Positions 1 through 64,000 of a stretch of 64,000 nt of DNA are shown in pieces. The stretch lies in NCBI RefSeq assembly GCF_016745425.1, contig NZ_JAERVK010000001.1, forward strand, positions 1 to 64,000, given 5' to 3'. The first letter of the stretch is position 1; each line of letters opens with the position of its first letter. A model generated the notes under the pieces. The model saw nothing but the letters and a program-made list of their open reading frames with translations. It was not told the DNA's origin and made no database searches. Made by a program: the position numbers and the translations under genes. This DNA is from Candidatus Methylomicrobium oryzae (GTDB taxonomy: Bacteria; Pseudomonadota; Gammaproteobacteria; Methylococcales; Methylomonadaceae).

Positions 1-92
1 GCTTTACCGAACTGGCGGTGCCGATGCTGCTGACCACGCTGTCGGCGATTGACCGCGCGGACTGGGAGGCATTCGGCCGGACTGGCCGGTAA
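1..92 (+). CDS. C-terminal end of an upstream gene (partial)
   Basis: An open frame enters from the left edge and ends at the TAA at 90-92, giving about 29 residues that end in DWEAFGRTGR. The composition is protein-like and leucine-rich. The fragment is too short to assign to a family. About 115 bases with no obvious gene separate it from the next gene. It may belong to the same accessory element as the genes that follow, but nothing in the fragment proves this. Confidence 0.4.
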   Translation, partial: FTELAVPMLLTTLSAIDRADWEAFGRTGR

Positions 93-169
93 TCGGGTCG
101 CCGACTGGCGCATATTGTGACCGGTGGGCTGAGTAGTTAGCGGTCCGAAGTTCCGGCCAAGTGTGAACT

Positions 170-202
170 ATAGTTGACAACTATTAAAGCAATATTTATA
201 CT
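170..202 (+). promoter_or_regulatory. Promoter and palindromic operator of the toxin-antitoxin pair
   Basis: TTGACA (174-179) and TATACT (197-202) are separated by 17 bases, which is near consensus for sigma-70. The -35 box lies inside a 15-bp palindrome, ATAGTTG-A-CAACTAT (170-184), a typical arrangement for autorepression by the antitoxin or the toxin-antitoxin complex. Transcription should start about 7 bases after the -10 box, at or next to the toxin ATG at 209. Confidence 0.75.
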
Positions 203-208
203 TTCCCC

Positions 209-505
209 ATGATCGAAGTTATTCAAAGCGATACTTTCAAGAACTGGTTGTCATGTCTAAAAGATCAAAGAGCGCGGGCGCGTATTCAAATGAGAATTGA
301 CCGTCTAGCTTTAGGCAATCGTGGCGATGTCAAGCTGGTACGTGAAGGCATCAGTGAGATGCGTATCGATTACGGACCCGGCTACCGGGTTTATTTCATG
401 CAGCGCGGGTCAATGGTAATCGTGCTGTTGGTGGGTGGCGACAAGCGTACGCAGACCGCCGATATTGAGCGAGCCATTGCCCTTGCAAAAGATTGGAGCG
501 ATTGA
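209..505 (+). CDS. RelE/ParE-superfamily toxin (HigB-like addiction module killer protein)
   Basis: The 98-residue basic protein has the layout of the RelE/ParE addiction-module killer family: N-terminal helices with clustered basic residues (KDQRARARIQMRIDRL), then the beta sheet RIDYGPGYRVYF, and a KRTQTADIERAI tail. Family members are usually ribosome-dependent or free mRNA interferases, or related toxins; the exact activity here is inferred. The stop at 503-505 lies 3 bases before the antitoxin start, so the two are co-transcribed in toxin-first, HigBA-like order. No Shine-Dalgarno sequence precedes the ATG, and the promoter predicts a leaderless transcript. Confidence 0.85.
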   Translation: MIEVIQSDTFKNWLSCLKDQRARARIQMRIDRLALGNRGDVKLVREGISEMRIDYGPGYRVYFMQRGSMVIVLLVGGDKRTQTADIERAIALAKDWSD

Positions 506-508
506 ACG

Positions 509-790
509 ATGACCGAGAAATTTTCCCGTTACGATACGGCTGATTATTTGAAAACCGATGAAGACATGGCGTTGTATTTTGATGCTTGTCTGGAAGAAGG
601 AGACCCTGCATTGATTGCCCATGCTCTTGGTGTTATCGCCCGCGCCAAAGGCATGACAAAGCTTTCCAAGGATACCGGGATTTCTCGTGAAGGCTTATAT
701 AAGGCCTTGTCTGGAGAAGGCAATCCGGAGTTTGCAACCATCATGAAGGTGACAAAGGCACTGGGTATCAAGCTGCATGCTGCACTATGA
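509..790 (+). CDS. HTH antitoxin of the addiction module (HigA-like)
   Basis: This 93-residue protein matches the addiction-module antidote family. An N-terminal segment (SRYDTADYLKTDEDMALYFDAC) is followed by an XRE-type helix-turn-helix (MTKLSKDTGISREGLYKALS, then NPEFATIMKVTKALGIKL). Antitoxins of this family neutralise the partner toxin and repress the operon through the helix-turn-helix, probably at the palindrome at 170-184. It starts 3 bases after the toxin stop. Length and motif spacing look normal, so the pair is probably intact. Confidence 0.87.
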   Translation: MTEKFSRYDTADYLKTDEDMALYFDACLEEGDPALIAHALGVIARAKGMTKLSKDTGISREGLYKALSGEGNPEFATIMKVTKALGIKLHAAL

Positions 791-892
791 CGCCAATCCC
801 GTGCCACCCCATGTAGCTGCTGGGAAGCAACACAATAAACACTGTCAATCGAATCTGCTCATTTTATTTTGAAAAATAATTGTAAAAAAGTA

Positions 893-1627
893 TTACCTTC
901 CTAAAGCCCCAACATTGATCATGCTCGGGATGATGCGATTGCCGTTCTTTTTAAAATTATTACGGGCCATCTGTTTTTCTTCTTCGGGTATTTTTGCTTT
1001 AGCTAAATTTTCCTCCATCCGCTTTGTTGCGGCATCGCCTTGATAATTTGGCACAGGAACTCGCCCTTGTTTTTGAGCCCAGGCCGCTTCAATGAATGCC
1101 CCTGCCATGAGCATTGCCATACATCTTTCTGCATCGGTGGCATTGCCGATCGACTCCCAGCATTCATTTTCCGCCTTGAACATGGCGTAGGCGCCGTTGC
1201 CATAGGCTAAATATGGTGCATTCATGGCGTTTACCGCATCATCATAATCAACTTCCGTATTTGCTGAATTTATAGACAAATCAACTATTTTCTCCAATTC
1301 ATTGGCTCTTGATTCGGTTATTCTGGAAAGGCATTGCATGTGCATGTCATAAGAATGAGCTGTAGCGTTATCATCGTCAGGTTTTGGGCAAGAAGCATCG
1401 CGTAACTCAATCCATTCCCTTTGTTGTTGTTTTAGCAGATTTTGATCAGCGCTAGACTTCATCGCGGATTTATATGCAATGTTTAAACGCTTATCTTGGC
1501 GGTCGTATTCCTCACCCGAGCATTCTGCCGGTGCTATTCCATCGCTGATACAGTTATCGTATTCGGAATCAGCAAAACTTGTAAAAGGCAATAAGCATAT
1601 TGCCAAATTTAAAATTATTTTTTTCAT
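893..1627 (-). CDS. Secreted protein with LprI/DUF1311-type N-terminal domain
   Basis: The 244-residue protein starts with a signal peptide (MKKIILNLAICLLPFTSFA). Residues about 20-110 match the lysozyme-inhibitor LprI N-terminal (DUF1311) pattern: early cysteines, a CSGEEYDRQDKRLN helix, QREWIELRDASC and a late Cys-rich MHMQCL segment. The domain is periplasmic or surface-exposed, and some members inhibit lysozyme. The C-terminal half (about 125-244) is alanine-rich and unassigned. GGAG lies upstream of the ATG. The gene converges on the antitoxin gene and diverges from alpA. Its base composition is AT-richer than most of the window, consistent with acquisition. Confidence 0.7.
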   Translation of the reverse strand: MKKIILNLAICLLPFTSFADSEYDNCISDGIAPAECSGEEYDRQDKRLNIAYKSAMKSSADQNLLKQQQREWIELRDASCPKPDDDNATAHSYDMHMQCLSRITESRANELEKIVDLSINSANTEVDYDDAVNAMNAPYLAYGNGAYAMFKAENECWESIGNATDAERCMAMLMAGAFIEAAWAQKQGRVPVPNYQGDAATKRMEENLAKAKIPEEEKQMARNNFKKNGNRIIPSMINVGALGR

Positions 1628-1763
1628 AAAACATCTCCAGTCTTAAACGCCGGTGATTTTAACACCAATCCTATGCCGCGCTATGCGTGCAAACCCGGAA
1701 AACAACGGAAAAACGCACTTTTCACGGCTTTATAGTGACCTCTCCAAAAAATGAGAGGGCCTA

Positions 1764-1985
1764 ATGAGACGAATTATCAAGCGCAAAGACGCCGCCGCAA
1801 TGGTCGGCGTATCCATCAAAACCATCCCGCTACTCATCAAAGAAAACGGCTTTCCTAAGCCGGTGTCGGTCGGAAAGTCCAATGGATGGATCGATACCGA
1901 AATCCAGGAATGGATTGAAAAGAAAATTTCCGAACGGGATGCGGCGCTGGCCGGAGGTGCGTCATTGGTCGGAGGTGCAGCATGA
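1764..1985 (+). CDS. AlpA-family phage/island transcriptional regulator
   Basis: The 73-residue protein has an AlpA winged helix-turn-helix: KDAAAMVGVSIKTIPLLI as the recognition region, then FPKPVSVGKSNGWIDTEIQEWI. AlpA proteins of prophage CP4-57 and P4-like elements activate excision or late genes. GAGAGGG lies just upstream of the ATG. The stop overlaps the next start (ATGA at 1982-1985), so the rha-like gene is translationally coupled. A second AlpA gene at 11385 is similar, including the ERDAA segment near the C terminus. Confidence 0.85.
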   Translation: MRRIIKRKDAAAMVGVSIKTIPLLIKENGFPKPVSVGKSNGWIDTEIQEWIEKKISERDAALAGGASLVGGAA

Positions 1986-2633
1986 GTACCACGGCAAAAA
2001 CGCAATTGCGGTTGGTCGAGGTCCACGGCGAAAAGCTGACGACGACCAGTCTCGTCATTGCCGAACAATTCGGCCGATCCCATAAAAACGTACTCAGAAG
2101 TCTGGATAAATTAAAAGATCGGCTCAAGTTTGTGCCGATCTCTTATTCGGACAAATACGGCCGCGAACAAAAAATGTATCAGCTCGACGAGCGGTCGTTC
2201 CTGATTGCAATGCCGTTTATTGGTGGAAAAAAAATCCGTGGAAGGGCAAATTGCGCTGGTCGATGAGTTTATCAGGCTCAAGACAATCCTCAATGAGCCG
2301 GGACGTAAAGCGGAGCTTGCCGCCAAGCGCCATACCGGTTCCGAGATGACCGATATGCTCCGGTTTGTCCGCGAGACAAACGGTAAGGAAACCACAAAAA
2401 ATCATTACCTGAACGAGCATCAGTTTTGCAATCGGGCGCTGACCGGAAAGTGGGAGGAGATCAACGAAGCCGAATTGGATGTTTATGACCTTCGTCTTCT
2501 ATCCGCGATCCGCAAGCACAATACCTTGCTTATCACCCGGTATCTCAAACAGGCCGAGAGGAAAAAACTGCTGGACGCGTTTGTCGCCGACTACCGGGCA
2601 AAGCCCCCGCGGCTGAAGTTGGTAGGGGCTTAA
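1982..2633 (+). pseudogene. Rha-family phage regulatory protein, frameshifted at an A8 run
   Basis: The first frame gives a Rha-type N terminus (VIAEQFGRSHKNVLRSLDKL, then REQKMYQLDERSFLIAMPFIGGKK). At the eight adenines at 2227-2234 it leaves frame and stops at 2266. Removing one A joins it to the frame that continues SVEGQIALVDEFIRLK and runs to 2633, giving about 216 residues. Rha proteins are phage regulators, named from phi-80, that affect lysogeny. The 3' part, ending in KPPRLKLVGA, is unassigned. The break may be a real mutation, a sequencing error in the homopolymer, or corrected by transcriptional slippage. Confidence 0.75.
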
Positions 2634-2665
2634 TCAGGCCATTTTTTAATCACGGAATCAAGCAC

Positions 2666-4255
2666 ATGAACCACTTTATCACCTGGGACAGCACCGCGCA
2701 GCCCCAACGCATCACCCTTCAACAAATCCTCTACCAGTGCCGGCGCGCCGACGGCGATAACGCACTGCTGCTCGATGCGGTCTGTATGGCCGACATCCTG
2801 GAAGAGGCCGATGAGATCCTGGTCTTCGACGCGCTGGTGTCGACCTATGCCGGGCTGGAACGCAAGATGCTGGCACTGCAGGCCGTGATGACCCGGGCCG
2901 GCGAGACGGTCAAGCCGATGGCTTTGCAGATCAGCGAACCGTTCAAACAGCAAGACGTGGCGCAGGTCGCGGCAATCTTCGAGCTCTCGGACGGGCAAAC
3001 CGTCTCGATCTTCTTCCACAATCCGGACGTGACGCCGCAGAAGATGGCGCCCGGCGATGCGCTGGTCAGCTGGAAATGGCTGTTGAATAAGCGCGACGTC
3101 ACGATCCTGGTGGCGCCGGAACGCGGGAAGGATTTGAATGTGCGCGAAGTGGCAACCCGGATCATGAAGCTGGCGGCCAAGAACAGTGCGGCCTTTCAGC
3201 GGGCCAACGCCAAGCGGGCCGAGAACCTGCAGGCAATCGAGTCGCTGAAAACCGAAATCGCGGCCCTCGAGCAGGAACTGGCCGACGCCCAGCATGAACT
3301 GGAAGTCGCCAAGCAGGCGTATGAGGACCGTTCGCTGAATCCTCACCCTCAGGAACAGGACGCCTACCATGCCCGTCTCGATGCCGCGCAGCAGCGCTTT
3401 ATCGCGGTCAAACAGGCCCTGGCCGCGATGATGAACTGGAGCCAAGGTGCGGACGGCGTCTCAATGGTCAATCTGCGAACCGGGCATGCGGTTGTCTATC
3501 AGCCAACCGCGGCGAATGCGCTGCGCGAGGCGGTATGGACGCTGTACCAGCTGGCGGGCAAGGGGGATTGGAAGCCGATCAAGCCATTCATCGATAAATC
3601 CAGCGAGCAAGGCTATGCCGAAACCCCGGAGGCCTTCGCCAATGGTATCAATGCGGCAGCCAACGCCGAGCCTGAACCGAAAGTCGCGAAGCGTGAAGCC
3701 GAAGCCCGGCCGGCGAGTGCGCCAGAAACGCCGGTTACCGATCCGGTCGACGAGCAGATGAACCAGCGCTATCAGGCCGTCAAAGCCGAGCTGCAAAAGC
3801 TTGGATGGCAAATAAGCCCCGATGGCGTTTCGCTGCAAAGTCCGGACATCGGTTGGGCGCTGGTGCCGCGTAAAACCTCGCTGAGCAGTCGCTGGCGGAT
3901 TTACCGACTCATGGCCAAGGGAACCTGGAAGTTCGTGAAAGAGCTGGCGGACAAAACGGATAAGAAAGGCTATGTCCAGACCCCGGCGCAATTTGCCAAG
4001 GCCTTACACCACGCCGCGCTCGATGCCGCGGTCAGCGCCGAACAGAAAGCGAAAAGCCCGGCCCGGTCCCGTTTTGCCGCCGAACTCGACGCGCTGAAAG
4101 CCGAAACCGATATAGTTGAGTTCGACCGCAAGCTGGACGAGATCGTCCTTAGAATCGAATTGGCCGGCTTAATGGACGAATTGGACGCCGAACTGAATGC
4201 CGCCGCGGATCAGCTCACGGCGTTGCTAGCCAAGGCCGAGAAGCGGGTCAAGTAG
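2666..4255 (+). CDS. DarA-N-like mobile-element protein with a duplicated C-terminal module
   Basis: The 529-residue protein appears in phage- and plasmid-like elements. Residues about 1-175 resemble the 'defence against restriction A' N-terminal domain of polyvalent proteins (FDALVSTYAGLERKML, SWKWLLNKRDVTILV). Residues 176-230 form a charged coiled coil. Two related modules of about 85 residues follow (243-332 and 368-452); each begins with QR(F/Y)xAVK and ends with a (D/T)WK..K...DK....GY..TP..FA pattern. A helical tail is at 465-529. In phage P1, DarA is packaged in the head and protects injected DNA from type I restriction. Whether this protein does so is inferred. No strong ribosome-binding site is visible. 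Confidence 0.6.
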   Translation: MNHFITWDSTAQPQRITLQQILYQCRRADGDNALLLDAVCMADILEEADEILVFDALVSTYAGLERKMLALQAVMTRAGETVKPMALQISEPFKQQDVAQVAAIFELSDGQTVSIFFHNPDVTPQKMAPGDALVSWKWLLNKRDVTILVAPERGKDLNVREVATRIMKLAAKNSAAFQRANAKRAENLQAIESLKTEIAALEQELADAQHELEVAKQAYEDRSLNPHPQEQDAYHARLDAAQQRFIAVKQALAAMMNWSQGADGVSMVNLRTGHAVVYQPTAANALREAVWTLYQLAGKGDWKPIKPFIDKSSEQGYAETPEAFANGINAAANAEPEPKVAKREAEARPASAPETPVTDPVDEQMNQRYQAVKAELQKLGWQISPDGVSLQSPDIGWALVPRKTSLSSRWRIYRLMAKGTWKFVKELADKTDKKGYVQTPAQFAKALHHAALDAAVSAEQKAKSPARSRFAAELDALKAETDIVEFDRKLDEIVLRIELAGLMDELDAELNAAADQLTALLAKAEKRVK

Positions 4256-4314
4256 GCGCGGCCGGAAAACGCAAAAAGAAAAACGGGTCCACCGAAGCGG
4301 GCCCGTCAGTCTCA

Positions 4315-6161
4315 ATGGGTGGAAATCCGGGACGTCCGTACAGCCTGTGCGCTGCACCCAAGCCTACCGGCCTTACCCCATCCAAGAACATCGGCGGAGG
4401 CACAAAGACTGCAACCAATCCAGACAGCACCAAGCGCGTATTGGCGAAAATTGAATCCGGAGAAATACAGGCGACGTTCGCTGGCAAGGTATTGGCATCG
4501 GCCCCTATGAATGCCGGCCTGAGTCCGGCTGAGAACGCGAAAAACCTTGATGATGCGGTGAATGCGATTGATCCTGATTTTACTTCAGCGGAAGAGGGTA
4601 CTAAAGATGAGGCATGGAATGACCCTGATACATTTATTGCAGACCAGAGTGGTTCGACAGATTTTGGGGAAATAAATCAAGACATTGCTAATGTTATAAA
4701 AAGGCAACCTGGAAAAATAAGACTCCAAGTTGGCGAGCACCTTGGAAAGAATAAAGGTTATGGATTAATCCATATCAAAGAGGGACACCCAGAGATCACA
4801 AATCCAGCTGAATTCGTAAAGGACGTTGTATCCAATTTTTCAGAAATATGGAAAACAAAAAACAGTCGTTTGATATTGGTAAAGAGGGGAAAAGACAAAT
4901 CAGGTTTGGTTTCTGTCGTTCAGCTTGTGCCTGATGATGAGGGAGATTTTTACAGTGTGGTAACTGCTTATAAAAGCAGAAATCCCGACGGAGAAACGCT
5001 TCTTTGGGATGCTACGCACTCACATCCCGCTGACTCTGGCATACAGCCTGCTTTGCAATCTGATCATCATGAAGCCAGCGATGATAGAAAGAGCGCCGAG
5101 CAGAAAGAAGACATAAGCAATATAATGATTCCATCAGAAAAGTCAAGTGAAGACAATAATAATGTGTCTGTTGTTGATCCGGTTGATCTTCCCCAAGGCC
5201 CCGCCAGCAACGAACTGGACCTGAGCGAAGATGATATGTATGCGCGCGAAGATTACCTTTCCGTATCTGAGAAGTTACCGACGGCCCGGATATTCGCCCG
5301 GATGATGGTCGTGATTCGCAGGTGGAAGCGATGCACTGGTATAGCGCGCCGTTTGAGTTCGACGGCGGCAAGTTGACGGCGCGGTTGAAGTGTAAAAAGT
5401 TCAAGGTACAAACCAAGTACCAAAAAGACAAAATGCACAGCATTTCGATGGATGATGCTAAAAGTCCCGTCAGCCAGGTTACCCTTGACGGGTTGTTCGA
5501 CGACCTAGAAATTTTGGATGGGGTATGGTCAGGGCGCGATGGCAACCGGTTACCCCCCTCGGTCGGGAACGGCACTGATGCTATATCAAAAAGCGATGAC
5601 GGTCAAGATGAGAATTTTTTGGAAAATCGGGAAACTGTACAAGCAGACCAAGAACTAATGAACAAGATTTTTGCCGGTTACGGTTATCATGGCGGCGTTG
5701 ACATGCCGGCAGGGCTGAACAAAACGGCATTAAAGCTTTATCGGGCAATTGTAGAGCGCGACGTTGACGCGCTTGTTCCAATACTACGCGCCGAAAATAA
5801 GCTAAGTAGAAAGGCGTTCGAGTATCTTTTCGATGGTAAACTGAAGTTGCCAAGGACAATAAAGGGCGTGCTGCAAGTCGTAGAGGATTTTTTCGGTAAG
5901 ATTAACGAGAAGATGGAGTCGGAAGCCGTGCAAGAAACAGAAACCGTTACGCCAGAACCAAAAGAAGATGAATCTACAACTCAAGACGAACCCGTACCGG
6001 TCCCGAAAATAGTGACCCTGCTGCTACATCGGAGGCCGGCGCACAAGCCGAGATTGTTAGCGGGCGGTCAAGAGCCACCCGTACCTGCCTCTTCGCAATC
6101 AATGTACCTTATACCGGATGAATGTCAACCGATAGCCGGCCCCGCGCCGGTTTTTTTGTGA
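4315..6161 (+). pseudogene. Polyvalent-type mobile-element protein with PBECR-like nuclease segment, frameshifted
   Basis: Frame 1 (4315-5376) carries a domain (KNKGYGLIHIKEGHPE, RLILVKRGKD, VSVVQLVPDDEGDFYSVVTAY, DATHSHPADS) resembling the phage barnase-EndoU-colicin E5/D-RelE-like nucleases of polyvalent proteins. Near 5265-5275 the protein-like sequence moves to another frame (VTDGPDIRPDDGRDSQVEA, then MHWYSAPFEF, an LPD3-like piece). Near 6000 a third frame (GPENSDPAATSEAGAQAEIV) runs to TGA at 6119-6121. The frame also stays open upstream to 4255, so the start is uncertain. I read this as one decayed long gene rather than three small ones. Domain names are from memory and need an HMM search. 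Confidence 0.5.
6136..6157 (+). terminator. Intrinsic terminator after the polyvalent-type gene
   Basis: The stem CCGGC (6136-6140) pairs with GCCGG (6146-6150) across a 5-base loop and is followed by seven T residues. A similar CCGG-T7-GTG sequence ends the small-gene cluster at 11297. Confidence 0.8.
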
Positions 6162-6315
6162 CTTGATTCAACGGTAAGCATCGGCCGAAGCGGGGGAAAA
6201 TAATCTGATGTTTCACGCTGTTTTTTACACAGCCTGGTCGCTTCCGATTGTTGATGAACCTTATTAAAAATGGCGGAATCTCAGAGTTACATGAATGGGT
6301 GAAAGGAGGCTGTTG

Positions 6316-6786
6316 ATGGAAGCGCAAAATGATCTGAAAAACGCCCTGATTTCCGGAACCATTGTCGGGATTGCCACGGCGATAACCGGTGCGTTATGTG
6401 CGGTGGTCGGCCAGAGAAATCCCATCACACCAATGAATGCCGTCAGCCATATCGTCTGGGGTCAAAGCGCGCTCTGGCAGGATAAACTCAGTCTTAAGTA
6501 TTCCGGTACGGGCGCGTTGCTGCATTATTTTTCGTCAGTCTGGTGGGCTTACATTTACGAGCACTGGTTTGGAAAAGAAGCGGAGAAGCGAGGCGTTGCG
6601 AAAGGACTGCAAAACGGCGCGGCCGTCTCCGCTATCGCTTATGTCACGGATTATCACTTGATTCCCAAAAGGCTCAGTCCGGGCATCGAAACCCGTCTTC
6701 CCAAGTATTCGCTTTGGGTAATTTTTGGCACAATCGCATTAACGCTGCCTTTGCGAGGATTGATCAAGAAATATCAACACAAATAA
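6316..6786 (+). CDS. Small membrane protein of unknown function
   Basis: This start is chosen because AAAGGAGG (6302-6309) lies 6 bases upstream; an in-frame ATG at 6295 has no such site. The 156-residue protein has an N-terminal hydrophobic segment (ALISGTIVGIATAITGALCAVV), a middle region with ALLHYFSSVWWAYIYEHWFG, a segment AVSAIAYVTDYHLIPKRLSPG, and a C-terminal hydrophobic segment (YSLWVIFGTIALTLPLRGLI). It therefore looks like an inner-membrane protein with three or four segments. I do not recognise a family. It stands alone between the mobile-element remnants and the leftward HipA-like operon. Confidence 0.6.
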   Translation: MEAQNDLKNALISGTIVGIATAITGALCAVVGQRNPITPMNAVSHIVWGQSALWQDKLSLKYSGTGALLHYFSSVWWAYIYEHWFGKEAEKRGVAKGLQNGAAVSAIAYVTDYHLIPKRLSPGIETRLPKYSLWVIFGTIALTLPLRGLIKKYQHK

Positions 6787-6926
6787 AGAAGCTCAGCATC
6801 GAGCAAAATCGGATCCTGGCCGGATCGCCAACGCCGGCAGAGAAAAGCGAAGCCGAGCGGATCAAGCGGGAGGCCTTGAGCAAGTTGGGAATTGCACAGG
6901 TGGTAGAGCCTGATAGGCAGGAATAA
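6784..6926 (+). pseudogene. Orphan C-terminal fragment of a mobile-element protein
   Basis: An open stretch in a frame different from the preceding membrane gene encodes about 47 residues with helical, charged composition (SIEQNRILAGSPTPAEKSEA, then a segment ending LSKLGIAQVVEPDRQE) and a TAA at 6924-6926. It has no start codon or ribosome-binding site of its own and looks like the tail of a longer gene lost by deletion. The assignment to mobile elements is by style only. Confidence 0.3.
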
Positions 6927-6965
6927 TCGGCAAAAGTATCAGGGTTTATCTTAACCTGAGATGCT

Positions 6966-7808
6966 TTAGGAATTAGCGGCTGCAAAAGCCAAAATATTAT
7001 CTTTTTCAGCATACGGAAGCACGGTCGCTCCGGCGTCTTGCAAACCCTCTACTATTTCCCGGTAGGCATTGCCTTTCGGGCCATCTTCTAGCGGACCTTG
7101 TACGGCGAACAAAACTTTGTCCGGCAATTTTTTTCGCTTGTGTAGCTGATTGATCCGCAATAGCCATTGGCCGCCGTGCTCAATGATCTTGGTAGCCTGG
7201 TTATGGCCGAGGTGCAGTGGCTTAATAGCCTTTACCGCATGTTCCTCGCGCTGTTCGACAAAGGGGAAGGTTACGTGGTACTCGTCATTGCCAAGTTCCG
7301 CGCGTTCGAAGCGTTCGGCAATACCGGCCGTGTAAAGCCATTTGCGCATACCCCGCTCCAGCACGGTTTCCTGGTATTCCCGAGTCACAAACGTGCGCTC
7401 CACATAATGGCCGTAAAGCTCGGCCAGCGTTTCCTTCAGGTCATCGGCTAAAATGGCCCGCGGCTCGCTGAATTTGATGATCGTTTCGCGTGGGCGGATG
7501 ATCTCGGCGAACAATCCCTTGGCAAAATCGACGTCGTTGACTTTAAGCCGCTTATCAAAGCCATGCCGCCGCAAAACTCCAGTGGTGCGATCCAATTCAT
7601 CATGCAAGTTGCGCATCGTCGAGCGAAAAACCTTCGCTTCAAGCTGTTCGAAAAAATGCGTGACACGCGCATGCCGTTGCGCCATCAATTTAAACGCAAA
7701 AAAGCGCTGCTCCGGGGCCATCATAACTATGCCCACATTGGCAAATTCGCCGGTTTCCACGAAGGGCATGAAGCGAACGATGGAATAAAGACAAGCAGTT
7801 TTTTTCAT
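6966..7808 (-). CDS. DUF3037 domain protein
   Basis: The start at 7808 has GGAG upstream and overlaps the stop of the HipA-like gene (ATGA, 7805-7808), so the two are translationally coupled. The 280-residue protein opens with YSIVRFMPFVETGEFANVG and MMAPEQRFFAFKL, the signature of DUF3037. It continues with charged helices and ends with a segment (PDKVLFAVQGPLEDGPKGNA) ahead of AGATVLPYAEKDNILAFA. DUF3037 genes are commonly found beside HipA-like kinase genes, as here. The biochemical role is unknown; a toxin-antitoxin or defence role is only suggested by context. Confidence 0.8.
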   Translation of the reverse strand: MKKTACLYSIVRFMPFVETGEFANVGIVMMAPEQRFFAFKLMAQRHARVTHFFEQLEAKVFRSTMRNLHDELDRTTGVLRRHGFDKRLKVNDVDFAKGLFAEIIRPRETIIKFSEPRAILADDLKETLAELYGHYVERTFVTREYQETVLERGMRKWLYTAGIAERFERAELGNDEYHVTFPFVEQREEHAVKAIKPLHLGHNQATKIIEHGGQWLLRINQLHKRKKLPDKVLFAVQGPLEDGPKGNAYREIVEGLQDAGATVLPYAEKDNILAFAAANS

Positions 7809-8539
7809 TTTAAACTCCAGAACGTGTCGGTCTGGTAGCGCAACAAACATTGGTGGGCAGACTGAATATCGAAGTCAGTCTGAACGGTCTGTTCGGCGTC
7901 CACGAACCACCATTCAGGTGGGATAGTATTGCAGATTGTTGCCCAGTCTGACAATGCGCTCAAAAAGCGGTCGACATAATGTTGCTGCTCCACCCAATCG
8001 CCGATCAAAGCGCTCCAATGCGAGCGGAAGACGTGCGATTCAACAAAACCCAGTGCCGAAAACCCTGAGTCGAAAGCTTGATTGTGGTCGATGACGACCA
8101 GCGCCTCATTGCCTGTGTCCCAGAATAAATTGGGATTGCCGGCGGATTCACCTAGGCTACGGTCGGCATTGCGCACCCACCAATCGAAGGCCAACACATC
8201 CCGTTGGATGTCTTCGGGCACCTGATCGATTAGCGATACCGATAACTCCACGACCGGCATTTTGCGTGAGCCGAAGGCCTTGCCGACGCCCAGTTCGTTC
8301 ATATCGTCGCGCATTGCAACCGCAAGCAGTGCTTCGGGAACATCGACAATTTCAAAAGGCGCGATCGGCAATCCCAGCCGCAGGCCAAGCTGGCCGCCAA
8401 TCCACTCGCAAATCAGGCTGCGCCGGCCAGCACCCCGGCCTTTGACAAAATACACCTGATCGTCTTCAGCGCGGCAAATGAAAGGTTGGGTAACCCCTTG
8501 CTGCGCGCGGCCCATGATCTCCACGATTTCCAGGCTCAT
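7805..8539 (-). CDS. HipA-like kinase family protein
   Basis: The 244-residue protein has the short HipA-like kinase layout: a VYFVKGRG strand with a probable ATP-binding Lys33, LICEWIGGQLGLRLGLPIAP, a catalytic-loop-like FDWWVRNADRS (Asn124, Asp126), NPNLFWD, and a metal-binding-like VVIDHNQAF (Asp151). HipA phosphorylates glutamyl-tRNA synthetase in E. coli. The short stand-alone forms next to DUF3037 have no known target. It overlaps both neighbours by ATGA junctions (8536-8539 and 7805-7808), so the three genes form one coupled operon. All the kinase motifs look present, so it may be active. Confidence 0.8.
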   Translation of the reverse strand: MSLEIVEIMGRAQQGVTQPFICRAEDDQVYFVKGRGAGRRSLICEWIGGQLGLRLGLPIAPFEIVDVPEALLAVAMRDDMNELGVGKAFGSRKMPVVELSVSLIDQVPEDIQRDVLAFDWWVRNADRSLGESAGNPNLFWDTGNEALVVIDHNQAFDSGFSALGFVESHVFRSHWSALIGDWVEQQHYVDRFLSALSDWATICNTIPPEWWFVDAEQTVQTDFDIQSAHQCLLRYQTDTFWSLK

Positions 8540-8970
8540 TGGTTTATTGGATATTTATCGTTGGATTTCGCCTCCATAAGCCAATCCGGGGAGACGGTAT
8601 CGACCACCGGCAAAGCGTCGGAATTTATCTCGCCAATCAGTTGGCCGGAAAAAGCGCGTTGCAGAATGGCCTGGCGCAGGCGCTCGGCTCGCTTGAGGTT
8701 GGCGGCGGCGTATTCGGCAATTTGTTCTTCAACGCTAATGAATTTGCGGCCGTGCTGTTCAGCTTTGGCTTCAATCACATCGCCCGGTTTGTCGCCGACA
8801 AACAGAATGTAATTGGCGGGACCACTGTCGGTTTGGTATTCCCGAACGGTCTGACCTTCGCCAATGTGGAAGTTAATCTGGTTTTTGTTCTGAATGACCC
8901 AACCCGACTGCAATAACAGCTTGTCGATTTGGTCGCGGGCTATTTGTTCGGGGTTTTGGTTCAGGGTCAT
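8536..8970 (-). CDS. Chimeric type I restriction fragment: HsdR N terminus joined to HsdS C terminus
   Basis: From the ATG at 8970 the protein (144 residues) begins NPEQIARDQIDKLLLQSGW and continues through VREYQTDSGPANYILFV and GDVIEAKAE. This is the N-terminal nuclease region of HsdR-type restriction subunits, with the D...E-A-K catalytic pattern. After about residue 90 it changes to a C-terminal HsdS helix (ANLKRAERLRQAILQRAFSG). Specificity domains, helicase and methyltransferase are absent. The simplest reading is an internal deletion that fused hsdR to hsdS, leaving an open frame coupled to the HipA-like gene. An in-frame extension reaches 9063. No clear ribosome-binding site is visible. 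Confidence 0.65.
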   Translation of the reverse strand: MTLNQNPEQIARDQIDKLLLQSGWVIQNKNQINFHIGEGQTVREYQTDSGPANYILFVGDKPGDVIEAKAEQHGRKFISVEEQIAEYAAANLKRAERLRQAILQRAFSGQLIGEINSDALPVVDTVSPDWLMEAKSNDKYPINQ

Positions 8971-9100
8971 GGCAGTCCGTTGTTTGTTTTCGAGCTTGAT
9001 AAGCACAGAGCTATTGTAGCCAATCGTTGAAAAATGGGTCAACAGCCGCCCATTAACGGGCATATTACCTCAAAATGCTTAAATTTTCCCTTCATCCCGC

Positions 9101-9130
9101 TTGACAACGGCTCGCCGACGGCGTTACTCT
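9101..9130 (+). promoter_or_regulatory. Promoter of the structured leader
   Basis: TTGACA (9101-9106) is followed after 18 bases by TACTCT (9125-9130). Transcription would start near 9137 and run through the palindromic leader toward the gene at 9391. Confidence 0.55.
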
Positions 9131-9190
9131 GTTACCGCGGTCCACATTGACCGCCGGGATTAGCAGCCCGCTTTAACCACAAAGATGCCG

Positions 9191-9214
9191 GCGCATCTGA
9201 TGCGCTATTTTTTT
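9191..9214 (+). terminator. Early terminator or attenuator in the leader
   Basis: GCGCA (9191-9195) and TGCGC (9201-9205) form a short hairpin followed by TA and seven T residues (to 9214). Together with the promoter at 9101-9130 it would give a short RNA of about 80 nucleotides, so downstream genes may depend on read-through. Confidence 0.5.
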
Positions 9215-9260
9215 GCCTATCGATTTGACGGTACGGGAACCCTGTATCGTTTTGCATGAT

Positions 9261-9363
9261 GGTGGGCTGGCTTGGGCCGCCTTCGGGCGGGCCGCTTCTT
9301 TGTGGGCGGTACTGCTAACCTGAGTCAGTCCACCGCCCAAATAAATTAGCAGTTATGCGGTGG
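9261..9363 (+). ncRNA. Structured leader RNA resembling phage C4 antisense RNA
   Basis: The segment folds into a GC-rich hairpin with a TTCG loop (9274-9293), then a hairpin whose 7-bp stem is GGGCGGT (9304-9310) with ACCGCCC (9332-9338) and whose loop carries ACTGCTAA (9311-9318). ACTGCTAA is complementary to TTAGCAGT (9346-9353) just before the next gene and, over seven bases, to TTAGCAG (9160-9166). CCACCGC (9330-9336) can alternatively pair with GCGGTGG (9357-9363). This mix of loop-borne antisense elements and matching targets is how the C4 RNA of phages P1 and P4 works. Membership of that family is from memory and should be tested with a covariance model. Confidence 0.45.
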
Positions 9364-9390
9364 TCTCTTCATCACACAAAGGAGACTCTC

Positions 9391-10248
9391 ATGTCCGAAA
9401 ACACCCGCGATACCCTTTCGCCCAGCGCCCAAGTTACCGCTGATCCCTTCCTAACTGATTCCGCTTACCGGCACGAGGCCAGACAAGCCCTCAACGCTTA
9501 TCTCGAGGCCTGCTTCGACGCGCTGCAACAGGCCGGCGTTACGCCGCCCGAATGGCCTACCCTCGACGATCAAACCGTGTCCGGCCTGGCCGCTCAGATG
9601 CTCTGGCTTAACCGGTGGATCATCGACTTTGATCCGTCCACGATGAAGCCGCAGTTATCGCCCGCGCCCCTCAGTGCGTTCATTCTGACCAAGGACCAAA
9701 TCCAAAAGAATATCGAGGAGATCCTGCCCGGTTACCGGCTGATCGAGCAGCCGCTGTATGAGCAACTGACCGCGAAACCCAAAAACCACATTTTGCAGGT
9801 CGATTTCTCGCACCGGATTTCGTACCATGCGCATGGCGGTACCCTCGAAAACGAACTGATCGAGACGTTGAGCACCCTCCGGCGCGACCTGACCGGGTTA
9901 TTCGGGACGTTGCGCCATCTGCTGAAAACGTCGGAAGCCGACAAGCTCTACCACAGCGTGACGGACGGCATCCTCCAGGAGCTGGAGCTTTTCGACATCC
10001 TGTTAGACGTGGACCATACTCAGCCGCTCACCGCGGAAAGGATCGATCAGTTAAATACGTCGTTCGAAGACTTGTTTTCGATGCACTGGATGCTGCTGGA
10101 GCAACTGATCGATAGCGACAAGAATCAATTCGGATCGGGCTTGGTCGAGATCGCCGACAAGAAGTTAAGCGACATCCGGGCCTTGCTCGATGCCTACAGC
10201 CAACAAACTCAATCCGAAGAGGCGGTCGACGAAGCAGGCGCCGCATGA
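9391..10248 (+). CDS. Conserved-looking accessory protein, unknown function
   Basis: AAAGGAG stands upstream of the chosen ATG; an in-frame ATG at 9355 lies inside the structured leader. The 285-residue acidic protein is mostly helical (YRHEARQALNAYLEACFDAL, SGLAAQMLWLNRWIIDF, LSTLRRDLTGLFGTLRHLLK, LSDIRALLDAY) with no signal peptide or membrane segment. I recognise no domain. It is the first gene of a tight cluster of five and follows the C4-like RNA, so it is probably an element-borne gene under phage-like RNA control. Its stop overlaps the next start (ATGA, 10245-10248). Confidence 0.6.
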   Translation: MSENTRDTLSPSAQVTADPFLTDSAYRHEARQALNAYLEACFDALQQAGVTPPEWPTLDDQTVSGLAAQMLWLNRWIIDFDPSTMKPQLSPAPLSAFILTKDQIQKNIEEILPGYRLIEQPLYEQLTAKPKNHILQVDFSHRISYHAHGGTLENELIETLSTLRRDLTGLFGTLRHLLKTSEADKLYHSVTDGILQELELFDILLDVDHTQPLTAERIDQLNTSFEDLFSMHWMLLEQLIDSDKNQFGSGLVEIADKKLSDIRALLDAYSQQTQSEEAVDEAGAA

Positions 10249-10409
10249 GTCCCGAAACCCCACGGCCGGCACCGACCCGGTTCGCGTGGTGGAAGGGATG
10301 GAAGGGCGACAAGCTGCTGCAGTGGCTGACCCAGACCGCCGAAGAGGCGATGGGACTCGATTACGAGCTGAGCCAGCTTCGGGCACCGAACTTAAAACAG
10401 GAGCGGTGA
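10245..10409 (+). CDS. Small tryptophan-rich accessory protein
   Basis: A 54-residue frame begins at the ATG overlapping the preceding stop. It encodes a proline-rich start (MSPETPRPAPTRFAWWKGWK), then LLQWLTQTAEEAMGLDYELS, ending LKQER. The TGA at 10407-10409 is 1 base before the next ATG. Coupling on both sides supports translation. The short hydrophobic/tryptophan segment could contact a membrane or a partner protein. No family is recognised. Confidence 0.5.
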   Translation: MSPETPRPAPTRFAWWKGWKGDKLLQWLTQTAEEAMGLDYELSQLRAPNLKQER

Positions 10410-10410
10410 A

Positions 10411-10584
10411 ATGAACGCAAAACCTCGAAAACCGGCACAACCCCGGTTCGATCTTTTCAAGGTCGTGGACGGCGTCAAAACGCTGGTTTGCCGCGACCTC
10501 AACAGCGACCAAGCCTTGGCGCTGCTTCCCGAGCTGCAAGGCCTGTTCGTGATTAAATTCAACGGCTTCAACAAATTAAGGTGA
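10411..10584 (+). CDS. Small accessory protein, unknown function
   Basis: A 57-residue frame starts 1 base after the previous stop, with AACAGGAGCGG about 6 bases upstream as a ribosome-binding site. It encodes a basic N terminus (MNAKPRKPAQPRFDLF), then KVVDGVKTLVCRDLNSDQAL, ending FVIKFNGFNKLR. It is tightly packed with its neighbours and protein-like in composition. No family is recognised. Confidence 0.5.
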   Translation: MNAKPRKPAQPRFDLFKVVDGVKTLVCRDLNSDQALALLPELQGLFVIKFNGFNKLR

Positions 10585-10590
10585 AATCCA

Positions 10591-10875
10591 ATGAGCAACC
10601 CAAACAATGTTACTCCCGCAAACCCCTTCTCGCACCGTTTCGACACGACGAAGGCCCACGATCCCCAGCATGTCCAGACGGCTTTCCACCTGATCGCCAG
10701 CCATGCGCAGGGTGTTTTGAACTCGCTGTGCTTTCAGTTCGAAGGCGATGGCCGGATGAGCGATGAAACCATTCAAGGCAGCCTGGATGCCATTTCCTTC
10801 ATGATCGACGATATGAAGGCTATCCTCAATGCCCACGTCGATGCGGCTAAGGCTGGCAAGGACGGTGCGCAATGA
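10591..10875 (+). CDS. Small helical accessory protein, unknown function
   Basis: The 94-residue protein starts 6 bases after the previous stop and overlaps the next gene by ATGA (10872-10875). It is acidic and helical: HVQTAFHLIASHAQGVLNSL, then SDETIQGSLDAISFMIDDMK and a KAILNAHVDAAKAGKD tail. It somewhat resembles the next protein in layout (two long helices, no catalytic motif). It is probably a soluble accessory protein of the element, with unknown role. Confidence 0.55.
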   Translation: MSNPNNVTPANPFSHRFDTTKAHDPQHVQTAFHLIASHAQGVLNSLCFQFEGDGRMSDETIQGSLDAISFMIDDMKAILNAHVDAAKAGKDGAQ

Positions 10876-11216
10876 GTAGGGGAGCTATATCCACAGACAA
10901 CGTCTTGCTCAATCTCTGGGAAGCGGCGGCCGACACGCTGACGCCCGAGCAGCTTCAATGGTTCGGCAGCCTGGACGATTTCGCTCAGATGGAAGCCCGG
11001 AATCTCAGCACCACGCTTTCCACTTTAGCGAATCTGGCCGGCAATGTCGATGAGGTCGACCGGCCCGGCCGTGAGGAATTCAGCAAAATCCTTTACAGCA
11101 CGTCTTATCAGATCGAAACGATTGCCAGCCTGATCGATATCGCGTCCAATGCGAAGGATCGGCTGCGGGATCCTGAAGGTTATGAGGCGATCCGAAAGGC
11201 AAGATCGGAAGCGTGA
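10872..11216 (+). CDS. Small helical accessory protein, unknown function
   Basis: The 114-residue protein is the last of the coupled cluster that begins at 9391. Its helices include NVLLNLWEAAADTLTPEQLQ, STTLSTLANLAGNVDEV and YQIETIASLIDIASNAKDRL, with no signal peptide or membrane segment. An intrinsic terminator follows about 50 bases downstream. No family is recognised. Its position suggests a role shared with the preceding four genes. Confidence 0.55.
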   Translation: MSRGAISTDNVLLNLWEAAADTLTPEQLQWFGSLDDFAQMEARNLSTTLSTLANLAGNVDEVDRPGREEFSKILYSTSYQIETIASLIDIASNAKDRLRDPEGYEAIRKARSEA

Positions 11217-11265
11217 CCTGTCACGCAACACGCAAGCCCAGCCTCGTTGCCGGGCGCTTTCACAG

Positions 11266-11297
11266 AAACCGGCTGCCGTAGGGTGGCCGGTTTTTTT
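11266..11297 (+). terminator. Intrinsic terminator of the five-gene accessory cluster
   Basis: AACCGG (11267-11272) pairs with CCGGTT (11287-11292) across a loop, and the T-run continues to 11297. Its tail resembles that of the terminator at 6136-6157. Confidence 0.75.
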
Positions 11298-11384
11298 GTG
11301 CCTGCTCAATTTCGGAAAATCGCGCCAAACAGTCATTTTTTGAGCAATAACATAGTGACTCCAATTAACTTGCTGGAGTACGCA

Positions 11385-11591
11385 ATGTCAGAGTTTTTGA
11401 AGTTAAAGGCGGTTTCCGCCGACATATCAATCGGTGGTTCAACGATCCGCAAGATGGTAGCAAAGGGGGAATTTCCCAAGCCGGTTACTATCGGCGGCTG
11501 TAATCGTTGGGTGGCCAGTGAGATCGCTGCATGGAAAGAGCAGCAGATTGCCGAACGCGACGCGGCCAATGGTCAGGGCGGTGCAGAATGA
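11385..11591 (+). CDS. Second AlpA-family regulator
   Basis: The start at 11385 has GGAG at 11375-11378. The 68-residue protein shows the AlpA helix-turn-helix (LKAVSADISIGGSTIRKMVA) followed by FPKPVTIGGCNRWVASEIAA and a KEQQIAERDAAN tail like that of the AlpA gene at 1764. AlpA proteins control excision and gene expression of prophages and islands. The stop overlaps the next start (ATGA, 11588-11591), the same arrangement as in the first module, which suggests duplication or two superimposed elements. Confidence 0.85.
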   Translation: MSEFLKLKAVSADISIGGSTIRKMVAKGEFPKPVTIGGCNRWVASEIAAWKEQQIAERDAANGQGGAE

Positions 11592-11920
11592 GCAACATAG
11601 CCCAACAAAACCCATTGATGGCCCCTGTTATATTCAACAGTCAGGTTTATTTCACTTCGCAGTATTTTCACAGAATGTATCATGCCAACAAGCCGGAAGG
11701 CGGGAAGTACTCTCAACTTCCGCACTTCAATCGGCTCATTCGCGGCATGGAGGCATATCAAAATTATGTTGATCGTGGCGACATTGTTGAGCTTGACTAT
11801 AAGCTATTGAAAGTAAAAAGCGATCCAATTTTAGGATGGCTGAAACTGCTCTTTCAGGCATCCAGTTACCAGAATATCATGCTCATCCCGGAAAAAGTCT
11901 TTGTAGAATCAATCGGCTGA
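11588..11920 (+). CDS. Small phage-like protein coupled to AlpA
   Basis: The 110-residue protein opens with PVIFNSQVYFTSQYFHRMYH and continues KYSQLPHFNRLIRGMEAYQN and YVDRGDIVELDYKLLK. This is loosely like the DNA-binding N-terminal parts of phage antirepressor or KilA-N-type proteins, and it occupies the slot that Rha occupies in the first AlpA module. The match is weak and the protein is short, so it may be truncated. Its composition is AT-richer than the preceding cluster. No terminator follows on the + strand. Confidence 0.5.
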   Translation: MSNIAQQNPLMAPVIFNSQVYFTSQYFHRMYHANKPEGGKYSQLPHFNRLIRGMEAYQNYVDRGDIVELDYKLLKVKSDPILGWLKLLFQASSYQNIMLIPEKVFVESIG

Positions 11921-11957
11921 AATTTCAGCCATTGCAAGATCAAAGACTTACGGGCAT

Positions 11958-11995
11958 AAAAAAGGCCGCTCTCTCAATTCAAAAAGAGAGCGGCC
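11958..11995 (-). terminator. Strong leftward intrinsic terminator
   Basis: An 11-bp perfect stem (11964-11974 with 11985-11995, GGCCGCTCTCT) is followed on the minus strand by six T residues (11963-11958). It terminates leftward transcription from about 12.1 kb or beyond and has no T-run for rightward transcription. Confidence 0.8.
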
Positions 11996-12115
11996 GCCTA
12001 TGAAGGATCGTAATGCCCGGTTAGCGTAACCCGGACGCGGCCGGCAAAGGGCGTGATTTTCCTCGTTCGCTGCCGACGATGAGTCCCGCCGCTTTACCAT
12101 TCTGGCGTCATGGCT

Positions 12116-12712
12116 TTACCATTCCAAAAAGCCTTTCAAATCAGTATGATCCAAATCTGGATCATCTTTAGGGTGCGGTTTCAATCCGTACTCTCGGCAT
12201 CCGATCCTCATGCGTGCGGGAGTAATCCGATTTTCTGGCGCGTTCAATGTGACGCGCGACCGCTCTTCCCACGAGCGCGCGGGTGTAATAATGCTCCGGG
12301 AAAAGATGATGCTGAAATTCCAGCATCAAAAACTATCATCGGTCGCAGATTGAATAGACGGAATTCCGATTTCCATCCCCACCACCAGAAATGAAGGGTA
12401 CGAAACGGATTCATATCCATGGCGGTGGCAGGGGGTAAGAACGGATCTGATCCCCCTCCATTCCAGTCATATCAGTCGCAGGGGTGGGTCTTAAGCCATT
12501 GAATGAATGGATAAAGCAAATTTGCTTTCAGTCCCTACGTGCGCGAATCGACAGATACCCGGCATTCCGGCTTTCTCGAGTTCATCCCCCTGTCGATGCG
12601 CACAGGAAACGACTTCACCCAAGTAACGCATCAGGCCGTCGGTTTTTCTGGACACGGGATCAGGCTTTAATGCTGCCTTCGGGAACGTTTTAATGAGTCA
12701 GGAGGGAGGACA
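12116..12712 (-). other. Decayed or unassigned minus-strand reading frames
   Basis: The 11996-12937 gap has no intact gene, but the minus strand has protein-like short frames. One ends at TAA 12493-12491 (KTDGLMRYLGEVVSCAHRQG, then DELEKAGMPGICRFAHVGTE). One starts at ATG 12420 (MDMNPFRTLHFWWWGWKSEF) and stops at 12244. A frame offset from it ends at TAA 12118-12116 (RVTLNAPENRITPARMRIG, then KPHPKDDPDLDHTDLKGFLE). A competing frame (12326-12168) is also open. None has a clear ribosome-binding site. The leftward terminator at 11958-11995 lies just downstream, consistent with a former leftward gene. Confidence 0.3.
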
Positions 12713-12937
12713 ACGAATCTTGCCTTGGCAGAGGTGCAGTTTTACAGGTGATTTTCTAGCGAGTCTTGGCTGGCTTTGTTTGCCTGTTGGCGTCTTTCGC
12801 TATCATCAATTGCGGCTCCTTGAACCGTGTTGGACAATGATAGGTATTACTCAGAAAACTTTTCTCATTTTTTAGGGGAAAACAAGAAAATTTTGCGGTT
12901 AAGCTGTTTATTTTAACTAGGGCGGATCGGTCTTTCC

Positions 12938-14143
12938 TTACCCCAGGTGGATTTTCGGCAGGATATCCAAAATCATACTTATCGAATTTTCGACCTCTTG
13001 GGTAGAAGTTTCCCCATCCATATTTTCTGTAACGGCAGAATTGGTTCTATCAGTACTATCACTGAGTTCGATATCGCTGGTTTCCTTATTTTGTTTGCGA
13101 TCCTCTTCCGTTAAATAGTTGTTCAGTTGCCCCAGTAATTCGTCATGCCGCGGTGGAACGCCGTCAAAGCCTCCAAACTTGCAATCCTTGATAAAAGGGC
13201 GCATAACGAATCGATGTAGTGAGGACTTGAAATATTCATCACAAAAATCACGAACCATTTCATGTGTAACAGGATTAAGGCTTAAAAGTTTATCTTCGTG
13301 TTCATCCAATCGAGCAGTTGTACCCGCATCTAACCAAAAGCACGGATAGGCATTACCACCAGTCACTCCTTTCAAAGATACGCGTCCATCAAAATATATT
13401 TTTGGCTTACTAACTCTTCCTTGATATGTTGATTTTATATCGAGGGCAGCATATGCCACTAAGTATGCTAGATCTACGGAAATGATAAACTTCCGCGGTG
13501 TAGCTAGAGTCGCAATTCTAAATCCTGTATCGATAGAGGGGCCGATGTAATCGACAATTCCTTGTGGTTCGCCCCCATTATGTATCTTTTCATATAGATT
13601 AAATGCAGAGATAACGGGGTCATCATTGGTATCACTGCTATTTTCTAATTTATTACCGAAATTGTTTTCAAAGCAAACAAAGGCGTTATTTATTGGAAAC
13701 CCGGCAATCCATGCAGAGCCTTTAATATCTAAAACAGCCTCGTCTTCTCGCTTTTGAAAATTCGCACGTTGTTCATGTATGGCTTCAATCCATGCCCGGA
13801 TCAACGCAAGCGCTTCTCTTGGGTCTGTTAATCGTGCGCTATATAAAATTTCATCGCCTCGCCCCTTCCAGAATTTTGGCTCTGCTTTGACGACGGAAGA
13901 CCAATTTTCCGGCAGATCTTGTTTAATTCGTGCCCATTTCCGATGAAAATCCGCAGAAAACTCGCGGAAGAAGCCTGATATAACATAAACCCAAGATTCT
14001 ACAGGGGCTTTGCCGAGTAAGGAATTATCGCTAGCGCTTCCACTGCGCCGCGTAAGCTGTTTGAATGCTGTCGAACCAACAATATCGGCGCTTAGAAATA
14101 GGCGAAGCTCTGGCTCAAACCCTGTAAAATCGCTTTTAGCCAT
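12938..14143 (-). CDS. Class III nucleotidyl cyclase, probable Pycsar-type cyclase (PycC-like)
   Basis: The 401-residue soluble protein starts its cyclase domain at LRLFLSADIVGSTAFK, where Asp20 fits the first metal ligand of class III cyclases. KFWKGRGDEILY supplies the second (Asp97), and GPSIDTGFRIATLA fits the late catalytic strand and helix. The C-terminal 100 residues are acidic and unassigned. Pycsar cyclases make cCMP or cUMP on phage infection. The product cannot be told from sequence here. The assignment rests on the neighbouring effector-like membrane gene (14746-15303). It follows the metallopeptidase gene by 68 bases and has only a weak ribosome-binding site. The region is AT-rich compared with the core, suggesting transfer. 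Confidence 0.72.
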   Translation of the reverse strand: MAKSDFTGFEPELRLFLSADIVGSTAFKQLTRRSGSASDNSLLGKAPVESWVYVISGFFREFSADFHRKWARIKQDLPENWSSVVKAEPKFWKGRGDEILYSARLTDPREALALIRAWIEAIHEQRANFQKREDEAVLDIKGSAWIAGFPINNAFVCFENNFGNKLENSSDTNDDPVISAFNLYEKIHNGGEPQGIVDYIGPSIDTGFRIATLATPRKFIISVDLAYLVAYAALDIKSTYQGRVSKPKIYFDGRVSLKGVTGGNAYPCFWLDAGTTARLDEHEDKLLSLNPVTHEMVRDFCDEYFKSSLHRFVMRPFIKDCKFGGFDGVPPRHDELLGQLNNYLTEEDRKQNKETSDIELSDSTDRTNSAVTENMDGETSTQEVENSISMILDILPKIHLG

Positions 14144-14211
14144 TGTTTGTAGCAGATTGTTTAGTTGCCATATTTCAACGGAAATTAACCGATTACTATG
14201 ACTGATTGTCT

Positions 14212-14730
14212 TTAAGGAAGGCCAAGGTGCCGGGCCATTACTGCCGCTGCTTGTTGAGAAACTTGGAAGTTTTCGGACAGCAAGAGCAGGTCACCATTCA
14301 CTGTATTATAGTAATCTCTGAACTCTTCCTCCGGCATTAAAAAGGATGCAGCAAACCAATTGGCTTCAGTTTCTGCCCTACTCTGCCCATATCGAGCCGC
14401 TCTCATAGGAGTTCGTTCTTTGGATAACAAATAATGAAGAAAGTAATGTCCTAATTCGTGGCAAATTGTAAAGCGATCCCGCAGTCGGCTGGTATGATTG
14501 GCTAATATGATTCTAAACTCAGTAGGGTTTTCTATAACTACTGAACCCGAATCAGACTCTTTCAGTTCCCATAAGTCATCATAAATAATGCAGCCACCGA
14601 GTGCTTGTACAATGGGTAATAAGTCGTCTCCCGGGTTGTAATTAAAATGCTTAATTACAGCTTTCGAAAATTTGTTGATTTCAGAACGCGGTAGGTAGCA
14701 TGGTTCTGGTTCACGATATTGTTCCGACAT
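14212..14730 (-). CDS. ImmA/IrrE-type zinc metallopeptidase in the Pycsar-like locus
   Basis: The 172-residue protein contains HELGH (91-95) with Glu122 in AETEANWFAASFLMPEEE as the likely third zinc ligand, the ImmA/IrrE (peptidase family M78) pattern. N-terminal strands (DDLLPIVQALGGCIIYDDLW) fit the fold. ImmA of ICEBs1 cleaves a phage-type repressor and IrrE controls DdrO in Deinococcus. No XRE repressor is seen beside it here. GAGGGG precedes the ATG. It lies 15 bases after the membrane effector-like gene and 68 bases before the cyclase gene, on the same strand. Its substrate might be a locus component, but this is inference. Confidence 0.88.
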   Translation of the reverse strand: MSEQYREPEPCYLPRSEINKFSKAVIKHFNYNPGDDLLPIVQALGGCIIYDDLWELKESDSGSVVIENPTEFRIILANHTSRLRDRFTICHELGHYFLHYLLSKERTPMRAARYGQSRAETEANWFAASFLMPEEEFRDYYNTVNGDLLLLSENFQVSQQAAAVMARHLGLP

Positions 14731-14745
14731 TTAAAATCCCCTCTT

Positions 14746-15303
14746 TTAAGTTATTATTTTAATTCCTGCAATTAGGGATGCTAAGCTAAGAATTGTTCCG
14801 GCTGATATGAAAAACGCCGAATATCGTAAGGCAATAAATTTCTGTTTAACAATTTTGGACAAATCGTAAGAATGAGCGACGATCTGGGATCTAATTTCAT
14901 CCTCATTCATACTGATAATCTTATTAACAAAATCGGTTTTATTGGAATGGCCATCTGCAATATCTACCCATGACACTACGTTCCCATTATGCCCTTTACC
15001 ATATTTTGGCCATACACACCACATAGATGAAAGAATAGTAAGTCCCAAAAACAAAATTGCAAGTTCGCAAAAAGCCTGTCCCATGCTTAATTGGCAAATA
15101 TGTATTTGAAACACATCGAAGGCATGTTGATTCGAGAGATAACCAATCTCCAGCGCACTACTGGCCAAGAAAAATGAAGCTTTTCTGTCAGCCAAACCGA
15201 TCATCTCACGTATGTACCCATGCTGATTTGATATAAAATCTTTGGAAACGTTCGGCTTGCTCGCGTCATCAATAGGTTTTACGTTAGTCGATAAATCAGT
15301 CAT
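14746..15303 (-). CDS. Pycsar effector-like membrane protein (PycTM/DUF5706-like)
   Basis: The 185-residue protein has the N-terminal HGYIREMIGLADRKASFFL motif, typical of Pycsar transmembrane effectors (a helix with (A/L)ADxKAS leading into the first membrane segment). Hydrophobic segments lie at about 41-58, 77-100 (AFCELAILFLGLTILSSMW) and 160-184 (YSAFFISAGTILSLASLIAG). A cytoplasmic region between them contains DEIRSQIVAHSYDLSKIVKQ. PycTM effectors bind the cyclic pyrimidine signal and damage the inner membrane. Placement before the peptidase and cyclase genes on the same strand supports this role. The ribosome-binding site is weak. Confidence 0.72.
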   Translation of the reverse strand: MTDLSTNVKPIDDASKPNVSKDFISNQHGYIREMIGLADRKASFFLASSALEIGYLSNQHAFDVFQIHICQLSMGQAFCELAILFLGLTILSSMWCVWPKYGKGHNGNVVSWVDIADGHSNKTDFVNKIISMNEDEIRSQIVAHSYDLSKIVKQKFIALRYSAFFISAGTILSLASLIAGIKIIT

Positions 15304-15485
15304 TCTTTAAAGCCATATATATCAACGAAGTCAACAAGAATCGAAAAAAGCCTAATTGCCGGATCGGTGACATCAACCCTCTACAAATTATTTAGATTGG
15401 TTGGTAATAGAAGATCGGCTATGCGCTTTATAAAACCGGGCAATTCTACAGATAGTCTTACCAAATTTCTACAGATAGATCGCTT

Positions 15486-15713
15486 TTATAGGATAGGAAA
15501 ATCCGAGGGCATTGCAAATTTTTGGGTAGTCTGATTTTTTGAACAGGATAATATCTGCACCATTTTCAATGTGTCCATGTAATCGACCCAAGCCTGCATC
15601 ATCAGCCGGCGTTCGATCATGTTCAATATTACACCCGCTCTGAAACTCCAAGATGCTGCCGATTTGTCATGCTTCGCGTAATTTGCCACCGGAATGGTTA
15701 CTCGGTGATACGC
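15486..15713 (-). pseudogene. Possible C-terminal remnant of a tyrosine recombinase (integrase)
   Basis: The minus-strand frame ends with ERRLMMQAWVDYMDTLK, very like the last helix of phage-type tyrosine integrases (pattern ..R..MMQ.WADYL..L), preceded at some distance by AYHR. The catalytic Arg, His and Tyr boxes are missing and the frame upstream is not integrase-like, so it would be a truncated relic. It lies about 420 bases from tRNA-Leu, a place where integrases of islands are often found. The similarity is short and could be chance. Confidence 0.4.
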
Positions 15714-15781
15714 TCGATCTCGCCGACACTGATCGGATAACGAGCAAGACTCCACTTCAAAGAAGCCGAAAATATGAAAAA

Positions 15782-15919
15782 GTTGCGCGTTACATTCCCA
15801 TGCCGGCGCAATGCGCAACTTTCCAGTATTTTAGCGCAACATCACGCGCAACGGATAGCGCAACATACCCCCTAAAAGCCGCGAAATATAAGGCTTTCAT
15901 GCGCAACTCAGAGCGCAAC
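15782..15919. repeat. Array of seven GCGCAAC heptamers with 12-bp phasing
   Basis: GCGCAAC occurs at 15813, 15834, 15846, 15858, 15901 and 15913, and in reverse orientation at 15782-15788. Starts 15834/15846/15858 and 15901/15913 are exactly 12 bp apart. The array lies between the recombinase-like relic and tRNA-Leu. Arm-type recombinase sites, excisionase sites or iterons are possible. The rest of 15304-16129 holds no intact gene. Confidence 0.7.
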
Positions 15920-16089
15920 CAATACGGAACCATATCCTTGATGCAAAAAAGTTGCGGTCGAAACTCGGGATTTGGCAGTCGGCCGAATTGGTAAATTCAG
16001 GAGTTAATTGAATGTCGTATTTGTCGCCAATTATTGCGGTGTCTTTTGGAGTAGTGCGACAAAATTGCGACATTTTTTCGACAGGCAAT

Positions 16090-16121
16090 AAAAAAGGACT
16101 TGGTAAAAAACCTAAGTCCTT
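16090..16121 (-). terminator. Terminator downstream of tRNA-Leu
   Basis: AAGGACTT (16094-16101) pairs with AAGTCCTT (16114-16121). On the minus strand the hairpin is followed by a T-run (16095-16090). It lies directly after the tRNA 3' end. Confidence 0.7.
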
Positions 16122-16129
16122 GAATTTAT

Positions 16130-16216
16130 TGGTGCCTCGGGCCGGAGTCGAACCGGCACGGTGTTTCCACCGAGGGATTTTAAGTCCCTTGCGTCTACCA
16201 ATTTCGCCACCGAGGC
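16130..16216 (-). tRNA. tRNA-Leu (anticodon TAA)
   Basis: The minus strand gives a class II tRNA of 87 nucleotides. Acceptor GCCTCGG pairs with CCGAGGC, the anticodon loop is CTTAAAA (anticodon TAA), there is a long variable arm, the T-arm contains GGTTCGACTCC, and CCA is encoded. It reads UUA/UUG codons. Its 3' end faces the accessory region, the usual geometry for island integration, but no second copy of the tRNA 3' end was found in the window to the left. Confidence 0.95.
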
Positions 16217-16235
16217 ATCGCTTGATGAGCGGGGT

Positions 16236-16241
16236 ATTATA
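16236..16241 (-). promoter_or_regulatory. -10 box of the tRNA-Leu promoter
   Basis: The minus strand carries TATAAT (16241-16236) followed by ACCCCGC, about 20 bases before the tRNA 5' end. A matching -35 box is weak. Confidence 0.55.
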
Positions 16242-16482
16242 TAGGAATCGCGAAAATAAACTAGGGCAGAGCGGTATTTTTTCTGGGAGGGTATTAGTCG
16301 GGGCAATATAGTTTCGGACAAGCCGAAGGCCGGTATTGGTGAAAGCCCTGATTTGACTAAGGTAAAGCCGGGGATAACGGTTTGTCGGTTACCAAGTGCT
16401 GTTTTCGGGATTGATATTTCGGTCCGAACGATCGGTTTCCGTCGTCATTCCACGGATTTCTATAGATTTCTATAGATAAACC

Positions 16483-17003
16483 ATGTCCTCTGGATTTTTT
16501 AGTCGGTGTATCGGGATGCCCGCCTTTTCGATGGCGGCATCCAAAATTGTCCTAAGGAAGGGGGGTGGCAAACTCGGCAATTTTTCGTCGGGATCGCTGC
16601 AGGGTTGGGAAACACGGTCATTACTGGTCGAGAACGACGGTATGAAGGTGCTGCAGGCCAAGAGTGCGGACGGGGTGTCGGAATTTTTCGAGAAACAGAA
16701 GATCGATCTGACGCGCACGCCTTTTTTGAGCTGGCGCTGGCGAGTCGAAAGCAGGCTCGGCAGGCTGAGCGAACGGTCAGAGACAGGGATGATTATCCGG
16801 TGCGGGTCTATGTAGTGAGCAACGGCGGGTTGGTTTTCTGGCTCAAGAAGGCGCTCCATTATATCTGGGCAAATAATTCGCCCAAAGACAGGTCCGGCTC
16901 TGAATGCATTCGCAGGCCGGCATGTGATGAAGATCGCTCTGCGCAATCGCCGGATACCTCCAGAGGACATAGGTGCGCTACGCTTATTCGGCTTACTTAC
17001 TGA
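16483..17003 (+). pseudogene. DUF3047 protein, frameshifted
   Basis: The first frame (from 16483) gives LQGWETRSLLVENDGMKVLQ, EFFEKQKIDLTRTPFLSWRW and RVESRLG, the DUF3047 pattern of periplasmic proteins. Near 16780-16795 the matching sequence continues in another frame (RDDYPVRVYVVSNGGLVFWL, HYIWANNSPKDR). The expected ending is in a third frame up to about 17000. No signal peptide or ribosome-binding site is evident. The gene is therefore inactivated by at least two frameshifts and is probably a relic. The 16217-16482 stretch before it holds only the tRNA promoter. Confidence 0.65.
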
Positions 17004-17207
17004 TCCGGCCCGCTGAAGTTTGAATATATTCGTTTTGGCTTGAACTATAAACCAGGAAACAAGCCGGTTCCGAATGTATTGACCTGAAAATAAGTTAAAA
17101 CTTCATATTACCGAATCTATAATGCCTTAAATTTAACGGTATTGGGGGGGGAAGCGAGAACGGTTCTGAGGACCTGGCAGCGTTCCCTCCGGAGCATCCG
17201 GCTGTGA

Positions 17208-17615
17208 TTAGGGTTTTCTTTCTTTCAGCAGATCGCGGATTTCGGCCAGCAACAGTTCTTCGCGGGTTGGCTCGGGCGCCGGGGCAGGGGCTTCGGGCTG
17301 TTGCTTCTTCAGTTTGTTGAGCAGCTTGACCATTAAAAAAACCGCAAAGGCGATAATCGTAAAGTCGACTACCGTCTGGAGAAAGTTGCCGTATTTCAGC
17401 ATGACCGCCGGGGTGTCGCCCGAGGCATCCTTGATTTTGACCGTCAGATCGGTAAAGTCTACGCCCCCGACCAGGACGCCGATCGGCGGCATGATCACAT
17501 CGGCGACCAGCGACGAGACGATCTTGCCGAAAGCCGCGCCGATGATGATACCGACGGCCATGTCCACCGCGTTGCCTTTAACTGCAAATTCTTTGAATTC
17601 TTTTAACACGTTCAT
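17208..17615 (-). CDS. mscL: Large-conductance mechanosensitive channel MscL
   Basis: The 135-residue protein has the full MscL layout: an N-terminal amphipathic helix ([20 protein letters not shown]), TM1 [20 protein letters not shown] with the gate region, a periplasmic loop, TM2 [20 protein letters not shown], and a cytoplasmic helix after a proline-rich linker. The homopentameric inner-membrane channel opens at high membrane tension to release solutes during hypo-osmotic shock. Length and start agree with the family. It is transcribed alone, divergently from the deaminase gene. Confidence 0.97.
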
Positions 17616-17722
17616 GAAGGGTCTCCCGCGTGATTAATCATTTGTTGCCGTACCGCCTGAAAAAACGCCATGCCGGGCAAAAACTGAGCTGCCCGGTGGC
17701 AATTCTAATATAATTCGCGCTT

Positions 17723-18190
17723 ATGGATCATGAACATTTCATGCGGCGAGCGATCGAACTCGCCAAGCAGGCGCCGCAATATCCCTTCGGCGCAGTGGTT
17801 GTTCGACGCGATGATGGACAATGCGTCGGCCAGGGTTTCAACCGCGCGGATTTGAATCCGACTTATCACGGCGAGATGGTCGCAATCAACGATTGTGCCG
17901 TTCGGCATCGGGCGGAAGATTGGAGCGGTTTCGATCTTTATACGACGGCGGAGCCCTGCGCGATGTGCCAGGGGGCGATCGAATGGGCGGGAATCGGCCG
18001 GGTTTTTTATGGCACCTCGATCCCTTACCTACAGAGGCTCGGCTGGTGGCAGATCGATTTACGCGCCGCCGAAGTCAGCGCGCGAGCCGTTTTTCGCGAT
18101 ACGCTGATTGTCGGCGGGATTCTCGAAACCGAATGTAATGCCTTATTTGCCGCGGCCTGCCGAGGCCGTTTCGACCTAAGTTCCGAATAG
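17723..18190 (+). CDS. Nucleoside/base deaminase (CDA superfamily)
   Basis: The 155-residue protein has the zinc motifs of the cytidine deaminase superfamily: YHGEMVAIND (His ligand and catalytic Glu) and EPCAMCQGAIEWAGIGRVFY (two Cys ligands). The YPFGAVVVRRDDG start is of the guanine deaminase/TadA-like group. The C terminus (LRAAEVSARAVFRDTLIVGG) resembles guanine deaminases of the GuaD type more than TadA. The precise substrate is not decidable from sequence. It acts in the cytoplasm. It is divergent from mscL and stands alone ahead of phoB. Confidence 0.85.
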   Translation: MDHEHFMRRAIELAKQAPQYPFGAVVVRRDDGQCVGQGFNRADLNPTYHGEMVAINDCAVRHRAEDWSGFDLYTTAEPCAMCQGAIEWAGIGRVFYGTSIPYLQRLGWWQIDLRAAEVSARAVFRDTLIVGGILETECNALFAAACRGRFDLSSE

Positions 18191-18249
18191 TCCGGTTCCA
18201 TGGGGGATTTATTGTCCCATACCGTTCCAGGTTCGCCTTGAGTTCGGCG

Positions 18250-18268
18250 TTGTCATAAAACTGTCATA
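18250..18268 (+). promoter_or_regulatory. Pho box upstream of phoB
   Basis: Two TGTCATA repeats (18251-18257 and 18262-18268) are 11 bp apart, start to start, with AT-rich DNA between, matching the PhoB-binding consensus. They lie about 44 bases before the phoB ATG, so phoB-phoR should be autoregulated and induced by phosphate limitation. Confidence 0.85.
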
Positions 18269-18311
18269 AATTCGGGATTACAATCCGAGCTTTAATTTTG
18301 CTTTTGTATCT

Positions 18312-19004
18312 ATGACTAAACCGATCATTCTCGTGGTAGAAGATGAAGAGGCGATCCGTGCGATGCTGCTGCTGGTGCTCGAAAAGGCCGGCTTTACGGC
18401 GCATGCGGCGGGAGATGCCAGGGAGGCCCAGGCCGTGCTCGATCAAACGCCGGTGGATCTGATTTTGCTGGACTGGATGTTGCCCGGCATCAGCGGGGTG
18501 GAATGGGGGCGCCGCCTCCGGAAGGAAACGGCTTACCAGGATTTACCGATCATCCTGTTGACTGCGCGGGGCGAGGAAGAAGATAAGGTGCGCGGTTTCG
18601 ACGTGGGGGTAGACGACTATATGACCAAGCCGTTTTCTCCGAAGGAACTGGTCGCCAGGATTCGCGCGGTGCTGCGCCGCAGCGGCAAATTTTCGGACGC
18701 CGGGCAGATCGTGCTCGGCGATATGATGCTCGATGCCGAGCAGCACCGGCTCAGCATCGGCGAGCACCAGCTCGATGTCAGCCCGACCGAGTTCAGGCTG
18801 ATACAGTTTTTCATGACGCATCCGGACAAGGTCTACACGCGCACGCAATTGCTGGATCAGGTCTGGGGGCGCAGCGTGTATATCGAAGAGCGCACGGTCG
18901 ACGTGCATATTCGCCGGCTTAGAAAGATTCTGGCCGAGCACGGCAGAGAGGAGTTATTGCAGACGGTGCGCGGCTTCGGTTATCGCTTTTCATTGACCGC
19001 ATAG
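18312..19004 (+). CDS. phoB: Phosphate regulon response regulator PhoB
   Basis: The 230-residue OmpR-type regulator has a receiver domain (IILVVEDEEAIRAMLLLVLE, phospho-acceptor Asp54 in LILLDWMLPG, Lys in YMTKPFSPKELVARI) and a C-terminal winged helix (VSPTEFRLIQFFMTHPDKVY, RTVDVHIRRLRKIL). PhoB-P activates genes for phosphate uptake. It precedes phoR by 12 bases and is preceded by a Pho box. Length and sequence are typical. Confidence 0.96.
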   Translation: MTKPIILVVEDEEAIRAMLLLVLEKAGFTAHAAGDAREAQAVLDQTPVDLILLDWMLPGISGVEWGRRLRKETAYQDLPIILLTARGEEEDKVRGFDVGVDDYMTKPFSPKELVARIRAVLRRSGKFSDAGQIVLGDMMLDAEQHRLSIGEHQLDVSPTEFRLIQFFMTHPDKVYTRTQLLDQVWGRSVYIEERTVDVHIRRLRKILAEHGREELLQTVRGFGYRFSLTA

Positions 19005-19016
19005 ACAAAAGGCTTT

Positions 19017-20294
19017 ATGGGAGTTTGGAAAAGGGAAATCACTATCGCTTTACTGTTTCTGCCGGCGATAGCGATTGTCGGCTTTCTGTCAGGCCATTTG
19101 TTATCCTTACTGCTGGCGGCGACCTTGATCTTTCTGTTTCGGCAGATTCAGCAAATCAGCCGTTTCGAACACTGGATCGGCAGAGGAGGCAAGGGAGACT
19201 ATCCCAACACCAAAGGGATTTGGGAAGACATTTATTACCACGTCTATCGGCTTAAAAAAAGCGAAAAGCGGCGTAAGAAGAAGCTTAGAAAACTGCTCGA
19301 ACAGTTCAGGGAGTTCACCGGCGCATTACCCGATGCCGCCGTGATTCTCGGCGAAGACGACGTAATCGAGTGGGCCAACAAAGCCGCGCTGAAAGTTTTG
19401 GGGCTGCAGCCGGGAGACAAGGGGCAGCGCATTCCCAACCTGATACGCTATCCCGAGTTCGTCCGTTATCTCAAATCGCAGGATTACCGGGACGCCATCA
19501 TTCTGCCTTCGCCGGTGAACGGGCAAATCACGCTGGCGGTCAGGATTGTCAGCTACGGCGCCGGCCTCAGGCTGCTCTTGGCGCAGGACGTGACGCAATT
19601 GAAGCAGATGGAAAGAATGCGCAAGGACTTCGTCGCGAACGTTTCGCACGAGCTCAGGACGCCGTTGACGGTATTGAAAGGCTATCTCGAAACCTTGCAG
19701 GACATGGACGACGGCAGCTCGCCGCTATTGGCCGGTTCGCTGGAGCAGATGCGCGGACAGACCGAGCGCATGCAGCACCTGGTCGACGACCTGTTGATGC
19801 TGACTCGCCTCGAAACGCAGCAAAGGCGGACGGTTTGCGTCGATGTGCCGGCCTTGCTGAAGCAGATCTGCAGCGAAAGAGGAATGGTCGAGAATGCGGC
19901 CGGGCGCCTCGAATTGGTCCTGGCGTCCGCTGCGAATATCGATGGCGACGAACAGGAATTACGCAGCGCCTTCACCAACCTGGTCGGCAATGCGCTGAAA
20001 TATTCAGCCGCCGATTCGGTGGTGAAAGTGCGCTGGTTTGAAGAGGGCGGCACGGTTGTGCTCGAAGTCGAGGACCGCGGCATCGGAATAGCGCCCGAGG
20101 ACATTCCCCGGGTAACCGAGCGTTTTTACCGGGCCGACTCCCTTCATGGCCGGAAAATACCCGGCACCGGCCTTGGCCTGGCGATCGTCAAGCATGTACT
20201 GATGCGCCATGACGGCCGTTTGAACATCATCAGCGAGCTCGGCAAGGGCAGTTGCTTCAGTTGCCACTTCCCGCTGCAACGCAAGTGCGATTGA
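19017..20294 (+). CDS. phoR: Phosphate regulon sensor histidine kinase PhoR
   Basis: The 425-residue protein starts with two hydrophobic segments (ALLFLPAIAIVGFLSGHLLS, LLLAATLIFLF), a charged linker and a PAS domain (GALPDAAVILGEDDVIEWAN). The kinase core has the H-box FVANVSHELRTPLTVLKGYL at about residue 210, the N-box FTNLVGNALKY and the G-boxes VEDRGIGIAPEDIP and GTGLGLAIVKHVL. PhoR phosphorylates PhoB when phosphate is scarce, in concert with PstSCAB-PhoU, which is not in this window. It forms a two-gene operon with phoB. Confidence 0.96.
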   Translation: MGVWKREITIALLFLPAIAIVGFLSGHLLSLLLAATLIFLFRQIQQISRFEHWIGRGGKGDYPNTKGIWEDIYYHVYRLKKSEKRRKKKLRKLLEQFREFTGALPDAAVILGEDDVIEWANKAALKVLGLQPGDKGQRIPNLIRYPEFVRYLKSQDYRDAIILPSPVNGQITLAVRIVSYGAGLRLLLAQDVTQLKQMERMRKDFVANVSHELRTPLTVLKGYLETLQDMDDGSSPLLAGSLEQMRGQTERMQHLVDDLLMLTRLETQQRRTVCVDVPALLKQICSERGMVENAAGRLELVLASAANIDGDEQELRSAFTNLVGNALKYSAADSVVKVRWFEEGGTVVLEVEDRGIGIAPEDIPRVTERFYRADSLHGRKIPGTGLGLAIVKHVLMRHDGRLNIISELGKGSCFSCHFPLQRKCD

Positions 20295-20451
20295 TCGGTA
20301 AGTTTTTCGATTTGGCTTATAATGAGAGGCCGGCCCGGTCCGCGCCTCTGCGGCGAAAACCGAAAGGCAGAGGGGCACGGCGTTCGATAATAATAACCTG
20401 ATAAAGTAACGGCTGCGGCGAATGTCCGCCGGTGAAGGCAGAGGAGCGATA

Positions 20452-21048
20452 ATGAGTGACACGTTAAAAAAGATGTTCAATTATTTCATGATCGGCGTGC
20501 TGGCGGTGATCCCGATCGTGATCACGCTGGAGATCATGATCTTTATCAAGGACCGTATATCCGATCTGATCGGTACCGTGTATGCGGTTGCCGACAATTA
20601 CCTCTATACCCTGATGGTGTTCGGCGTCAGTATCGCGATTCTGGTCTGGATCGGCCATAAAATCGTGAAGGACGGCCGCTACTGGGTGATCGCGACTTTC
20701 GACAACTTTATCGGCAGAATTCCGGTTTTAAATACCGTTTACCGGGTGATCAAGAAAGTCATGAATATGTTTTCCGGGCACGATAAAACGGCCGCGAAAG
20801 AGGTCGTTTATGTCGAATGGCCGAAGGAAGGCACTTGGATGGCGGCTTATGTCACGAACCGCTTCGACGACAAATACGTGCTGTTTATCCCGACCTCGCC
20901 AAATCCAACCTCCGGCTTTACCACGATCGTGAGCAAATCGAAAGTAGTCAGATCGACGATGAATATCGAGGAAGCCAGCAGCCTGATTATCAGTGTCGGG
21001 GTCGATTACAGCAAGGTTTCCGAGATCGCGGCTTTGCCGAAAGACTAA
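20452..21048 (+). CDS. DUF502 inner-membrane protein
   Basis: GAGGAG before the ATG at 20452 decides this start. The 198-residue protein has two membrane segments (FNYFMIGVLAVIPIVITLEI and YTLMVFGVSIAILVWIGHKI), then the DUF502 signature GRIPVLNTVYRVIKKVMNMF and a soluble C-terminal domain (YVLFIPTSPNPTSGFTTIVS, STMNIEEASSLIISVGVDY). DUF502 proteins are widespread membrane proteins of unknown function. The upstream leader (20300-20440) has a TATAAT at 20318-20323 and a GC-rich hairpin with CCTCTGC/GCAGAGG arms. Confidence 0.9.
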   Translation: MSDTLKKMFNYFMIGVLAVIPIVITLEIMIFIKDRISDLIGTVYAVADNYLYTLMVFGVSIAILVWIGHKIVKDGRYWVIATFDNFIGRIPVLNTVYRVIKKVMNMFSGHDKTAAKEVVYVEWPKEGTWMAAYVTNRFDDKYVLFIPTSPNPTSGFTTIVSKSKVVRSTMNIEEASSLIISVGVDYSKVSEIAALPKD

Positions 21049-21090
21049 CCTGACAGCCTTTATTCCAACCGCTAAGCCGGAGCCCGCTTG

Positions 21091-21678
21091 ATGGTCAAGC
21101 CCAGAATTCTCGCGTTTTCCGGCAGCGCCCGGAAAAACTCTTACAATCAACGGCTGGTGCGAATTGCGGCCCAGGGCTCGGAGCAGGCCGGGGCGGAGGT
21201 GACGCTCGTCAATCTGGCCGATTATCCGATGCCGATCTTCAATCAGGACGACGAAGCGGCCTACGGACTTCCCGAAACTGCGCGGGCCTTCAAAAGGCTG
21301 CTGATCGCGCATGACGGGTTTTTGATCGCGTCCCCCGAATACAACAGCGCTTTCAGCCCGCTGCTGAAAAACGCGATCGACTGGGCTTCCCGGCGCGAAG
21401 GCGACGAGGCGCCGCTCCTGGCTTACCGAGGCAAGGTCGCCGGCATTATGGCCGCTTCGCCTGGCGCGTTAGGAGGGCTTCGGGGTTTGGTATTTCTACG
21501 GCTGCTGCTCAGCAATATTGGGGTGACCGTTTTGGCCGAGCAGCAGGGCATCGCGCAGGTGGACAAGGCCTTCCATCCGGAAGGCTATCTGAACGATGCG
21601 CAATTGCAGGACGCCGTCATGAAGATCGGCGGCCGATTGGCCGACGTTTTACAGAAGCTTCAAAACAGCGGGAGTTGA
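21091..21678 (+). CDS. NADPH-dependent FMN reductase family protein
   Basis: The 195-residue flavodoxin-fold protein has LAFSGSARKNSYNQRLVRIA as the phosphate-binding loop for FMN and HDGFLIASPEYNSAFSPLLK with the SPEYN motif of the NADPH-dependent FMN reductase family. GGLRGLVFLRLLLSNIGVTV follows. It probably reduces FMN, quinones or chromate-like acceptors in the cytoplasm; the physiological substrate is unknown. A TTG lies directly before the ATG as an alternative start. It stands 42 bases after the DUF502 gene and may be co-transcribed with it. Confidence 0.88.
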   Translation: MVKPRILAFSGSARKNSYNQRLVRIAAQGSEQAGAEVTLVNLADYPMPIFNQDDEAAYGLPETARAFKRLLIAHDGFLIASPEYNSAFSPLLKNAIDWASRREGDEAPLLAYRGKVAGIMAASPGALGGLRGLVFLRLLLSNIGVTVLAEQQGIAQVDKAFHPEGYLNDAQLQDAVMKIGGRLADVLQKLQNSGS

Positions 21679-21732
21679 CCATTTCTTTGCCATTTCGTTG
21701 CATGCACGGGGATTATTGAACCGGGCAAGCCG

Positions 21733-22713
21733 ATGAAATACTCTTCTGCGCCCGATAGACAACCCGCTTTTTCGATGCCTCACTTTGATCCTTCCTACGG
21801 CTATTCCCTGGATCGGTTGCTGCAGATCATGCCGCCGTTGCCGCCGGATGATTTTGCCTCATTCTGGGAAGATCGCTACCGACGGGCGCTCGCGCAGGAC
21901 CCGCGCCAGCGCCTCAGGCAGTGCAGCTGGTCGCATCCCGATTTCGACTGCTACGATCTCTATTACCGCTCCACCGATGACTTCGATATCTGGGGCTGGG
22001 CGCTGATTCCCAAGCATCAGCCGGTAGAACGGGGAGTGATCGTGGGCCATGGTTACGGGGGGCGCGAAGGGCCGGATTTCCATTTGCCGATCCCAAATGC
22101 GGTGCTTTTGTTTCCGTGTTTCCGCGGCTTGTCCCGCAGCCGGCGCTGGCCGATTTCGGATAATCCGGCCTACCATGTGCTGCACGACATCGACCGGAAA
22201 GACCGTTATATCCTGGGCGGCTGCGTCGAAGACTTGTGGCTGGCGGTATCCGCCTTGCTGGCGCTGTTTCCCGGAGTAGAAGGCCGTGTCGGCTATCTCG
22301 GCATCAGCTTCGGCGGTGGGGTCGGGGCGTTGGCGATGCCCTGGGACGGGCGCATCCGGCGCGCCCATTTCAACGTGCCGAGTTTCGGCGACCATCCGCT
22401 GCGCCTGAAGCTGCCGACCTGGGGCAGCGCGGCGGCGGTGCAAAACTACCAGCGCGAACACGGTCATGTTCTCGAAACATTGCGCTACTATGATGCCGCA
22501 GTCGCGGCGCGGTACATCCGGGCGCCGGTCCACGTGGCTGCGGCGCTGGCCGATCCGGTAGTGGCGCCGCCCGGCCAGTTCAGTATTTACAATGCGTTAG
22601 CCGGGCAAAAGCGCCTGTTCGTTCTCGACTGGGGGCACGCGGACTATCCGGGCAAGGCGGTACAGGCAAATATGTTGATTGCGGAGTTGGGGGAGTTTTT
22701 CGGCGACTTATGA
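21733..22713 (+). CDS. Alpha/beta hydrolase, acetyl-xylan-esterase (CE7)-like
   Basis: The 326-residue protein starts with a leader typical of CE7 esterases (FASFWEDRYRRALAQDPRQR), then GVIVGHGYGGREGPDF as the oxyanion region. The nucleophile elbow is GYLGISFGGGVGALAMPWDG, the likely acid is in AALADPVVAPPGQFSIYNAL, and the histidine is in DWGHADYPG. There is no signal peptide, so it acts in the cytoplasm, probably on acetylated sugars or similar esters. Its stop overlaps the next start (ATGA, 22710-22713), coupling it to a second esterase. Confidence 0.8.
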   Translation: MKYSSAPDRQPAFSMPHFDPSYGYSLDRLLQIMPPLPPDDFASFWEDRYRRALAQDPRQRLRQCSWSHPDFDCYDLYYRSTDDFDIWGWALIPKHQPVERGVIVGHGYGGREGPDFHLPIPNAVLLFPCFRGLSRSRRWPISDNPAYHVLHDIDRKDRYILGGCVEDLWLAVSALLALFPGVEGRVGYLGISFGGGVGALAMPWDGRIRRAHFNVPSFGDHPLRLKLPTWGSAAAVQNYQREHGHVLETLRYYDAAVAARYIRAPVHVAAALADPVVAPPGQFSIYNALAGQKRLFVLDWGHADYPGKAVQANMLIAELGEFFGDL

Positions 22714-23438
22714 AGCGCGAATATCACTGTTGGTACAGTCCCGAGCTGGGACGCGAGATGGAACTCTTGGTATTCGGCGATGAGGGAGCGAAAGTGCTGA
22801 TGTTTCCGACCCGCGAGGGCCGTTTTTACGAATATGAAAACATCGGGGTCGTGAAGGCGCTAGAGCGCAAAATCAAAGCCGGCCATCTGCAACTGTATTG
22901 CGTGGACAGTATTGCCGGCGAGAGCTTTTATTGCGGTTGGTGCCATCCCTCCGGGCGAATCCGGCGCCATATCCAGTACGAAGACTACATTCTGAAAGAC
23001 GTGCTGCCGTTTATGGACGAAAAGAATCCTAATCCCTGCACGATTGCTTACGGCTGCAGCCTCGGCGCGTATAAAGCCGCCGCGCTCGCCTTCCGCCATC
23101 CCCATCTGTTTCAAAAATTGTGCGCGTTTTCGGGCCGGTACGATCTGACGCTGGCGGTCGAGCATTTTGGCAACCTGTTCGACGGCTACTACGACGACGA
23201 GATTTATTTTCATACGCCCACCCATTTTCTACCCCAGCTCGCCTGCGAACGGAGGCTGGAGCAGTTGCGGCAGATGGACATGATCTTTGCGATCGGCCGG
23301 GACGACCCGTTTCTCGACAACAATCGCCATTTGAGCGGTATTCTGTGGGCCAAAGGTATCCGCCACGAGCTGCACGAATGGGACGGGCGCGCCCATCGCG
23401 GCCGGTACTGGCGGCAGATGTCGAGCCTTTATGTCTGA
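22710..23438 (+). CDS. Esterase-D-type alpha/beta hydrolase
   Basis: The 242-residue protein resembles the PF00756 esterase family. It has the strand KVLMFPTREGRFYEYEN, the nucleophile elbow IAYGCSLGAYKAAALAFRHP, an acid region FAIGRDDPFLDNNRHLSGIL and the histidine in ELHEWDGRAHRGRYW. It is cytoplasmic and translationally coupled to the CE7-like gene, so the two may act on the same or sequential ester substrates, which are unknown. The ending converges on the ybdD-like gene. Confidence 0.8.
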   Translation: MKREYHCWYSPELGREMELLVFGDEGAKVLMFPTREGRFYEYENIGVVKALERKIKAGHLQLYCVDSIAGESFYCGWCHPSGRIRRHIQYEDYILKDVLPFMDEKNPNPCTIAYGCSLGAYKAAALAFRHPHLFQKLCAFSGRYDLTLAVEHFGNLFDGYYDDEIYFHTPTHFLPQLACERRLEQLRQMDMIFAIGRDDPFLDNNRHLSGILWAKGIRHELHEWDGRAHRGRYWRQMSSLYV

Positions 23439-23496
23439 GACGGACTTGAGAGTTATGGACCTACCAGGTTTTCTGGAGAGCCGGTCCGGATCATTT

Positions 23497-23694
23497 TCAG
23501 CAGCAGCGTTTGATCCCGTTCCATTTTTGATCCTGCCATTGTTTGAAAAACTCGGCCCGGTTCAAGGGACCCTCGCATTCGTGGGCGTCGTCATGCAGGT
23601 GGCAGCGCGCATAATGCTCCAGGTAGCGTTCGTAAGCGTCGTCGCCGCTCAGGCGGCGGACGGCCCGCCAGAAGGTTTTCAGGTATTTGAGCAT
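23497..23694 (-). CDS. YbdD/YjiX-family small protein (CstA partner)
   Basis: AGGAG stands before the ATG at 23694. The 65-residue protein (TFWRAVRRLSGDDAYERYLE, then HECEGPLNRAEFFKQWQDQK) matches the DUF466 YbdD/YjiX family, which is almost always encoded directly after cstA-type peptide or pyruvate transporters, as here. The role is thought to be in transporter function. It is separated from cstA by 143 bases that contain a tandem repeat. Confidence 0.88.
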   Translation of the reverse strand: MLKYLKTFWRAVRRLSGDDAYERYLEHYARCHLHDDAHECEGPLNRAEFFKQWQDQKWNGIKRCC

Positions 23695-23717
23695 CGGCAA
23701 TCGCTCCTGCATTGCTC

Positions 23718-23813
23718 TCGATCGCGTGTTCCCGACGCGATCTACCTTCCCCATCCCTGGGGGCGTCGATCGCGTGTTCCCGACGCGATCTACCTCCCCC
23801 ATCCCTGGGGGCG
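23718..23813. repeat. Two tandem 48-bp repeats, each with an internal palindrome
   Basis: Units 23718-23765 and 23766-23813 are nearly identical (one T/C difference). Each contains GATCGCGT and ACGCGATC separated by 7 bases, so each can form a hairpin. They lie between cstA and the ybdD-like gene on the transcribed strand. They look like a repetitive extragenic palindrome family. Confidence 0.85.
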
Positions 23814-23837
23814 TACCTCCTGCATCCCTACAAGGCA

Positions 23838-25895
23838 TCAGTCCCGTACCCAGTTTTCGATCAGCCGGCTCGGACAGTGCGGCGCTTCGGATAGCGGCAG
23901 CGCCGGCCTGCCGGACAAATGCCGGAAGACGACTCTCAGCATGTCCAGTACGATCAGCCAGAGCAGCACCACAAAGCACAGCGTGATTGCCGCGTCCAGG
24001 TGCAGGTTGAAGATCAACTGCGGCGCGGTATGGGCTTTTTCCGGGGGCAGCAGGCCGCCTTCCAGTTTTGCGCTCAGGTCATTCGCGGCGGCGAAGAAGC
24101 CGATCCGGACGTCAGCACTGACCAATTTTTCCCAGGCCGCCGTCGAGGTGATCGTGACCAGCCAAGCCAGCGGTAAGCCGCTGATCCAGGCATGGCGGAG
24201 TTTGTTCGATTTGACCAGAATGCCGGTCGCGACACAGAGTGCGATCGCGGCGAGTATCTGGTTTGCAATTCCGAACAAAGGCCACAGGATGTTCACGCCG
24301 CCGTTCGGGTCGATCACTCCGATATAGAGGAAATAGCCCCAGCCGGCGACGACGATCGCACTGGTCAGCATCACCGAAGGCGTCCAGGAGGTTTCGCCGA
24401 GCTTCGGCCAGATATTGCCGAGCATGTCCTGCAGCATGAAGCGGCCGACGCGGGTGCCCGCATCGAGCGTGGTCAGGATGAAGATGGCTTCGAACATGAT
24501 CGCGAAGTGATACCAGAGGGCCAGGAAGCCGTCTCCGAACACGCGGCCGAAGAGGCTAGCCATCCCGACCGCCAGGGACGGCGCGCCGCCGGTGCGTGCG
24601 AACAGGCTCGCTTCGCCCATCTGCGCGGCCAGGGCCTGCATCTGTTCGACCGTCACCGGAAAGCCCCAGGAAGAAATCTTCGCGACCGCGGCGGCCTCCG
24701 CCCCGACTACGCCTGCCGGGCTGTTGATCGCGAAAAACACACCGGGATCGAGTACGGTCGCGGCGATCATCGCCATCATTGCGACAAATGATTCAAGCAG
24801 CATGCCGCCGTAACCGATCATCCGGATGTCGCGTTCGCTGGTCAAAAGTTTCGGCGTCGTGCCGGAGGAAATCAAGGCATGGAAGCCGGAAATTGCGCCG
24901 CAGGCGATCGTGATGAATACGAACGGAAACAGCTTGCCGCCGAAAATCGGGCCGGTGCCGTCGATGAACGGGGTGATCGCGGGCATCTTCACCTCAGGCC
25001 GCAGAATTACGATCGCGATCGCGAGCAGGGTAATCGTGCCGAGCTTGACGAAGGTGGACAGGTAATCGCGCGGCGCGAGCAGCAGCCAGACCGGAAACAC
25101 CGCAGCCGCGAAGCCGTAGGCAATCACGGCCCAGGCCAGGGTCAGCCCGTCATGATCGAACACCACGCGCCAGGTTTCGCTGCGGTCGACGAAGCCGCCG
25201 TAAGCGACCGAGGCGAGCAGCAAGGCCACGCCGAAGATCGACGCTTCGAGCACCCGGCCGGGACGGATGCTGCGCATGTAGAGCCCGACGATCATCGCGA
25301 TCGGAATCGTCGCGGCGACGGTCGAAGTTGCCCACGGGCTGTGCTTCATCGCATTCACGACCACCAGTCCGAGTACCGCGATCAGGATAATCATGATCGC
25401 GAAAGTCGCGATCAAAGCGGCGGTGCCTCCCAGCACGCCGAGCTCGTCGCGGGCCATCTGCCCGAGGCTGCGCGCGTTGCGCCGGGTCGAGAAAAACAAC
25501 GTGACCATGTCCTGCACGCAGCCGCCGAGCACTGCGCCGATCAATATCCAGAGCGTTCCGGGCAGGTAGCCGAATTGCGCCGCAAGCGTCGGGCCGACCA
25601 GCGGACCGGGACCGGCAATTGCCGCGAAGTGATGGCCGAACACGATCCACCGGTTCGTCGGCACGAAATCGCGGCCGTTGTCGAGGCGTTCGGCCGGAGT
25701 CGCGCGGGTTGGATCGACGGCCAGTACCTTGGCCGCAATCCAGGCCGCATAGAAGCGGTAGGCCAACGTGTAGACGCAGACCGCTGCGATGATGAACCAG
25801 AGCGAATTGATTGTTTCGCCGCGCTGCAGGGCGATGCCGCCGACCGCCGACGCACCGAGCCCTCCGACCAGTATCCAGAGTAGAATTTTAAGCAT
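23838..25895 (-). CDS. cstA: Carbon starvation protein CstA (peptide/pyruvate transporter)
   Basis: The 685-residue polytopic protein carries the CstA hallmarks: FVPTNRWIVFGHHFAAIAGP, GPLVGPTLAAQFGYLPGTLW, IACGAISGFHALISSGTTPK and GASLFGR-type loops, with about 16 membrane segments. CstA imports peptides, and in some bacteria pyruvate, during carbon limitation. The length matches the E. coli family member. The ybdD-like partner follows in the same direction. The C terminus (EAPHCPSRLIENWVRD) is soluble. No frameshift is seen. Confidence 0.95.
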   Translation of the reverse strand: MLKILLWILVGGLGASAVGGIALQRGETINSLWFIIAAVCVYTLAYRFYAAWIAAKVLAVDPTRATPAERLDNGRDFVPTNRWIVFGHHFAAIAGPGPLVGPTLAAQFGYLPGTLWILIGAVLGGCVQDMVTLFFSTRRNARSLGQMARDELGVLGGTAALIATFAIMIILIAVLGLVVVNAMKHSPWATSTVAATIPIAMIVGLYMRSIRPGRVLEASIFGVALLLASVAYGGFVDRSETWRVVFDHDGLTLAWAVIAYGFAAAVFPVWLLLAPRDYLSTFVKLGTITLLAIAIVILRPEVKMPAITPFIDGTGPIFGGKLFPFVFITIACGAISGFHALISSGTTPKLLTSERDIRMIGYGGMLLESFVAMMAMIAATVLDPGVFFAINSPAGVVGAEAAAVAKISSWGFPVTVEQMQALAAQMGEASLFARTGGAPSLAVGMASLFGRVFGDGFLALWYHFAIMFEAIFILTTLDAGTRVGRFMLQDMLGNIWPKLGETSWTPSVMLTSAIVVAGWGYFLYIGVIDPNGGVNILWPLFGIANQILAAIALCVATGILVKSNKLRHAWISGLPLAWLVTITSTAAWEKLVSADVRIGFFAAANDLSAKLEGGLLPPEKAHTAPQLIFNLHLDAAITLCFVVLLWLIVLDMLRVVFRHLSGRPALPLSEAPHCPSRLIENWVRD

Positions 25896-25948
25896 GACTT
25901 CGCCCGTGTCGAATTGAAAAGTAAAGTATGCCGGTTTCCCCGGCGCAG

Positions 25949-27343
25949 TTATACGCGATGGCTGTACTGCACAATCAGATTCTGCAGCGCGTCTGTATTC
26001 AACTGCTTCTTGTCGACTTTCAGGTAAGCCACCGCTTCTTCGGGATGCAGGGTCACGTCTTCAACGCCGTCGATTGCCAGTATCTCCTTTTCGAATTCGT
26101 CGAATTTTTGTAATTCGATCCGTTCCAGGGACAGCAGCAGATTGGTCCAATGCGGAGGCGTTTTCATCCCGAACGCGAGCAGCAGCCAAGTGGCTGCCAG
26201 CGCTGCACAGGCCATAAAGACGCCGCCGGCGCCGTAATGGCCGTAACACCAGCCGCCGGCCGCGCCGCCGATGCCGGCCCCCATGAATTGGCAGGTCGAG
26301 TAGATGCCCATCGCGGTGCCGCGCAGGTCGCCCGGCGCAGTTTTCGAAATCAGCGACGGCAGGGTGGCTTCGAGCAGATTGAAGCCGCTGAAGAACAGCA
26401 GCAGCAAACCGATTACCTGGAACAAGGAAGCATGGAACAGCGAAAGGCCCAGAAAGGCCAGGATCAAGACCGAAACGGCGCCGAGAAACACGCCTTTCAT
26501 TTTTTGTTTCTTTTCGGCCAGGATGATAAAAGGAATCATGAAGGCCAGCGACAGCACGAAAACCGGCAGGTACACCAGCCAGTGCCGAGCCGGGGGCAGG
26601 CCCGCATCGCGCATCAGGAGCGGCACGACCACGAAACTCGCAGTCATCACGAGGTGCAGGATGAAAATGCCGTAATCGAGCCGCAAGAGTTCGGGATGGG
26701 TGAGTACCTCGCTAAAATGGCTCGGAATCACCTGCGCTTCGCGGTGCTTTCTGGACAGCCGAGGATTCGGGACCAGCAGCAGAATGATCAGGATCGCCAG
26801 CAGTGCCAGCCCCGCAATCAGCCAGAAAATGCCGTGTACGCCGATGAATGAGGCGATCACGGGGCCTGCCGCAATCGCGACGCCGAAAGAAACGCCGATG
26901 CTCGCGCCGATCAGCGCCATCGCTTTGGTGCGGTGCACTTCCTGGGTCAGGTCGGCGACCAGTGCCATCACGGCGGCGGCGATCGCGCCGGAGCCCTGGA
27001 TCGCGCGTCCGATGATGATCCCGTAAATATCGGTCGACAGCGCGGCGATCACGCTGCCGGCAAAGAACAGCAGGAGGCCCGCGACGATCACTTTCTTGCG
27101 GCCGAAGCGGTCCGAGACCAGTCCGAACGGGATTTGCAAAACGGATTGCACGATGCCGTAGATGCCTATCGCCAGGCCGATCAGGGCTGGGGTAGTGCCC
27201 TCGATCTGCTCGGCAAACAGGGAAAGGACAGGCATGACCAAAAACAGGCCGAGCATCCGGAAGGCGTAAATGCTGGCCAGCGACCAAGTGGCGCGTCTTT
27301 CGGGCCGCGTCATCGGGCTGGCGATGTCCTGTATCGGGTTCAC
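25949..27343 (-). CDS. yajR: MFS transporter of the YajR type
   Basis: The 464-residue protein has 12 membrane segments with the MFS motif A GLVSDRFGRKKVIVAGLLLF and motif B region IIIGRAIQGSGAIAAAVMAL. A C-terminal ferredoxin-like domain (EKEILAIDGVEDVTLHPEEA, AYLKVDKKQLNTDALQNLI) matches the YAM domain of E. coli YajR. YajR is a proton-driven exporter with unknown natural substrate. The gene is alone, between cstA and purK, all on the minus strand. Confidence 0.85.
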   Translation of the reverse strand: MNPIQDIASPMTRPERRATWSLASIYAFRMLGLFLVMPVLSLFAEQIEGTTPALIGLAIGIYGIVQSVLQIPFGLVSDRFGRKKVIVAGLLLFFAGSVIAALSTDIYGIIIGRAIQGSGAIAAAVMALVADLTQEVHRTKAMALIGASIGVSFGVAIAAGPVIASFIGVHGIFWLIAGLALLAILIILLLVPNPRLSRKHREAQVIPSHFSEVLTHPELLRLDYGIFILHLVMTASFVVVPLLMRDAGLPPARHWLVYLPVFVLSLAFMIPFIILAEKKQKMKGVFLGAVSVLILAFLGLSLFHASLFQVIGLLLLFFSGFNLLEATLPSLISKTAPGDLRGTAMGIYSTCQFMGAGIGGAAGGWCYGHYGAGGVFMACAALAATWLLLAFGMKTPPHWTNLLLSLERIELQKFDEFEKEILAIDGVEDVTLHPEEAVAYLKVDKKQLNTDALQNLIVQYSHRV

Positions 27344-27539
27344 AACCGGAATCTCCTCATTATGTCTTGATAAGGTTTACCCTCGGTGCCGCCGTGCGTG
27401 GGGTGGCCGGGCGTTTTCCGGCGGGATTCGCCGGAAGGGGCTCGGCTCGGCGGGAGCGAGTGATTGTCATCGCACGGCTGTTCCCTTGCGCGCGCCGAGG
27501 GCGGGGGAGCGGGCCTGCGTTTATGTTAGAATTTGGAAT

Positions 27540-28634
27540 TCAGGAATCGTCGACGCGTTCCGCCAGGCCGCTCAGCTTTTTCAATTGCGCGGACAATTGC
27601 GCGCGCGATTCCGCCCGGATAGTCGCATGCGCGACCTTGCGGCCTTTGCGGGGCGCCTTGCCGTACAAATGCAGGTGGGCATGTTCGATCGCCAGAACTT
27701 CGGCCGTTTCCGGCAGGCCGCCGATGAAATTGACCATGGCCGGATGCCCGACAGGCCGGGTGGAGCCCAGCGGCAGCGACAGGATTGCACGCAAGTGGTT
27801 TTCGAACTGGCTGGTTTCGGCACCTTCGATGGTCCAGTGGCCGGAGTTGTGCACGCGCGGCGCGAACTCGTTTGCGACCAGCCGGCCGTCGATCTGGAAC
27901 AGTTCGAGCGCGAGCACGCCGGCATAATCCAGCCCTTCGAGCAGGCGTGTTACATAATCTTCCGCCTGCGCCTGCATCGGGTCGCCATCGCGGCATTCGG
28001 AAACGCGCAGGATGCCGCCTTTATGCAGGTTTTCCGACACGGGATAAAAGGCGATCTTGCCTTGCGGGCTGCGCGCGGCGATGATCGAGACTTCGCGCTC
28101 GAACGGTACGAACGCTTCGACGATGGCCGGGACGCCCGCCATGGATTCCCAAGCCTTTGGCAGGTCCTCAGGGGTTCTGACGAAGGCTTGACCCTTGCCG
28201 TCGTAGCCCATCCGCCGGCTTTTGACGATCGCAGGCCAGCCGATCGTTTCCATTGCCCGGGACAATTCGTCCAGACTCTCGATCGGCGCAAACTTCGGCG
28301 TCGGAATCCCGATCGAGTTGAAGTAGTTCTTTTCGACCAGCCGGTCCTGTGCGACCGCCAACGCATTCGGAGACGGATGCACTTCGGTATGGGTCGCCAG
28401 AAAATGCGCGACATCGGCCGGCACGTTTTCGAATTCGTAAGTCACCACATCCGACATTTCGGCCAGCCGGGCGAGCAGCGCCGGATCGTCGTAATCGCCG
28501 TGCAGATGTGTGCCGAGGGTATTGGCGCAGGCATCTTTCGCCGGGTCGAGAAAAATGAAGTCGACGCCCAGGGGATAGCCCGCCAGCGCGATCATGCGGG
28601 CCAGTTGGCCCGCGCCGAGGATGCCGACCTTCAT
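27540..28634 (-). CDS. purK: N5-carboxyaminoimidazole ribonucleotide synthase PurK
   Basis: The 364-residue ATP-grasp enzyme begins [20 protein letters not shown] and has [57 protein letters not shown] and [18 protein letters not shown]. It converts AIR, ATP and bicarbonate to N5-CAIR in purine synthesis. The start overlaps the purE stop (ATGA, 28631-28634), giving a coupled purE-purK operon transcribed leftward. A GC-rich hairpin (TTCCGGCG/CGCCGGAA) lies downstream near 27415. Confidence 0.97.
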
Positions 28635-29140
28635 AGGGAACCGCCTTCGCCGTTGCCGCGCGGATCCGAGCCGGCCAGGACCGATTCGGTTTGCTTTTGC
28701 CGATAGCCGCTCAACGCGGTACGGTAGACGTTGTGCTTGTTTCCGACGATCGAGGCGGCCAGCAGAGCGGCATTGATCGCGCCGGCCTTGCCGATCGCCA
28801 GCGTGCCGACCGGAATGCCGGCCGGCATCTGCACAATGGACAGCAAGGAATCCAGACCGTTCAGCGTTTTCGACTGCACCGGGACGCCTAACACCGGAAC
28901 CGCCGTTTTGGCGGCGGTCATGCCCGGCAGATGCGCGGCGCCGCCTGCGCCCGCGATGATCACTTCCAGGCCTTTGGTTTCGGCGGTTTCAGCATAATGG
29001 AACAGTTTGTCCGGCGTCCGATGCGCCGAGACGACCTCGACTTCGTGCGGAATGCCCAGTTCCTGCAGCGTTTCCGCGGCGAAGCGCATCGTTTCCCAGT
29101 CAGAGGTCGAGCCCATTATGATGCCAACCAGTGCTGTCAT
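28631..29140 (-). CDS. purE: N5-CAIR mutase PurE
   Basis: AGGAG precedes the ATG at 29140. The 169-residue protein has [36 protein letters not shown] and [20 protein letters not shown], all class I PurE signatures. It moves the carboxylate of N5-CAIR to give CAIR. The first gene of the purE-purK operon, it is coupled to purK through ATGA. An in-frame upstream extension to 29434 overlaps the tRNA and is not used. Confidence 0.97.
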
Positions 29141-29304
29141 GTCGTACTCCTGAAGATAAAAAGCGGGATGCGGCCAGCGCTCCCGGTCCGGTCGATAAAT
29201 TAAGAGGAAAATTATCGCATAAATACCGGGCGATGTAGCGTTTAAAGTGAAAAAGAACAGGAGGCCGGGAAGATGCGGAATCGGAGAGTCTGCCTTGCAA
29301 GAAC

Positions 29305-29382
29305 TGGCGTCCCCGGGGTGATTCGAACACCCAGTCGCCTTCTTAGGAGGAAGGTGCATTATCCAGCTTATGCTACGGGGAC
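29305..29382 (-). tRNA. tRNA-Arg (anticodon CCT)
   Basis: The minus strand folds as a tRNA with acceptor GTCCCCG/CGGGGAC, D-loop AGCTGGATA, anticodon stem CCTTC/GAAGG with loop CTCCTAA (anticodon CCT, reading AGG), a T-arm with GTTCGAATC, and encoded CCA. It sits upstream of purE in the same direction. Confidence 0.95.
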
Positions 29383-29611
29383 ATCGGACCATTCTAGCAA
29401 GACTGGCTCGCTTATAACAAGCCGACGACGACAACTAGCTCCCCAGCTATGGAGAAATATGTGTATACTCTTATACAGGAATAGTCGGGTTACATGTTTG
29501 CCGGGAGCCGGCTTTAGGGAAGAGCAAGCCGAACTTGTCTGATTCGAAAACTTCGTAATGCATCTCGGAAAATGCGATTGTGTCATGCAATACAATGATA
29601 GAGACGGTGGG

Positions 29612-31660
29612 ATGAAAGCTGAAAGCGGGCTTATTATGATCGAAATGGACAATAAACTTGAGCACATCAAGAAAGCAGCGAAAGCGATCCTCAAGAACGA
29701 GTCGCTGAATCTGCAACTGGTGCCGGCGATTGCAGTCAAACTGGTCAATTTGACTTACAATCCGGATGTGCGTATCGAGGCACTGGCGAAAATTATCGAA
29801 ACCGATCCCGCCCTGGCCGTGAAGGTTTTACAGACGATCAATTCTGCGGCTTTTTGCCTGCCCGCCAAAGTGACCTCGATCAGCCGTTCAGTGAATCTTT
29901 TGGGAGTGGATGAAGTTCGCCGGATCGCGTTGACCATGCTGCTGTTCAGTAAGATGATCCAGCGCAAATCCGATCAGTTCGATTGTCTGTTCTTTTGGCA
30001 GCACTGTCTGTTCGTCGCCGAGCTGAGTCGGCGGATTGCCTCCGCCCTGCAGTATCCCGACCCGGAAATGGTGTATGCGGCGGGGCTGCTGCACGATATC
30101 GGGAAGCTGGCCCTTGAAGTTCACGGCAAGCTGACTTACAGTCAGTTTATAGGTTCCCTGCATAACAGTTCCCACCCGCTGCTTGAAGAGGAAATGCATT
30201 TTTTCGGCATCACTCATGCCGAAATGGGGTTGGCGTTGTGCCTGGAATGGCAATTGCCAATGCCGATTACCGGAGTGGTTTCGCATCATCACGTATTGCC
30301 GGACCCCGGTTCGCCTTTTTATCCGTATCGGACCGAAATCGCGATCGTCGCCTTTGCCAACTATATTGCCTCGCTGCAGGGGATTTCCTCAACCAGTCAT
30401 ACCGGCCCGCCACAATTGTCTCCCCTGGTATTCGAGTGGCTGCCGGTCGATGAGCTCGAATTGGACGGCCTAATGGAAGAAACCGACAAAGCGATGCGCG
30501 CCGCACGCCAGTTTTACCGCATCGAATTTCCGGACACCAACCGCCTCAGGGCAAAACTCCTGCAGGCGAGCATCGCAATGAGCCGGAGTCATCACACTGC
30601 GGAGAAATCTGTTCCTCAGGCGGCCGTACGCAATATTTCGGGCAGTTTGACTGCGCCGCATCAAAGTCTGGAGCCGGCGGATTTCGTGCCCTGGACACTG
30701 GAATCGATCAGGCATGATTTCGATTTCGACCGCGTGCTCCTGTTCAGGATCGATCCGCAGCGTCGTAGTCTGGTCGCTTCCCATGCTTATCCGGAAGTTG
30801 GCGAAACGGGGCTGGAAATCGACATCGGCCGCGTATCGGGCAAATTGCTGCATTGTTTGCGCGAGAAGACGGCAGTGCTGATCCATGCTTCGCTCGAACC
30901 GGAAAATCCGTTGATCAGGCAGTTCGATGCGGCGGAGTTCATCGCGGTGCCGGTACTCAGCCACTACCGGCTCGCCGGGATCATTTACGCGGATTACGGG
31001 CTCAGCCGTAAACCGATAAATGCCCGGGTTCTTGAGGAGATCGTCGCGGTTGCCGCTCAATTGGGCGTCGCGCTGGCGAATGCCAAGCATTACGAAATGC
31101 AGAAGCATCAGGCGCAGCTGGACTCCCTGACCCGGATTTACAACAGGGGTATGCTCGAGTTCTCGTTGAGCCAGATTTGCCGTCGCCCTGCCGGGGAATT
31201 GCAAAACGTGGCGCTGGGTTTTGTCGATATCGACCGGTTCAAGCTGTTTAACGACCGGTGCGGGCATCAAAAAGGCGATGAAATCATCCGGCTGGTCGCC
31301 GACATGCTGAAGCGCCTGACCCGGCCCGGCGATTTGGTCGGCCGTTTCGGCGGCGAGGAATTTTTGTTCGTGCTGACCGATACCAACGAAAACGATGTGC
31401 GCGCTTATGCCGAGCGCATTCGTTCGGAAATCGAGCTCCGAGGGAAAACCATGAAGCCGAGGTTTCGGCAGTTGGATCTGACGGTGAGCATCGGGGTGGT
31501 GCTGTATCGGCCGAACTTCGGGAGTTATCACGAATTGATCGACGCTGCCGATCAGGCGATGTACCGCGCGAAAATGGCCGGCCGCAACCGTGTCGTTTTA
31601 TTCGACGACTTTCCGGCCGGCGATGGGATGGCGGCATGTTCGCCGAAACAGGAGGCATGA
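29612..31660 (+). CDS. HDOD-GAF-GGDEF signalling protein (probable diguanylate cyclase)
   Basis: The protein of about 682 residues has an HDOD domain (LVPAIAVKLVNLTYNPDVRI, VLQTINSAAFCLPAKVTSIS, AAGLLHDIGKLALEVHG, GVVSHHH). A GAF domain follows (FDFDRVLLFRIDPQRRSLVA, AVPVLSHYRLAGIIYADYG), then a GGDEF domain (DSLTRIYNRGMLEFSLSQI, VDIDRFKLFNDRCGHQKGDE, FGGEEF). GGEEF is an active-site variant, so c-di-GMP synthesis is likely. The HD-like LLHDIGK in an HDOD context usually lacks phosphodiesterase activity. Cytoplasmic. The start is uncertain; in-frame ATGs lie at 29558, 29636 and 29645. It is divergent from tRNA-Arg and purE. Confidence 0.85.
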   Translation: MKAESGLIMIEMDNKLEHIKKAAKAILKNESLNLQLVPAIAVKLVNLTYNPDVRIEALAKIIETDPALAVKVLQTINSAAFCLPAKVTSISRSVNLLGVDEVRRIALTMLLFSKMIQRKSDQFDCLFFWQHCLFVAELSRRIASALQYPDPEMVYAAGLLHDIGKLALEVHGKLTYSQFIGSLHNSSHPLLEEEMHFFGITHAEMGLALCLEWQLPMPITGVVSHHHVLPDPGSPFYPYRTEIAIVAFANYIASLQGISSTSHTGPPQLSPLVFEWLPVDELELDGLMEETDKAMRAARQFYRIEFPDTNRLRAKLLQASIAMSRSHHTAEKSVPQAAVRNISGSLTAPHQSLEPADFVPWTLESIRHDFDFDRVLLFRIDPQRRSLVASHAYPEVGETGLEIDIGRVSGKLLHCLREKTAVLIHASLEPENPLIRQFDAAEFIAVPVLSHYRLAGIIYADYGLSRKPINARVLEEIVAVAAQLGVALANAKHYEMQKHQAQLDSLTRIYNRGMLEFSLSQICRRPAGELQNVALGFVDIDRFKLFNDRCGHQKGDEIIRLVADMLKRLTRPGDLVGRFGGEEFLFVLTDTNENDVRAYAERIRSEIELRGKTMKPRFRQLDLTVSIGVVLYRPNFGSYHELIDAADQAMYRAKMAGRNRVVLFDDFPAGDGMAACSPKQEA

Positions 31661-31692
31661 GAGATACTTTCCGCTTCGCTGCCGGTAGACGC

Positions 31693-32391
31693 TCAGGCGG
31701 TTTCCAACGCGGCGCCGTTTTGGATCGCTTGTTTGATGAGTGCGGCCGCCTCGCCGTCCAGCTCGGCGGTTCTATGGTGCCGAGCGCATAAGGCGCCTCT
31801 GAAACCCAGGTAATCCGGTCCGTAACGCAATAGCGCGGGAATATCCTTCAAGCGCAGCGAGCCGGCGAGTCCGCAGAGCAGATGGCGGGCCCTGGCTTCC
31901 TCGACGAAGCGTCCGATTTCGGCGGGCGTCAGGATCTCGGGCAGCGAGCCCCGGCTTTTATCCATCGTATCCAGCATCACGCCTGCGAAGCCGGCCTGCT
32001 GCAAGGTCGGGATGAAAGCCGGATCGGGCGACGCGTCGCCGAACAGCACTGCAATCAAGGCATGCCCGCATTCTGCCAGTACCGTCAGGCGGTGTGCGAC
32101 GCCGGACCAATCCCCGCCCGGAAAGAAGCCGATCTTCACGTAATCGACCCCGGTTGCCGCTATTGCCTGGACCGCACCGAAGACCGGGTCCGGCAGCATC
32201 GGCAGGTCGCCGACCGTGGCGCTGACCGGGATTTTGCCCGCACACCAGGCGCGAATCCGGGCGACTTGTTCCGGGGGCAGCGCGCCGAGTGCGCCGGCGG
32301 CCGGCTGTTTCAGGTCGATAATATCGGCGCCCGCCCGATAGGCGAGTTGCGCCTCCGCGAGGCTGTTGACGCTGGCCAGCATTCGGGTCAT
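31693..32391 (-). CDS. mfnB: (5-formylfuran-3-yl)methyl phosphate synthase MfnB
   Basis: The 232-residue TIM-barrel protein has ADIIDLKQPAAGALGALPPE, in which Lys28 fits the Schiff-base lysine of MfnB, plus IPVSATVGDLPM, VDYVKIGFFPGGDW, GVMLDTMDKS and LCGLAGSLRLKDIPALL. MfnB condenses two glyceraldehyde 3-phosphates into the furan phosphate precursor of methanofuran. In aerobic methylotrophs this supplies the formyltransferase/hydrolase step of the tetrahydromethanopterin pathway. It overlaps the DUF447 gene (ATGA, 32388-32391), whose family also occurs with that pathway. Confidence 0.92.
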   Translation of the reverse strand: MTRMLASVNSLAEAQLAYRAGADIIDLKQPAAGALGALPPEQVARIRAWCAGKIPVSATVGDLPMLPDPVFGAVQAIAATGVDYVKIGFFPGGDWSGVAHRLTVLAECGHALIAVLFGDASPDPAFIPTLQQAGFAGVMLDTMDKSRGSLPEILTPAEIGRFVEEARARHLLCGLAGSLRLKDIPALLRYGPDYLGFRGALCARHHRTAELDGEAAALIKQAIQNGAALETA

Positions 32392-32957
32392 GAGCGGGGT
32401 TCTCCTTCGGCCTTAAACGATTCGATGTGCGCCATCAGCCAGTTCCAGGCTTCCAGTTCCCGGGGGCCGGCGGTTTTTTCGATGCCTATCCGCAGATAGC
32501 CGATCTCCCGCTCGATCCGTTCGAGCGGCAACCTGCTCAGGCGGCTGACCAGGATTGCCGCTTCGAGCACGGAATACTGGGCGCGGTTGAAACCTCTGAA
32601 CGGCGCATGATTGACTTCGGTTACCGGGCGGCAGAAAAATTTCGGGCGGATCGGATCTTCTTCGATCCGCACGATTTCGACCTCGGTGTGTGCAAGCGCC
32701 GAGGCCAGCACGTGGCCGGCAATCTTTTCCGCCGGTTTGAGCGGCCAGTCGCGCCGGCCGGTCAGGCAGCCAGCAAAGATGCGTACGTCGTCGCAATAAT
32801 TGATCACGGCCGTTTTTGTTGCGGCCAGATTGTCGAGCGTCGCGGAGGGATGGAAGGGCAATATCGCCAGTTCTTCGCCTTGCGCGTGAATGCCCATCGG
32901 CGCGATATGCGGTTTCCCTGCGCGATTTTGGGTTGTGACGATCGTTTCCAGAATCAT
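32388..32957 (-). CDS. DUF447 family protein of the tetrahydromethanopterin pathway
   Basis: The 189-residue protein (MILETIVTTQNRAGKPHIAP, ILPFHPSATLDNLAATKTAV, VINYCDDVRIFAGCLTGR, RGFNRAQYSVLEAAILVSRL) has the DUF447 flavin-reductase-like split-barrel layout followed by a helical tail. DUF447 genes cluster with methanofuran/tetrahydromethanopterin genes in methylotrophs and methanogens, but their reaction is not known. It is translationally coupled to mfnB and is the first gene of that two-gene operon. Confidence 0.85.
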   Translation of the reverse strand: MILETIVTTQNRAGKPHIAPMGIHAQGEELAILPFHPSATLDNLAATKTAVINYCDDVRIFAGCLTGRRDWPLKPAEKIAGHVLASALAHTEVEIVRIEEDPIRPKFFCRPVTEVNHAPFRGFNRAQYSVLEAAILVSRLSRLPLERIEREIGYLRIGIEKTAGPRELEAWNWLMAHIESFKAEGEPRS

Positions 32958-33040
32958 GAATCAATAAATCGATGCAAAGGGGGACCTATCCTAGAGCAAG
33001 ATCGGGTCCGAGTCATTAAAAATACGGAACAGGAGGCCGG

Positions 33041-33985
33041 TTACTCGAGCCGGCGGCGAATGTCGGCGAGTGCCTGCGGCAGCAGGCCCGGCCGGCCGGT
33101 CAGGTAGCGCAAGGCGTCCGTTTCCCGGCGCAGCCAGGTAAACTGGCGTTTGGCCAGTTGCCGGGTTGCGATGATGCCTTTTTCAGTCATCGTTTCCCGG
33201 TCGTATTCGCCGGCGAGATAAGCCCAGGCTTGCCGGTAGCCCACGGCACGGATCGACGGCATTTTCTCGCTCAGATCGCCGCGCCGGTATAACGCTTCCA
33301 CTTCCTCGATCAGGCCGGCTCTGAGCATTTGCCGGAACCGTGCGGCGATCAGATCGTGCAGCGTGGCGCGCTCTTCCGGCGCGATGACCAGCTTGATCAG
33401 GCGGTAGGGCACGGTTTGCGCCTGCGTTTTATCGAAAAACGAAGACAACGGCATGCCGCTGCTTTCGAAAACTTCCAGGGCACGCTGGATACGCTGCGGG
33501 TCATTCGGGTGAATTCGAGCGGCGGCTTCGGGATCGATTTCCCGGAGTCGTTGATGCAGGGCGCTTGATCCAAGCCGCGCGAGGTCTTCGTCGAGGCGGG
33601 CCCGAATGGCCGGCTCGGCCTTCGGCAGCACAGCCAGTCCTTGCGTCAAGGCGCTGAAGTACAGCATTGTGCCGCCGGCTAGAATCGGCAGTTTCCCGCG
33701 CCCGGTCATTTCATTCATCAGTTTCATCGCCTGCGCCCTGAACTGTCCGGTCGAAAATGCTTCGGCCGGGTCGAGGATGTCGATCAGGTGGTGCGGAATG
33801 CCGCGGCGTTCCTCTTGCGTCGGTTTGGCGGTGCCGATGTCCATGCCCCGGTACACCAGTACCGAATCGACGCTGATGATTTCACCGTCGAGCGCGGCGG
33901 CCAGTTCGACGGCCAGCGCAGATTTTCCCGACGCGGTAGGCCCCATCAACAAAATGGCAGGAGGCAGGGAAGAAAGGTCGGGCAT
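33041..33985 (-). CDS. miaA: tRNA dimethylallyltransferase MiaA
   Basis: The 314-residue protein has the P-loop LLMGPTASGKSALAVELAAA, SVDSVLVYRGMDIGTAKPTQ, IPHHLIDILDPAEAFSTGQF, PILAGGTMLYFSALTQGL and IQRALEVFESSGMPLSSF, then RAVGYRQAWAYLAGEYD and ATRQLAKRQFTWLRRE. It transfers a dimethylallyl group to A37 of tRNAs reading UNN codons, such as the tRNA-Leu(TAA) in this window. No hfq gene is beside it. The length is normal. Confidence 0.97.
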   Translation of the reverse strand: MPDLSSLPPAILLMGPTASGKSALAVELAAALDGEIISVDSVLVYRGMDIGTAKPTQEERRGIPHHLIDILDPAEAFSTGQFRAQAMKLMNEMTGRGKLPILAGGTMLYFSALTQGLAVLPKAEPAIRARLDEDLARLGSSALHQRLREIDPEAAARIHPNDPQRIQRALEVFESSGMPLSSFFDKTQAQTVPYRLIKLVIAPEERATLHDLIAARFRQMLRAGLIEEVEALYRRGDLSEKMPSIRAVGYRQAWAYLAGEYDRETMTEKGIIATRQLAKRQFTWLRRETDALRYLTGRPGLLPQALADIRRRLE

Positions 33986-34023
33986 GCGTGACAGGAAATC
34001 GGAAAGAGGAAGATGGCAGGCAG

Positions 34024-34054
34024 CGGTAAGGCTTCGCGCGGCGAAGCCTTACCG
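34024..34054. repeat. Perfect palindromic repeat (14-bp stem)
   Basis: CGGTAAGGCTTCGC (34024-34037) is an exact inverted copy of 34041-34054 across a 3-base GCG loop. It lies in the gap between miaA and the next convergent-side gene and has no T-run, so it looks like a repetitive extragenic palindrome rather than a terminator. Confidence 0.8.
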
Positions 34055-34111
34055 TAGCGGCTGTGCGGAAGCTATGCGAATCAGGTTTGTTGGGAAGTCA
34101 ATGTGCGGGCA

Positions 34112-34561
34112 TCAATAGTGTTGCAGGTACTGGTAAGGAATCGATCTGTCCCCCAGTGGTCTGGCAAAGGTATAAGCGGCCGGCGTATTGACTAAAATGT
34201 CGAACGCTTGCGGGAACGCATCGTGCGGTCTCGGGATCGACGCCAGCGCGGTCAGTGGCGACATGCCCACGAACAAGCCCATGCCGGCCAGGGTTACCGC
34301 CAAACCGATCGGCCTGTAAATCAGGACGTCCAGCAGCGTAAAGGCTGGATCCGCCTTGAACGGGCGCAGTCTGTAGGCCGGCATTTGCGGCGGCAGGTAG
34401 CCGGAGGGCGGCGGAGCATAATACGGAGCCGTAGCGGGGGCTGCGGACCGATCCGCGGCGGACGGCGGATTGTTTTGCTGCATCGGACTCTCCTCTGCGC
34501 GCAGGGGCAAGCTGGCCGCTACCGATAGAGCGATAATGGCGCCATGAATAAGCTTCATCAT
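34112..34561 (-). CDS. Exported protein of unknown function
   Basis: A double ATG (34561/34558) precedes a signal peptide (KLIHGAIIALSVAASLPLRA). The mature part is a proline- and tyrosine-rich linker (PYYAPPPSGYLPPQMPAYRL) and then a hydrophobic region (DVLIYRPIGLAVTLAGMGLF) with NTPAAYTFARPLGDRSIPYQ at the end. It is about 149 residues and probably anchored in or associated with a membrane. It has the look of a conserved proteobacterial protein of unknown function. It is on the minus strand upstream of miaA. Confidence 0.7.
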   Translation of the reverse strand: MMKLIHGAIIALSVAASLPLRAEESPMQQNNPPSAADRSAAPATAPYYAPPPSGYLPPQMPAYRLRPFKADPAFTLLDVLIYRPIGLAVTLAGMGLFVGMSPLTALASIPRPHDAFPQAFDILVNTPAAYTFARPLGDRSIPYQYLQHY

Positions 34562-34849
34562 GTTATGGACCCTGTTTTGCAATGAATTTCCGAAGTTAGT
34601 GGAGTTCGCTGCCGGTGTCAAGTCGGTTCCGCACGGTTTGAAAAAATTTGCTTCGCATCAGCCAAATTTTTATCGGCTGCTATACTTGCGTATCAATAAC
34701 CCTATGAACGATAGAGTTTATAGCGGACCCTATTCGTTTTGTTCGAACCCGGCAGGCTGCACCGGATGCTGGCCCGATAGGCAGCGGGTACAGATATCTG
34801 GCGGTTTTTTCGTCATTTTATCAAATGAAGGTCGTGGTTGGGAGACTAT

Positions 34850-35326
34850 ATGATCAATGATATGAATCCGCGAGACATTGTCGGCGAATTCCAGGAAACC
34901 GTACTGAATCTGTACGGCGGCATGCAGCGTAAAGTGTTTTATACCGGGATAGAAACCCCTTATCCGGACGGCAAACTGATCGTATCGACCACCGATCCGA
35001 CCGGCATCATCACCCATGTGAACCAGGCATTTATCGATATGTCCGGCTATACCGAGGAAGAACTGATCGGGGCGCCGCATTCGATATTGCGGCATCCCGA
35101 CATGCCTTCCGCCGCCTTTAAAGATTTGTGGGATACGGTTAAAAAAGGTGAAAAATGGCAGGGTTTCGTCAAAAACCTGCGTAAGGACGGCGGCTATTAC
35201 TGGGTTAAAGCGACCGTGGTTCCGAATATCCGCAAAGGCGTGGTCGTCGGTTATACGTCCGTGCGCCGGAAACCTTCCCGCACGAAGGTAGAAGAATGCA
35301 TGAAACTTTATCCGACACTTTTTTGA
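34850..35326 (+). CDS. Single-domain PAS (Aer-like) sensory protein
   Basis: GGGAGA lies upstream of the ATG at 34850. The 158-residue protein has one PAS domain like that of the aerotaxis receptor Aer: TTDPTGIITHVNQAFIDMSG, GAPHSILRHPDMPSAAFKDL, NLRKDGGYYWVKATVVPNI and a closing VVVGYTSVRRKPSR. The N-P-x-I/L-R-H-P-D-M-P motif suggests FAD binding. It has no output domain or membrane segment, so it must act on a partner. The gene 12 bases downstream encodes a substrate-binding-like protein and is probably co-transcribed. Confidence 0.85.
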   Translation: MINDMNPRDIVGEFQETVLNLYGGMQRKVFYTGIETPYPDGKLIVSTTDPTGIITHVNQAFIDMSGYTEEELIGAPHSILRHPDMPSAAFKDLWDTVKKGEKWQGFVKNLRKDGGYYWVKATVVPNIRKGVVVGYTSVRRKPSRTKVEECMKLYPTLF

Positions 35327-35338
35327 TCAGGAAATCCT

Positions 35339-36085
35339 ATGTCGTTTCTGTTTACCGTCAGTCCTGATTTCACGCCCGACCGTTTGTCCGGCTGGTATAT
35401 TTTCAACACGTGGCTGCAAAAGCAAACCGGCGTCGCGATCCATCTGGAGATGTACAGCGGTTTCAACAGCCAACGCGAGGCGATCCGCCAGGACGAAGTC
35501 AACCTGATTTATGTGAATCCTTACGACGCGGCAATGCTGGTCAGAGAGAAAGGTTTTCTGCCGCTGGCCAAGCCGGTAGGCGAATCCGACGAGGCGATCA
35601 TTGCTGTCTCGGCGAGCAATCCGGTCAGTGACGTGGCGGAGTTGGCGCCGGGCATCAGGCTGGCGTTTACCGACGATCCGGATGTCAAAATGATGGGAAT
35701 GATCATGCTCGAACCGGGCGATCTGGATGCGGACAATATGCAAAGTATGCCGTGCGACACCTATGTCCAGGTCGCCAAGCATTTGCTGCGGGGCGAGGCC
35801 GACGTCGGGATCTTTCTGGCCGAGGCTTACGACGGCGTTTCCGAAATGATCAAGAAACAGTTGAAAATCCTGGTGCGCAGCCAGATCAGCGTGATCCATC
35901 ACTCGTTGATGATCGGCCCCGGGCTTTTGGACAAGCGCGAACAGTTTCAGCAATGCCTGCTCGGCATGACCGAAGACGAAAAGGGGCGGGGCGTGCTGGA
36001 AAGCCTTGGCTTCAAGGCCTGGGAAAAGGTCGATGACGAAGAAATGGAGTTCATGATCGACCTGATGGATACGCTGACCATCTGA
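35339..36085 (+). CDS. Cytoplasmic PhnD-like substrate-binding-fold protein
   Basis: The 248-residue protein has the layout of phosphonate/phosphite-type periplasmic binding proteins (FLFTVSPDFTPDRLSGWYIF, VAIHLEMYSGFNSQREAI, VNLIYVNPYDAAMLV, FTDDPDVKMMG, LRGEADVGIFLAEAYDGVSE). There is no signal peptide or lipobox, and no ABC permease or ATPase is near. AGGAA precedes the ATG. Being next to a stand-alone PAS protein, it may be a ligand sensor rather than a transport component. That is inference from context. Confidence 0.75.
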   Translation: MSFLFTVSPDFTPDRLSGWYIFNTWLQKQTGVAIHLEMYSGFNSQREAIRQDEVNLIYVNPYDAAMLVREKGFLPLAKPVGESDEAIIAVSASNPVSDVAELAPGIRLAFTDDPDVKMMGMIMLEPGDLDADNMQSMPCDTYVQVAKHLLRGEADVGIFLAEAYDGVSEMIKKQLKILVRSQISVIHHSLMIGPGLLDKREQFQQCLLGMTEDEKGRGVLESLGFKAWEKVDDEEMEFMIDLMDTLTI

Positions 36086-36136
36086 TCGCGTGGGGTCCTC
36101 CGGAAGATTTTTCCCGAGGACCGGCCGGCCTTTCGG

Positions 36137-36658
36137 TCATGGGAGGGTCAATGCATACCGGCGGGCGGGCCGGCGGATGCCGGTGAAATGTTTCCGCCAG
36201 TAGGGGTTGTTCAGGCTTGAGACCAGCACCTTTCCGGTCCGGCGGCTGGCGGCGTGCACGAACCGGTCGCCGCTGACGAACAGGCCGACGTGCGAAAACG
36301 CGCCGCCATCGGTGTTGAAAAAGACCAGGTCGCCCGAACGCAAGTCCTCGGCGCGGGGCAGGACGTCGGCCATTTCTCCGGCCGTGCGCGGCAACAGGAT
36401 CCCGTGCCGCTGATAGACATGGCGCACGAAGCCGCTGCAATCGAAGCCTGCATCCCGTGATGCCGAACCGTAGCGGTAGGGCGAGCCGACCAGGCTCAGC
36501 GCATACCGGGTAACCGGCGGAAGAGGCATCTGCGCAGTCGGCACCGGGACGGGGGCTATCTTCGGCGCGCTCGAGCAGGCAACCAGCAGGGCGAAGACTG
36601 CCGCGAGCGCCGGCTTTGGAGAGAATACGGTTTGAAAGGGTTCAATCTGATGTTTCAA
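36137..36658 (-). CDS. NlpC/P60 family lipoprotein (peptidoglycan hydrolase)
   Basis: The 173-residue protein has a lipoprotein signal (PALAAVFALLVACSS) with an LVAC lipobox, followed by an NlpC/P60 domain. GSPYRYGSASRDAGFDCSGF carries the catalytic Cys, GDLVFFNTDGGAFSHVGLFV the catalytic His, and RFVHAASR the third residue. Such enzymes cut D-Glu-meso-DAP or similar bonds in peptidoglycan, anchored to the outer membrane. It is similar in layout to E. coli Spr/NlpC. It stands alone; no clear ribosome-binding site was seen. Confidence 0.9.
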   Translation of the reverse strand: MKHQIEPFQTVFSPKPALAAVFALLVACSSAPKIAPVPVPTAQMPLPPVTRYALSLVGSPYRYGSASRDAGFDCSGFVRHVYQRHGILLPRTAGEMADVLPRAEDLRSGDLVFFNTDGGAFSHVGLFVSGDRFVHAASRRTGKVLVSSLNNPYWRKHFTGIRRPARRYALTLP

Positions 36659-36677
36659 AGTACCGGCCGTGTTTCAC

Positions 36678-36773
36678 TTACTTTATCCCATCATAAATCA
36701 AAGTGTAGCCAGCTGTGAACTGGACGTCGCCGGTAAAATCGAACCGTTCGGCAGAAGGGAACTCCAATGTCAT
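36678..36773 (-). CDS. Small possible peptide, unknown function
   Basis: A 31-codon frame (MTLEFPSAERFDFTGDVQFT, ending LIYDGIK) starts at 36773. The upstream DNA is open in the same frame to 36881, overlapping the start of the divergent kynureninase-like gene. The composition is protein-like, but there is no good ribosome-binding site. It may be a remnant. Confidence 0.25.
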   Translation of the reverse strand: MTLEFPSAERFDFTGDVQFTAGYTLIYDGIK

Positions 36774-36841
36774 AATTTCTTTCGGTTGCTGCGGCGGTTT
36801 GGATAAATCTGCCCCCGTTCTTACGCTACCCGGCCATTGTG

Positions 36842-38104
36842 ATGAATTCCTTATCTCCCCATCCCGATTCGATTGAAGCAAGTCTCAATGCGTTCGGTTC
36901 GGAAGCGTTGGACGAACATCGCATTCGCCTTCATCTCCGCCCCTTGTTCTCCCGTTCGTTGGAGCATTCCCGGAATGTGATTTATCTGGCAAATCATTCG
37001 CTCGGCCGCGCCCTGGACCAAACCGGGCAGGACGTGAGCGAAGGGCTCGGACACTGGTATACCCAGCGGGAAAATGCCTGGGCCTTATGGCTTAATGAAA
37101 TGGCCGCTTTTCGGGAACGGGTTGCCGCGTTGATTCGCGCCCCGCGCGCCGACTGCACCGTGCCGCGGACCAGCGCCGGTCAGGGGCTGCGGAGCATTCT
37201 CAATTGCTACGATAAACCGATCCGGGTGGTGACCAGTGCCGACGAGTTCAACTCGATCGATCATATTCTCAAGCTCTATGCCCGGCGAGGTCGCATTGAT
37301 CTCATACGTGTTTCCCCAAAGGGCGGCCGGCTGTACCGGATCGAAGATTTTCTCGGCCCGATTCGCGCCGGAGCCGATCTGGTCGTGGTTTCGATGGTGA
37401 TGTTTACCACCGGCCAGCAGTTGCCCGACTTGCCGGCTCTGGTCGAGGAGGTCCACCGGCAGGGCGCCAGAGTGCTGCTCGATCTCTATCATGCAGCCGG
37501 GGCGATTCCGGTCGACGTTGCCGGTTTGGATGCCGATTTCGCGATCGGCGGAAGTTATAAATACCTGCGCGGCGGGCCCGGCGCCGCCTGGCTCTATCTG
37601 CACCCGCGCCATTTGGACGGCGCGCTGCAAACGCTCGATACCGGCTGGTTCGCCGAACCCGATCCCTTCGCGTTCGAAAGGCCGGAAATGCCCGCATTGG
37701 CGCCCGGCGGAAATCGCTTTCTGGAATCCACGCCGGCCGTTTTGCCTTTTTATCAGGCACGGGCAGGGCTGATGTTGACGCTGGGTCTGGGCATGGAACG
37801 GTTGCGCAGGTACTCGCTGAAACAGCAGCTCATGCTCGAGGATTTGCTGAACCGATACGGCATCCCTTTTCTCGGCCGGGCCGAAGAGCGGGGCGCCTTT
37901 GTTTCGATTCCGCATCCGTCTGCGTCCGTGATTGCGGACAGGCTTGAGAAAGCCGGTATCGTCTGCGATGCCAGGCAAGGATTACTGCGCATTTGTCCGG
38001 ATTTTCTGAATACGGAGGAAGAACTGGCGGTTACGGTTGCCGGACTGAAGGAAATCGAGGCATCGCTTCGGAACTCAGGAAGGGGGCGTCATAATGGCGA
38101 ATAG
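36842..38104 (+). CDS. Kynureninase-like PLP-dependent enzyme
   Basis: The 420-residue class V aminotransferase-fold protein has NVIYLANHSLGRALDQT at the start, DCTVPRTSAGQGLRSILNCY, VVSMVMFTTGQQLPDLPALV and RVLLDLYHAAGAIPVDVAGL. The likely Schiff-base lysine is in FAIGGSYKYLRGGPGAAWLY. This matches the kynureninase family, which cleaves kynurenine to anthranilate and alanine, but none of the other kynurenine-pathway genes is near, so the substrate is uncertain. A GTG just before the ATG is an alternative start. Confidence 0.75.
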   Translation: MNSLSPHPDSIEASLNAFGSEALDEHRIRLHLRPLFSRSLEHSRNVIYLANHSLGRALDQTGQDVSEGLGHWYTQRENAWALWLNEMAAFRERVAALIRAPRADCTVPRTSAGQGLRSILNCYDKPIRVVTSADEFNSIDHILKLYARRGRIDLIRVSPKGGRLYRIEDFLGPIRAGADLVVVSMVMFTTGQQLPDLPALVEEVHRQGARVLLDLYHAAGAIPVDVAGLDADFAIGGSYKYLRGGPGAAWLYLHPRHLDGALQTLDTGWFAEPDPFAFERPEMPALAPGGNRFLESTPAVLPFYQARAGLMLTLGLGMERLRRYSLKQQLMLEDLLNRYGIPFLGRAEERGAFVSIPHPSASVIADRLEKAGIVCDARQGLLRICPDFLNTEEELAVTVAGLKEIEASLRNSGRGRHNGE

Positions 38105-38164
38105 GGAAATCCGTACGGCGGATTGTCTTCGCGCCGTACGGGCCCGTATCGGGTCGGGTGCCCG

Positions 38165-38314
38165 CTATACCGGGCTTCGCCCCTGAATAACGCGCAGTAT
38201 GATGATTACCACCGCGATGACCAAAAGCACGTGAATGAATCCGCCCAGCGTATAGGAAGACACCAGACCGAGCAGCCAGAGTATGATCAAGAGGATCGCT
38301 ATCGTTTCAAGCAT
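38165..38314 (-). CDS. Lmo0937-type small membrane protein
   Basis: AGGAG stands before the ATG at 38314. The 49-residue protein (MLETIAILLIILWLLGLVSS, then YTLGGFIHVLLVIAVVIIIL and RVIQG) has two membrane segments and matches the Lmo0937/DUF5670 family of tiny membrane proteins. These are widespread and often stress-induced; the function is unknown. It is transcribed alone, convergent with the kynureninase-like gene. Confidence 0.85.
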   Translation of the reverse strand: MLETIAILLIILWLLGLVSSYTLGGFIHVLLVIAVVIIILRVIQGRSPV

Positions 38315-38467
38315 TGCCGTTTCTCCTGTAAATGCTCCCGAACGGAAGCCACCGTCAAACAGCGGGTCGAGCTGAAAATCGCTGTTCCGTAGCAATCGGG
38401 CTATTGGTCGATTTTAGGTTTAACGGCAGCCACTGTCGGTGCGGAGCCGAACATAAAGGCATTCCGG

Positions 38468-38773
38468 TCAGATAAAGCCGTTATCGATGACCGGCATTAC
38501 CCAATAGCGGATGCCCGCGCCGGCAAATTCTTCGCGGAGCTGCGCCAACAACGATGACAGAACCGCTTCCTCGACATGCATTTGAAACCGGATCCGCTTT
38601 TGCCGTCCGAAAACCTGTTCGGCGAGCGACAACCCTTCGTTGCGGTGGTCGTGGGCATACACCGGAAAGCTGCTGAAGCCGTGCTCGGATTCGAAGGTTA
38701 AAAGGCAGTCGACGATCGCTTCTTCGAGGCCGATCGGCACGTTCAGAGTCACTAGAAATTCTTTGTTGCTCAT
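38468..38773 (-). CDS. DUF3240 family protein of the metal-efflux operon
   Basis: The 101-residue protein (EFLVTLNVPIGLEEAIVDCL, FSSFPVYAHDHRNEGLSLAE, RIRFQMHVEEAVLSSLLAQL) matches DUF3240, a small ferredoxin-like fold. DUF3240 genes are typically found at the end of heavy-metal RND efflux operons, as here. The start overlaps the pump stop (ATGA, 38770-38773). The role is unknown; PII-like metal or ligand sensing has been proposed for similar folds. Confidence 0.85.
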   Translation of the reverse strand: MSNKEFLVTLNVPIGLEEAIVDCLLTFESEHGFSSFPVYAHDHRNEGLSLAEQVFGRQKRIRFQMHVEEAVLSSLLAQLREEFAGAGIRYWVMPVIDNGFI

Positions 38774-41700
38774 GCATCCTCCGGGGCGCGGCCGAACCGT
38801 TTGAACAGAATCGGCAACAGGAACAGGGTCAAAAAGGTCGACGACACCAGCCCGCCGATCACCACGATCGCCAAGGGGCGCTGGATTTCGGAGCCGGGCC
38901 CGGTCGCGAACAGGAGTGGAATCAGGCCGAACGCCGCGATGCTGGCGGTCATCAAAACCGGCCGCAGGCGCCGGGCGGAGCCGATGACCACGACCTTGGC
39001 AAGTTCCATCCCGGTGGCCAGGAGCTGATTGAAATAGCTGACCATTACTACCCCGTTCAGCACCGCAATACCGAGCAGCGCGATGAAGCCGACCGAGGCA
39101 GGCACCGACAGGTATTCGCCGGAAATCCACAGGCCGAATACACCGCCGATCATTGCCAGCGGAATATTCGACAACACCAGCACGGCCTGGCGCACAGAAC
39201 CGAAGGTCGAAAACAGCAGCAGGAAGATCAGGCCCAGCGAGACCGGCACCACGATCGATAACGTCGCGGCCGCGCGCTGCTGGTTTTCGAATTGGCCGCC
39301 GAATTCGATCGTGTAGCCGGTCGGCAGTTTGACCTGTTCGCTGACTTTTTGCCGGGCCTCGTCGACAAAGCTGACTAGGTCGCGGCCCTGTACGTTGCTG
39401 CGCACGACCGTAAAGCGTTGCCCTTTTTCCCGGCCGATAGCGACCACTCCTTCGACTTTTTCGAGTTCGGCGATGCCGGTGATCGGCACATGGCCGCCGC
39501 CCGGCAGCGCGATCTGCAGATTGTCGAAATTGGCGGTATTGCTGTCGCCGCGCAGGAGCAACGGAGTGCGCTTGATGCCTTCCTGAACAATGCCGAGCTT
39601 CAGCCCTTCGACTTGCGAACGCAGCAGTTTTTCGACCGTGTCGCTGTCCAGGCCGAGCCGGCCGGCGCGCGCCTTGTCGATCCTGACCTGCAGGAACTGC
39701 ATCCCGCTGTTCTGCTTGACGAACACGTCGGAAGACCCTTTAATGCCGCGCAAAATCTCGCCGATCTGTTCGGCCTTTGCGCTGAGGACGTTCATGTCGC
39801 TGCCGAACAGTTTGACCGCCACATCACCGCGCGTGCCGGTCAGCATCTCGGAAACCCGCATCTCGATCGGCTGGGTAAAGCCGAATGCAATGCCGGGCGT
39901 TTCGGCCATGACCTGGCGGATTTTCTCGATCAGTTCGTCCTTGCTTTGCATCCGCCATTCGGCTTTCGGTTTCAGCACGAGGAACGTGTCGGTTTCGTTC
40001 AAACCCATCGGGTCCAGACCGAGTTCGTCCGAGCCGACCCGGGAGACGATCGTGTCGATTTCGGCGATTTTCTTCAGCAGGTTTTTCTGCACCTGCCCGT
40101 CCAGCGCGACCGATTGCTCCAGCGAGATCGACGGCAGTTTTTCGAGCTGCACGATGATGTCGCCCTCGTCCATCGTCGGCATGAAGGTGCTGCCGATCCG
40201 GGTAAAGACGAGCGCGGTCAGTACCAGCAGGATGCCTGCCGCACCGAACAGTTTCTTGGGGTTGTTCAGGCACCAGTCCAGCCGCGGCCGATACAGTTTC
40301 AACAGTTGCCTCGGCAGCCACGGTTCTTCATGGGAGACATGCTTGAGCAGAAATGAGGAGACGACCGGAATCACGCTGAGCGACAATACCAGCGAGCCGC
40401 TCAGCGCGAAGACGATCGTCAATGCCACCGGGGTGAACAATTTGCCTTCGAGGCCTTGCAGCGTCAAGAGCGGCAGGAACACGATGATGATGATCAAAAT
40501 GCCCGACGTGACCGGCGCGGCGACTTCGCGCGCGGCGCGGTAGATCACGTGCAGCCGCGGCAGGCGACGGGCTTTCTCGGTGTGTGCGAGATGGGTGATG
40601 ATGTTTTCGACAACCACGACCGCCGCATCGACCAGCATCCCGATTGCGATCGCCAGGCCGCCGAGGCTCATCAGGTTCGCCGACATACCGATCTGGTTCA
40701 TTAATATAAAGGTGAACAGCGCCGCCATCGGCAACGCCAGGGCCACGGTAACCGCGGCCCTGAGGTTGCCGAGGAACGCGATCAACAGTACCACAACCAG
40801 CGCGATCGCTTCGAATAGTGCATGCAGCACCGTATCTACCGCCTTGTCGACCAGATTGCCGCGATTGTAGAACACCTTCACATCGACGCCGGAAGGAAAG
40901 CCGGGGCGGATCTCGGCCAACTTGCTCTCGATCCCTGCGATCGTCTGCCGGGCGTTTGCGCCGCGCAGACTCAAGACCAGACCGGTGACCGATTCGCCTT
41001 TACCGTTCTTGCTGACCGCGCCGTAGCGGGTCAAGGCACCGATCCTGACCTCGGCGACGTCGCCGACGGTAATCGGGATGCCGTTAAGGGTATCGATCAC
41101 GATCCCGCTGAGGTCGGCGAGTGTTTTGACCCGGCCTTCGGCGCGTACGATCAAGGCTTCCTCGCCGTCATCCATACGGCCCGCCCCGTCGTTACGGTTA
41201 TTCGCCTCGATCGCGTGCGTCAATTGGTCGATCGTGATGCCGCGCGCCGCCATCCGGATATTGTCCGGAACCACTTCGAAGCTTCTGACCAGGCCGCCGA
41301 GCGAGTTTACGTCCGCAACGCCGGGCACGGTCCGAAGCGCGGGGCGGATCACCCAGTCGAGCAGGTCGCGCCGTTCCATCAGGCTCAAATCGCCGCCTTC
41401 GATCGAAAACATATACATTTCGCCGAGCGGTGTGGTCATCGGCGCGATCCCGCCTTCAATACCCGGCGGCAGGTCGCTCCACAGCGTGTTCAGACGTTCG
41501 GCGATCTGCTGGCGCGCCCAGTAAATGTCGGTGCCTTCGCTGAAGTCGACGGTGATGTCGGTCAGCGCGTATTTGGCGATCGAGCGTAGCATCACCTGAT
41601 GCGGTATCCCGAGCAATTCGATTTCGATCGGCGCGGTGATGCGCGCCTCGACCTCCTCGGGGGTCATGCCGGGCGCCTTCACGATCACCTTGACCTGGGT

Positions 41701-41829
41701 CGGCGAGACTTCCGGAAACGCGTCGATCGGGATATGGGTGAAAGCATGGAAGCCCGCGCCCGCCAGCAGCAGCATCGACAGCAGGATCAGGATGCGCTGG
41801 CTTAGTGCGAATTGAATCAGCCGCGCCAT
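38770..41829 (-). CDS. CusA/CzcA-family heavy-metal RND efflux pump
   Basis: The 1019-residue inner-membrane transporter has 12 membrane segments and two large periplasmic loops. It starts MARLIQFALSQRILILLSML, with PIDAFPEVSPTQVKVIVKAP and PEEVEARITAPIEIELLGIP. The heavy-metal RND helix 4 reads GLAIAIGMLVDAAVVVVENI; this AIGxxVDAA form is closer to the CusA (Cu/Ag) type than to the DFG-type Co/Zn/Cd pumps. Substrate assignment is therefore tentative. It forms a tripartite pump with the adaptor and TolC-like genes upstream. Its start overlaps the adaptor stop by one base. Confidence 0.93.
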   Translation of the reverse strand: MARLIQFALSQRILILLSMLLLAGAGFHAFTHIPIDAFPEVSPTQVKVIVKAPGMTPEEVEARITAPIEIELLGIPHQVMLRSIAKYALTDITVDFSEGTDIYWARQQIAERLNTLWSDLPPGIEGGIAPMTTPLGEMYMFSIEGGDLSLMERRDLLDWVIRPALRTVPGVADVNSLGGLVRSFEVVPDNIRMAARGITIDQLTHAIEANNRNDGAGRMDDGEEALIVRAEGRVKTLADLSGIVIDTLNGIPITVGDVAEVRIGALTRYGAVSKNGKGESVTGLVLSLRGANARQTIAGIESKLAEIRPGFPSGVDVKVFYNRGNLVDKAVDTVLHALFEAIALVVVLLIAFLGNLRAAVTVALALPMAALFTFILMNQIGMSANLMSLGGLAIAIGMLVDAAVVVVENIITHLAHTEKARRLPRLHVIYRAAREVAAPVTSGILIIIIVFLPLLTLQGLEGKLFTPVALTIVFALSGSLVLSLSVIPVVSSFLLKHVSHEEPWLPRQLLKLYRPRLDWCLNNPKKLFGAAGILLVLTALVFTRIGSTFMPTMDEGDIIVQLEKLPSISLEQSVALDGQVQKNLLKKIAEIDTIVSRVGSDELGLDPMGLNETDTFLVLKPKAEWRMQSKDELIEKIRQVMAETPGIAFGFTQPIEMRVSEMLTGTRGDVAVKLFGSDMNVLSAKAEQIGEILRGIKGSSDVFVKQNSGMQFLQVRIDKARAGRLGLDSDTVEKLLRSQVEGLKLGIVQEGIKRTPLLLRGDSNTANFDNLQIALPGGGHVPITGIAELEKVEGVVAIGREKGQRFTVVRSNVQGRDLVSFVDEARQKVSEQVKLPTGYTIEFGGQFENQQRAAATLSIVVPVSLGLIFLLLFSTFGSVRQAVLVLSNIPLAMIGGVFGLWISGEYLSVPASVGFIALLGIAVLNGVVMVSYFNQLLATGMELAKVVVIGSARRLRPVLMTASIAAFGLIPLLFATGPGSEIQRPLAIVVIGGLVSSTFLTLFLLPILFKRFGRAPEDA

Positions 41830-43166
41830 TATTCGTCGCTCCCGAGTCCAAGCCAGGTCGCTTTCAGCGCGACCGCGCCTTTGACCGCGATATCTTCGGT
41901 GCCGGCCAGATTGCCCCCGACGATCGAAGACTCGCCCTGTTTTCCGATCACGTCGACCGGCGCGACGTTAAAGCCGGTAGCGCTCCGGATGAACAGGTAC
42001 GCATGGCCTTCATGCTGGGCGATCGCAGTGTTCGGCACCCGGTAGGCCGGCTTTTCCGCCGTCCGGATGATCCGGATATTGATGCGCTGGCCCGGACGAA
42101 TTGCAGGCTGTTTGCCTTTGATCACGGCTCTGGCCAGCACCGTTTGATTTTCCGGATTCACGTTTTGGCTGAGCAGACCGATTTTTGCCATGGCGGCGCC
42201 GTCCTGCGATTCGACATTTTCAAGCTCCACGCTGTCGCCGATTTTGACTTCGGCTGCGCGTTCCTGAGGAACGCTGATTTCGAGCCAAAGCTCGCTCAGA
42301 TCGGCGATCCGGTACAGCGGGGCCAGCACATCGACGCGCGAGCCGGCGACGGCCATGCGTTCCATCACGGTGCCGGCGATCGGCGACCGTACCTGCAGTT
42401 GGCCGCTCAGGCGATGGGTGTTTTTCAACTGCTCGATTTCGGCATCGGTCATGCCGGCGATTTCGAGCAATTGCCGGTGCTCGCTGGCTTCAGACATAAA
42501 AGCATGATATTGGCTGGCGGTTTCCTGCCAGCGGCGTTCGGGAATCACCCCTTCCTCGAACAGCTTTTTATCGCGTCGAAAGACCAATGAGCCGAGTTGC
42601 AGCGCACTTTCCGCTTTCAGATATTCGCGCTGCAGCGTCAATAGGTCCGGGCTGTTCAATTCCGCGAGCACCTGGCCTTTCTTGACCGTTTCGCCGATCG
42701 AGGCATGCAGCCGGGTAATCAGGCCGGACTGGGAGGCGCTGACCAGATAGTCCTCGGAAGGCGGCACCACGACTTTGGCGGGCGCAGTCAGCAGCGGGAT
42801 TTGTGTTACCGGTTCCGGTTTGCCGAGCACGATGCCCAGATTTTTTAAATGGTCGGCGGCAATCGCGATGCTGTTGTCGGCCGCCAGCGCCGAAACGGAG
42901 AAAAAGAGGGGGGACGGTGCAAGGCACAAGGCGAAAACCAGCCGACGTAGGATAAATTGCGCGTACCTTTTTTTCGGCCGAACAAAGACCCTGCGGAAAC
43001 GGTACGCAAAGCGTATCCTACAGCTCAAAAGATATTGATAAAGCCGATGGTTCGGAGCGCTCTCTGATGAAGGGCGGCGGGAAAAATGTTCAGGTTCCAG
43101 CTCGCTTGTGCACGCAAAACCCTTATATCTTGTACCGTGCGCCTTGTACTTGATTAGCTTTTTCAT
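41829..43166 (-). CDS. RND efflux periplasmic adaptor (CusB/CzcB-like)
   Basis: The 445-residue frame is coupled to the TolC-like gene by ATGA (43163-43166). The adaptor proper begins with a signal peptide near residue 75 (LVFALCLAPSPLFFSVSALA) and shows PLLTAPAKVVVPPSEDYLVS, HASIGETVKKGQVLAELNSP, LQVRSPIAGTVMERMAVAGS and LWLEISVPQERAAEVKIGDS. It links the inner-membrane pump to the outer-membrane channel. The first 75 residues are basic, unlike any adaptor, and contain a translated palindromic repeat (42947-43021). The original start may have been lost or displaced by that insertion; no good ATG stands directly before the signal peptide. Confidence 0.88.
   Translation of the reverse strand: MKKLIKYKAHGTRYKGFACTSELEPEHFSRRPSSESAPNHRLYQYLLSCRIRFAYRFRRVFVRPKKRYAQFILRRLVFALCLAPSPLFFSVSALAADNSIAIAADHLKNLGIVLGKPEPVTQIPLLTAPAKVVVPPSEDYLVSASQSGLITRLHASIGETVKKGQVLAELNSPDLLTLQREYLKAESALQLGSLVFRRDKKLFEEGVIPERRWQETASQYHAFMSEASEHRQLLEIAGMTDAEIEQLKNTHRLSGQLQVRSPIAGTVMERMAVAGSRVDVLAPLYRIADLSELWLEISVPQERAAEVKIGDSVELENVESQDGAAMAKIGLLSQNVNPENQTVLARAVIKGKQPAIRPGQRINIRIIRTAEKPAYRVPNTAIAQHEGHAYLFIRSATGFNVAPVDVIGKQGESSIVGGNLAGTEDIAVKGAVALKATWLGLGSDE
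42947..43021. repeat. 75-bp inverted-repeat element inside the 5' end of the adaptor gene
   Basis: The imperfect 21-bp arms 42947-42967 and 43001-43021 both read inward from GTAGGATA to a GTACC/GGTAC pair; 33 bases separate them. The element lies in the unusual N-terminal extension of the adaptor frame. Nearby DNA (42914-42935 and 43127-43150) also has repeated CTTGTAC/AAGGC words. Confidence 0.75.
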
Positions 43167-44464
43167 GGCATCACTCCTACCGCCTGATTGTAAAGCGCAA
43201 TATCGCGCTGCAGGATCACCGAGCGTTCCTTCGCATTCAGAATGGCCTGTTGGGTTCTGGCCTTGACTCTCAGCAAATCCATCAGATCGATTTCGCCGGC
43301 CGAAAAGCTGATCTCTATCATCCGCATGTGTGCTTCGGCGACCTGTCGCATTTCCTCGGCGATTTTCAGCTCCGCCTTGTTCACTTCGAGATTGTGTTCG
43401 GCTTCGTGGTGCACCAGCTCCAGGTCTCGATAAAGCTGTTGATAATCGGCCAGCAGACGGGATTCCTCGACCTGCAGCGCGGCAATCTGCGGCTGCAGGT
43501 GCGCACTGCCGCCGAAGGGCACCGAGACGGCGATATTGAAGCTTTCGGTCTTGTTACTGCGCGGATCGTTGTCGCTCGGCCGGTCGCTGTTGATGCCCAG
43601 CATCAGGTCCGGCTGGCCGGAGCCGGTCAGCCTCAACGCTTCGATCTGGGCTTTCTTGCGTTCGATCTGACTGTCCAACGCCGCCAGGGCCGGGTGAATT
43701 TTTTGAATTTCGCCCAGCTCCGCCAGATTCTCGTTGAATTCGGCCGGAATTCGGGATGTCTGGGTGATCGTCGCGTAGCGTTTGCGTGCATGCATGAATT
43801 CCGCTTCGGCTAGGGTTAGGGCCGAACGCTTTTGCAGGAGCTCGGTTTCCGCCAGCAGCAGGTCTGCTTCAGGCAGATCGCCCAGCTCGACCCGGCGCCG
43901 GATTTTGTCGAATAGCTGCCCGTAAGTGTCGACTTCGGCCAGCGCCTGCTGATGGCGGACTTTTTGCAGTTCCATGTCCCAAAGCGCGGTTCGGATCAGG
44001 CCGGCGACGCGCAGATGGACTGCCTTCGATTGCGATTCGGTGTCTGCTTGCGCGCGGTCGGCCAGGCTGCGTTCCGCATCGCGCTGGCCGAGGTTCCACA
44101 AAGGCACCTGCACGACTGCATCGATATAGTGCAGCGTGCCGCTGGTCGCTTCCTGGTACGCCAACCCCGCCCGCGCGGCTCCGGATGTCCAGCTTTTGCT
44201 GCGTTCCAGAATCGCCGCCGCTTCCGCTTCCTGCGCGGCGAGCCAGGCGGAGTCGGGATATTTTTCCAGAGTCAGGTTGATCACTTTGGCCAGATTCAAG
44301 GCGGGATCGACTTCAATCGGATCGAAATGGTCGATAGTCGGTTTAATGTTCCGATGGAATTCCGGCGGCCGGGCGATATCTTCCGCTTGCGCAACAAAAG
44401 ACAATAAAGCCGCGCCCAGGGCTGCGGCAGCGCGGCCGGGCGGATAAAAATTCAAAGCATTCAT
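43163..44464 (-). CDS. TolC-family outer-membrane efflux protein
   Basis: An ATG at 44464 is preferred to an in-frame TTG at 44479. After a weak signal sequence (LGAALLSFVAQA) come the TolC-type repeats with long helices (LTLEKYPDSAWLAAQEAEAA, RRRVELGDLPEADLLLAETE, LAALDSQIERKKAQIEALRL, SFSAGEIDLMDLLRVKARTQ). It forms the outer-membrane channel of the heavy-metal pump. The stop overlaps the adaptor start. The protein is about 433 residues, typical for CzcC/CusC-like channels. Confidence 0.9.
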   Translation of the reverse strand: MNALNFYPPGRAAAALGAALLSFVAQAEDIARPPEFHRNIKPTIDHFDPIEVDPALNLAKVINLTLEKYPDSAWLAAQEAEAAAILERSKSWTSGAARAGLAYQEATSGTLHYIDAVVQVPLWNLGQRDAERSLADRAQADTESQSKAVHLRVAGLIRTALWDMELQKVRHQQALAEVDTYGQLFDKIRRRVELGDLPEADLLLAETELLQKRSALTLAEAEFMHARKRYATITQTSRIPAEFNENLAELGEIQKIHPALAALDSQIERKKAQIEALRLTGSGQPDLMLGINSDRPSDNDPRSNKTESFNIAVSVPFGGSAHLQPQIAALQVEESRLLADYQQLYRDLELVHHEAEHNLEVNKAELKIAEEMRQVAEAHMRMIEISFSAGEIDLMDLLRVKARTQQAILNAKERSVILQRDIALYNQAVGVMP

Positions 44465-44593
44465 AAATTCAGTGCTCAATGCGGCGGCAGCGCCGCTCCG
44501 GATGAGGCAGGCTGTGACGTGCGGCCGCGCGCATGCGCGGCGAGCGCCTAAGCCTGGCGATTTAAACTTCCGATTAAGGAATGGAACAGGCCG

Positions 44594-45001
44594 TTATGCG
44601 GCCGGGGGAGGGGCGCGCGGAGCGGGCGAAGGCGAACGATGCCGCGAAGTGGGCAGGGGAGGCTGAGGAAATTCCGCTATGGATACTGGAGAGGTATCGG
44701 GGCAGAAAAACCGGGGCAGAAGCGCCAGGCCGGCGCCGTCGGAAAGATGCTTGCCGGAGGAGCTTGGTTGTTTTTCACGGAAACCGTCATCGACCGCAAC
44801 GATACAGTCTGCGGCGGCCGCATAGTTTGATTCGGGCTGATCGGCGACCACCCCGCCGGCGGGCGCGCCGTAAGCTTCGAGCCCCGGAACGTGCAGGCCG
44901 AAATGCGAGTCCGGCTGGCCGGTATGCGCGTGCAGCAGCGGGGCAAAAAATTGCAGAATGACCAGCAAAAGCGGCAAAAATGAACGGCTCGATAACAACA
45001 T
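44594..45001 (-). CDS. Small exported protein at the head of the metal-efflux operon
   Basis: The 135-residue protein has a signal peptide (SRSFLPLLLVILQFFAPLLH) and a short mature part starting HAHTGQPDSHFGLHVPGLEA. A proline-rich C-terminal tail follows (EFPQPPLPTSRH...APRAPPPAA). Proteins of this size and style precede CzcCBA/CusCBA operons in several proteobacteria; their role is unknown. His, Asp and Cys residues could bind metal, which is inference. The ribosome-binding site is weak. It lies about 130 bases before the TolC-like gene. Confidence 0.6.
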   Translation of the reverse strand: MLLSSRSFLPLLLVILQFFAPLLHAHTGQPDSHFGLHVPGLEAYGAPAGGVVADQPESNYAAAADCIVAVDDGFREKQPSSSGKHLSDGAGLALLPRFFCPDTSPVSIAEFPQPPLPTSRHRSPSPAPRAPPPAA

Positions 45002-45292
45002 GGAGGCGACGATGGAATCCGTTCCTCCATTATACCCTTTAAACCGAATTCAAATTCGAAATTTAAGCGGCTGCAGGTCGGCTTTGAGCAAATGGAACCG
45101 GCGTCACCGAAGCGGGCGGGATCCCCCCTTCGAATCCGGTAAGGCAGCGTTTCTCGATTATTTGCACGCGCTTGGGCAACGGCTTTTTAACTTGCCGAGG
45201 GCATTCGTTGTCGAGGCTCCCCCCGTAACAGGATACGCCGGCCCCTGACGCAAGGGTATCCGTCAAGGGACGGATTTCCGATTCGCGTTCCG

Positions 45293-45841
45293 CTAGTAAC
45301 GGGGATAATAGCCGTAGTATCCGCCCCAGAAATAAGGATACCCGTAATAGCCGGGATAGGGATAGAAACCGCCGGGGCCGAAGCCGCTGTTGTAATAATA
45401 AGGCACGCGTTCGTATTGGGGCCATAAATGGAGCGTAGTGGCTTGGAGTGCCGGCAGCCTAAGGGTTTTTTTTCCAACCATCAGTTCTTCGTCGCCTTTC
45501 AGCACCCCGGCCGCAGTAACCTCTTTATCCTTCGCATAGATCGCCGGATCGAGAAACGTATTGCTGTAGATGTAAAAGCGTCCTTGCGGCGGTTTGTCTC
45601 GGACCGGACGCCCGTAGCTGTTCAGCGGATAGGAAATGACCTGGAGTCGGCTAAACGATTGCTCGTTCAGCACGTCAATGATCACCCCTCCCCAGCGCAC
45701 CGGGTATTTTCGGTAGCGGACAATATCGCTGATTGCCTGAGAGTACGAAATATCGACCGCGGGCGGGTTTTCAATGGCCGGCGGCAAGGTGGAGCAGGCG
45801 GTTAACGACAAGTAGCAAATGAGTAATGACAAATACTTCAT
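45293..45841 (-). CDS. Slp-family outer-membrane lipoprotein
   Basis: GGAGG precedes the ATG at 45841. The 182-residue protein has a lipoprotein signal with lipobox LTAC (LSLLICYLSLTACSTLPPAI). The Slp pattern follows: RYRKYPVRWGGVIIDVLNEQ, SRLQVISYPLNSYGRPV, GRFYIYSNTFLDPAIYAKDK, EVTAAGVLKGDEE. The C terminus is a glycine/tyrosine/proline-rich tail (GGFYPYPGYYGYPYFWGGYY). Slp proteins are starvation- or stress-induced outer-membrane lipoproteins; the function is unclear. It diverges from lon with a 209-base spacer. Confidence 0.9.
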   Translation of the reverse strand: MKYLSLLICYLSLTACSTLPPAIENPPAVDISYSQAISDIVRYRKYPVRWGGVIIDVLNEQSFSRLQVISYPLNSYGRPVRDKPPQGRFYIYSNTFLDPAIYAKDKEVTAAGVLKGDEELMVGKKTLRLPALQATTLHLWPQYERVPYYYNSGFGPGGFYPYPGYYGYPYFWGGYYGYYPRY

Positions 45842-46050
45842 CGGAAGGCCTCCATAACCGGTTTGAAAAGGATATTTTCGCAGTTTAAAAAATTTTTGAT
45901 CGGATATTCGCGGAGTTGTATGGTAAATTGTCAAAAAAAGAACACAAATTAAGACTTTCAACGGGGGGAATAATTTTCTTGAATGGTTGTTATTTTTCAA
46001 GGCGTCCCCATAATTTTTACTCCTAGAGAATAGTGCTGAAGGTTCCTGAA

Positions 46051-48483
46051 ATGGACACGCAAAAAGATTTAGACATACAACAACCCCGATTGCTGCTGCC
46101 GGTATTGCCGCTCCGCGATGTGGTGGTTTATCCGCACATGGTGATTCCGTTATTCGTCGGCCGGGAGCGGTCAATCGATGCGCTGGACGCGGCGATGAAG
46201 GAAAACAAGCAGATTCTGCTGGTTGCCCAGCGCGAAGCGGAAGTCGACGAGCCCGATTTCGACGACCTTTACCGGGTCGGCACGCTGGCCAATATTCTGC
46301 AGTTGCTGAAACTGCCCGACGGCACGGTCAAAGTCCTGGTCGAAGGCAGCGAGCGCAGCCAGGTTTTAAAATATAAGGAAACCGGCAGTTATTTTTCGGC
46401 CTCCGTTGCAGCGATCGAGGAACAACTTACCCTGCCCGAACAGGAGCAGGAAGTTTTGCAGCGTACCGCGATCAGTTCGTTTGACCAGTACGTCAAATTG
46501 AACAACAAGATACCACCTGAAGTGCTGAATGCGCTGGCCGGTATCGACGACTTGAGCCGCTTGGCCGATACGATCGCCGCGCACATGGCGTTGAAGGTCA
46601 ACGAGAAGCAGGCGATTCTCGAAACGGTGGAGGTCGGCAAGCGCCTGGAAAGTTTGATGACTTATATGGAAAGCGAAGTCGATCTGCTCGAAATGGAAAA
46701 ACGCATCCGTGTGCGCGTAAAGCAGCAGATGGAAAAGAACCAGCGCGAATATTACCTGAACGAGCAGATGAAGGCGATTCAGAAGGAGCTGGGTGAAATC
46801 GAAAATGCGCCGAACGAAGTCGAGGACCTCGAGCGCAAGATCGAAGAAGCCGGCATGCCCAAGGAAGCCAAAGCCAAGGCGCTGGCGGAATTGAACAAAC
46901 TGAAGCTGATGTCGCCGATGTCGGCCGAAGCGACCGTGGTCAGGAATTACATCGACTGGATGGTCAGCGTGCCGTGGAAGCAAAAGACCAAAGTCCGCAA
47001 CGACCTGAAAATCGCCGAACAGGTACTGGAAGAAGATCATTTCGGGCTGGAGAAGGTTAAGGAACGGATTCTCGAATACCTGGCCGTGCAACAGCGAGTC
47101 AAGCAGCTGAAAGGGCCGATCCTGTGCCTGGTAGGCCCTCCGGGCGTCGGCAAGACCTCGCTCGGCGAGTCGATCGCACGCGCGACCAACCGCAAGTATG
47201 TGCGGATGGCGCTGGGCGGCGTGCGCGACGAAGCCGAAATCCGCGGACATCGACGTACTTATATCGGTTCGATGCCGGGCAAGATTCTGCAGAATCTTGC
47301 CAAGGTGAAGGTGCGCAATCCGATGTTCCTGCTCGACGAAATCGACAAGATGGCGGCCGATTTTCGCGGCGACCCGGCCTCGGCCTTGCTGGAGGTGCTG
47401 GACCCCGAGCAGAACCATGCGTTTTCGGACCACTATCTGGAGGTCGATTTCGACCTGTCCGATGTGATGTTCGTCGCGACTGCGAATACGATGAACATTC
47501 CGCCGGCGCTGCTGGACCGGATGGAAGTGATTCGCCTGGCGGGCTATACCGAGGACGAAAAAATCAATATTGCGATGCGTTACCTGATTCCGAAACAGAT
47601 CAGGAACAACGGTCTCAAAGTGCACGAGATCGAGATCAGCGAGGCCGCTGTGCGCGACATGATCCGTTATTACACCCGCGAAGCGGGTGTGCGGGGCCTG
47701 GAGCGCGATATTTCGAAGGTTTGCCGGAAAGTGGTCAAGTCGCTGCTGCTGGAGCCGGGCGAGCGCAAGGTGGAGGTCACGCCGGAAAATCTGGACAGCT
47801 TCCTGGGCGTTCGGCGTTTCGATTTCGGCCTGGCCGAAGAGCAGGATCAGATCGGCCAGGTTACCGGCCTGGCCTGGACCGAAGTCGGCGGCGAACTGCT
47901 GACGATCGAAACGGCGGTGATTCCGGGCAAGGGCAAACATTCTTCGACCGGTAAGCTCGGCGAAGTGATGAAGGAGTCGATCGAAGCGGCGATGACGGTG
48001 GTCAGAAGTCGCGCGAAGGCTTTCGGCATCGGCAACGACGTGTTCCAGAAAAACGACATCCATATCCACGTCCCGGAAGGTGCGACGCCGAAAGACGGCC
48101 CGAGCGCGGGCATCGGCATGTGCACGGCGATCATTTCCGCGCTGACCAAAATTCCGGTCCGCGCAAACGTGGCGATGACCGGCGAAATCACCCTGCGCGG
48201 CGAAGTGCTGCCGATCGGCGGCCTGAAGGAAAAACTGCTGGCTGCCCACCGCGGGGGCATCACTACCGTGCTGATTCCGGTCGATAATGCGAAAGATTTG
48301 GCCGATATTCCGGAAAATATCAAGCAAAATCTGGATATTAAGCCGGTGCACTGGATCGATGAAGTGCTGGCGGTTGCCTTGCAGTATCTGCCGACGCCTG
48401 CGGCGAGCGGCGAAGCCGAGGAAAAAAGTAAGGCCGAACTGGATTCCGTGAAAGTAAAAAACCAGGGCGTAACCGCGCATTAA
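46051..48483 (+). CDS. lon: ATP-dependent protease Lon
   Basis: The 810-residue protein has the LAN substrate-recognition domain ([20 protein letters not shown]) and a coiled coil ([20 protein letters not shown]). The AAA+ module has Walker [18 protein letters not shown] and [20 protein letters not shown]. The C-terminal peptidase has catalytic Ser685 in [12 protein letters not shown] and the lysine-bearing [14 protein letters not shown]. It degrades misfolded and regulatory proteins. ATG 46051 follows AAGG; a GTG at 46033 is less likely. Upstream, CTTGAA (45978-45983) and CCCCAT (46006-46011) recall a heat-shock promoter, but the spacer is too long. lon-hupB-ppiD is the conserved order. Confidence 0.97.
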
Positions 48484-48485
48484 GC

Positions 48486-48506
48486 TTCGCCGCTTTTTGC
48501 GGCGAA
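48486..48506. repeat. Hairpin directly after lon
   Basis: TTCGCCGC (48486-48493) and GCGGCGAA (48499-48506) form a perfect 8-bp stem across a T5 loop, 3 bases after the lon stop. There is no T-run after it, so it is more likely an mRNA 3'-end stabiliser than an intrinsic terminator. Confidence 0.6.
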
Positions 48507-48541
48507 AGCGCGGAAATGCAGTTATTTCAAGCGTTCCGAGC

Positions 48542-48571
48542 TTGACAGTAAGGAATCGCGCTTGATATAAC
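48542..48571 (+). promoter_or_regulatory. hupB promoter
   Basis: TTGACA (48542-48547) and TATAAC (48566-48571) are 18 bases apart, about 100 bases before the hupB start. hupB can therefore be expressed independently of lon. Confidence 0.7.
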
Positions 48572-48672
48572 TGTGGTTTCTTGTGTGGTTTTCGCGCCCA
48601 TAAGGATTGAACCGGGTTTTACTGAACGAGCATCAACGAACATAAAATAGAATTTCCTAAGGGGGAACAATA

Positions 48673-48942
48673 ATGAATAAATCGGAATTAATCGACGCAA
48701 TCGCACAGTCTTCCGGCTTGACCAAGGCTGACGCCGGTCGCGCTCTGGACGGCTTCACCAAAGCTGTGGAAGAAGCGCTGAAAGCCGGCGATTCGGTCAC
48801 TCTGGTCGGTTTCGGCACATTTTCCGTGAAGGAAAGACCCGAGCGCAAAGGCCGTAATCCGCAGACCGGAGAAGAAATTACGATCAAGGCTGCAAAAATT
48901 CCTTCATTTAAAGTTGGCAAATCTTTAAAAGATGCTGTATAA
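48673..48942 (+). CDS. hupB: DNA-binding protein HU-beta
   Basis: The 89-residue protein is a complete [42 protein letters not shown], then the DNA-binding arm [20 protein letters not shown] and the tail [11 protein letters not shown] bends and compacts DNA. GGGGGAA precedes the ATG. It lies between lon and the tRNA-Val/tRNA-Asp pair. Its mRNA probably continues into the tRNAs, because tRNA-Val starts 16 bases downstream. Confidence 0.98.
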
Positions 48943-48958
48943 TGGCAATCTTTAAGTC

Positions 48959-49034
48959 GGGTGCTTAGCTCAGCTGGGAGAGCATCGCCCTTACAAGGCG
49001 AGGGTCGGGGGTTCGAACCCCTCAGCACCCACCA
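48959..49034 (+). tRNA. tRNA-Val (anticodon TAC)
   Basis: The 76-nucleotide sequence has acceptor GGGTGCT/AGCACCC, anticodon loop CTTACAA (anticodon TAC, reading GUA/GUG), T-loop GTTCGAACC and encoded CCA. It starts 16 bases after the hupB stop. Confidence 0.96.
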
Positions 49035-49040
49035 GACTTT

Positions 49041-49117
49041 GGAGCGGTAGTTCAGTTGGTCAGAATACCGGCCTGTCACGCCGGGGGTCGCGGGTTCGAG
49101 CCCCGTCCGCTCCGCCA
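49041..49117 (+). tRNA. tRNA-Asp (anticodon GTC)
   Basis: The 77-nucleotide sequence has acceptor GGAGCGG/CCGCTCC, anticodon loop CTGTCAC (anticodon GTC), T-loop GTTCGAGCC and encoded CCA. It lies 6 bases after tRNA-Val, so the two are one transcript. Confidence 0.96.
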
Positions 49118-49124
49118 AAACAAG

Positions 49125-49160
49125 AAAGCCCCGTACCTCTCGGTCCGGGGCTTTTTTTTT
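49125..49160 (+). terminator. Terminator after the hupB-tRNA-Val-tRNA-Asp unit
   Basis: AAAGCCCCG (49125-49133) pairs with CGGGGCTTT (from 49146), followed by a run of nine T residues to 49160. Confidence 0.92.
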
Positions 49161-49349
49161 AATCGGGGTTTTGCCGCACTGCGATAAAGTCAAGGTCCTC
49201 CGCTTTTCCGCGAGAGAAGCGGCAAAGGCGAAATAAATACAGGGACGCTTTATTGATCCTCCTCTTTCCAGAGGAGGGAAATTATAGTCATTGACTTGAC
49301 GGCAATGGGGTTTTGCCTTCAATCGAGGGTTTCTTTAAGGTAAAAGCAT

Positions 49350-51236
49350 ATGCTGACGACAATCAGAGAAAAGACGCAAGGCGCGTTCGCATGGGTCATC
49401 TTGCTGGCGATCGGTATCCCGTTTGCGTTATGGGGCATCCAAAACTATATCGATGCCGGGAAAGTTGCCCCGGTGGCTTCGGTAGGCGACAAAGATTTTT
49501 ATCAGAATGACGTAAATCGTGCTTATGAGCAGTATGCGCAGCAGTTTCGGGGCCTGGGCGTCGACGAACAGACGCTGAAGGCGCAGGCGCTCGACAAGCT
49601 GATTAAAGACGAGGTCCTGTTGCAGTATGCGCATGCGAAAGGTTTGGTCGCGACCGATCAGGAAGCGCGCGATTTCATCAAGAATCTCGACTACTTCAAG
49701 GTCGACGGCAAATTTAACGAACAGCGCTACAAATCGCTCTTGAGCGCGCAACGGATGACTTCGAACGAATTCGTGGCGAGAATCAAGAATGCGCTGATTA
49801 TGCAGCAACTGCAGGAAAGCATTTCCGATACCGGTTTTGCGACGCCTTACGATGTCGAGAGTTTTTTCAAGATTCAGAATCAGCAGCGCGATTTCAACTA
49901 TGTCACCGTGGCGTTGCCGAAGCTGACCGAACAGCCTTCCAACGAAGAAATCAACGCCTATTACCAGCAGCATCAGGATCAGTTTAAAACGTCCGAGCAG
50001 ATCTCGGTTGCCTACGTGGAATTGTCGCTGGATGCGATCGCGCAGAAGGTTGAAGTAACCGAGGATAAGCTGAAAGCGTACTACGCCGAGCAAAAAGATC
50101 AGTACAGTACGCCGGAACGACGCAAGATCAGCCATATTCTGTTCGCGGTCACTAAGGATACCGACGAAAAAGCTGCGCTTGCCAAGGCGCAGAAAGCGAA
50201 AGCGGAACTGGCGAACAAAGACTTCGCGAAGCTGGCCGCCGAAGTATCCGACGATAAGCTGACCGCGAAGAGCGGCGGCGATTTGGGCCTGTTTAATGCC
50301 GGGTCGATGGAAAAGTCGTTCGAAGAGGCCGTCGGCAAGCTCAAGCTGGGCGAAGTGTCCGAACCGGTTAAATCGTCGTTCGGCTATCATCTGATCAAAG
50401 TGACCGAACTGGTGCCGGGTGAAACGAAACCGTTCGACAGCGTGAAGGCCGAGGTGGAGAAGGCTTACCGGAAAGCGCAGGCCGAATCGGTGTTTTACGA
50501 TTCGGGTGAAAAACTGGCCGAGATGAGTTACGAAAATCCCGATAATCTGGATGCGGTCGCCCAGGCGCTGGGGTTGACGGTGAATAAAACCGACTTCTTT
50601 ACCAAGGCAGCCGGCGTCGGCATTGCCGCGAATCCGAAAATCCGCGAAGCGGCGTTTTCCGATGAAGTGCTGCAAGGCAACAATAGCGCGCCGGTCGAAG
50701 TCAGTTCCGAGCATGTAGTCGTGCTTCGCAAGCTCGATCATAAACCGGCCGCGATTCAGGCGCTGGACAGCGTAAAAGCCGGCATCGTCGCGCAACTGCA
50801 GGCCGAGAAGGCCAAAAAGCAGGCGCTTGAAAAAGCGCAAAAACTGAAGGAAGCATTGCGTTCCGGCGAGACGCTGGCGAATCTGGCGGCGAACGAAAAG
50901 CTCGATGTGAAAACGCTGACCGGCTATACGCGCAGCAAGACCGAGATACCCGACGCGCTCAGCGAGGCGGTATTTAAAGCGGCGAAGCCTCAGGCAGGCA
51001 AGCCGACGATTCTGATTGCCGAATTGCCGGGCGGCTCACAGGCCGTTGCCAGTCTCACTAAAGTGACGCCGGGCGTGATGAGCGAGGACGACAAGAAGAA
51101 GATGGATCTGGCGACCAAGAATATCGCTAAGGCTTTCGGACAGGCCGATTTCAATGCGATGCTGGCAACGCTCGAAACCGATGCGGACATCGAGGTCACC
51201 CAGCCGGAGGTTGGCGAGGCTAAAACGCAAGAGTAA
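49350..51236 (+). CDS. ppiD: Periplasmic folding chaperone PpiD (SurA/parvulin family)
   Basis: The 628-residue protein has one N-terminal membrane anchor (FAWVILLAIGIPFALWGIQN), a SurA-N-like chaperone domain (LDKLIKDEVLLQYAHAKGLV) and a parvulin domain. The parvulin segment includes RRKISHILFAVTKDTDEKAA, DLGLFNAGSMEKSFEEAVGK and SFGYHLIKVTELVPG, followed by a further chaperone region. It assists folding of exported proteins at the inner membrane. AAGG precedes the ATG. The 49161-49349 spacer contains a CCTCCTCT/AGAGGAGG hairpin (49258-49277). Conserved neighbourhood after lon-hupB. Confidence 0.95.
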   Translation: MLTTIREKTQGAFAWVILLAIGIPFALWGIQNYIDAGKVAPVASVGDKDFYQNDVNRAYEQYAQQFRGLGVDEQTLKAQALDKLIKDEVLLQYAHAKGLVATDQEARDFIKNLDYFKVDGKFNEQRYKSLLSAQRMTSNEFVARIKNALIMQQLQESISDTGFATPYDVESFFKIQNQQRDFNYVTVALPKLTEQPSNEEINAYYQQHQDQFKTSEQISVAYVELSLDAIAQKVEVTEDKLKAYYAEQKDQYSTPERRKISHILFAVTKDTDEKAALAKAQKAKAELANKDFAKLAAEVSDDKLTAKSGGDLGLFNAGSMEKSFEEAVGKLKLGEVSEPVKSSFGYHLIKVTELVPGETKPFDSVKAEVEKAYRKAQAESVFYDSGEKLAEMSYENPDNLDAVAQALGLTVNKTDFFTKAAGVGIAANPKIREAAFSDEVLQGNNSAPVEVSSEHVVVLRKLDHKPAAIQALDSVKAGIVAQLQAEKAKKQALEKAQKLKEALRSGETLANLAANEKLDVKTLTGYTRSKTEIPDALSEAVFKAAKPQAGKPTILIAELPGGSQAVASLTKVTPGVMSEDDKKKMDLATKNIAKAFGQADFNAMLATLETDADIEVTQPEVGEAKTQE

Positions 51237-51246
51237 CAAGAATGAA

Positions 51247-51274
51247 AACAGGGAGCCTCGGCTCCCTGTTTTTT
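51247..51274 (+). terminator. Terminator after ppiD
   Basis: AACAGGGAGC (51247-51256) and GCTCCCTGTT (51261-51270) form a perfect 10-bp stem with a CTCG loop, followed by TTTT. Confidence 0.93.
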
Positions 51275-51391
51275 ACGCCTTAAAAATACGGGTAAGAATC
51301 TCCGCCTTATCCGAGGCCTTTGCCGGATTTCTTAACAGCCGGAAAATTTCGCTCGGAAAGCGATTTTCGGCAGTCTTTCGGCTATCCGAAA

Positions 51392-51874
51392 TCAATCCCT
51401 GAAGTTGATATACTGCAGAGGCATCTCCAGCTTCTCCTGCTTCAGCATTTGAATCACCTCTTGCAGATCGTCGCGCTGTTTTCCGGTCACACGGACCTGA
51501 TCTCCTTGAATCGCGGCCTGCACTTTCAATTTTTTGTCTTTGATCATTTTGACAATCTTTTTGGCCAGCACCGAATCGATGCCCTGTTTAAGCGTGATTT
51601 CCTGACGCACGATCTTCCCGCTCGCTTTCGGTTCAGCAATGTCCATGCAGCCGATATCGACGCCGCGTTTGGTCAGCTTAGTCTGCACGATATCGAGCAT
51701 TTGCTGCAGTTGAAATTCCGAGCCGGAGGTCATCAGAAGCTTATTGTCGTTCAGTTCGTAGCTGGAGTTGGTGCCTTTGAAATCGAAGCGGGTCGAGACT
51801 TCCTTGTTGGCCTGGTCCACCGCGTTACGGACTTCTTGTTTGTCGAATTCGGAAACAATGTCAAAAGAGGGCAT
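51392..51874 (-). CDS. yajQ: YajQ family nucleotide-binding protein
   Basis: The 160-residue protein ([76 protein letters not shown]) is a full-length YajQ/DUF520 protein. Members bind nucleic acids or nucleotides, and in Xanthomonas c-di-GMP, to control gene expression. c-di-GMP binding here is inferred, but two c-di-GMP-type enzymes occur in the window. It is on the minus strand, convergent with ppiD. Confidence 0.95.
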
Positions 51875-51966
51875 TTCGAAAGGGCGGCTGGTTAGAAAAA
51901 GAGATTTTACTATAATTCAGTAAGGGATAGATCACGAGTCTATCGGAATCAGTCTGGGGTCCAGTC

Positions 51967-52935
51967 ATGTTGAAATCCATGCATACCTTTCTAAGCCTTT
52001 GCCTGTGTCTATGTTGCCTGCTGATTTCATCCTGTCGGGAAAAGACTTTGCAGCCGCCGCTCAAAATCGGCACCAATAAATGGATTGGCTCTGAAACGTT
52101 ATATCTGGCACACAATCTACAGCTGTTCGATCCGCAGACGATCAGGCTGATCGAAATGCCTTCGGCGACTACCGTAGCGCGTGCGCTGCGCAGCGAGTCG
52201 TTGGATGTTGCGGCGCTGACGCTGGATGAGGCTTTGACATTGATGCAGTTCGTACCCGACTTGTGCATTATTTTGGTGATGGATCGTTCGGTCGGTGCCG
52301 ACGCCTTGCTCGCCAAACCGGGGATTCAAACACTCGCCGCGCTTAAAAGCAAACGTATCGGTGTTGAAAACAGCGCCGTCGGGGCGATTTTATTGGACGC
52401 GGCATTGAGAGCCGGAAACCTTCGGATCGGTGATGTAAAACTGGTACCGGCCGCGGTCAACCTTCATGAGCAGTATTATCTGAGTGATAAAGTTGATGCG
52501 CTGGTGACTTTCGAGCCGTATAAGTCGCGCTTGCTCGCTGCAGGCGCGCAAAACCTGTTTGACAGTAGAGATACGCCGGGTCTGATCATGGATGTATTAA
52601 TTACTCGGGCATCGGTCGTTCAACAACGCGAAACAGAACTTAAAGCGCTGATTGAGGCGCATTTTAAAGCGTTGAACCATGTTTATCGGCATCAAATGGA
52701 GGCGATGGACATCATTGCTTCGTATTTGGGTGTCGGACGGGATGATGTCGGTAGACTGGCCAAGGGGATCACGATTCCCGGTCTGGCGGATAACCGGCGA
52801 TTGCTGCTGGGCAAGCCGCCAGGATTGAAGGACGGCGTGGATAAATTGATTGGAATGATGCAGGAGCGGCAACTGTTGTTTATGAAGATCAAGAGCGACA
52901 ATATTTTAAACGGACAGCTGTTGCCCTATGAATAG
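51967..52935 (+). CDS. NitT/TauT-type substrate-binding lipoprotein
   Basis: The 322-residue protein has a lipoprotein signal (FLSLCLCLCCLLISSC, lipobox LISSC). A NMT1/TauA-like binding fold follows: PPLKIGTNKWIGSETLYLAH, RALRSESLDVAALTLDEALT, RIGVENSAVGAILLDAALRA, QYYLSDKVDALVTFEPYKSR, IGMMQERQLLFMKI. No ABC permease or ATPase is nearby. The gene is 124 bases upstream of, and in the same direction as, a large membrane-bound PAS/GGDEF/EAL gene. It may therefore deliver a ligand signal to that sensor; this is inferred. Confidence 0.82.
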   Translation: MLKSMHTFLSLCLCLCCLLISSCREKTLQPPLKIGTNKWIGSETLYLAHNLQLFDPQTIRLIEMPSATTVARALRSESLDVAALTLDEALTLMQFVPDLCIILVMDRSVGADALLAKPGIQTLAALKSKRIGVENSAVGAILLDAALRAGNLRIGDVKLVPAAVNLHEQYYLSDKVDALVTFEPYKSRLLAAGAQNLFDSRDTPGLIMDVLITRASVVQQRETELKALIEAHFKALNHVYRHQMEAMDIIASYLGVGRDDVGRLAKGITIPGLADNRRLLLGKPPGLKDGVDKLIGMMQERQLLFMKIKSDNILNGQLLPYE

Positions 52936-53059
52936 CCGGGTTCATCATGCTCACTGTCGGGCCGGGACAAAGAGTGACAGCCATCAGAACCTTCGCATCG
53001 AGCGCCGCGGTTTTTTGTTTCCCTCTGCAATCAATCCCGGATGAAATCGAGGTAACCGA

Positions 53060-56000
53060 ATGACCCGGACGACTTTCCGTTCTTACCGTCTCAAAATATG
53101 GCTGCCGCTGAGCAGTTTCTTGCTGTTTATTTGTTTGCTGTCCGGCGTCGTATGGGTCGATTACCACAATACGCGGGCGCTGATGCACCAGCGTACCGAA
53201 GCGACCGTACTGGATCTTTTAAAACGGCTGCAGATGCGTCTCGAAGACGCCATATCTAAGGACGAACAGGACGGTATCGATCAGGAACTCAACCTGATCG
53301 ATTTGCAGTCGGGCACCGAAGTGGTGGCCCTGATCAATGAGCAAGACGTGATTGCGGCATCCAACCGTTCTTTCTGGAAGGGCCGTTCTGCCGCGAATAC
53401 CCTGCCGGGATTCGATGCGGAACGTATGGCGCGAGTACGCCGCACCTTTCGTGTCGACTTGAGCTACGATCCGCAGAGTCACCGTTATGCCGCTTATGCG
53501 CCGGTACAGTTTCAGAACGATAAACAGGCGTTGCGCTCGCTGGCAATCGGCGTAGTCTATTACGTGTTCGATCATACCTACGTCGAAAGCGCTCTATGGC
53601 AGCAATTGGTTAACAACTATGCCCTGGTGTGGCTGGCCATTTTTGCGGCGCTCGTGCTGACCTGGTTTATCCGCGATTTTTTGGTGAACCGGCCGCTGAA
53701 TCTGCTGATGGCATTCGTCAAAAAAATTTCAGAAAACGATCCTTCGGTTAAAAATCCGTTGTCCGGAGAGGGTGAGTTAACGCAGTTTGGACGCATTCTG
53801 GAACAGAACCATCAGGCCCTGCAACATACTTTAAAAGCGCTCAAGCAGCGCGAACAGTTGTTGGCAGTGACTTTACAGTCGATCGGCAATGGCTTGATCA
53901 CGACCGACAGGCAGGGTTCTATTACGGGAATGAATCCGATTGCCGAACAGTTGACCGGCTGGCCGGCTGAAGAGGCCGCCGGCCAGCCGATCGAGGCTGT
54001 TTTCAACATCATGGACTCGGATACCGGAGAAACTCTTCTCTCGCCTATACGGCGCGTACTCGAAATAGGGCAATTAATCCCGCAAGCCGATGAAGTGCTT
54101 CTGTATTCACGACATGGCCGTTCGTTTCATATCGAACATAACGCCGCGCCTATCCGTGACGAAGAAGGGGGGTTATACGGCGTGATTCTGACGTTTAACG
54201 ATATATCGGATAAATATCTGTTGCGCGAGCAATTAAACTCGGAGAAACAATACCTTCAACATATTCTAAACAGTAATGCCACGGCCATTTATACGATGAG
54301 GTTAAAAGGCACGTGCCCGAACGGTCTTCAGTTCCATTATGGTTCGTCCCGGCTCGTAAAACTTTCGGGTTTTACCATTCATGAGTGGCAGACGCGGGAT
54401 GATTTATGGATTTCACGACTGCATCCCGATGATTTGCCTAAGGTCAAAAAAGGCATTCAACAAGCATTAATTAACGGCCGGGCATCGCTGGTTTATCGAT
54501 TTTTACGGGCCGATGACCATTATCGCTGGATCAAAGATCACCTGACGGCGTTAACGAATGCATCGGGTGAGGCTTATGAGCTAATGGGCGGCTGGATCGA
54601 CATTACCGAAACCCGGGAGGCCGAACAGAAAAGCCAGATGTTGGGCATGATGCTGGATCAATCGACCAACGAAATTCAGGTCATCGACAGCAAAACCCTG
54701 CATTTTCGGCATGTGAACCAAGGCGGCGTGGGGAATTTGGGGTATTCGCTGGATGAATTGGTCGGCATGACTTTGCTCGATGTTTATCCTGAATACGATG
54801 CGGAGGCTTTTGCGCGTTTGATTGCCCCGTTGCTTCTCGGAAAGCGATCGCAGTTGCGGTTTGAAACACTGCAGCGCCGCAGGGACGGTTCTTGTTATCC
54901 GGTTGAGGTCTGGCTGCAATTGCACCATGGCGACGAAGACTTGCTCATTGCGATTGCGCTCGATATCAGCCAACGCAAAGAACACGAGGAAAAAATCAAG
55001 CGCTTGAACAATTTCTATGCGATCTTGAGCAAAATAAACCAGGCCATCGTGCAGATAAAGAACGAGGATGACTTATTCACCCGTGTCTGTAATATCGCTG
55101 TAGAGCTTGACCATGTGCAAATGGCCTGGATCGGCAAACCGGATTCCGAAACGGAATTGATTGTGCCGGTTGCGGCAGCCGGCGATCAGGTGCATTATCT
55201 GGAAGGGTTGATTTTTTCCGTTAATCCGGATTTGCCCGAAGGCGCCGGACCGACGGGATGCGCTTATCGGGACATCCGTCTTATTGCGGTGAACGATTTT
55301 CAAAACGATTCGTTGACCGAGCCTTGGCAAAACACGGGCGGAAGCCGCTATGGCTGGCGCGCTTCCTGCGCGGTGCCGATTACGCTCAATCAACAGCCTT
55401 ATGCCGTGCTTAGCGTTTACGCCGATCAACTTGGCTTCTTCGATAAGGAAGTTCTGGATTTGCTGACCGAACTGAGCCTTGACCTGTCTTTCGCATTGGA
55501 GCTTTATGCTCGCGAAACGGTACGCTGGCAGGTTGAGCAAAAGATGGAGCTGTGGGCGAAAGTCTTTAGCCAAAACCAGGAAGCCGTGATCATTTCCGAC
55601 AGAAACAATCAAATCATTTCCGTAAACCAGGCGTTCACCCGCATTACCGGTTACCGAGAGCATGAGGTCCTGGGTAAAAATTCCTGGCAATTGTCCGGCG
55701 ATCCGCACAACAAGGATTTTTCCCGGTCTCTATGGAAGAGCCTGAATGAGAACGACTTCTGGCAGGGCGAACGGGTAGGGCGCAAAAAGGACGGCAGCTG
55801 CTATACCGAATGGCTGACCATCAGCGTGGTGCGGGACGAAGGCGGAGATATCGCCAATTACATCGCGATTTTCACGGACATCACTCAACTCAAGTCGGCG
55901 AAGCAGCAAATCGAGCATATGGCCCACTATGACGTGTTGACCCATTTGCCGAATCGTTTGTTGTTGAAGGCGCGGGTCGATCATGAGATTGCGATAGCCG

Positions 56001-57229
56001 ACCGCAACAAGCAAACCTTTGCTTTACTGTTTATCGATTTGGACCATTTCAAAAATATCAACGATGCGCTGGGCCACTCGGTCGGCGATCAGGTCCTGAT
56101 CGAGGTCGGCAAGCGGCTGTCGGCCGCGGTGCGTGAGGAAGATACCGTGGCTCGGGTCGGGGGCGACGAGTTCAACATTCAACTGGCCGATACCGACTGG
56201 CACGGCGCGGCAATCGTGGCGAAAAAAATTATCGCGGCGCTGGATGAACCGATCCATTACCAGCACTATCAGCTGTATATTCAGCCCTCGATCGGAATCA
56301 GCCTCTATCCGGAGAACGGTGACAATTTCGAAACCTTGACCCGGAACGCCGACACGGCGCTGTATAAGGCCAAGGAGCACGGGCGTAATCAATACCAGTT
56401 TTTTACGCCGGCCATGCAGCAGCAGACGCAGCGGCGTATGGCGATCGAAAGCCGTCTGCGCAATGCCCTGGAAGCCAAGGAACTGACAATTTATTATCAG
56501 CCGCAGATCGATGCCCAAAGCCAGCGTATTAACGGAGCGGAGGCTTTGCTGCGGTGGCACCATGCGGAATTGGGATGGGTCAGCCCGGCGGAATTCATTC
56601 CTGTCGCGGAGGAGTGCGGACTGATTCTATCGATCGGGGATTGGGTACTCGAACAGGCCATTATTCAGGCTCGGCGATGGCATCAGGAAGGCCATCGGAT
56701 ATCGATTGCGGTCAATCTGTCGCTGGCGCAATTTCGCGCCAATACGCTGGTCGAAACAGTCAGCTATTTTCTGGAAAAATATCAATTGCCGCCGCGTTTT
56801 TTGGAGCTGGAATTGACCGAAAGCATTGCGATGCACAACGTTGAGGCCGCCGTCGAGATTACCCGGCAGTTAAGCGGACTGGGCGTCGAGATTTCGATCG
56901 ACGATTTCGGTACAGGCTATTCTTCCCTGAGTTATCTGCAGCGGTTCTCGCTGAATAAACTGAAAATCGATCAATCTTTCACGCGCGGTATGATGATTAA
57001 CAAGGAAAGCGAAAACATTGTCGACGCAATCATCAGTCTGGCGAAGAGCTTGAAGATGAAGACCATCGCCGAAGGCGTCGAAACCGAGGGGCAATTGGCG
57101 ATGTATAAACAAAAAGCCTGCGACGAGATTCAAGGTTATTACTTTAGTAAACCGGTTCCGGCGGAGGAATTCGGCGAATTGCTCAAGTGTTTCCCTTTGT
57201 TTCCCGGCTCGCAAGATGTTGCCGGGTAA
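53060..57229 (+). CDS. Multi-sensor GGDEF-EAL protein (c-di-GMP turnover)
   Basis: The 1389-residue protein has two membrane segments (about 12-32 and 188-208) flanking a periplasmic domain. Several PAS domains follow (for example [20 protein letters not shown] and [20 protein letters not shown]), with a GAF domain between ([20 protein letters not shown]). The GGDEF domain carries an intact GGDEF at about residue 1034. The EAL domain has EALLRW (about 1160), LELTES and [10 protein letters not shown], so both activities look possible. The closeness of the binding lipoprotein gene suggests it senses a periplasmic ligand. Its end overlaps cca by 47 bases, tail to tail. Confidence 0.92.
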
Positions 57230-58436
57230 AATCGTTGATCGCAGCAATGCGCGCCAGGCGGATCGCTTCGCCGATCTCCGGTCCCTTTAGGCCGCTGTTC
57301 AGTATGGAGGCGGTATCCGCTTCGGCACCGGCCCGCGCCGCGCCGCGCATGAATTCGGCTTGTGGGTAGGGCCGGTCTTCAAAGTCCTTGCGGCCTCTGG
57401 CATCCGCTTCGCACGCCGCTAAAAAATCGTCGAGCGAATGGCGGGGTTTAAATGCTCCAAGTGCGGCCAGTGTATCGGTCAGGGTGCCCGGCCGCAGTTC
57501 GCACGCCTTATGGCAATGGGTATGGAATTTGGCTACCTGCAGTGCCAGCGCTTTGAATGCGTTCGGCACGCGCAGGCGCGCGCACATTGCCTCCAGCACA
57601 CCGAGTCCGAGCTGCTCGTGTCCGTAGTGATGCGGCCAGTTGTCCTTCGGCGTGACCCCTTTGCCCAGATCGTGCGTCAGCGCGGCGAACCGGACGATGG
57701 GTTTATCGGACAGCCGTGCGGCCTGTTCCAGGCACATCAGCGTATGCACGCCGGTATCGATTTCCGGATGATGTTTCTCGGGCTGCGGCACGCCGAACAG
57801 GCGGTCGATTTCCGGAAACACGGCCGCGAGCGCGCCGCAGTCTCTGAGCGTCCGGAAAAATGCGGCCGGGCCGGGTTCTTTCAGAGCTTTCGCCAACTCG
57901 GCCCAGACCCGTTCCGGGACCAGAAAGTCGGCTTCGCCGGCCGTGACCATCCGCCGCATCAGCGCGAGCGTTTCCGGCGCGATCGTGAAGCCGAGCGGCT
58001 GATAGCGCGCCGCAAAGCGGGCAATCCGCAGAATCCGTACCGGATCTTCCGCGAAAGCCGGAGAAACATGGCGCAAAATACGCGTTTCAAGATCGGCGCG
58101 GCCGCCGTACGGGTCGACCAGCCGGCCATCCGCGGTCATCGCCATTGCATTGATCGTCAGATCGCGGCGCAGCAAATCCTGTTCCAGGGTGACATCCGGT
58201 GCCGCATTTACCGCAAACCCCCTGTAGCCAGGGGCGGTCTTGCGCTCGGTCCGGGCCAGCGCGTATTCTTCGTGGCTGTCCGGATGCAGGAATACCGGGA
58301 AGTCCTTGCCTACAGGCCTGAATCCCCTGCGTATCATCGACTCGTTCGTCTCGCCGATTACGACCCAATCGCGTTCTTCGACCGGAAGGTTCAGCAAACT
58401 GTCGCGCACCGCGCCGCCGACTAGATAAATTTCCAT
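57183..58436 (-). CDS. cca: Multifunctional CCA tRNA nucleotidyltransferase
   Basis: The 417-residue protein begins [20 protein letters not shown] and has [35 protein letters not shown], a helix [19 protein letters not shown] and an HD-type domain ([20 protein letters not shown]). This is the bacterial-type class II enzyme with HD phosphohydrolase domain. It adds or repairs tRNA 3' CCA. The start at 58436 fits the family; longer in-frame extensions are not homologous. No clear ribosome-binding site. Its 3' end overlaps the EAL gene. Confidence 0.96.
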
Positions 58437-58527
58437 ATTCGATGACTTTATTTGATGATATCTCTTAGCATACCATAGACGGCGTAAAGGCGGCATTGGG
58501 CGGCCGTCAACGGCTTTAGGAGGCAAA

Positions 58528-59319
58528 GTGAGCGTTTTATTTTCGGCCGGCCTGCTGCTGGGTGCCGTCGCCGGCTTGTTTGCGGGACTTTTCGGCATCG
58601 GCGGCGGCCTGATCATGGTGCCGGTGCTGGCGATGCTGTTTGCAGCGCAGGGGGTCGCCCAGGGACAGGTAATGATCATGTCGGTCGCGACTTCATTGGC
58701 GACGATCATCCTGACCTCGATCGCATCGGTGATCGCGCACCATCGGCTCGGCGCGGTGATCTGGGACAAGGTTTGGCGCCTGGTGCCCGGCATCATGGCG
58801 GGGGCGGTGCTCGGCGCGGTGATTGCAGACCGGATTTCGGGTGAGGCATTGCGGTTCGTGTTCGTTATTTATCTGTTGTATGCGGCGCTGCAGTTGGCGC
58901 TGCAAAGAAAGCCGAACGTCGGCGGGAAACCTTCTTCGCGGCTTCAGGATCACGCGATGGCATTATTGACCGGCGGTCTATCGGCAATTATCGGGATTGG
59001 GGGCGGCACCCTGACTGTGCCGTATCTGGTACATTTCCAGATTCCCATCCGGAACGCGGTCGCGGTGTCCAGCGCCTGCGGGCTGCCGATTGCGGTTGCC
59101 GGAACCGCCGGTTATATCCTGCTGGGTTTCAAGGCGCCGCTGTTGCCCGAATGGAGTTTGGGTTATATTTATCTCCCTTCGTTCGCCGGAATCGTATTGA
59201 CCAGCGTACTCACCGCGCCGATCGGCGCGAAGCTAGCCGGGCTCATTCCGGCGCAAAAACTGAAACGTTATTTTGCGTTATTGCTGCTGATCATGGCGGC
59301 CAAAATGATCTGGCTCTAG
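58528..59319 (+). CDS. TauE/SafE-family sulfite/organosulfonate exporter
   Basis: A GTG start follows AGGAGG. The 263-residue protein has eight hydrophobic segments with the repeated signature [20 protein letters not shown] and [20 protein letters not shown] typical of the TauE/SafE (PF01925) family, each GIGGG in one half of the duplicated fold. Members export sulfite, sulfoacetate or related anions; the substrate here is unknown. It is divergent from cca. Confidence 0.9.
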
Positions 59320-59357
59320 CCGGATTTATTTCACATGCATGACAACTTGGGTATTTA

Positions 59358-59876
59358 ATGAATAAAAATGGGCTGGAACGGATAAGATTGACTCCCCGCA
59401 TATGGTTTTTTCTGGGATTCTTCGGCTGCGTTTTTCTGTTGTCGATGGGCGCTTATTTCCAGTTCGTCGGCGGGTTGGAGCCGTGCCCGTTGTGCATATC
59501 TCAGCGTATCGGAATCTTGCTGACCGGGGTCGTGTTCCTGATTGCCGGACTGCATAATCCGGGCCGCGCCGGCATCAAAGTTTATGCGATTTTGGGAACG
59601 CTCGCCGCAGTGGGCGGCGGCGCGGTATCGGTCCGGCATGTCTGGCTGCAGCATCTGCCTCCCGAAGAAGTGCCCGAGTGCGGACCGGGGCTCGAATACG
59701 TATTCAACAATTTTCCGCTGACCGAAACGCTGAAATTGATGCTGAACGGTACGGGCGATTGCGCAAAAGTCGATTGGACTTTCTGGGGGCTGAGCATGCC
59801 GGCCTGGACCTTGATTGCCTTTTTAATGCTGGCGGCGCTGAGTCTGCTGCAGTTTTGGAATGCCAGGCCGAATTGA
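59358..59876 (+). CDS. dsbB: Disulfide bond formation protein DsbB
   Basis: The 172-residue protein has four membrane segments, the first redox pair in EPCPLCISQRIGILL, and the second pair in the periplasmic loop (VPECGPGLEYVFN ... NGTGDCAKVDW), plus VRHVWLQHLP near the quinone site. DsbB re-oxidises DsbA using ubiquinone. The length and topology are typical. It lies 38 bases after the TauE/SafE gene and may share its transcript. Confidence 0.95.
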   Translation: MNKNGLERIRLTPRIWFFLGFFGCVFLLSMGAYFQFVGGLEPCPLCISQRIGILLTGVVFLIAGLHNPGRAGIKVYAILGTLAAVGGGAVSVRHVWLQHLPPEEVPECGPGLEYVFNNFPLTETLKLMLNGTGDCAKVDWTFWGLSMPAWTLIAFLMLAALSLLQFWNARPN

Positions 59877-60228
59877 TCGGAATCTTCGGGGGACTGATTC
59901 CGAGCGCCTCATTATTGAGTGCGACATGCGGCGTAACCCATCCAGGCTCCGGCAAAACGGAGCATTCGATAGGGGGCGAAGCCGGTTTTTCGTTGGCCGT
60001 TTTTATTTTAAACAGCGTATTTTCTTCCCGGGCTTGACAAGTTATGCACTGGTTTGAACTTGTGTTTCGGCGGCGGCTTTTATCCGGCCAAGGTATTCGA
60101 ATCGGCGCTTCAATACTTTTTATGTGTTTCCAACTCATTGATATAAAATGAAAATGTGGCTAGGCTAGTTTTTAGCCAAATTAACAAAACCACAATAAAA
60201 ACCGCAATTAAGCGTCATTGAAAAGTAT

Positions 60229-60263
60229 TTTTCCACAGACTTATCCACAGCTTTTGTGGGTAA
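60229..60263. promoter_or_regulatory. Cluster of three DnaA-box-like sites upstream of priA
   Basis: In the 59877-60325 gap, TTTTCCACA (60229-60237), a perfect DnaA box TTATCCACA (60241-60249) and the inverse box TGTGGGTAA (60255-60263) lie within 35 bp. The spacing is 12 bp start to start between the first two. The rest of the gap is AT-rich near 60120-60230 and holds no gene. It may regulate priA or act as a DnaA-binding locus. Confidence 0.6.
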
Positions 60264-60325
60264 CTCCGAGTTGTCCTCAAGATAGAGCAACTTAGCGGTC
60301 ATTTTTAATTCCCGTTTCAATTTTT

Positions 60326-62557
60326 ATGGCAAAGTTGCAGGAAAAGGCAGCGCCGATTCTCCGCGTGGCGGTCGATGTGCCGCTGTACCGTTTATTCGAT
60401 TACGAAATTCCGGAAACAATCGCTGCGGAACGGCTGAAGCCCGGCCTTCGCCTGTCGGTGCCGTTCGGCAGGGCTCAAAAGACCGGCTATCTGGTCAGCC
60501 TGGAGGAGCGCAGCGAAGTGAGCGGGGTTCGGCTAAAACCCATAGACGGCGTGCTCGATCGGGAACCTTTGCTGTCGCCGGGCGATTTGCGTCTCCTGCA
60601 TTGGGCGGCGCGCTACTATCATCATCCGCTCGGTGAAGTCTTTGCTTCAGCGTTTCCCTCGGGGCTTCGGCAGGGCAGAACTGCCGTGCTCGAACGGCCG
60701 GTACGGTATATGCTGAGCGCCAAAGGCCGGGAGTTCGAATCGGAATTATTGCAAAGAGCGCCGAAGCAGAAGCTGTTGCTGGAAGTATTCCGGCAGTGCC
60801 CGGATGCTTTATCCGAGGCCGAACTGGCGGCGTCGGTCGATAATTGGCGGCCCGCCCTGAAACAACTGGCGGCGAAAGGGCTGGTGAAATTTGATGATTC
60901 CGCGATATCGGCCGCCGTTGCCGAAACGCCGCCGGTCAAGGGCAATCCGATCGTATGCAACCCCGAGCAGACGGCCGCCGTCGCCGAGGTCTGCGCGGGA
61001 CTTGACCGTTTCGGCGTATTCCTGCTCGAAGGCGTGACCGGCAGCGGCAAGACCGAAGTATACATGCAGATCATCGGGAAGGTGCTCGAACGCGGTCTGC
61101 AGGTGTTGGTGCTACTGCCCGAAATCACCCTGACGCCGCAGCTCGAAAACCGCTTCAGGCAGCGTTTTGCGGTCGACATCGAAGTCTCGCATTCGAAACT
61201 AACCGATGCCCAGCGCCAGAACGCCTGGCTATCGATGCAGCAGGGTGCGGGCGCGATCCTGCTCGGCACGCGTTCGGCGCTGTTTACGCCGCTGCCGAGG
61301 CTCGGCCTGATCATTCTGGACGAGGAGCATGATGCCTCCTTCAAGCAGCAGGAAGGCTTTCGTTTTTCCGCCCGCGATGTCGCGGTAGTCCGCGCCAAAC
61401 TGGCCAATGTGCCGGTGTTGCTCGGCTCGGCGACGCCATCGCTGGAAAGCCTGTATAACGCGCAAGCTGGGCGTTACCGCCTGCTGCAGCTGCCGAACCG
61501 TGCCGGCAACGCGGCGGCGCCTGCGGTCCGTTTGCTCGACATCCGCAACAAGTCCCTGCATGAAGGCATCTCCGAACCGTTGTTTGCGGAGATCCGGCAG
61601 ACGCTTGAGAAGGGTGAGCAGGTGCTGTTGTTTCTGAACCGGCGCGGCTTCGCGCCGAGGCTGATCTGCCACGATTGCGGCTGGGTTGCCCGCTGCACCC
61701 ATTGCGATGCGAATCTGGTGATCCATTTTCGCGAACAAAAGCTGCGCTGTCACCATTGCGATGCGGAACAGCCGCTGGTCAAAAGCTGCCTTTCCTGCAC
61801 CGGCAGCTCCTTGAGGCCGCTGGGACTCGGCACCGAGCGGGTCGAACAAATCCTGCCCGAGCTGTTTCCGGATAAAGCGGTCGTCCGACTCGACCGCGAC
61901 ACCACGCAGCGCAAAGGTTCGCTCGAAAACTATCTGCGGCAGATAAACGAAGGCCGGGCGGACATCATCCTGGGCACGCAAATGCTCGCGAAAGGCCATC
62001 ATTTTCCGAATGTGACGCTGGTTGCGATCCTCGACACCGACAGCGGCCTCTACAGCATCGATTTTCATGCCGCCGAAAAACTCGCGCAGATGATCGTCCA
62101 GGTGATCGGGCGCGCCGGCAGGGCGGACAAGCCTGGTTCCGTCATCCTGCAGACCCGGCATCCCGAGCATCCGTTGTTGACCACGCTGATCCGCGAGGGT
62201 TACAACGGTTTCGCGAGGCAGGCATTGGCCGAGCGCAATGCGGCTGCGTTGCCGCCGTTCAGCCATCAGGCGCTGTTTCGGGTTCAGGCCGGCGATCCTT
62301 TCAAGCCCAAGGCGTTTCTGGAAGCAGTGAAAAACTTGGCCGCCGCCAAGCAGACCGGCGGAACGCTGGTGCTGGGGCCGGTGGCCGCGCCCATGGCGAA
62401 GCGGGCCGGTTCGTACCGTTACCAACTGCTGCTGCAGGATGCGAACCGCCAGGCGTTACAGCAATTGCTGGATCGCCTGCTGCCTGAAATCGACAAAATC
62501 AAAAAGGAAAAAAATCTGCGCTGGTCGCTCGATGTCGATCCGGTGGATTTGTATTGA
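60326..62557 (+). CDS. priA: Primosomal protein N' (replication restart helicase PriA)
   Basis: The 743-residue protein has an N-terminal 3'-DNA-binding domain (RVAVDVPLYRLFDYEIPETI) and the helicase motifs FLLEGVTGSGKTEVYMQIIG (Walker A), LILDEEHDASFKQQEGF and LLGSATPSLESLYNAQAG. A cysteine-rich zinc region follows (LICHDCGWVARCTHCDANLV, LRCHHCDAEQPLVKSCLSC), then ILGTQMLAKGHHFPNVTLVA and VIQVIGRAGRA-type motif VI. It reloads the replicative helicase at stalled forks. The length agrees with the family. A DnaA-box cluster lies 63 bases upstream. Confidence 0.97.
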   Translation: MAKLQEKAAPILRVAVDVPLYRLFDYEIPETIAAERLKPGLRLSVPFGRAQKTGYLVSLEERSEVSGVRLKPIDGVLDREPLLSPGDLRLLHWAARYYHHPLGEVFASAFPSGLRQGRTAVLERPVRYMLSAKGREFESELLQRAPKQKLLLEVFRQCPDALSEAELAASVDNWRPALKQLAAKGLVKFDDSAISAAVAETPPVKGNPIVCNPEQTAAVAEVCAGLDRFGVFLLEGVTGSGKTEVYMQIIGKVLERGLQVLVLLPEITLTPQLENRFRQRFAVDIEVSHSKLTDAQRQNAWLSMQQGAGAILLGTRSALFTPLPRLGLIILDEEHDASFKQQEGFRFSARDVAVVRAKLANVPVLLGSATPSLESLYNAQAGRYRLLQLPNRAGNAAAPAVRLLDIRNKSLHEGISEPLFAEIRQTLEKGEQVLLFLNRRGFAPRLICHDCGWVARCTHCDANLVIHFREQKLRCHHCDAEQPLVKSCLSCTGSSLRPLGLGTERVEQILPELFPDKAVVRLDRDTTQRKGSLENYLRQINEGRADIILGTQMLAKGHHFPNVTLVAILDTDSGLYSIDFHAAEKLAQMIVQVIGRAGRADKPGSVILQTRHPEHPLLTTLIREGYNGFARQALAERNAAALPPFSHQALFRVQAGDPFKPKAFLEAVKNLAAAKQTGGTLVLGPVAAPMAKRAGSYRYQLLLQDANRQALQQLLDRLLPEIDKIKKEKNLRWSLDVDPVDLY

Positions 62558-63136
62558 TGGGCATAGGGCTCGCCGCCCAAAGCTGCCCCTCCCCCGGGAA
62601 ATCTGCGAGGAGGGGTAGGCAGGGTCCATTGCACCGTATTGCGCGGTTTGACCGGTAGCCGGGGCGCGGGGGCTGCACCTGCCTCGGCGGTAGAGAACCG
62701 TCGAGCGTCAGGAAAAGTCGGCCCTTGATGCTGCCGAATCGCTTTGCCTCGATGGGGCCGTTGTCGATGGAGACTGAACGCTCGCCATCGTTCAGGGCCG
62801 TTGACATGAAAGCGGTAGCCGTCTGTGAATCAACAGACGTCGATAATGCTCAAGCATATCCTGTGCCATAGGGCATTTTTCCCCCTTTTTCCGAAAGTTG
62901 TGCGACAGGGCTGCACCAAAATAGGGAAAACGGGTACGAAACTGCACTACCTTGGCCACGGACCGCGCCCCGGGACACTTTCAAAGCGGCGACAGGGGCG
63001 TCGATCGGCCCGCATGCGCCGCCGAATCCAAAGCACGTGACGCTGCAAGCCTGATCATGAGCGGATGGATAATCGGGTAATTTTGATAGATAATGCACAG
63101 ATAATTTTTCGATTCTTTTATCCGTTTTTACCCGTA
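62558..63136. other. Intergenic gap between priA and argS without an assignable gene
   Basis: The 579 bases contain a GC-rich first half with a CCCCTCC/GGAGGGG-type inverted pair near 62586-62614. A minus-strand open frame (62807-62499) overlaps the end of priA. Its start (MSTALNDGERSVSIDNGPIE) has some protein-like character but no ribosome-binding site. The last 80 bases before argS are AT-rich and probably hold its promoter. Nothing else is supported. Confidence 0.3.
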
Positions 63137-64000
63137 ATGAAAAAAAAACTAGAGGTACTGTTACGTCAGGCCGTCGATACGCTGAAAAGCGACGGTACAT
63201 TGCCGCAGGATGCCGATCCGGTCATTAACATCGAGCACAGCCGGGACCCGGCGCACGGCGATTTTGCATCGAACCTGGCGCTGATGCTGGCTAAAGCCGC
63301 CAAGTCGAATCCCCGCCAACTGGCCGAGAAGATCACCGCCGCGCTGCCGGGAGACGATGCGGTCATCAAAGTGGAGATTGCCGGTCCCGGCTTCATCAAT
63401 TTTTTCATCGATCCGAACGGTCAGTACGAGATCATCCGGACAGTTCATGACCGAGGAAGTGAATTCGGATTAAGCAAAACGGGGGCAGGCAAGCGGGTTC
63501 AGGTCGAATTCGTCTCGGCCAATCCGACCGGTCCCTTGCATGTGGGGCACGGGCGCGGCGCGGCCTACGGTTCGGTCGTTGCGGACCTGCTCGAAGCGGT
63601 CGGTTTCGACGTGCACCGCGAATATTACGTTAACGACGCGGGCCGGCAGATGGATATTCTGGCGACCAGTATCTGGCTCCGCTATCTCGAAGACTGCGGC
63701 GAGGTGCTGCATTTTCCCTGCAACGGCTACCGCGGCGAATACGTGCGCGACATTTCATCGGCCGTTCACCGTGCCTCGGGCGATGCGTTCCGTTTTCCGG
63801 TTCAGACGGTGTTCGAGGATATTCCGCCCGACGAAACGCAGGGCGGCGACAAGGAAATCCATATCGACGCACTGATCGCCAGGGCCAAGACGCTGCTCGG
63901 CGGCGCGCATTACGAGCATTTTTTCCAGGCCGGCCTGAATGATATTCTGGATGACATCCGGGACGATCTCCGGGAATTCGGCGTCGAATACCAGGAATGG
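63137..64000 (+). CDS. argS: Arginyl-tRNA synthetase (partial, runs off the window)
   Basis: The frame begins ATG AAA AAA AAA at 63137 and is open for 288 codons to the window end. It has the N-terminal Add-1 domain ([20 protein letters not shown]) and then the class I signature [20 protein letters not shown] with HVGHG (the HIGH motif) and [18 protein letters not shown]. It charges tRNA-Arg. About half of the usual 560-590 residues is present. It is downstream of priA in the same direction. Confidence 0.96.

Follow-up and report, generated by a model that had tools for sequence, protein, structure and literature searches.

The window, i.e., the whole stretch of 64,000 nucleotides that was analysed, carries at 9101-9390 a leader that precedes five consecutive open reading frames (g1 to g5) and an AlpA-family gene, all on the forward strand. 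The leader is made up of the following features:

9101-9130 (+): promoter-like pair, with -35 TTGACA at 9101-9106, an 18-base spacer and -10 TACTCT at 9125-9130
9124-9174 (+): upstream target stretch resembling c4-a1b1 (RF03163, 37 bits), whose second hairpin carries a1 in its loop
9160-9166 (+): a1, complementary to a' of the C4 RNA
9177-9184 (+): b1, CCACAAAG, complementary to b', the hairpin-2 loop of C4
9190-9214 (+): intrinsic terminator between promoter and C4, a stem followed by a T run
9255-9340 (+): C4 antisense RNA (RF01695, 75 bits), with a fold that covaries in 34 homologues
9296-9305 (+): b', TTCTTTGTGG, the loop region of hairpin 2 in C4, with matches in own leaders
9311-9318 (+): a', ACTGCTAA, linker before the 3' stem of C4, matching its own leader
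9330-9363 (+): competing hairpin, in which the 3' strand of the C4 stem (9330-9336) pairs with 9357-9363 and a2 lies in the loop
9346-9353 (+): a2, complementary to a'
9375-9384 (+): b2, complementary to b' and overlapping the Shine-Dalgarno sequence (CACAAAGGAG)

The segments on which the initial annotation of this locus was built are found at their coordinates, namely ACTGCTAA at 9311-9318, TTAGCAGT at 9346-9353, ATTAGCAG at 9159-9166 (containing TTAGCAG, 9160-9166), CCACCGC at 9330-9336, GCGGTGG at 9357-9363 and TTGACA at 9101-9106. The promoter that had been placed at 9101-9130 holds in part. Its -35 hexamer is perfect, but the -10 hexamer is weak (3 of 6 consensus bases), and the pair was not reported by a strict promoter scan of the leader because that scan requires 4. 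With a looser rule, 32 of the 34 homologous leaders have some promoter-like pair in the interval 80-230 bases ahead of C4, compared to 5.0 expected from mononucleotide shuffles with picks counted anywhere in that interval. The early terminator proposed for the leader was recovered as a seven-pair stem (9190-9206), one A and seven T (9208-9214); the fold of its region, 9176-9215, has a z of -2.50, and a run of at least five T within 90 bases before C4 occurs in all 34 homologous leaders. The stretch 9138-9175 folds at -11.6 kcal/mol (z -1.53), with 18 of 200 shuffles equally good. An outer stem around the terminator, recurrent by eye, was rejected for its lack of covariation (3585 of 10000 permutations as good). 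By its position in the sequence, b2 is located at the ribosome-binding site of g1, where it holds AAAGGAG ahead of the ATG at 9391.

The initial annotation had read this arrangement as a C4-like antisense leader, and had named a covariance-model search and covariation in homologous leaders as ways to check it; the results of both argue for that reading. In a search with all Rfam families, 9255-9340 (+) matches the C4 antisense RNA family over the full model (1-87) at 75 bits, well over the curated cut-off of 45, with an E of 8.1e-13 over the window. The lists of Weinberg et al. (2010; PMC2864571) include c4 antisense RNA from Proteobacteria and phages. The stretch 9124-9174 reaches 37 bits with c4-a1b1 (RF03163) at a permissive threshold, under the curated cut-off of 46.7, and is not counted as a member of that family, though the a1 and b1 sites are present. 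The segment 9258-9341 folds at -47.1 kcal/mol (z -3.97). For comparison, 34 C4 loci selected by score were aligned, six from two genomes of the genus and 28 of the top-scoring ones from a sample of 201 genomes of the bacterial family. The RNAalifold consensus of this alignment has 22 pairs, comprising the closing stem and hairpin 1, with hairpin 2 outside the consensus. Pairing is kept in 97.6% of cells, both sides have changed in 19 of the 22 pairs, and none of 500 shuffles reaches this level; slid control structures are paired in at most 44.6% of cells, a comparison that favours the consensus because it was derived from the same alignment. Covariation is thus present inside the C4 fold, and it is also found between C4 and its targets.

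Antisense pairing sites and a competing hairpin

The relation between C4 and its targets was assessed by swapping, i.e., by comparing exact complementarity of seven or more bases between each C4 and its own leader with that in 1122 combinations of a C4 with a foreign leader, relatedness among the leaders being ignored. The linker a' finds a 7-base match upstream in 32 of 34 own leaders (71/1122 swapped) and downstream in 27 (38/1122), which bears out the earlier claim that ACTGCTAA is complementary to both 9160-9166 and 9346-9353. The loop of hairpin 2, b', behaves in the same way, with 7-base matches upstream in 24/34 own leaders vs 88/1122 swapped ones, and at the Shine-Dalgarno region in 30/34 vs 52/1122. 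All four sites are matched at six or more bases in 29 of the 34 own leaders and in 5 of the 1122 swapped combinations; in the other five leaders (L013, L015, L019, L021, and L027) at least one site fails at six bases. RNAduplex energies agree, with 0 of 10000 permutations as good for each of the pairs a'-a1, a'-a2, b'-b1, and b'-b2. The sites differ widely among loci, the 34 leaders having 23 different words of 7 bases at the a'/a1 site. For P1/P7, a study describes a b' loop that partly occludes ribosome-binding sites, and an a' that gives specificity via upstream binding (PMC5320573). On complementarity, the second antisense segment b' is the hairpin-2 loop at 9296-9305, predicted to pair with 9375-9384 and 9177-9184, because its matches recur in own leaders and because PMC5320573 places the b' of P1/P7 at ribosome-binding sites.

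The same data bear on the simplest alternative, a plain attenuator whose hairpins act purely in cis, with no trans-acting antisense RNA. The terminator does precede C4, and within one transcript the 3' strand of C4 is able to pair with 9357-9363, as such an attenuator would have it. It leaves unexplained why two segments of C4 are each complementary to one upstream and one downstream site and covary with them, and why the C4 fold covaries as a unit. The layout is moreover common to P1, P4 and N15, and the literature describes an antisense RNA in P1/P7 and in P4 (PMC12197685; PMC5320573; PMC4825925). We therefore consider a purely cis-acting attenuator highly improbable and retain the C4-type antisense leader.

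Specificity appears to be set leader by leader. Each of the three C4 RNAs of the window's genome matches solely its own leader at all four sites, and since there is no cross-match at all four sites among them, they should act separately. The leader of an integrated element in a second genome of the genus is 84.8% identical to that of the window over 316 columns. Compared with the leader of the window, this same-genus leader has a changed a', correspondingly changed a1 and a2, and identical b', b1, and b2, a natural change of specificity.

The initial annotation had further proposed that CCACCGC pairs with GCGGTGG in a structure exclusive of the others. The two segments are present and can pair, CCACCGC being the 3' strand of the C4 stem and GCGGTGG lying between a2 and the Shine-Dalgarno sequence, but they do not form the second antisense segment, and b' had been misassigned in this respect. 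At seven exact bases, this type of pairing is found downstream in 10/34 own leaders vs 92/1122 swapped ones and upstream in 0/34 vs 70/1122, and it was rejected as an antisense segment on these counts. Its energy (RNAduplex) is lower in own leaders than in permuted ones (mean -15.1 vs -11.9 kcal/mol), with 0 of 10000 permutations as good. The pairing can be understood as a separate competing cis hairpin that would rival the C4 stem, with a2 in its loop.

It is conceivable, and we propose it tentatively while leaning toward doubt, that C4 leaders hold a built-in switch beyond antisense pairing and that the leader is a portable immunity cassette. If so, the 3' strand of the C4 stem would pair either with its own 5' strand, giving C4, or with the segment between a2 and the Shine-Dalgarno sequence, and antisense production and target display would be mutually exclusive on one molecule. 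Cassette copies with exchangeable a' words, and with differing first genes behind one type of leader, could then coexist in one genome.

Downstream genes and the integrated element

The genes behind C4 are arranged as follows:

9391-10248 (+): g1, first gene after C4, an open frame of 285 aa with its ATG 50 nt past C4
10245-10409 (+): g2, 54 aa, 54% identical over 50 aa to a gene that follows the C4 of the same-genus element (L038)
10411-10584 (+): g3, 57 aa, 63% identical over 49 aa to the first gene after C4 of locus L010
10591-10875 (+): g4, 94 aa, with a C4 at most 1500 bases upstream in 15 of 18 relatives' loci
10872-11216 (+): g5, 114 aa, predicted all-helical (AlphaFold2 pLDDT 87), with 14 of the 19 relatives' loci having a C4 no more than 1500 bases upstream
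11385-11591 (+): AlpA-family gene, 68 aa (PF05930, 29.6 bits, cut-off 21)

The first gene, g1, was placed in no family by Pfam, PHROGs, NCBIfam or PADLOC under the limits applied. It has no relative among the 201 family genomes apart from its own, and none in the phages, plasmids, genome contigs or viral contigs searched; its structure model, made without an alignment, is poor (pLDDT 48). As no search returned a relative, none of these results links the function of g1 to immunity. The small genes further down are better connected. Besides g5 itself there are 27 relatives of g5, 19 of them with scannable loci, and 14 of these 19 have a C4 over the cut-off on the same strand within 1500 bases upstream, some loci being shorter than that. 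By the same scan, 15 of 18 loci with g4 relatives have a C4; three of the 18 share one genome and one is from the window's genome. Relatives of g4 were absent from the genome contigs and relatives of g5 from the viral contigs; the alignment members of g5 and g4 gave nothing better than E 0.016 with Pfam, and a search with the helical model of g5 returned nothing at E 0.001 or better from either the PDB or the viral libraries. The recurrence of these families behind C4 makes it likely that small families related to g4 and g5 act in the choice of such elements between dormancy and activation. In one locus with a g5 relative but no C4 (L060), an int-alpA RNA (RF02996, 49.7 bits) is located upstream of it at 27-93. 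In a further C4 locus (L004, 8011-9847), behind the C4 of G000:C1, a gene resembles g4 over its first ~25 residues and then diverges; this locus lies near a tRNA-Thr, like the same-genus element.

First genes were defined by an ATG 38-60 nt past C4 opening a frame of at least 25 aa. Such an ATG is found in 33 of the 34 loci, at 42-53 nt; the start in L021 is doubtful, as no ribosome-binding site is recognisable there, and in L013 the expected place lacks an open frame of at least 25 aa. Among the 33 first genes, Pfam matches at E 0.01 or better comprise Bro-N (4), KilA-N (3), ORF6N (2), Rha (2), P22_AR_N (1), and AntA (1), where one protein may match two families; by their names, these are families of antirepressors and phage regulators. 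The first gene of the same-genus element encodes the same residues as g1 in its initial seven codons and then a different protein, which matches Peptidase_S24 at 20.6 bits, under the cut-off of 23.3. The suggestion of the initial annotation that five genes behind the leader are regulated by it gains from these comparisons, as control of g1-g5 by C4 is supported by their position and by the repeated occurrence of two of the gene families (g4 and g5) after other C4 RNAs, and may be taken as a prediction for the whole cluster.

The leader and its genes are located in an integrated element, one end of which is marked within the window:

16083-16186 (no strand): attachment repeat covering the 3' portion of tRNA-Leu(taa), 91.3% identical over 104 columns to 8373-8472 of contig C13

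The tRNA-Leu(taa) gene is at 16130-16216 (-). Inside the window the tRNA region is repeated by matches of at most 15 bases, and the other attachment site is on C13, where the repeat at 8373-8472 adjoins a Phage_integrase gene (C13:7017-8111, 123.8 bits, 364 aa). The tRNA region has a counterpart in the same-genus genome, 97.5% identical over 162 columns, where the element is absent; one flank of this empty site corresponds to window position 17120 onwards and the other, ~430 bases off, to C13:12763 onwards, and the ~4 kb stretch adjoining the site on C13 has no match at the same-genus site either. Together, the attachment repeats, the integrase gene and the empty same-genus tRNA site indicate an element that covers the left end of the window and continues on C13, with its middle absent from the assembly. 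The same-genus leader itself sits in an element of ~17.6 kb at a tRNA-Thr, with an exact repeat of 49 bases and an adjoining integrase gene.

The part of the element in the window also carries DarA_N and Rha genes. These lie on the forward strand at 1764-4255, together with a second AlpA gene that is 92.5% identical over 67 aa to the AlpA of the same-genus element. Adjoining the C4 leader on the opposite strand, 6966-8970 (-) encodes a HipA_2-like kinase, a DUF3037 protein, and a third gene with weak matches to restriction subunits; the kinase and the DUF3037 gene match the PADLOC candidate system PDC-M66. Beside tRNA-Leu, 12938-15303 (-) is likely a defence cluster, with matches to PycTM (a Pycsar effector) at 14746-15303 and to Peptidase_M78 and capP/RmrA-type proteins at 14212-14730. 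The same cluster holds a 401-aa gene (12938-14143, -) with no PADLOC match, and that it encodes a cyclase is a guess.

The state of this element raises the question of whether the leader is a relic, i.e., an RNA that is still recognisable in a dead element and no longer regulates. That g1 has no relatives and that the element is split over contigs would fit a relic, whereas all four target sites and the terminator are intact, as are the start codon and the reading frames, and the attachment repeats and the gene for the 364-aa integrase are still present. A relic is on this evidence unlikely, and a leader that still functions is preferred.

C4 RNAs are frequent in the bacterial family of this genome. 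Among the 201 sampled genomes of the family, searched under stricter filters, 97 have a C4 match at E 0.001 or better, and in 94 it is over the cut-off; the window's genome has three C4 RNAs, as does the one other genus genome examined. Three genomes (G109, G059, and G125) have two equal-scoring C4 RNAs each, perhaps one element present twice, which strict immunity would disfavour. Because the window's genome holds two matches to the AMO/PmoA family, the bacterial family is presumably one of methane oxidisers; in the open-licence literature we found no paper that joins C4 antisense RNA with Methylomonas or methanotrophs. The frequency of C4 could also point to a regulator adopted by the host, whose C4 now targets host mRNAs, a role that PMC5320573 proposes for Acinetobacter baumannii. 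The leader of this C4 is still in place and is matched by both a' and b', and the locus is inside an integrated element. For the window we thus give adoption by the host very little credence and keep to a C4 that acts on its own leader.

Proposed regulation and known C4 systems

Very probably, the locus is a leader with a C4-type antisense RNA and belongs to an integrated phage-like element, in which g1-g5 would be shut by termination and a translation block. The RNA family, the covarying fold, the four covarying target sites, the start codon behind these sites, and both ends of the element are computed features. We infer the expression and processing of the RNA, both modes of repression, the extent of the operon and the roles of its genes, and a course of events can be proposed as follows. 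Transcription would start at the promoter-like pair at 9101-9130 and encounter the terminator at 9190-9214, so that C4 would be made only in transcripts that pass it. RNase P processes C4 in P1/P7, and by analogy the C4 of the window may be excised as a short RNA. The mature C4 would then pair in trans via a' and b' with a1 and b1, just ahead of the terminator. On nascent transcripts such pairing may lead to termination and so curb the synthesis of C4 itself, comparable to P4, for which termination of transcription by the CI RNA is described in PMC4825925. Pairing with a2 and b2, over the Shine-Dalgarno sequence, would in addition block translation of g1; in PMC12197685, c4 RNA is described to act around the ribosome-binding site of the ant mRNA and to block its translation. 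In the integrated state g1-g5, and perhaps the AlpA gene behind them, would be silenced, and in the absence of C4 they would be expressed.

This kind of RNA is known; its abundance in the bacterial family and the unnamed genes behind C4 are less so. A bacterium with PmoA/AMO-family genes is now seen to carry a textbook phage immunity RNA in an integrated element, and C4 RNAs are common in its family, often several per genome and with differing pairing words. Dozens of natural leaders make specificity codes and heteroimmunity open to testing, and the comparison points to small unnamed gene families, those of the g4 and g5 relatives, as recurrent neighbours downstream of C4.

With the same C4 model P1 scores 68.8, P4 74.9, and N15 78.8 bits. 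In all three, within the 200 bases searched, the four sites have at least seven bases, and the stretch that separates C4 from the upstream sites holds a T run. The IsrK RNA model of Gifsy-1 (RF01394) matches 9137-9212 at 33.6 bits, well under its cut-off of 50. The C4 of P1/P7, which controls icd-ant, resembles that of the window in belonging to the C4 family, in having two sites each for a' and b', and in the T run before C4; PMC5320573 also places its b' at the ribosome-binding site, as in the window. Unlike in P1/P7, the first gene of the window has no recognised family, and unlike in the window, the competing pairing of the 3' strand of C4 in P1 has five exact bases at most.

N15 is a linear plasmid prophage. 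It shares with the window the C4 family and the four sites, and its competing pairing has nine exact bases; the element of the window is integrated at a tRNA-Leu, unlike N15. The CI RNA of P4, the immunity factor of a satellite phage, likewise belongs to the C4 family and has four sites and a competing pairing of nine exact bases. As in the window, an AlpA-related gene (ORF88) follows further down on the same strand in P4, and the AlpA-family protein of 11385-11591 is 41% identical over 56 aa to the stretch of P4 that carries the annotation ORF88 product. P4-type satellites are characterised by an integrase and a tRNA site, a C4-type RNA, an AlpA-type gene, an alpha-type primase, and the absence of virion genes. 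In one other locus (L005, 2203-11875, with the C4 of G000:C62), the order of genes resembles the P4 type, with an integrase-like gene, a small AlpA-like gene, C4, small genes, and an 806-aa primase/helicase-like protein, the gene names being given by reading alone. For the window, the comparison covered the window proteins and three proteins of the other end of the element, the middle being absent from the assembly; the alpha primase that P4 has is not among the window proteins scanned, and the P4-type features found are the integrase, the tRNA site, the C4 RNA, and the AlpA gene.
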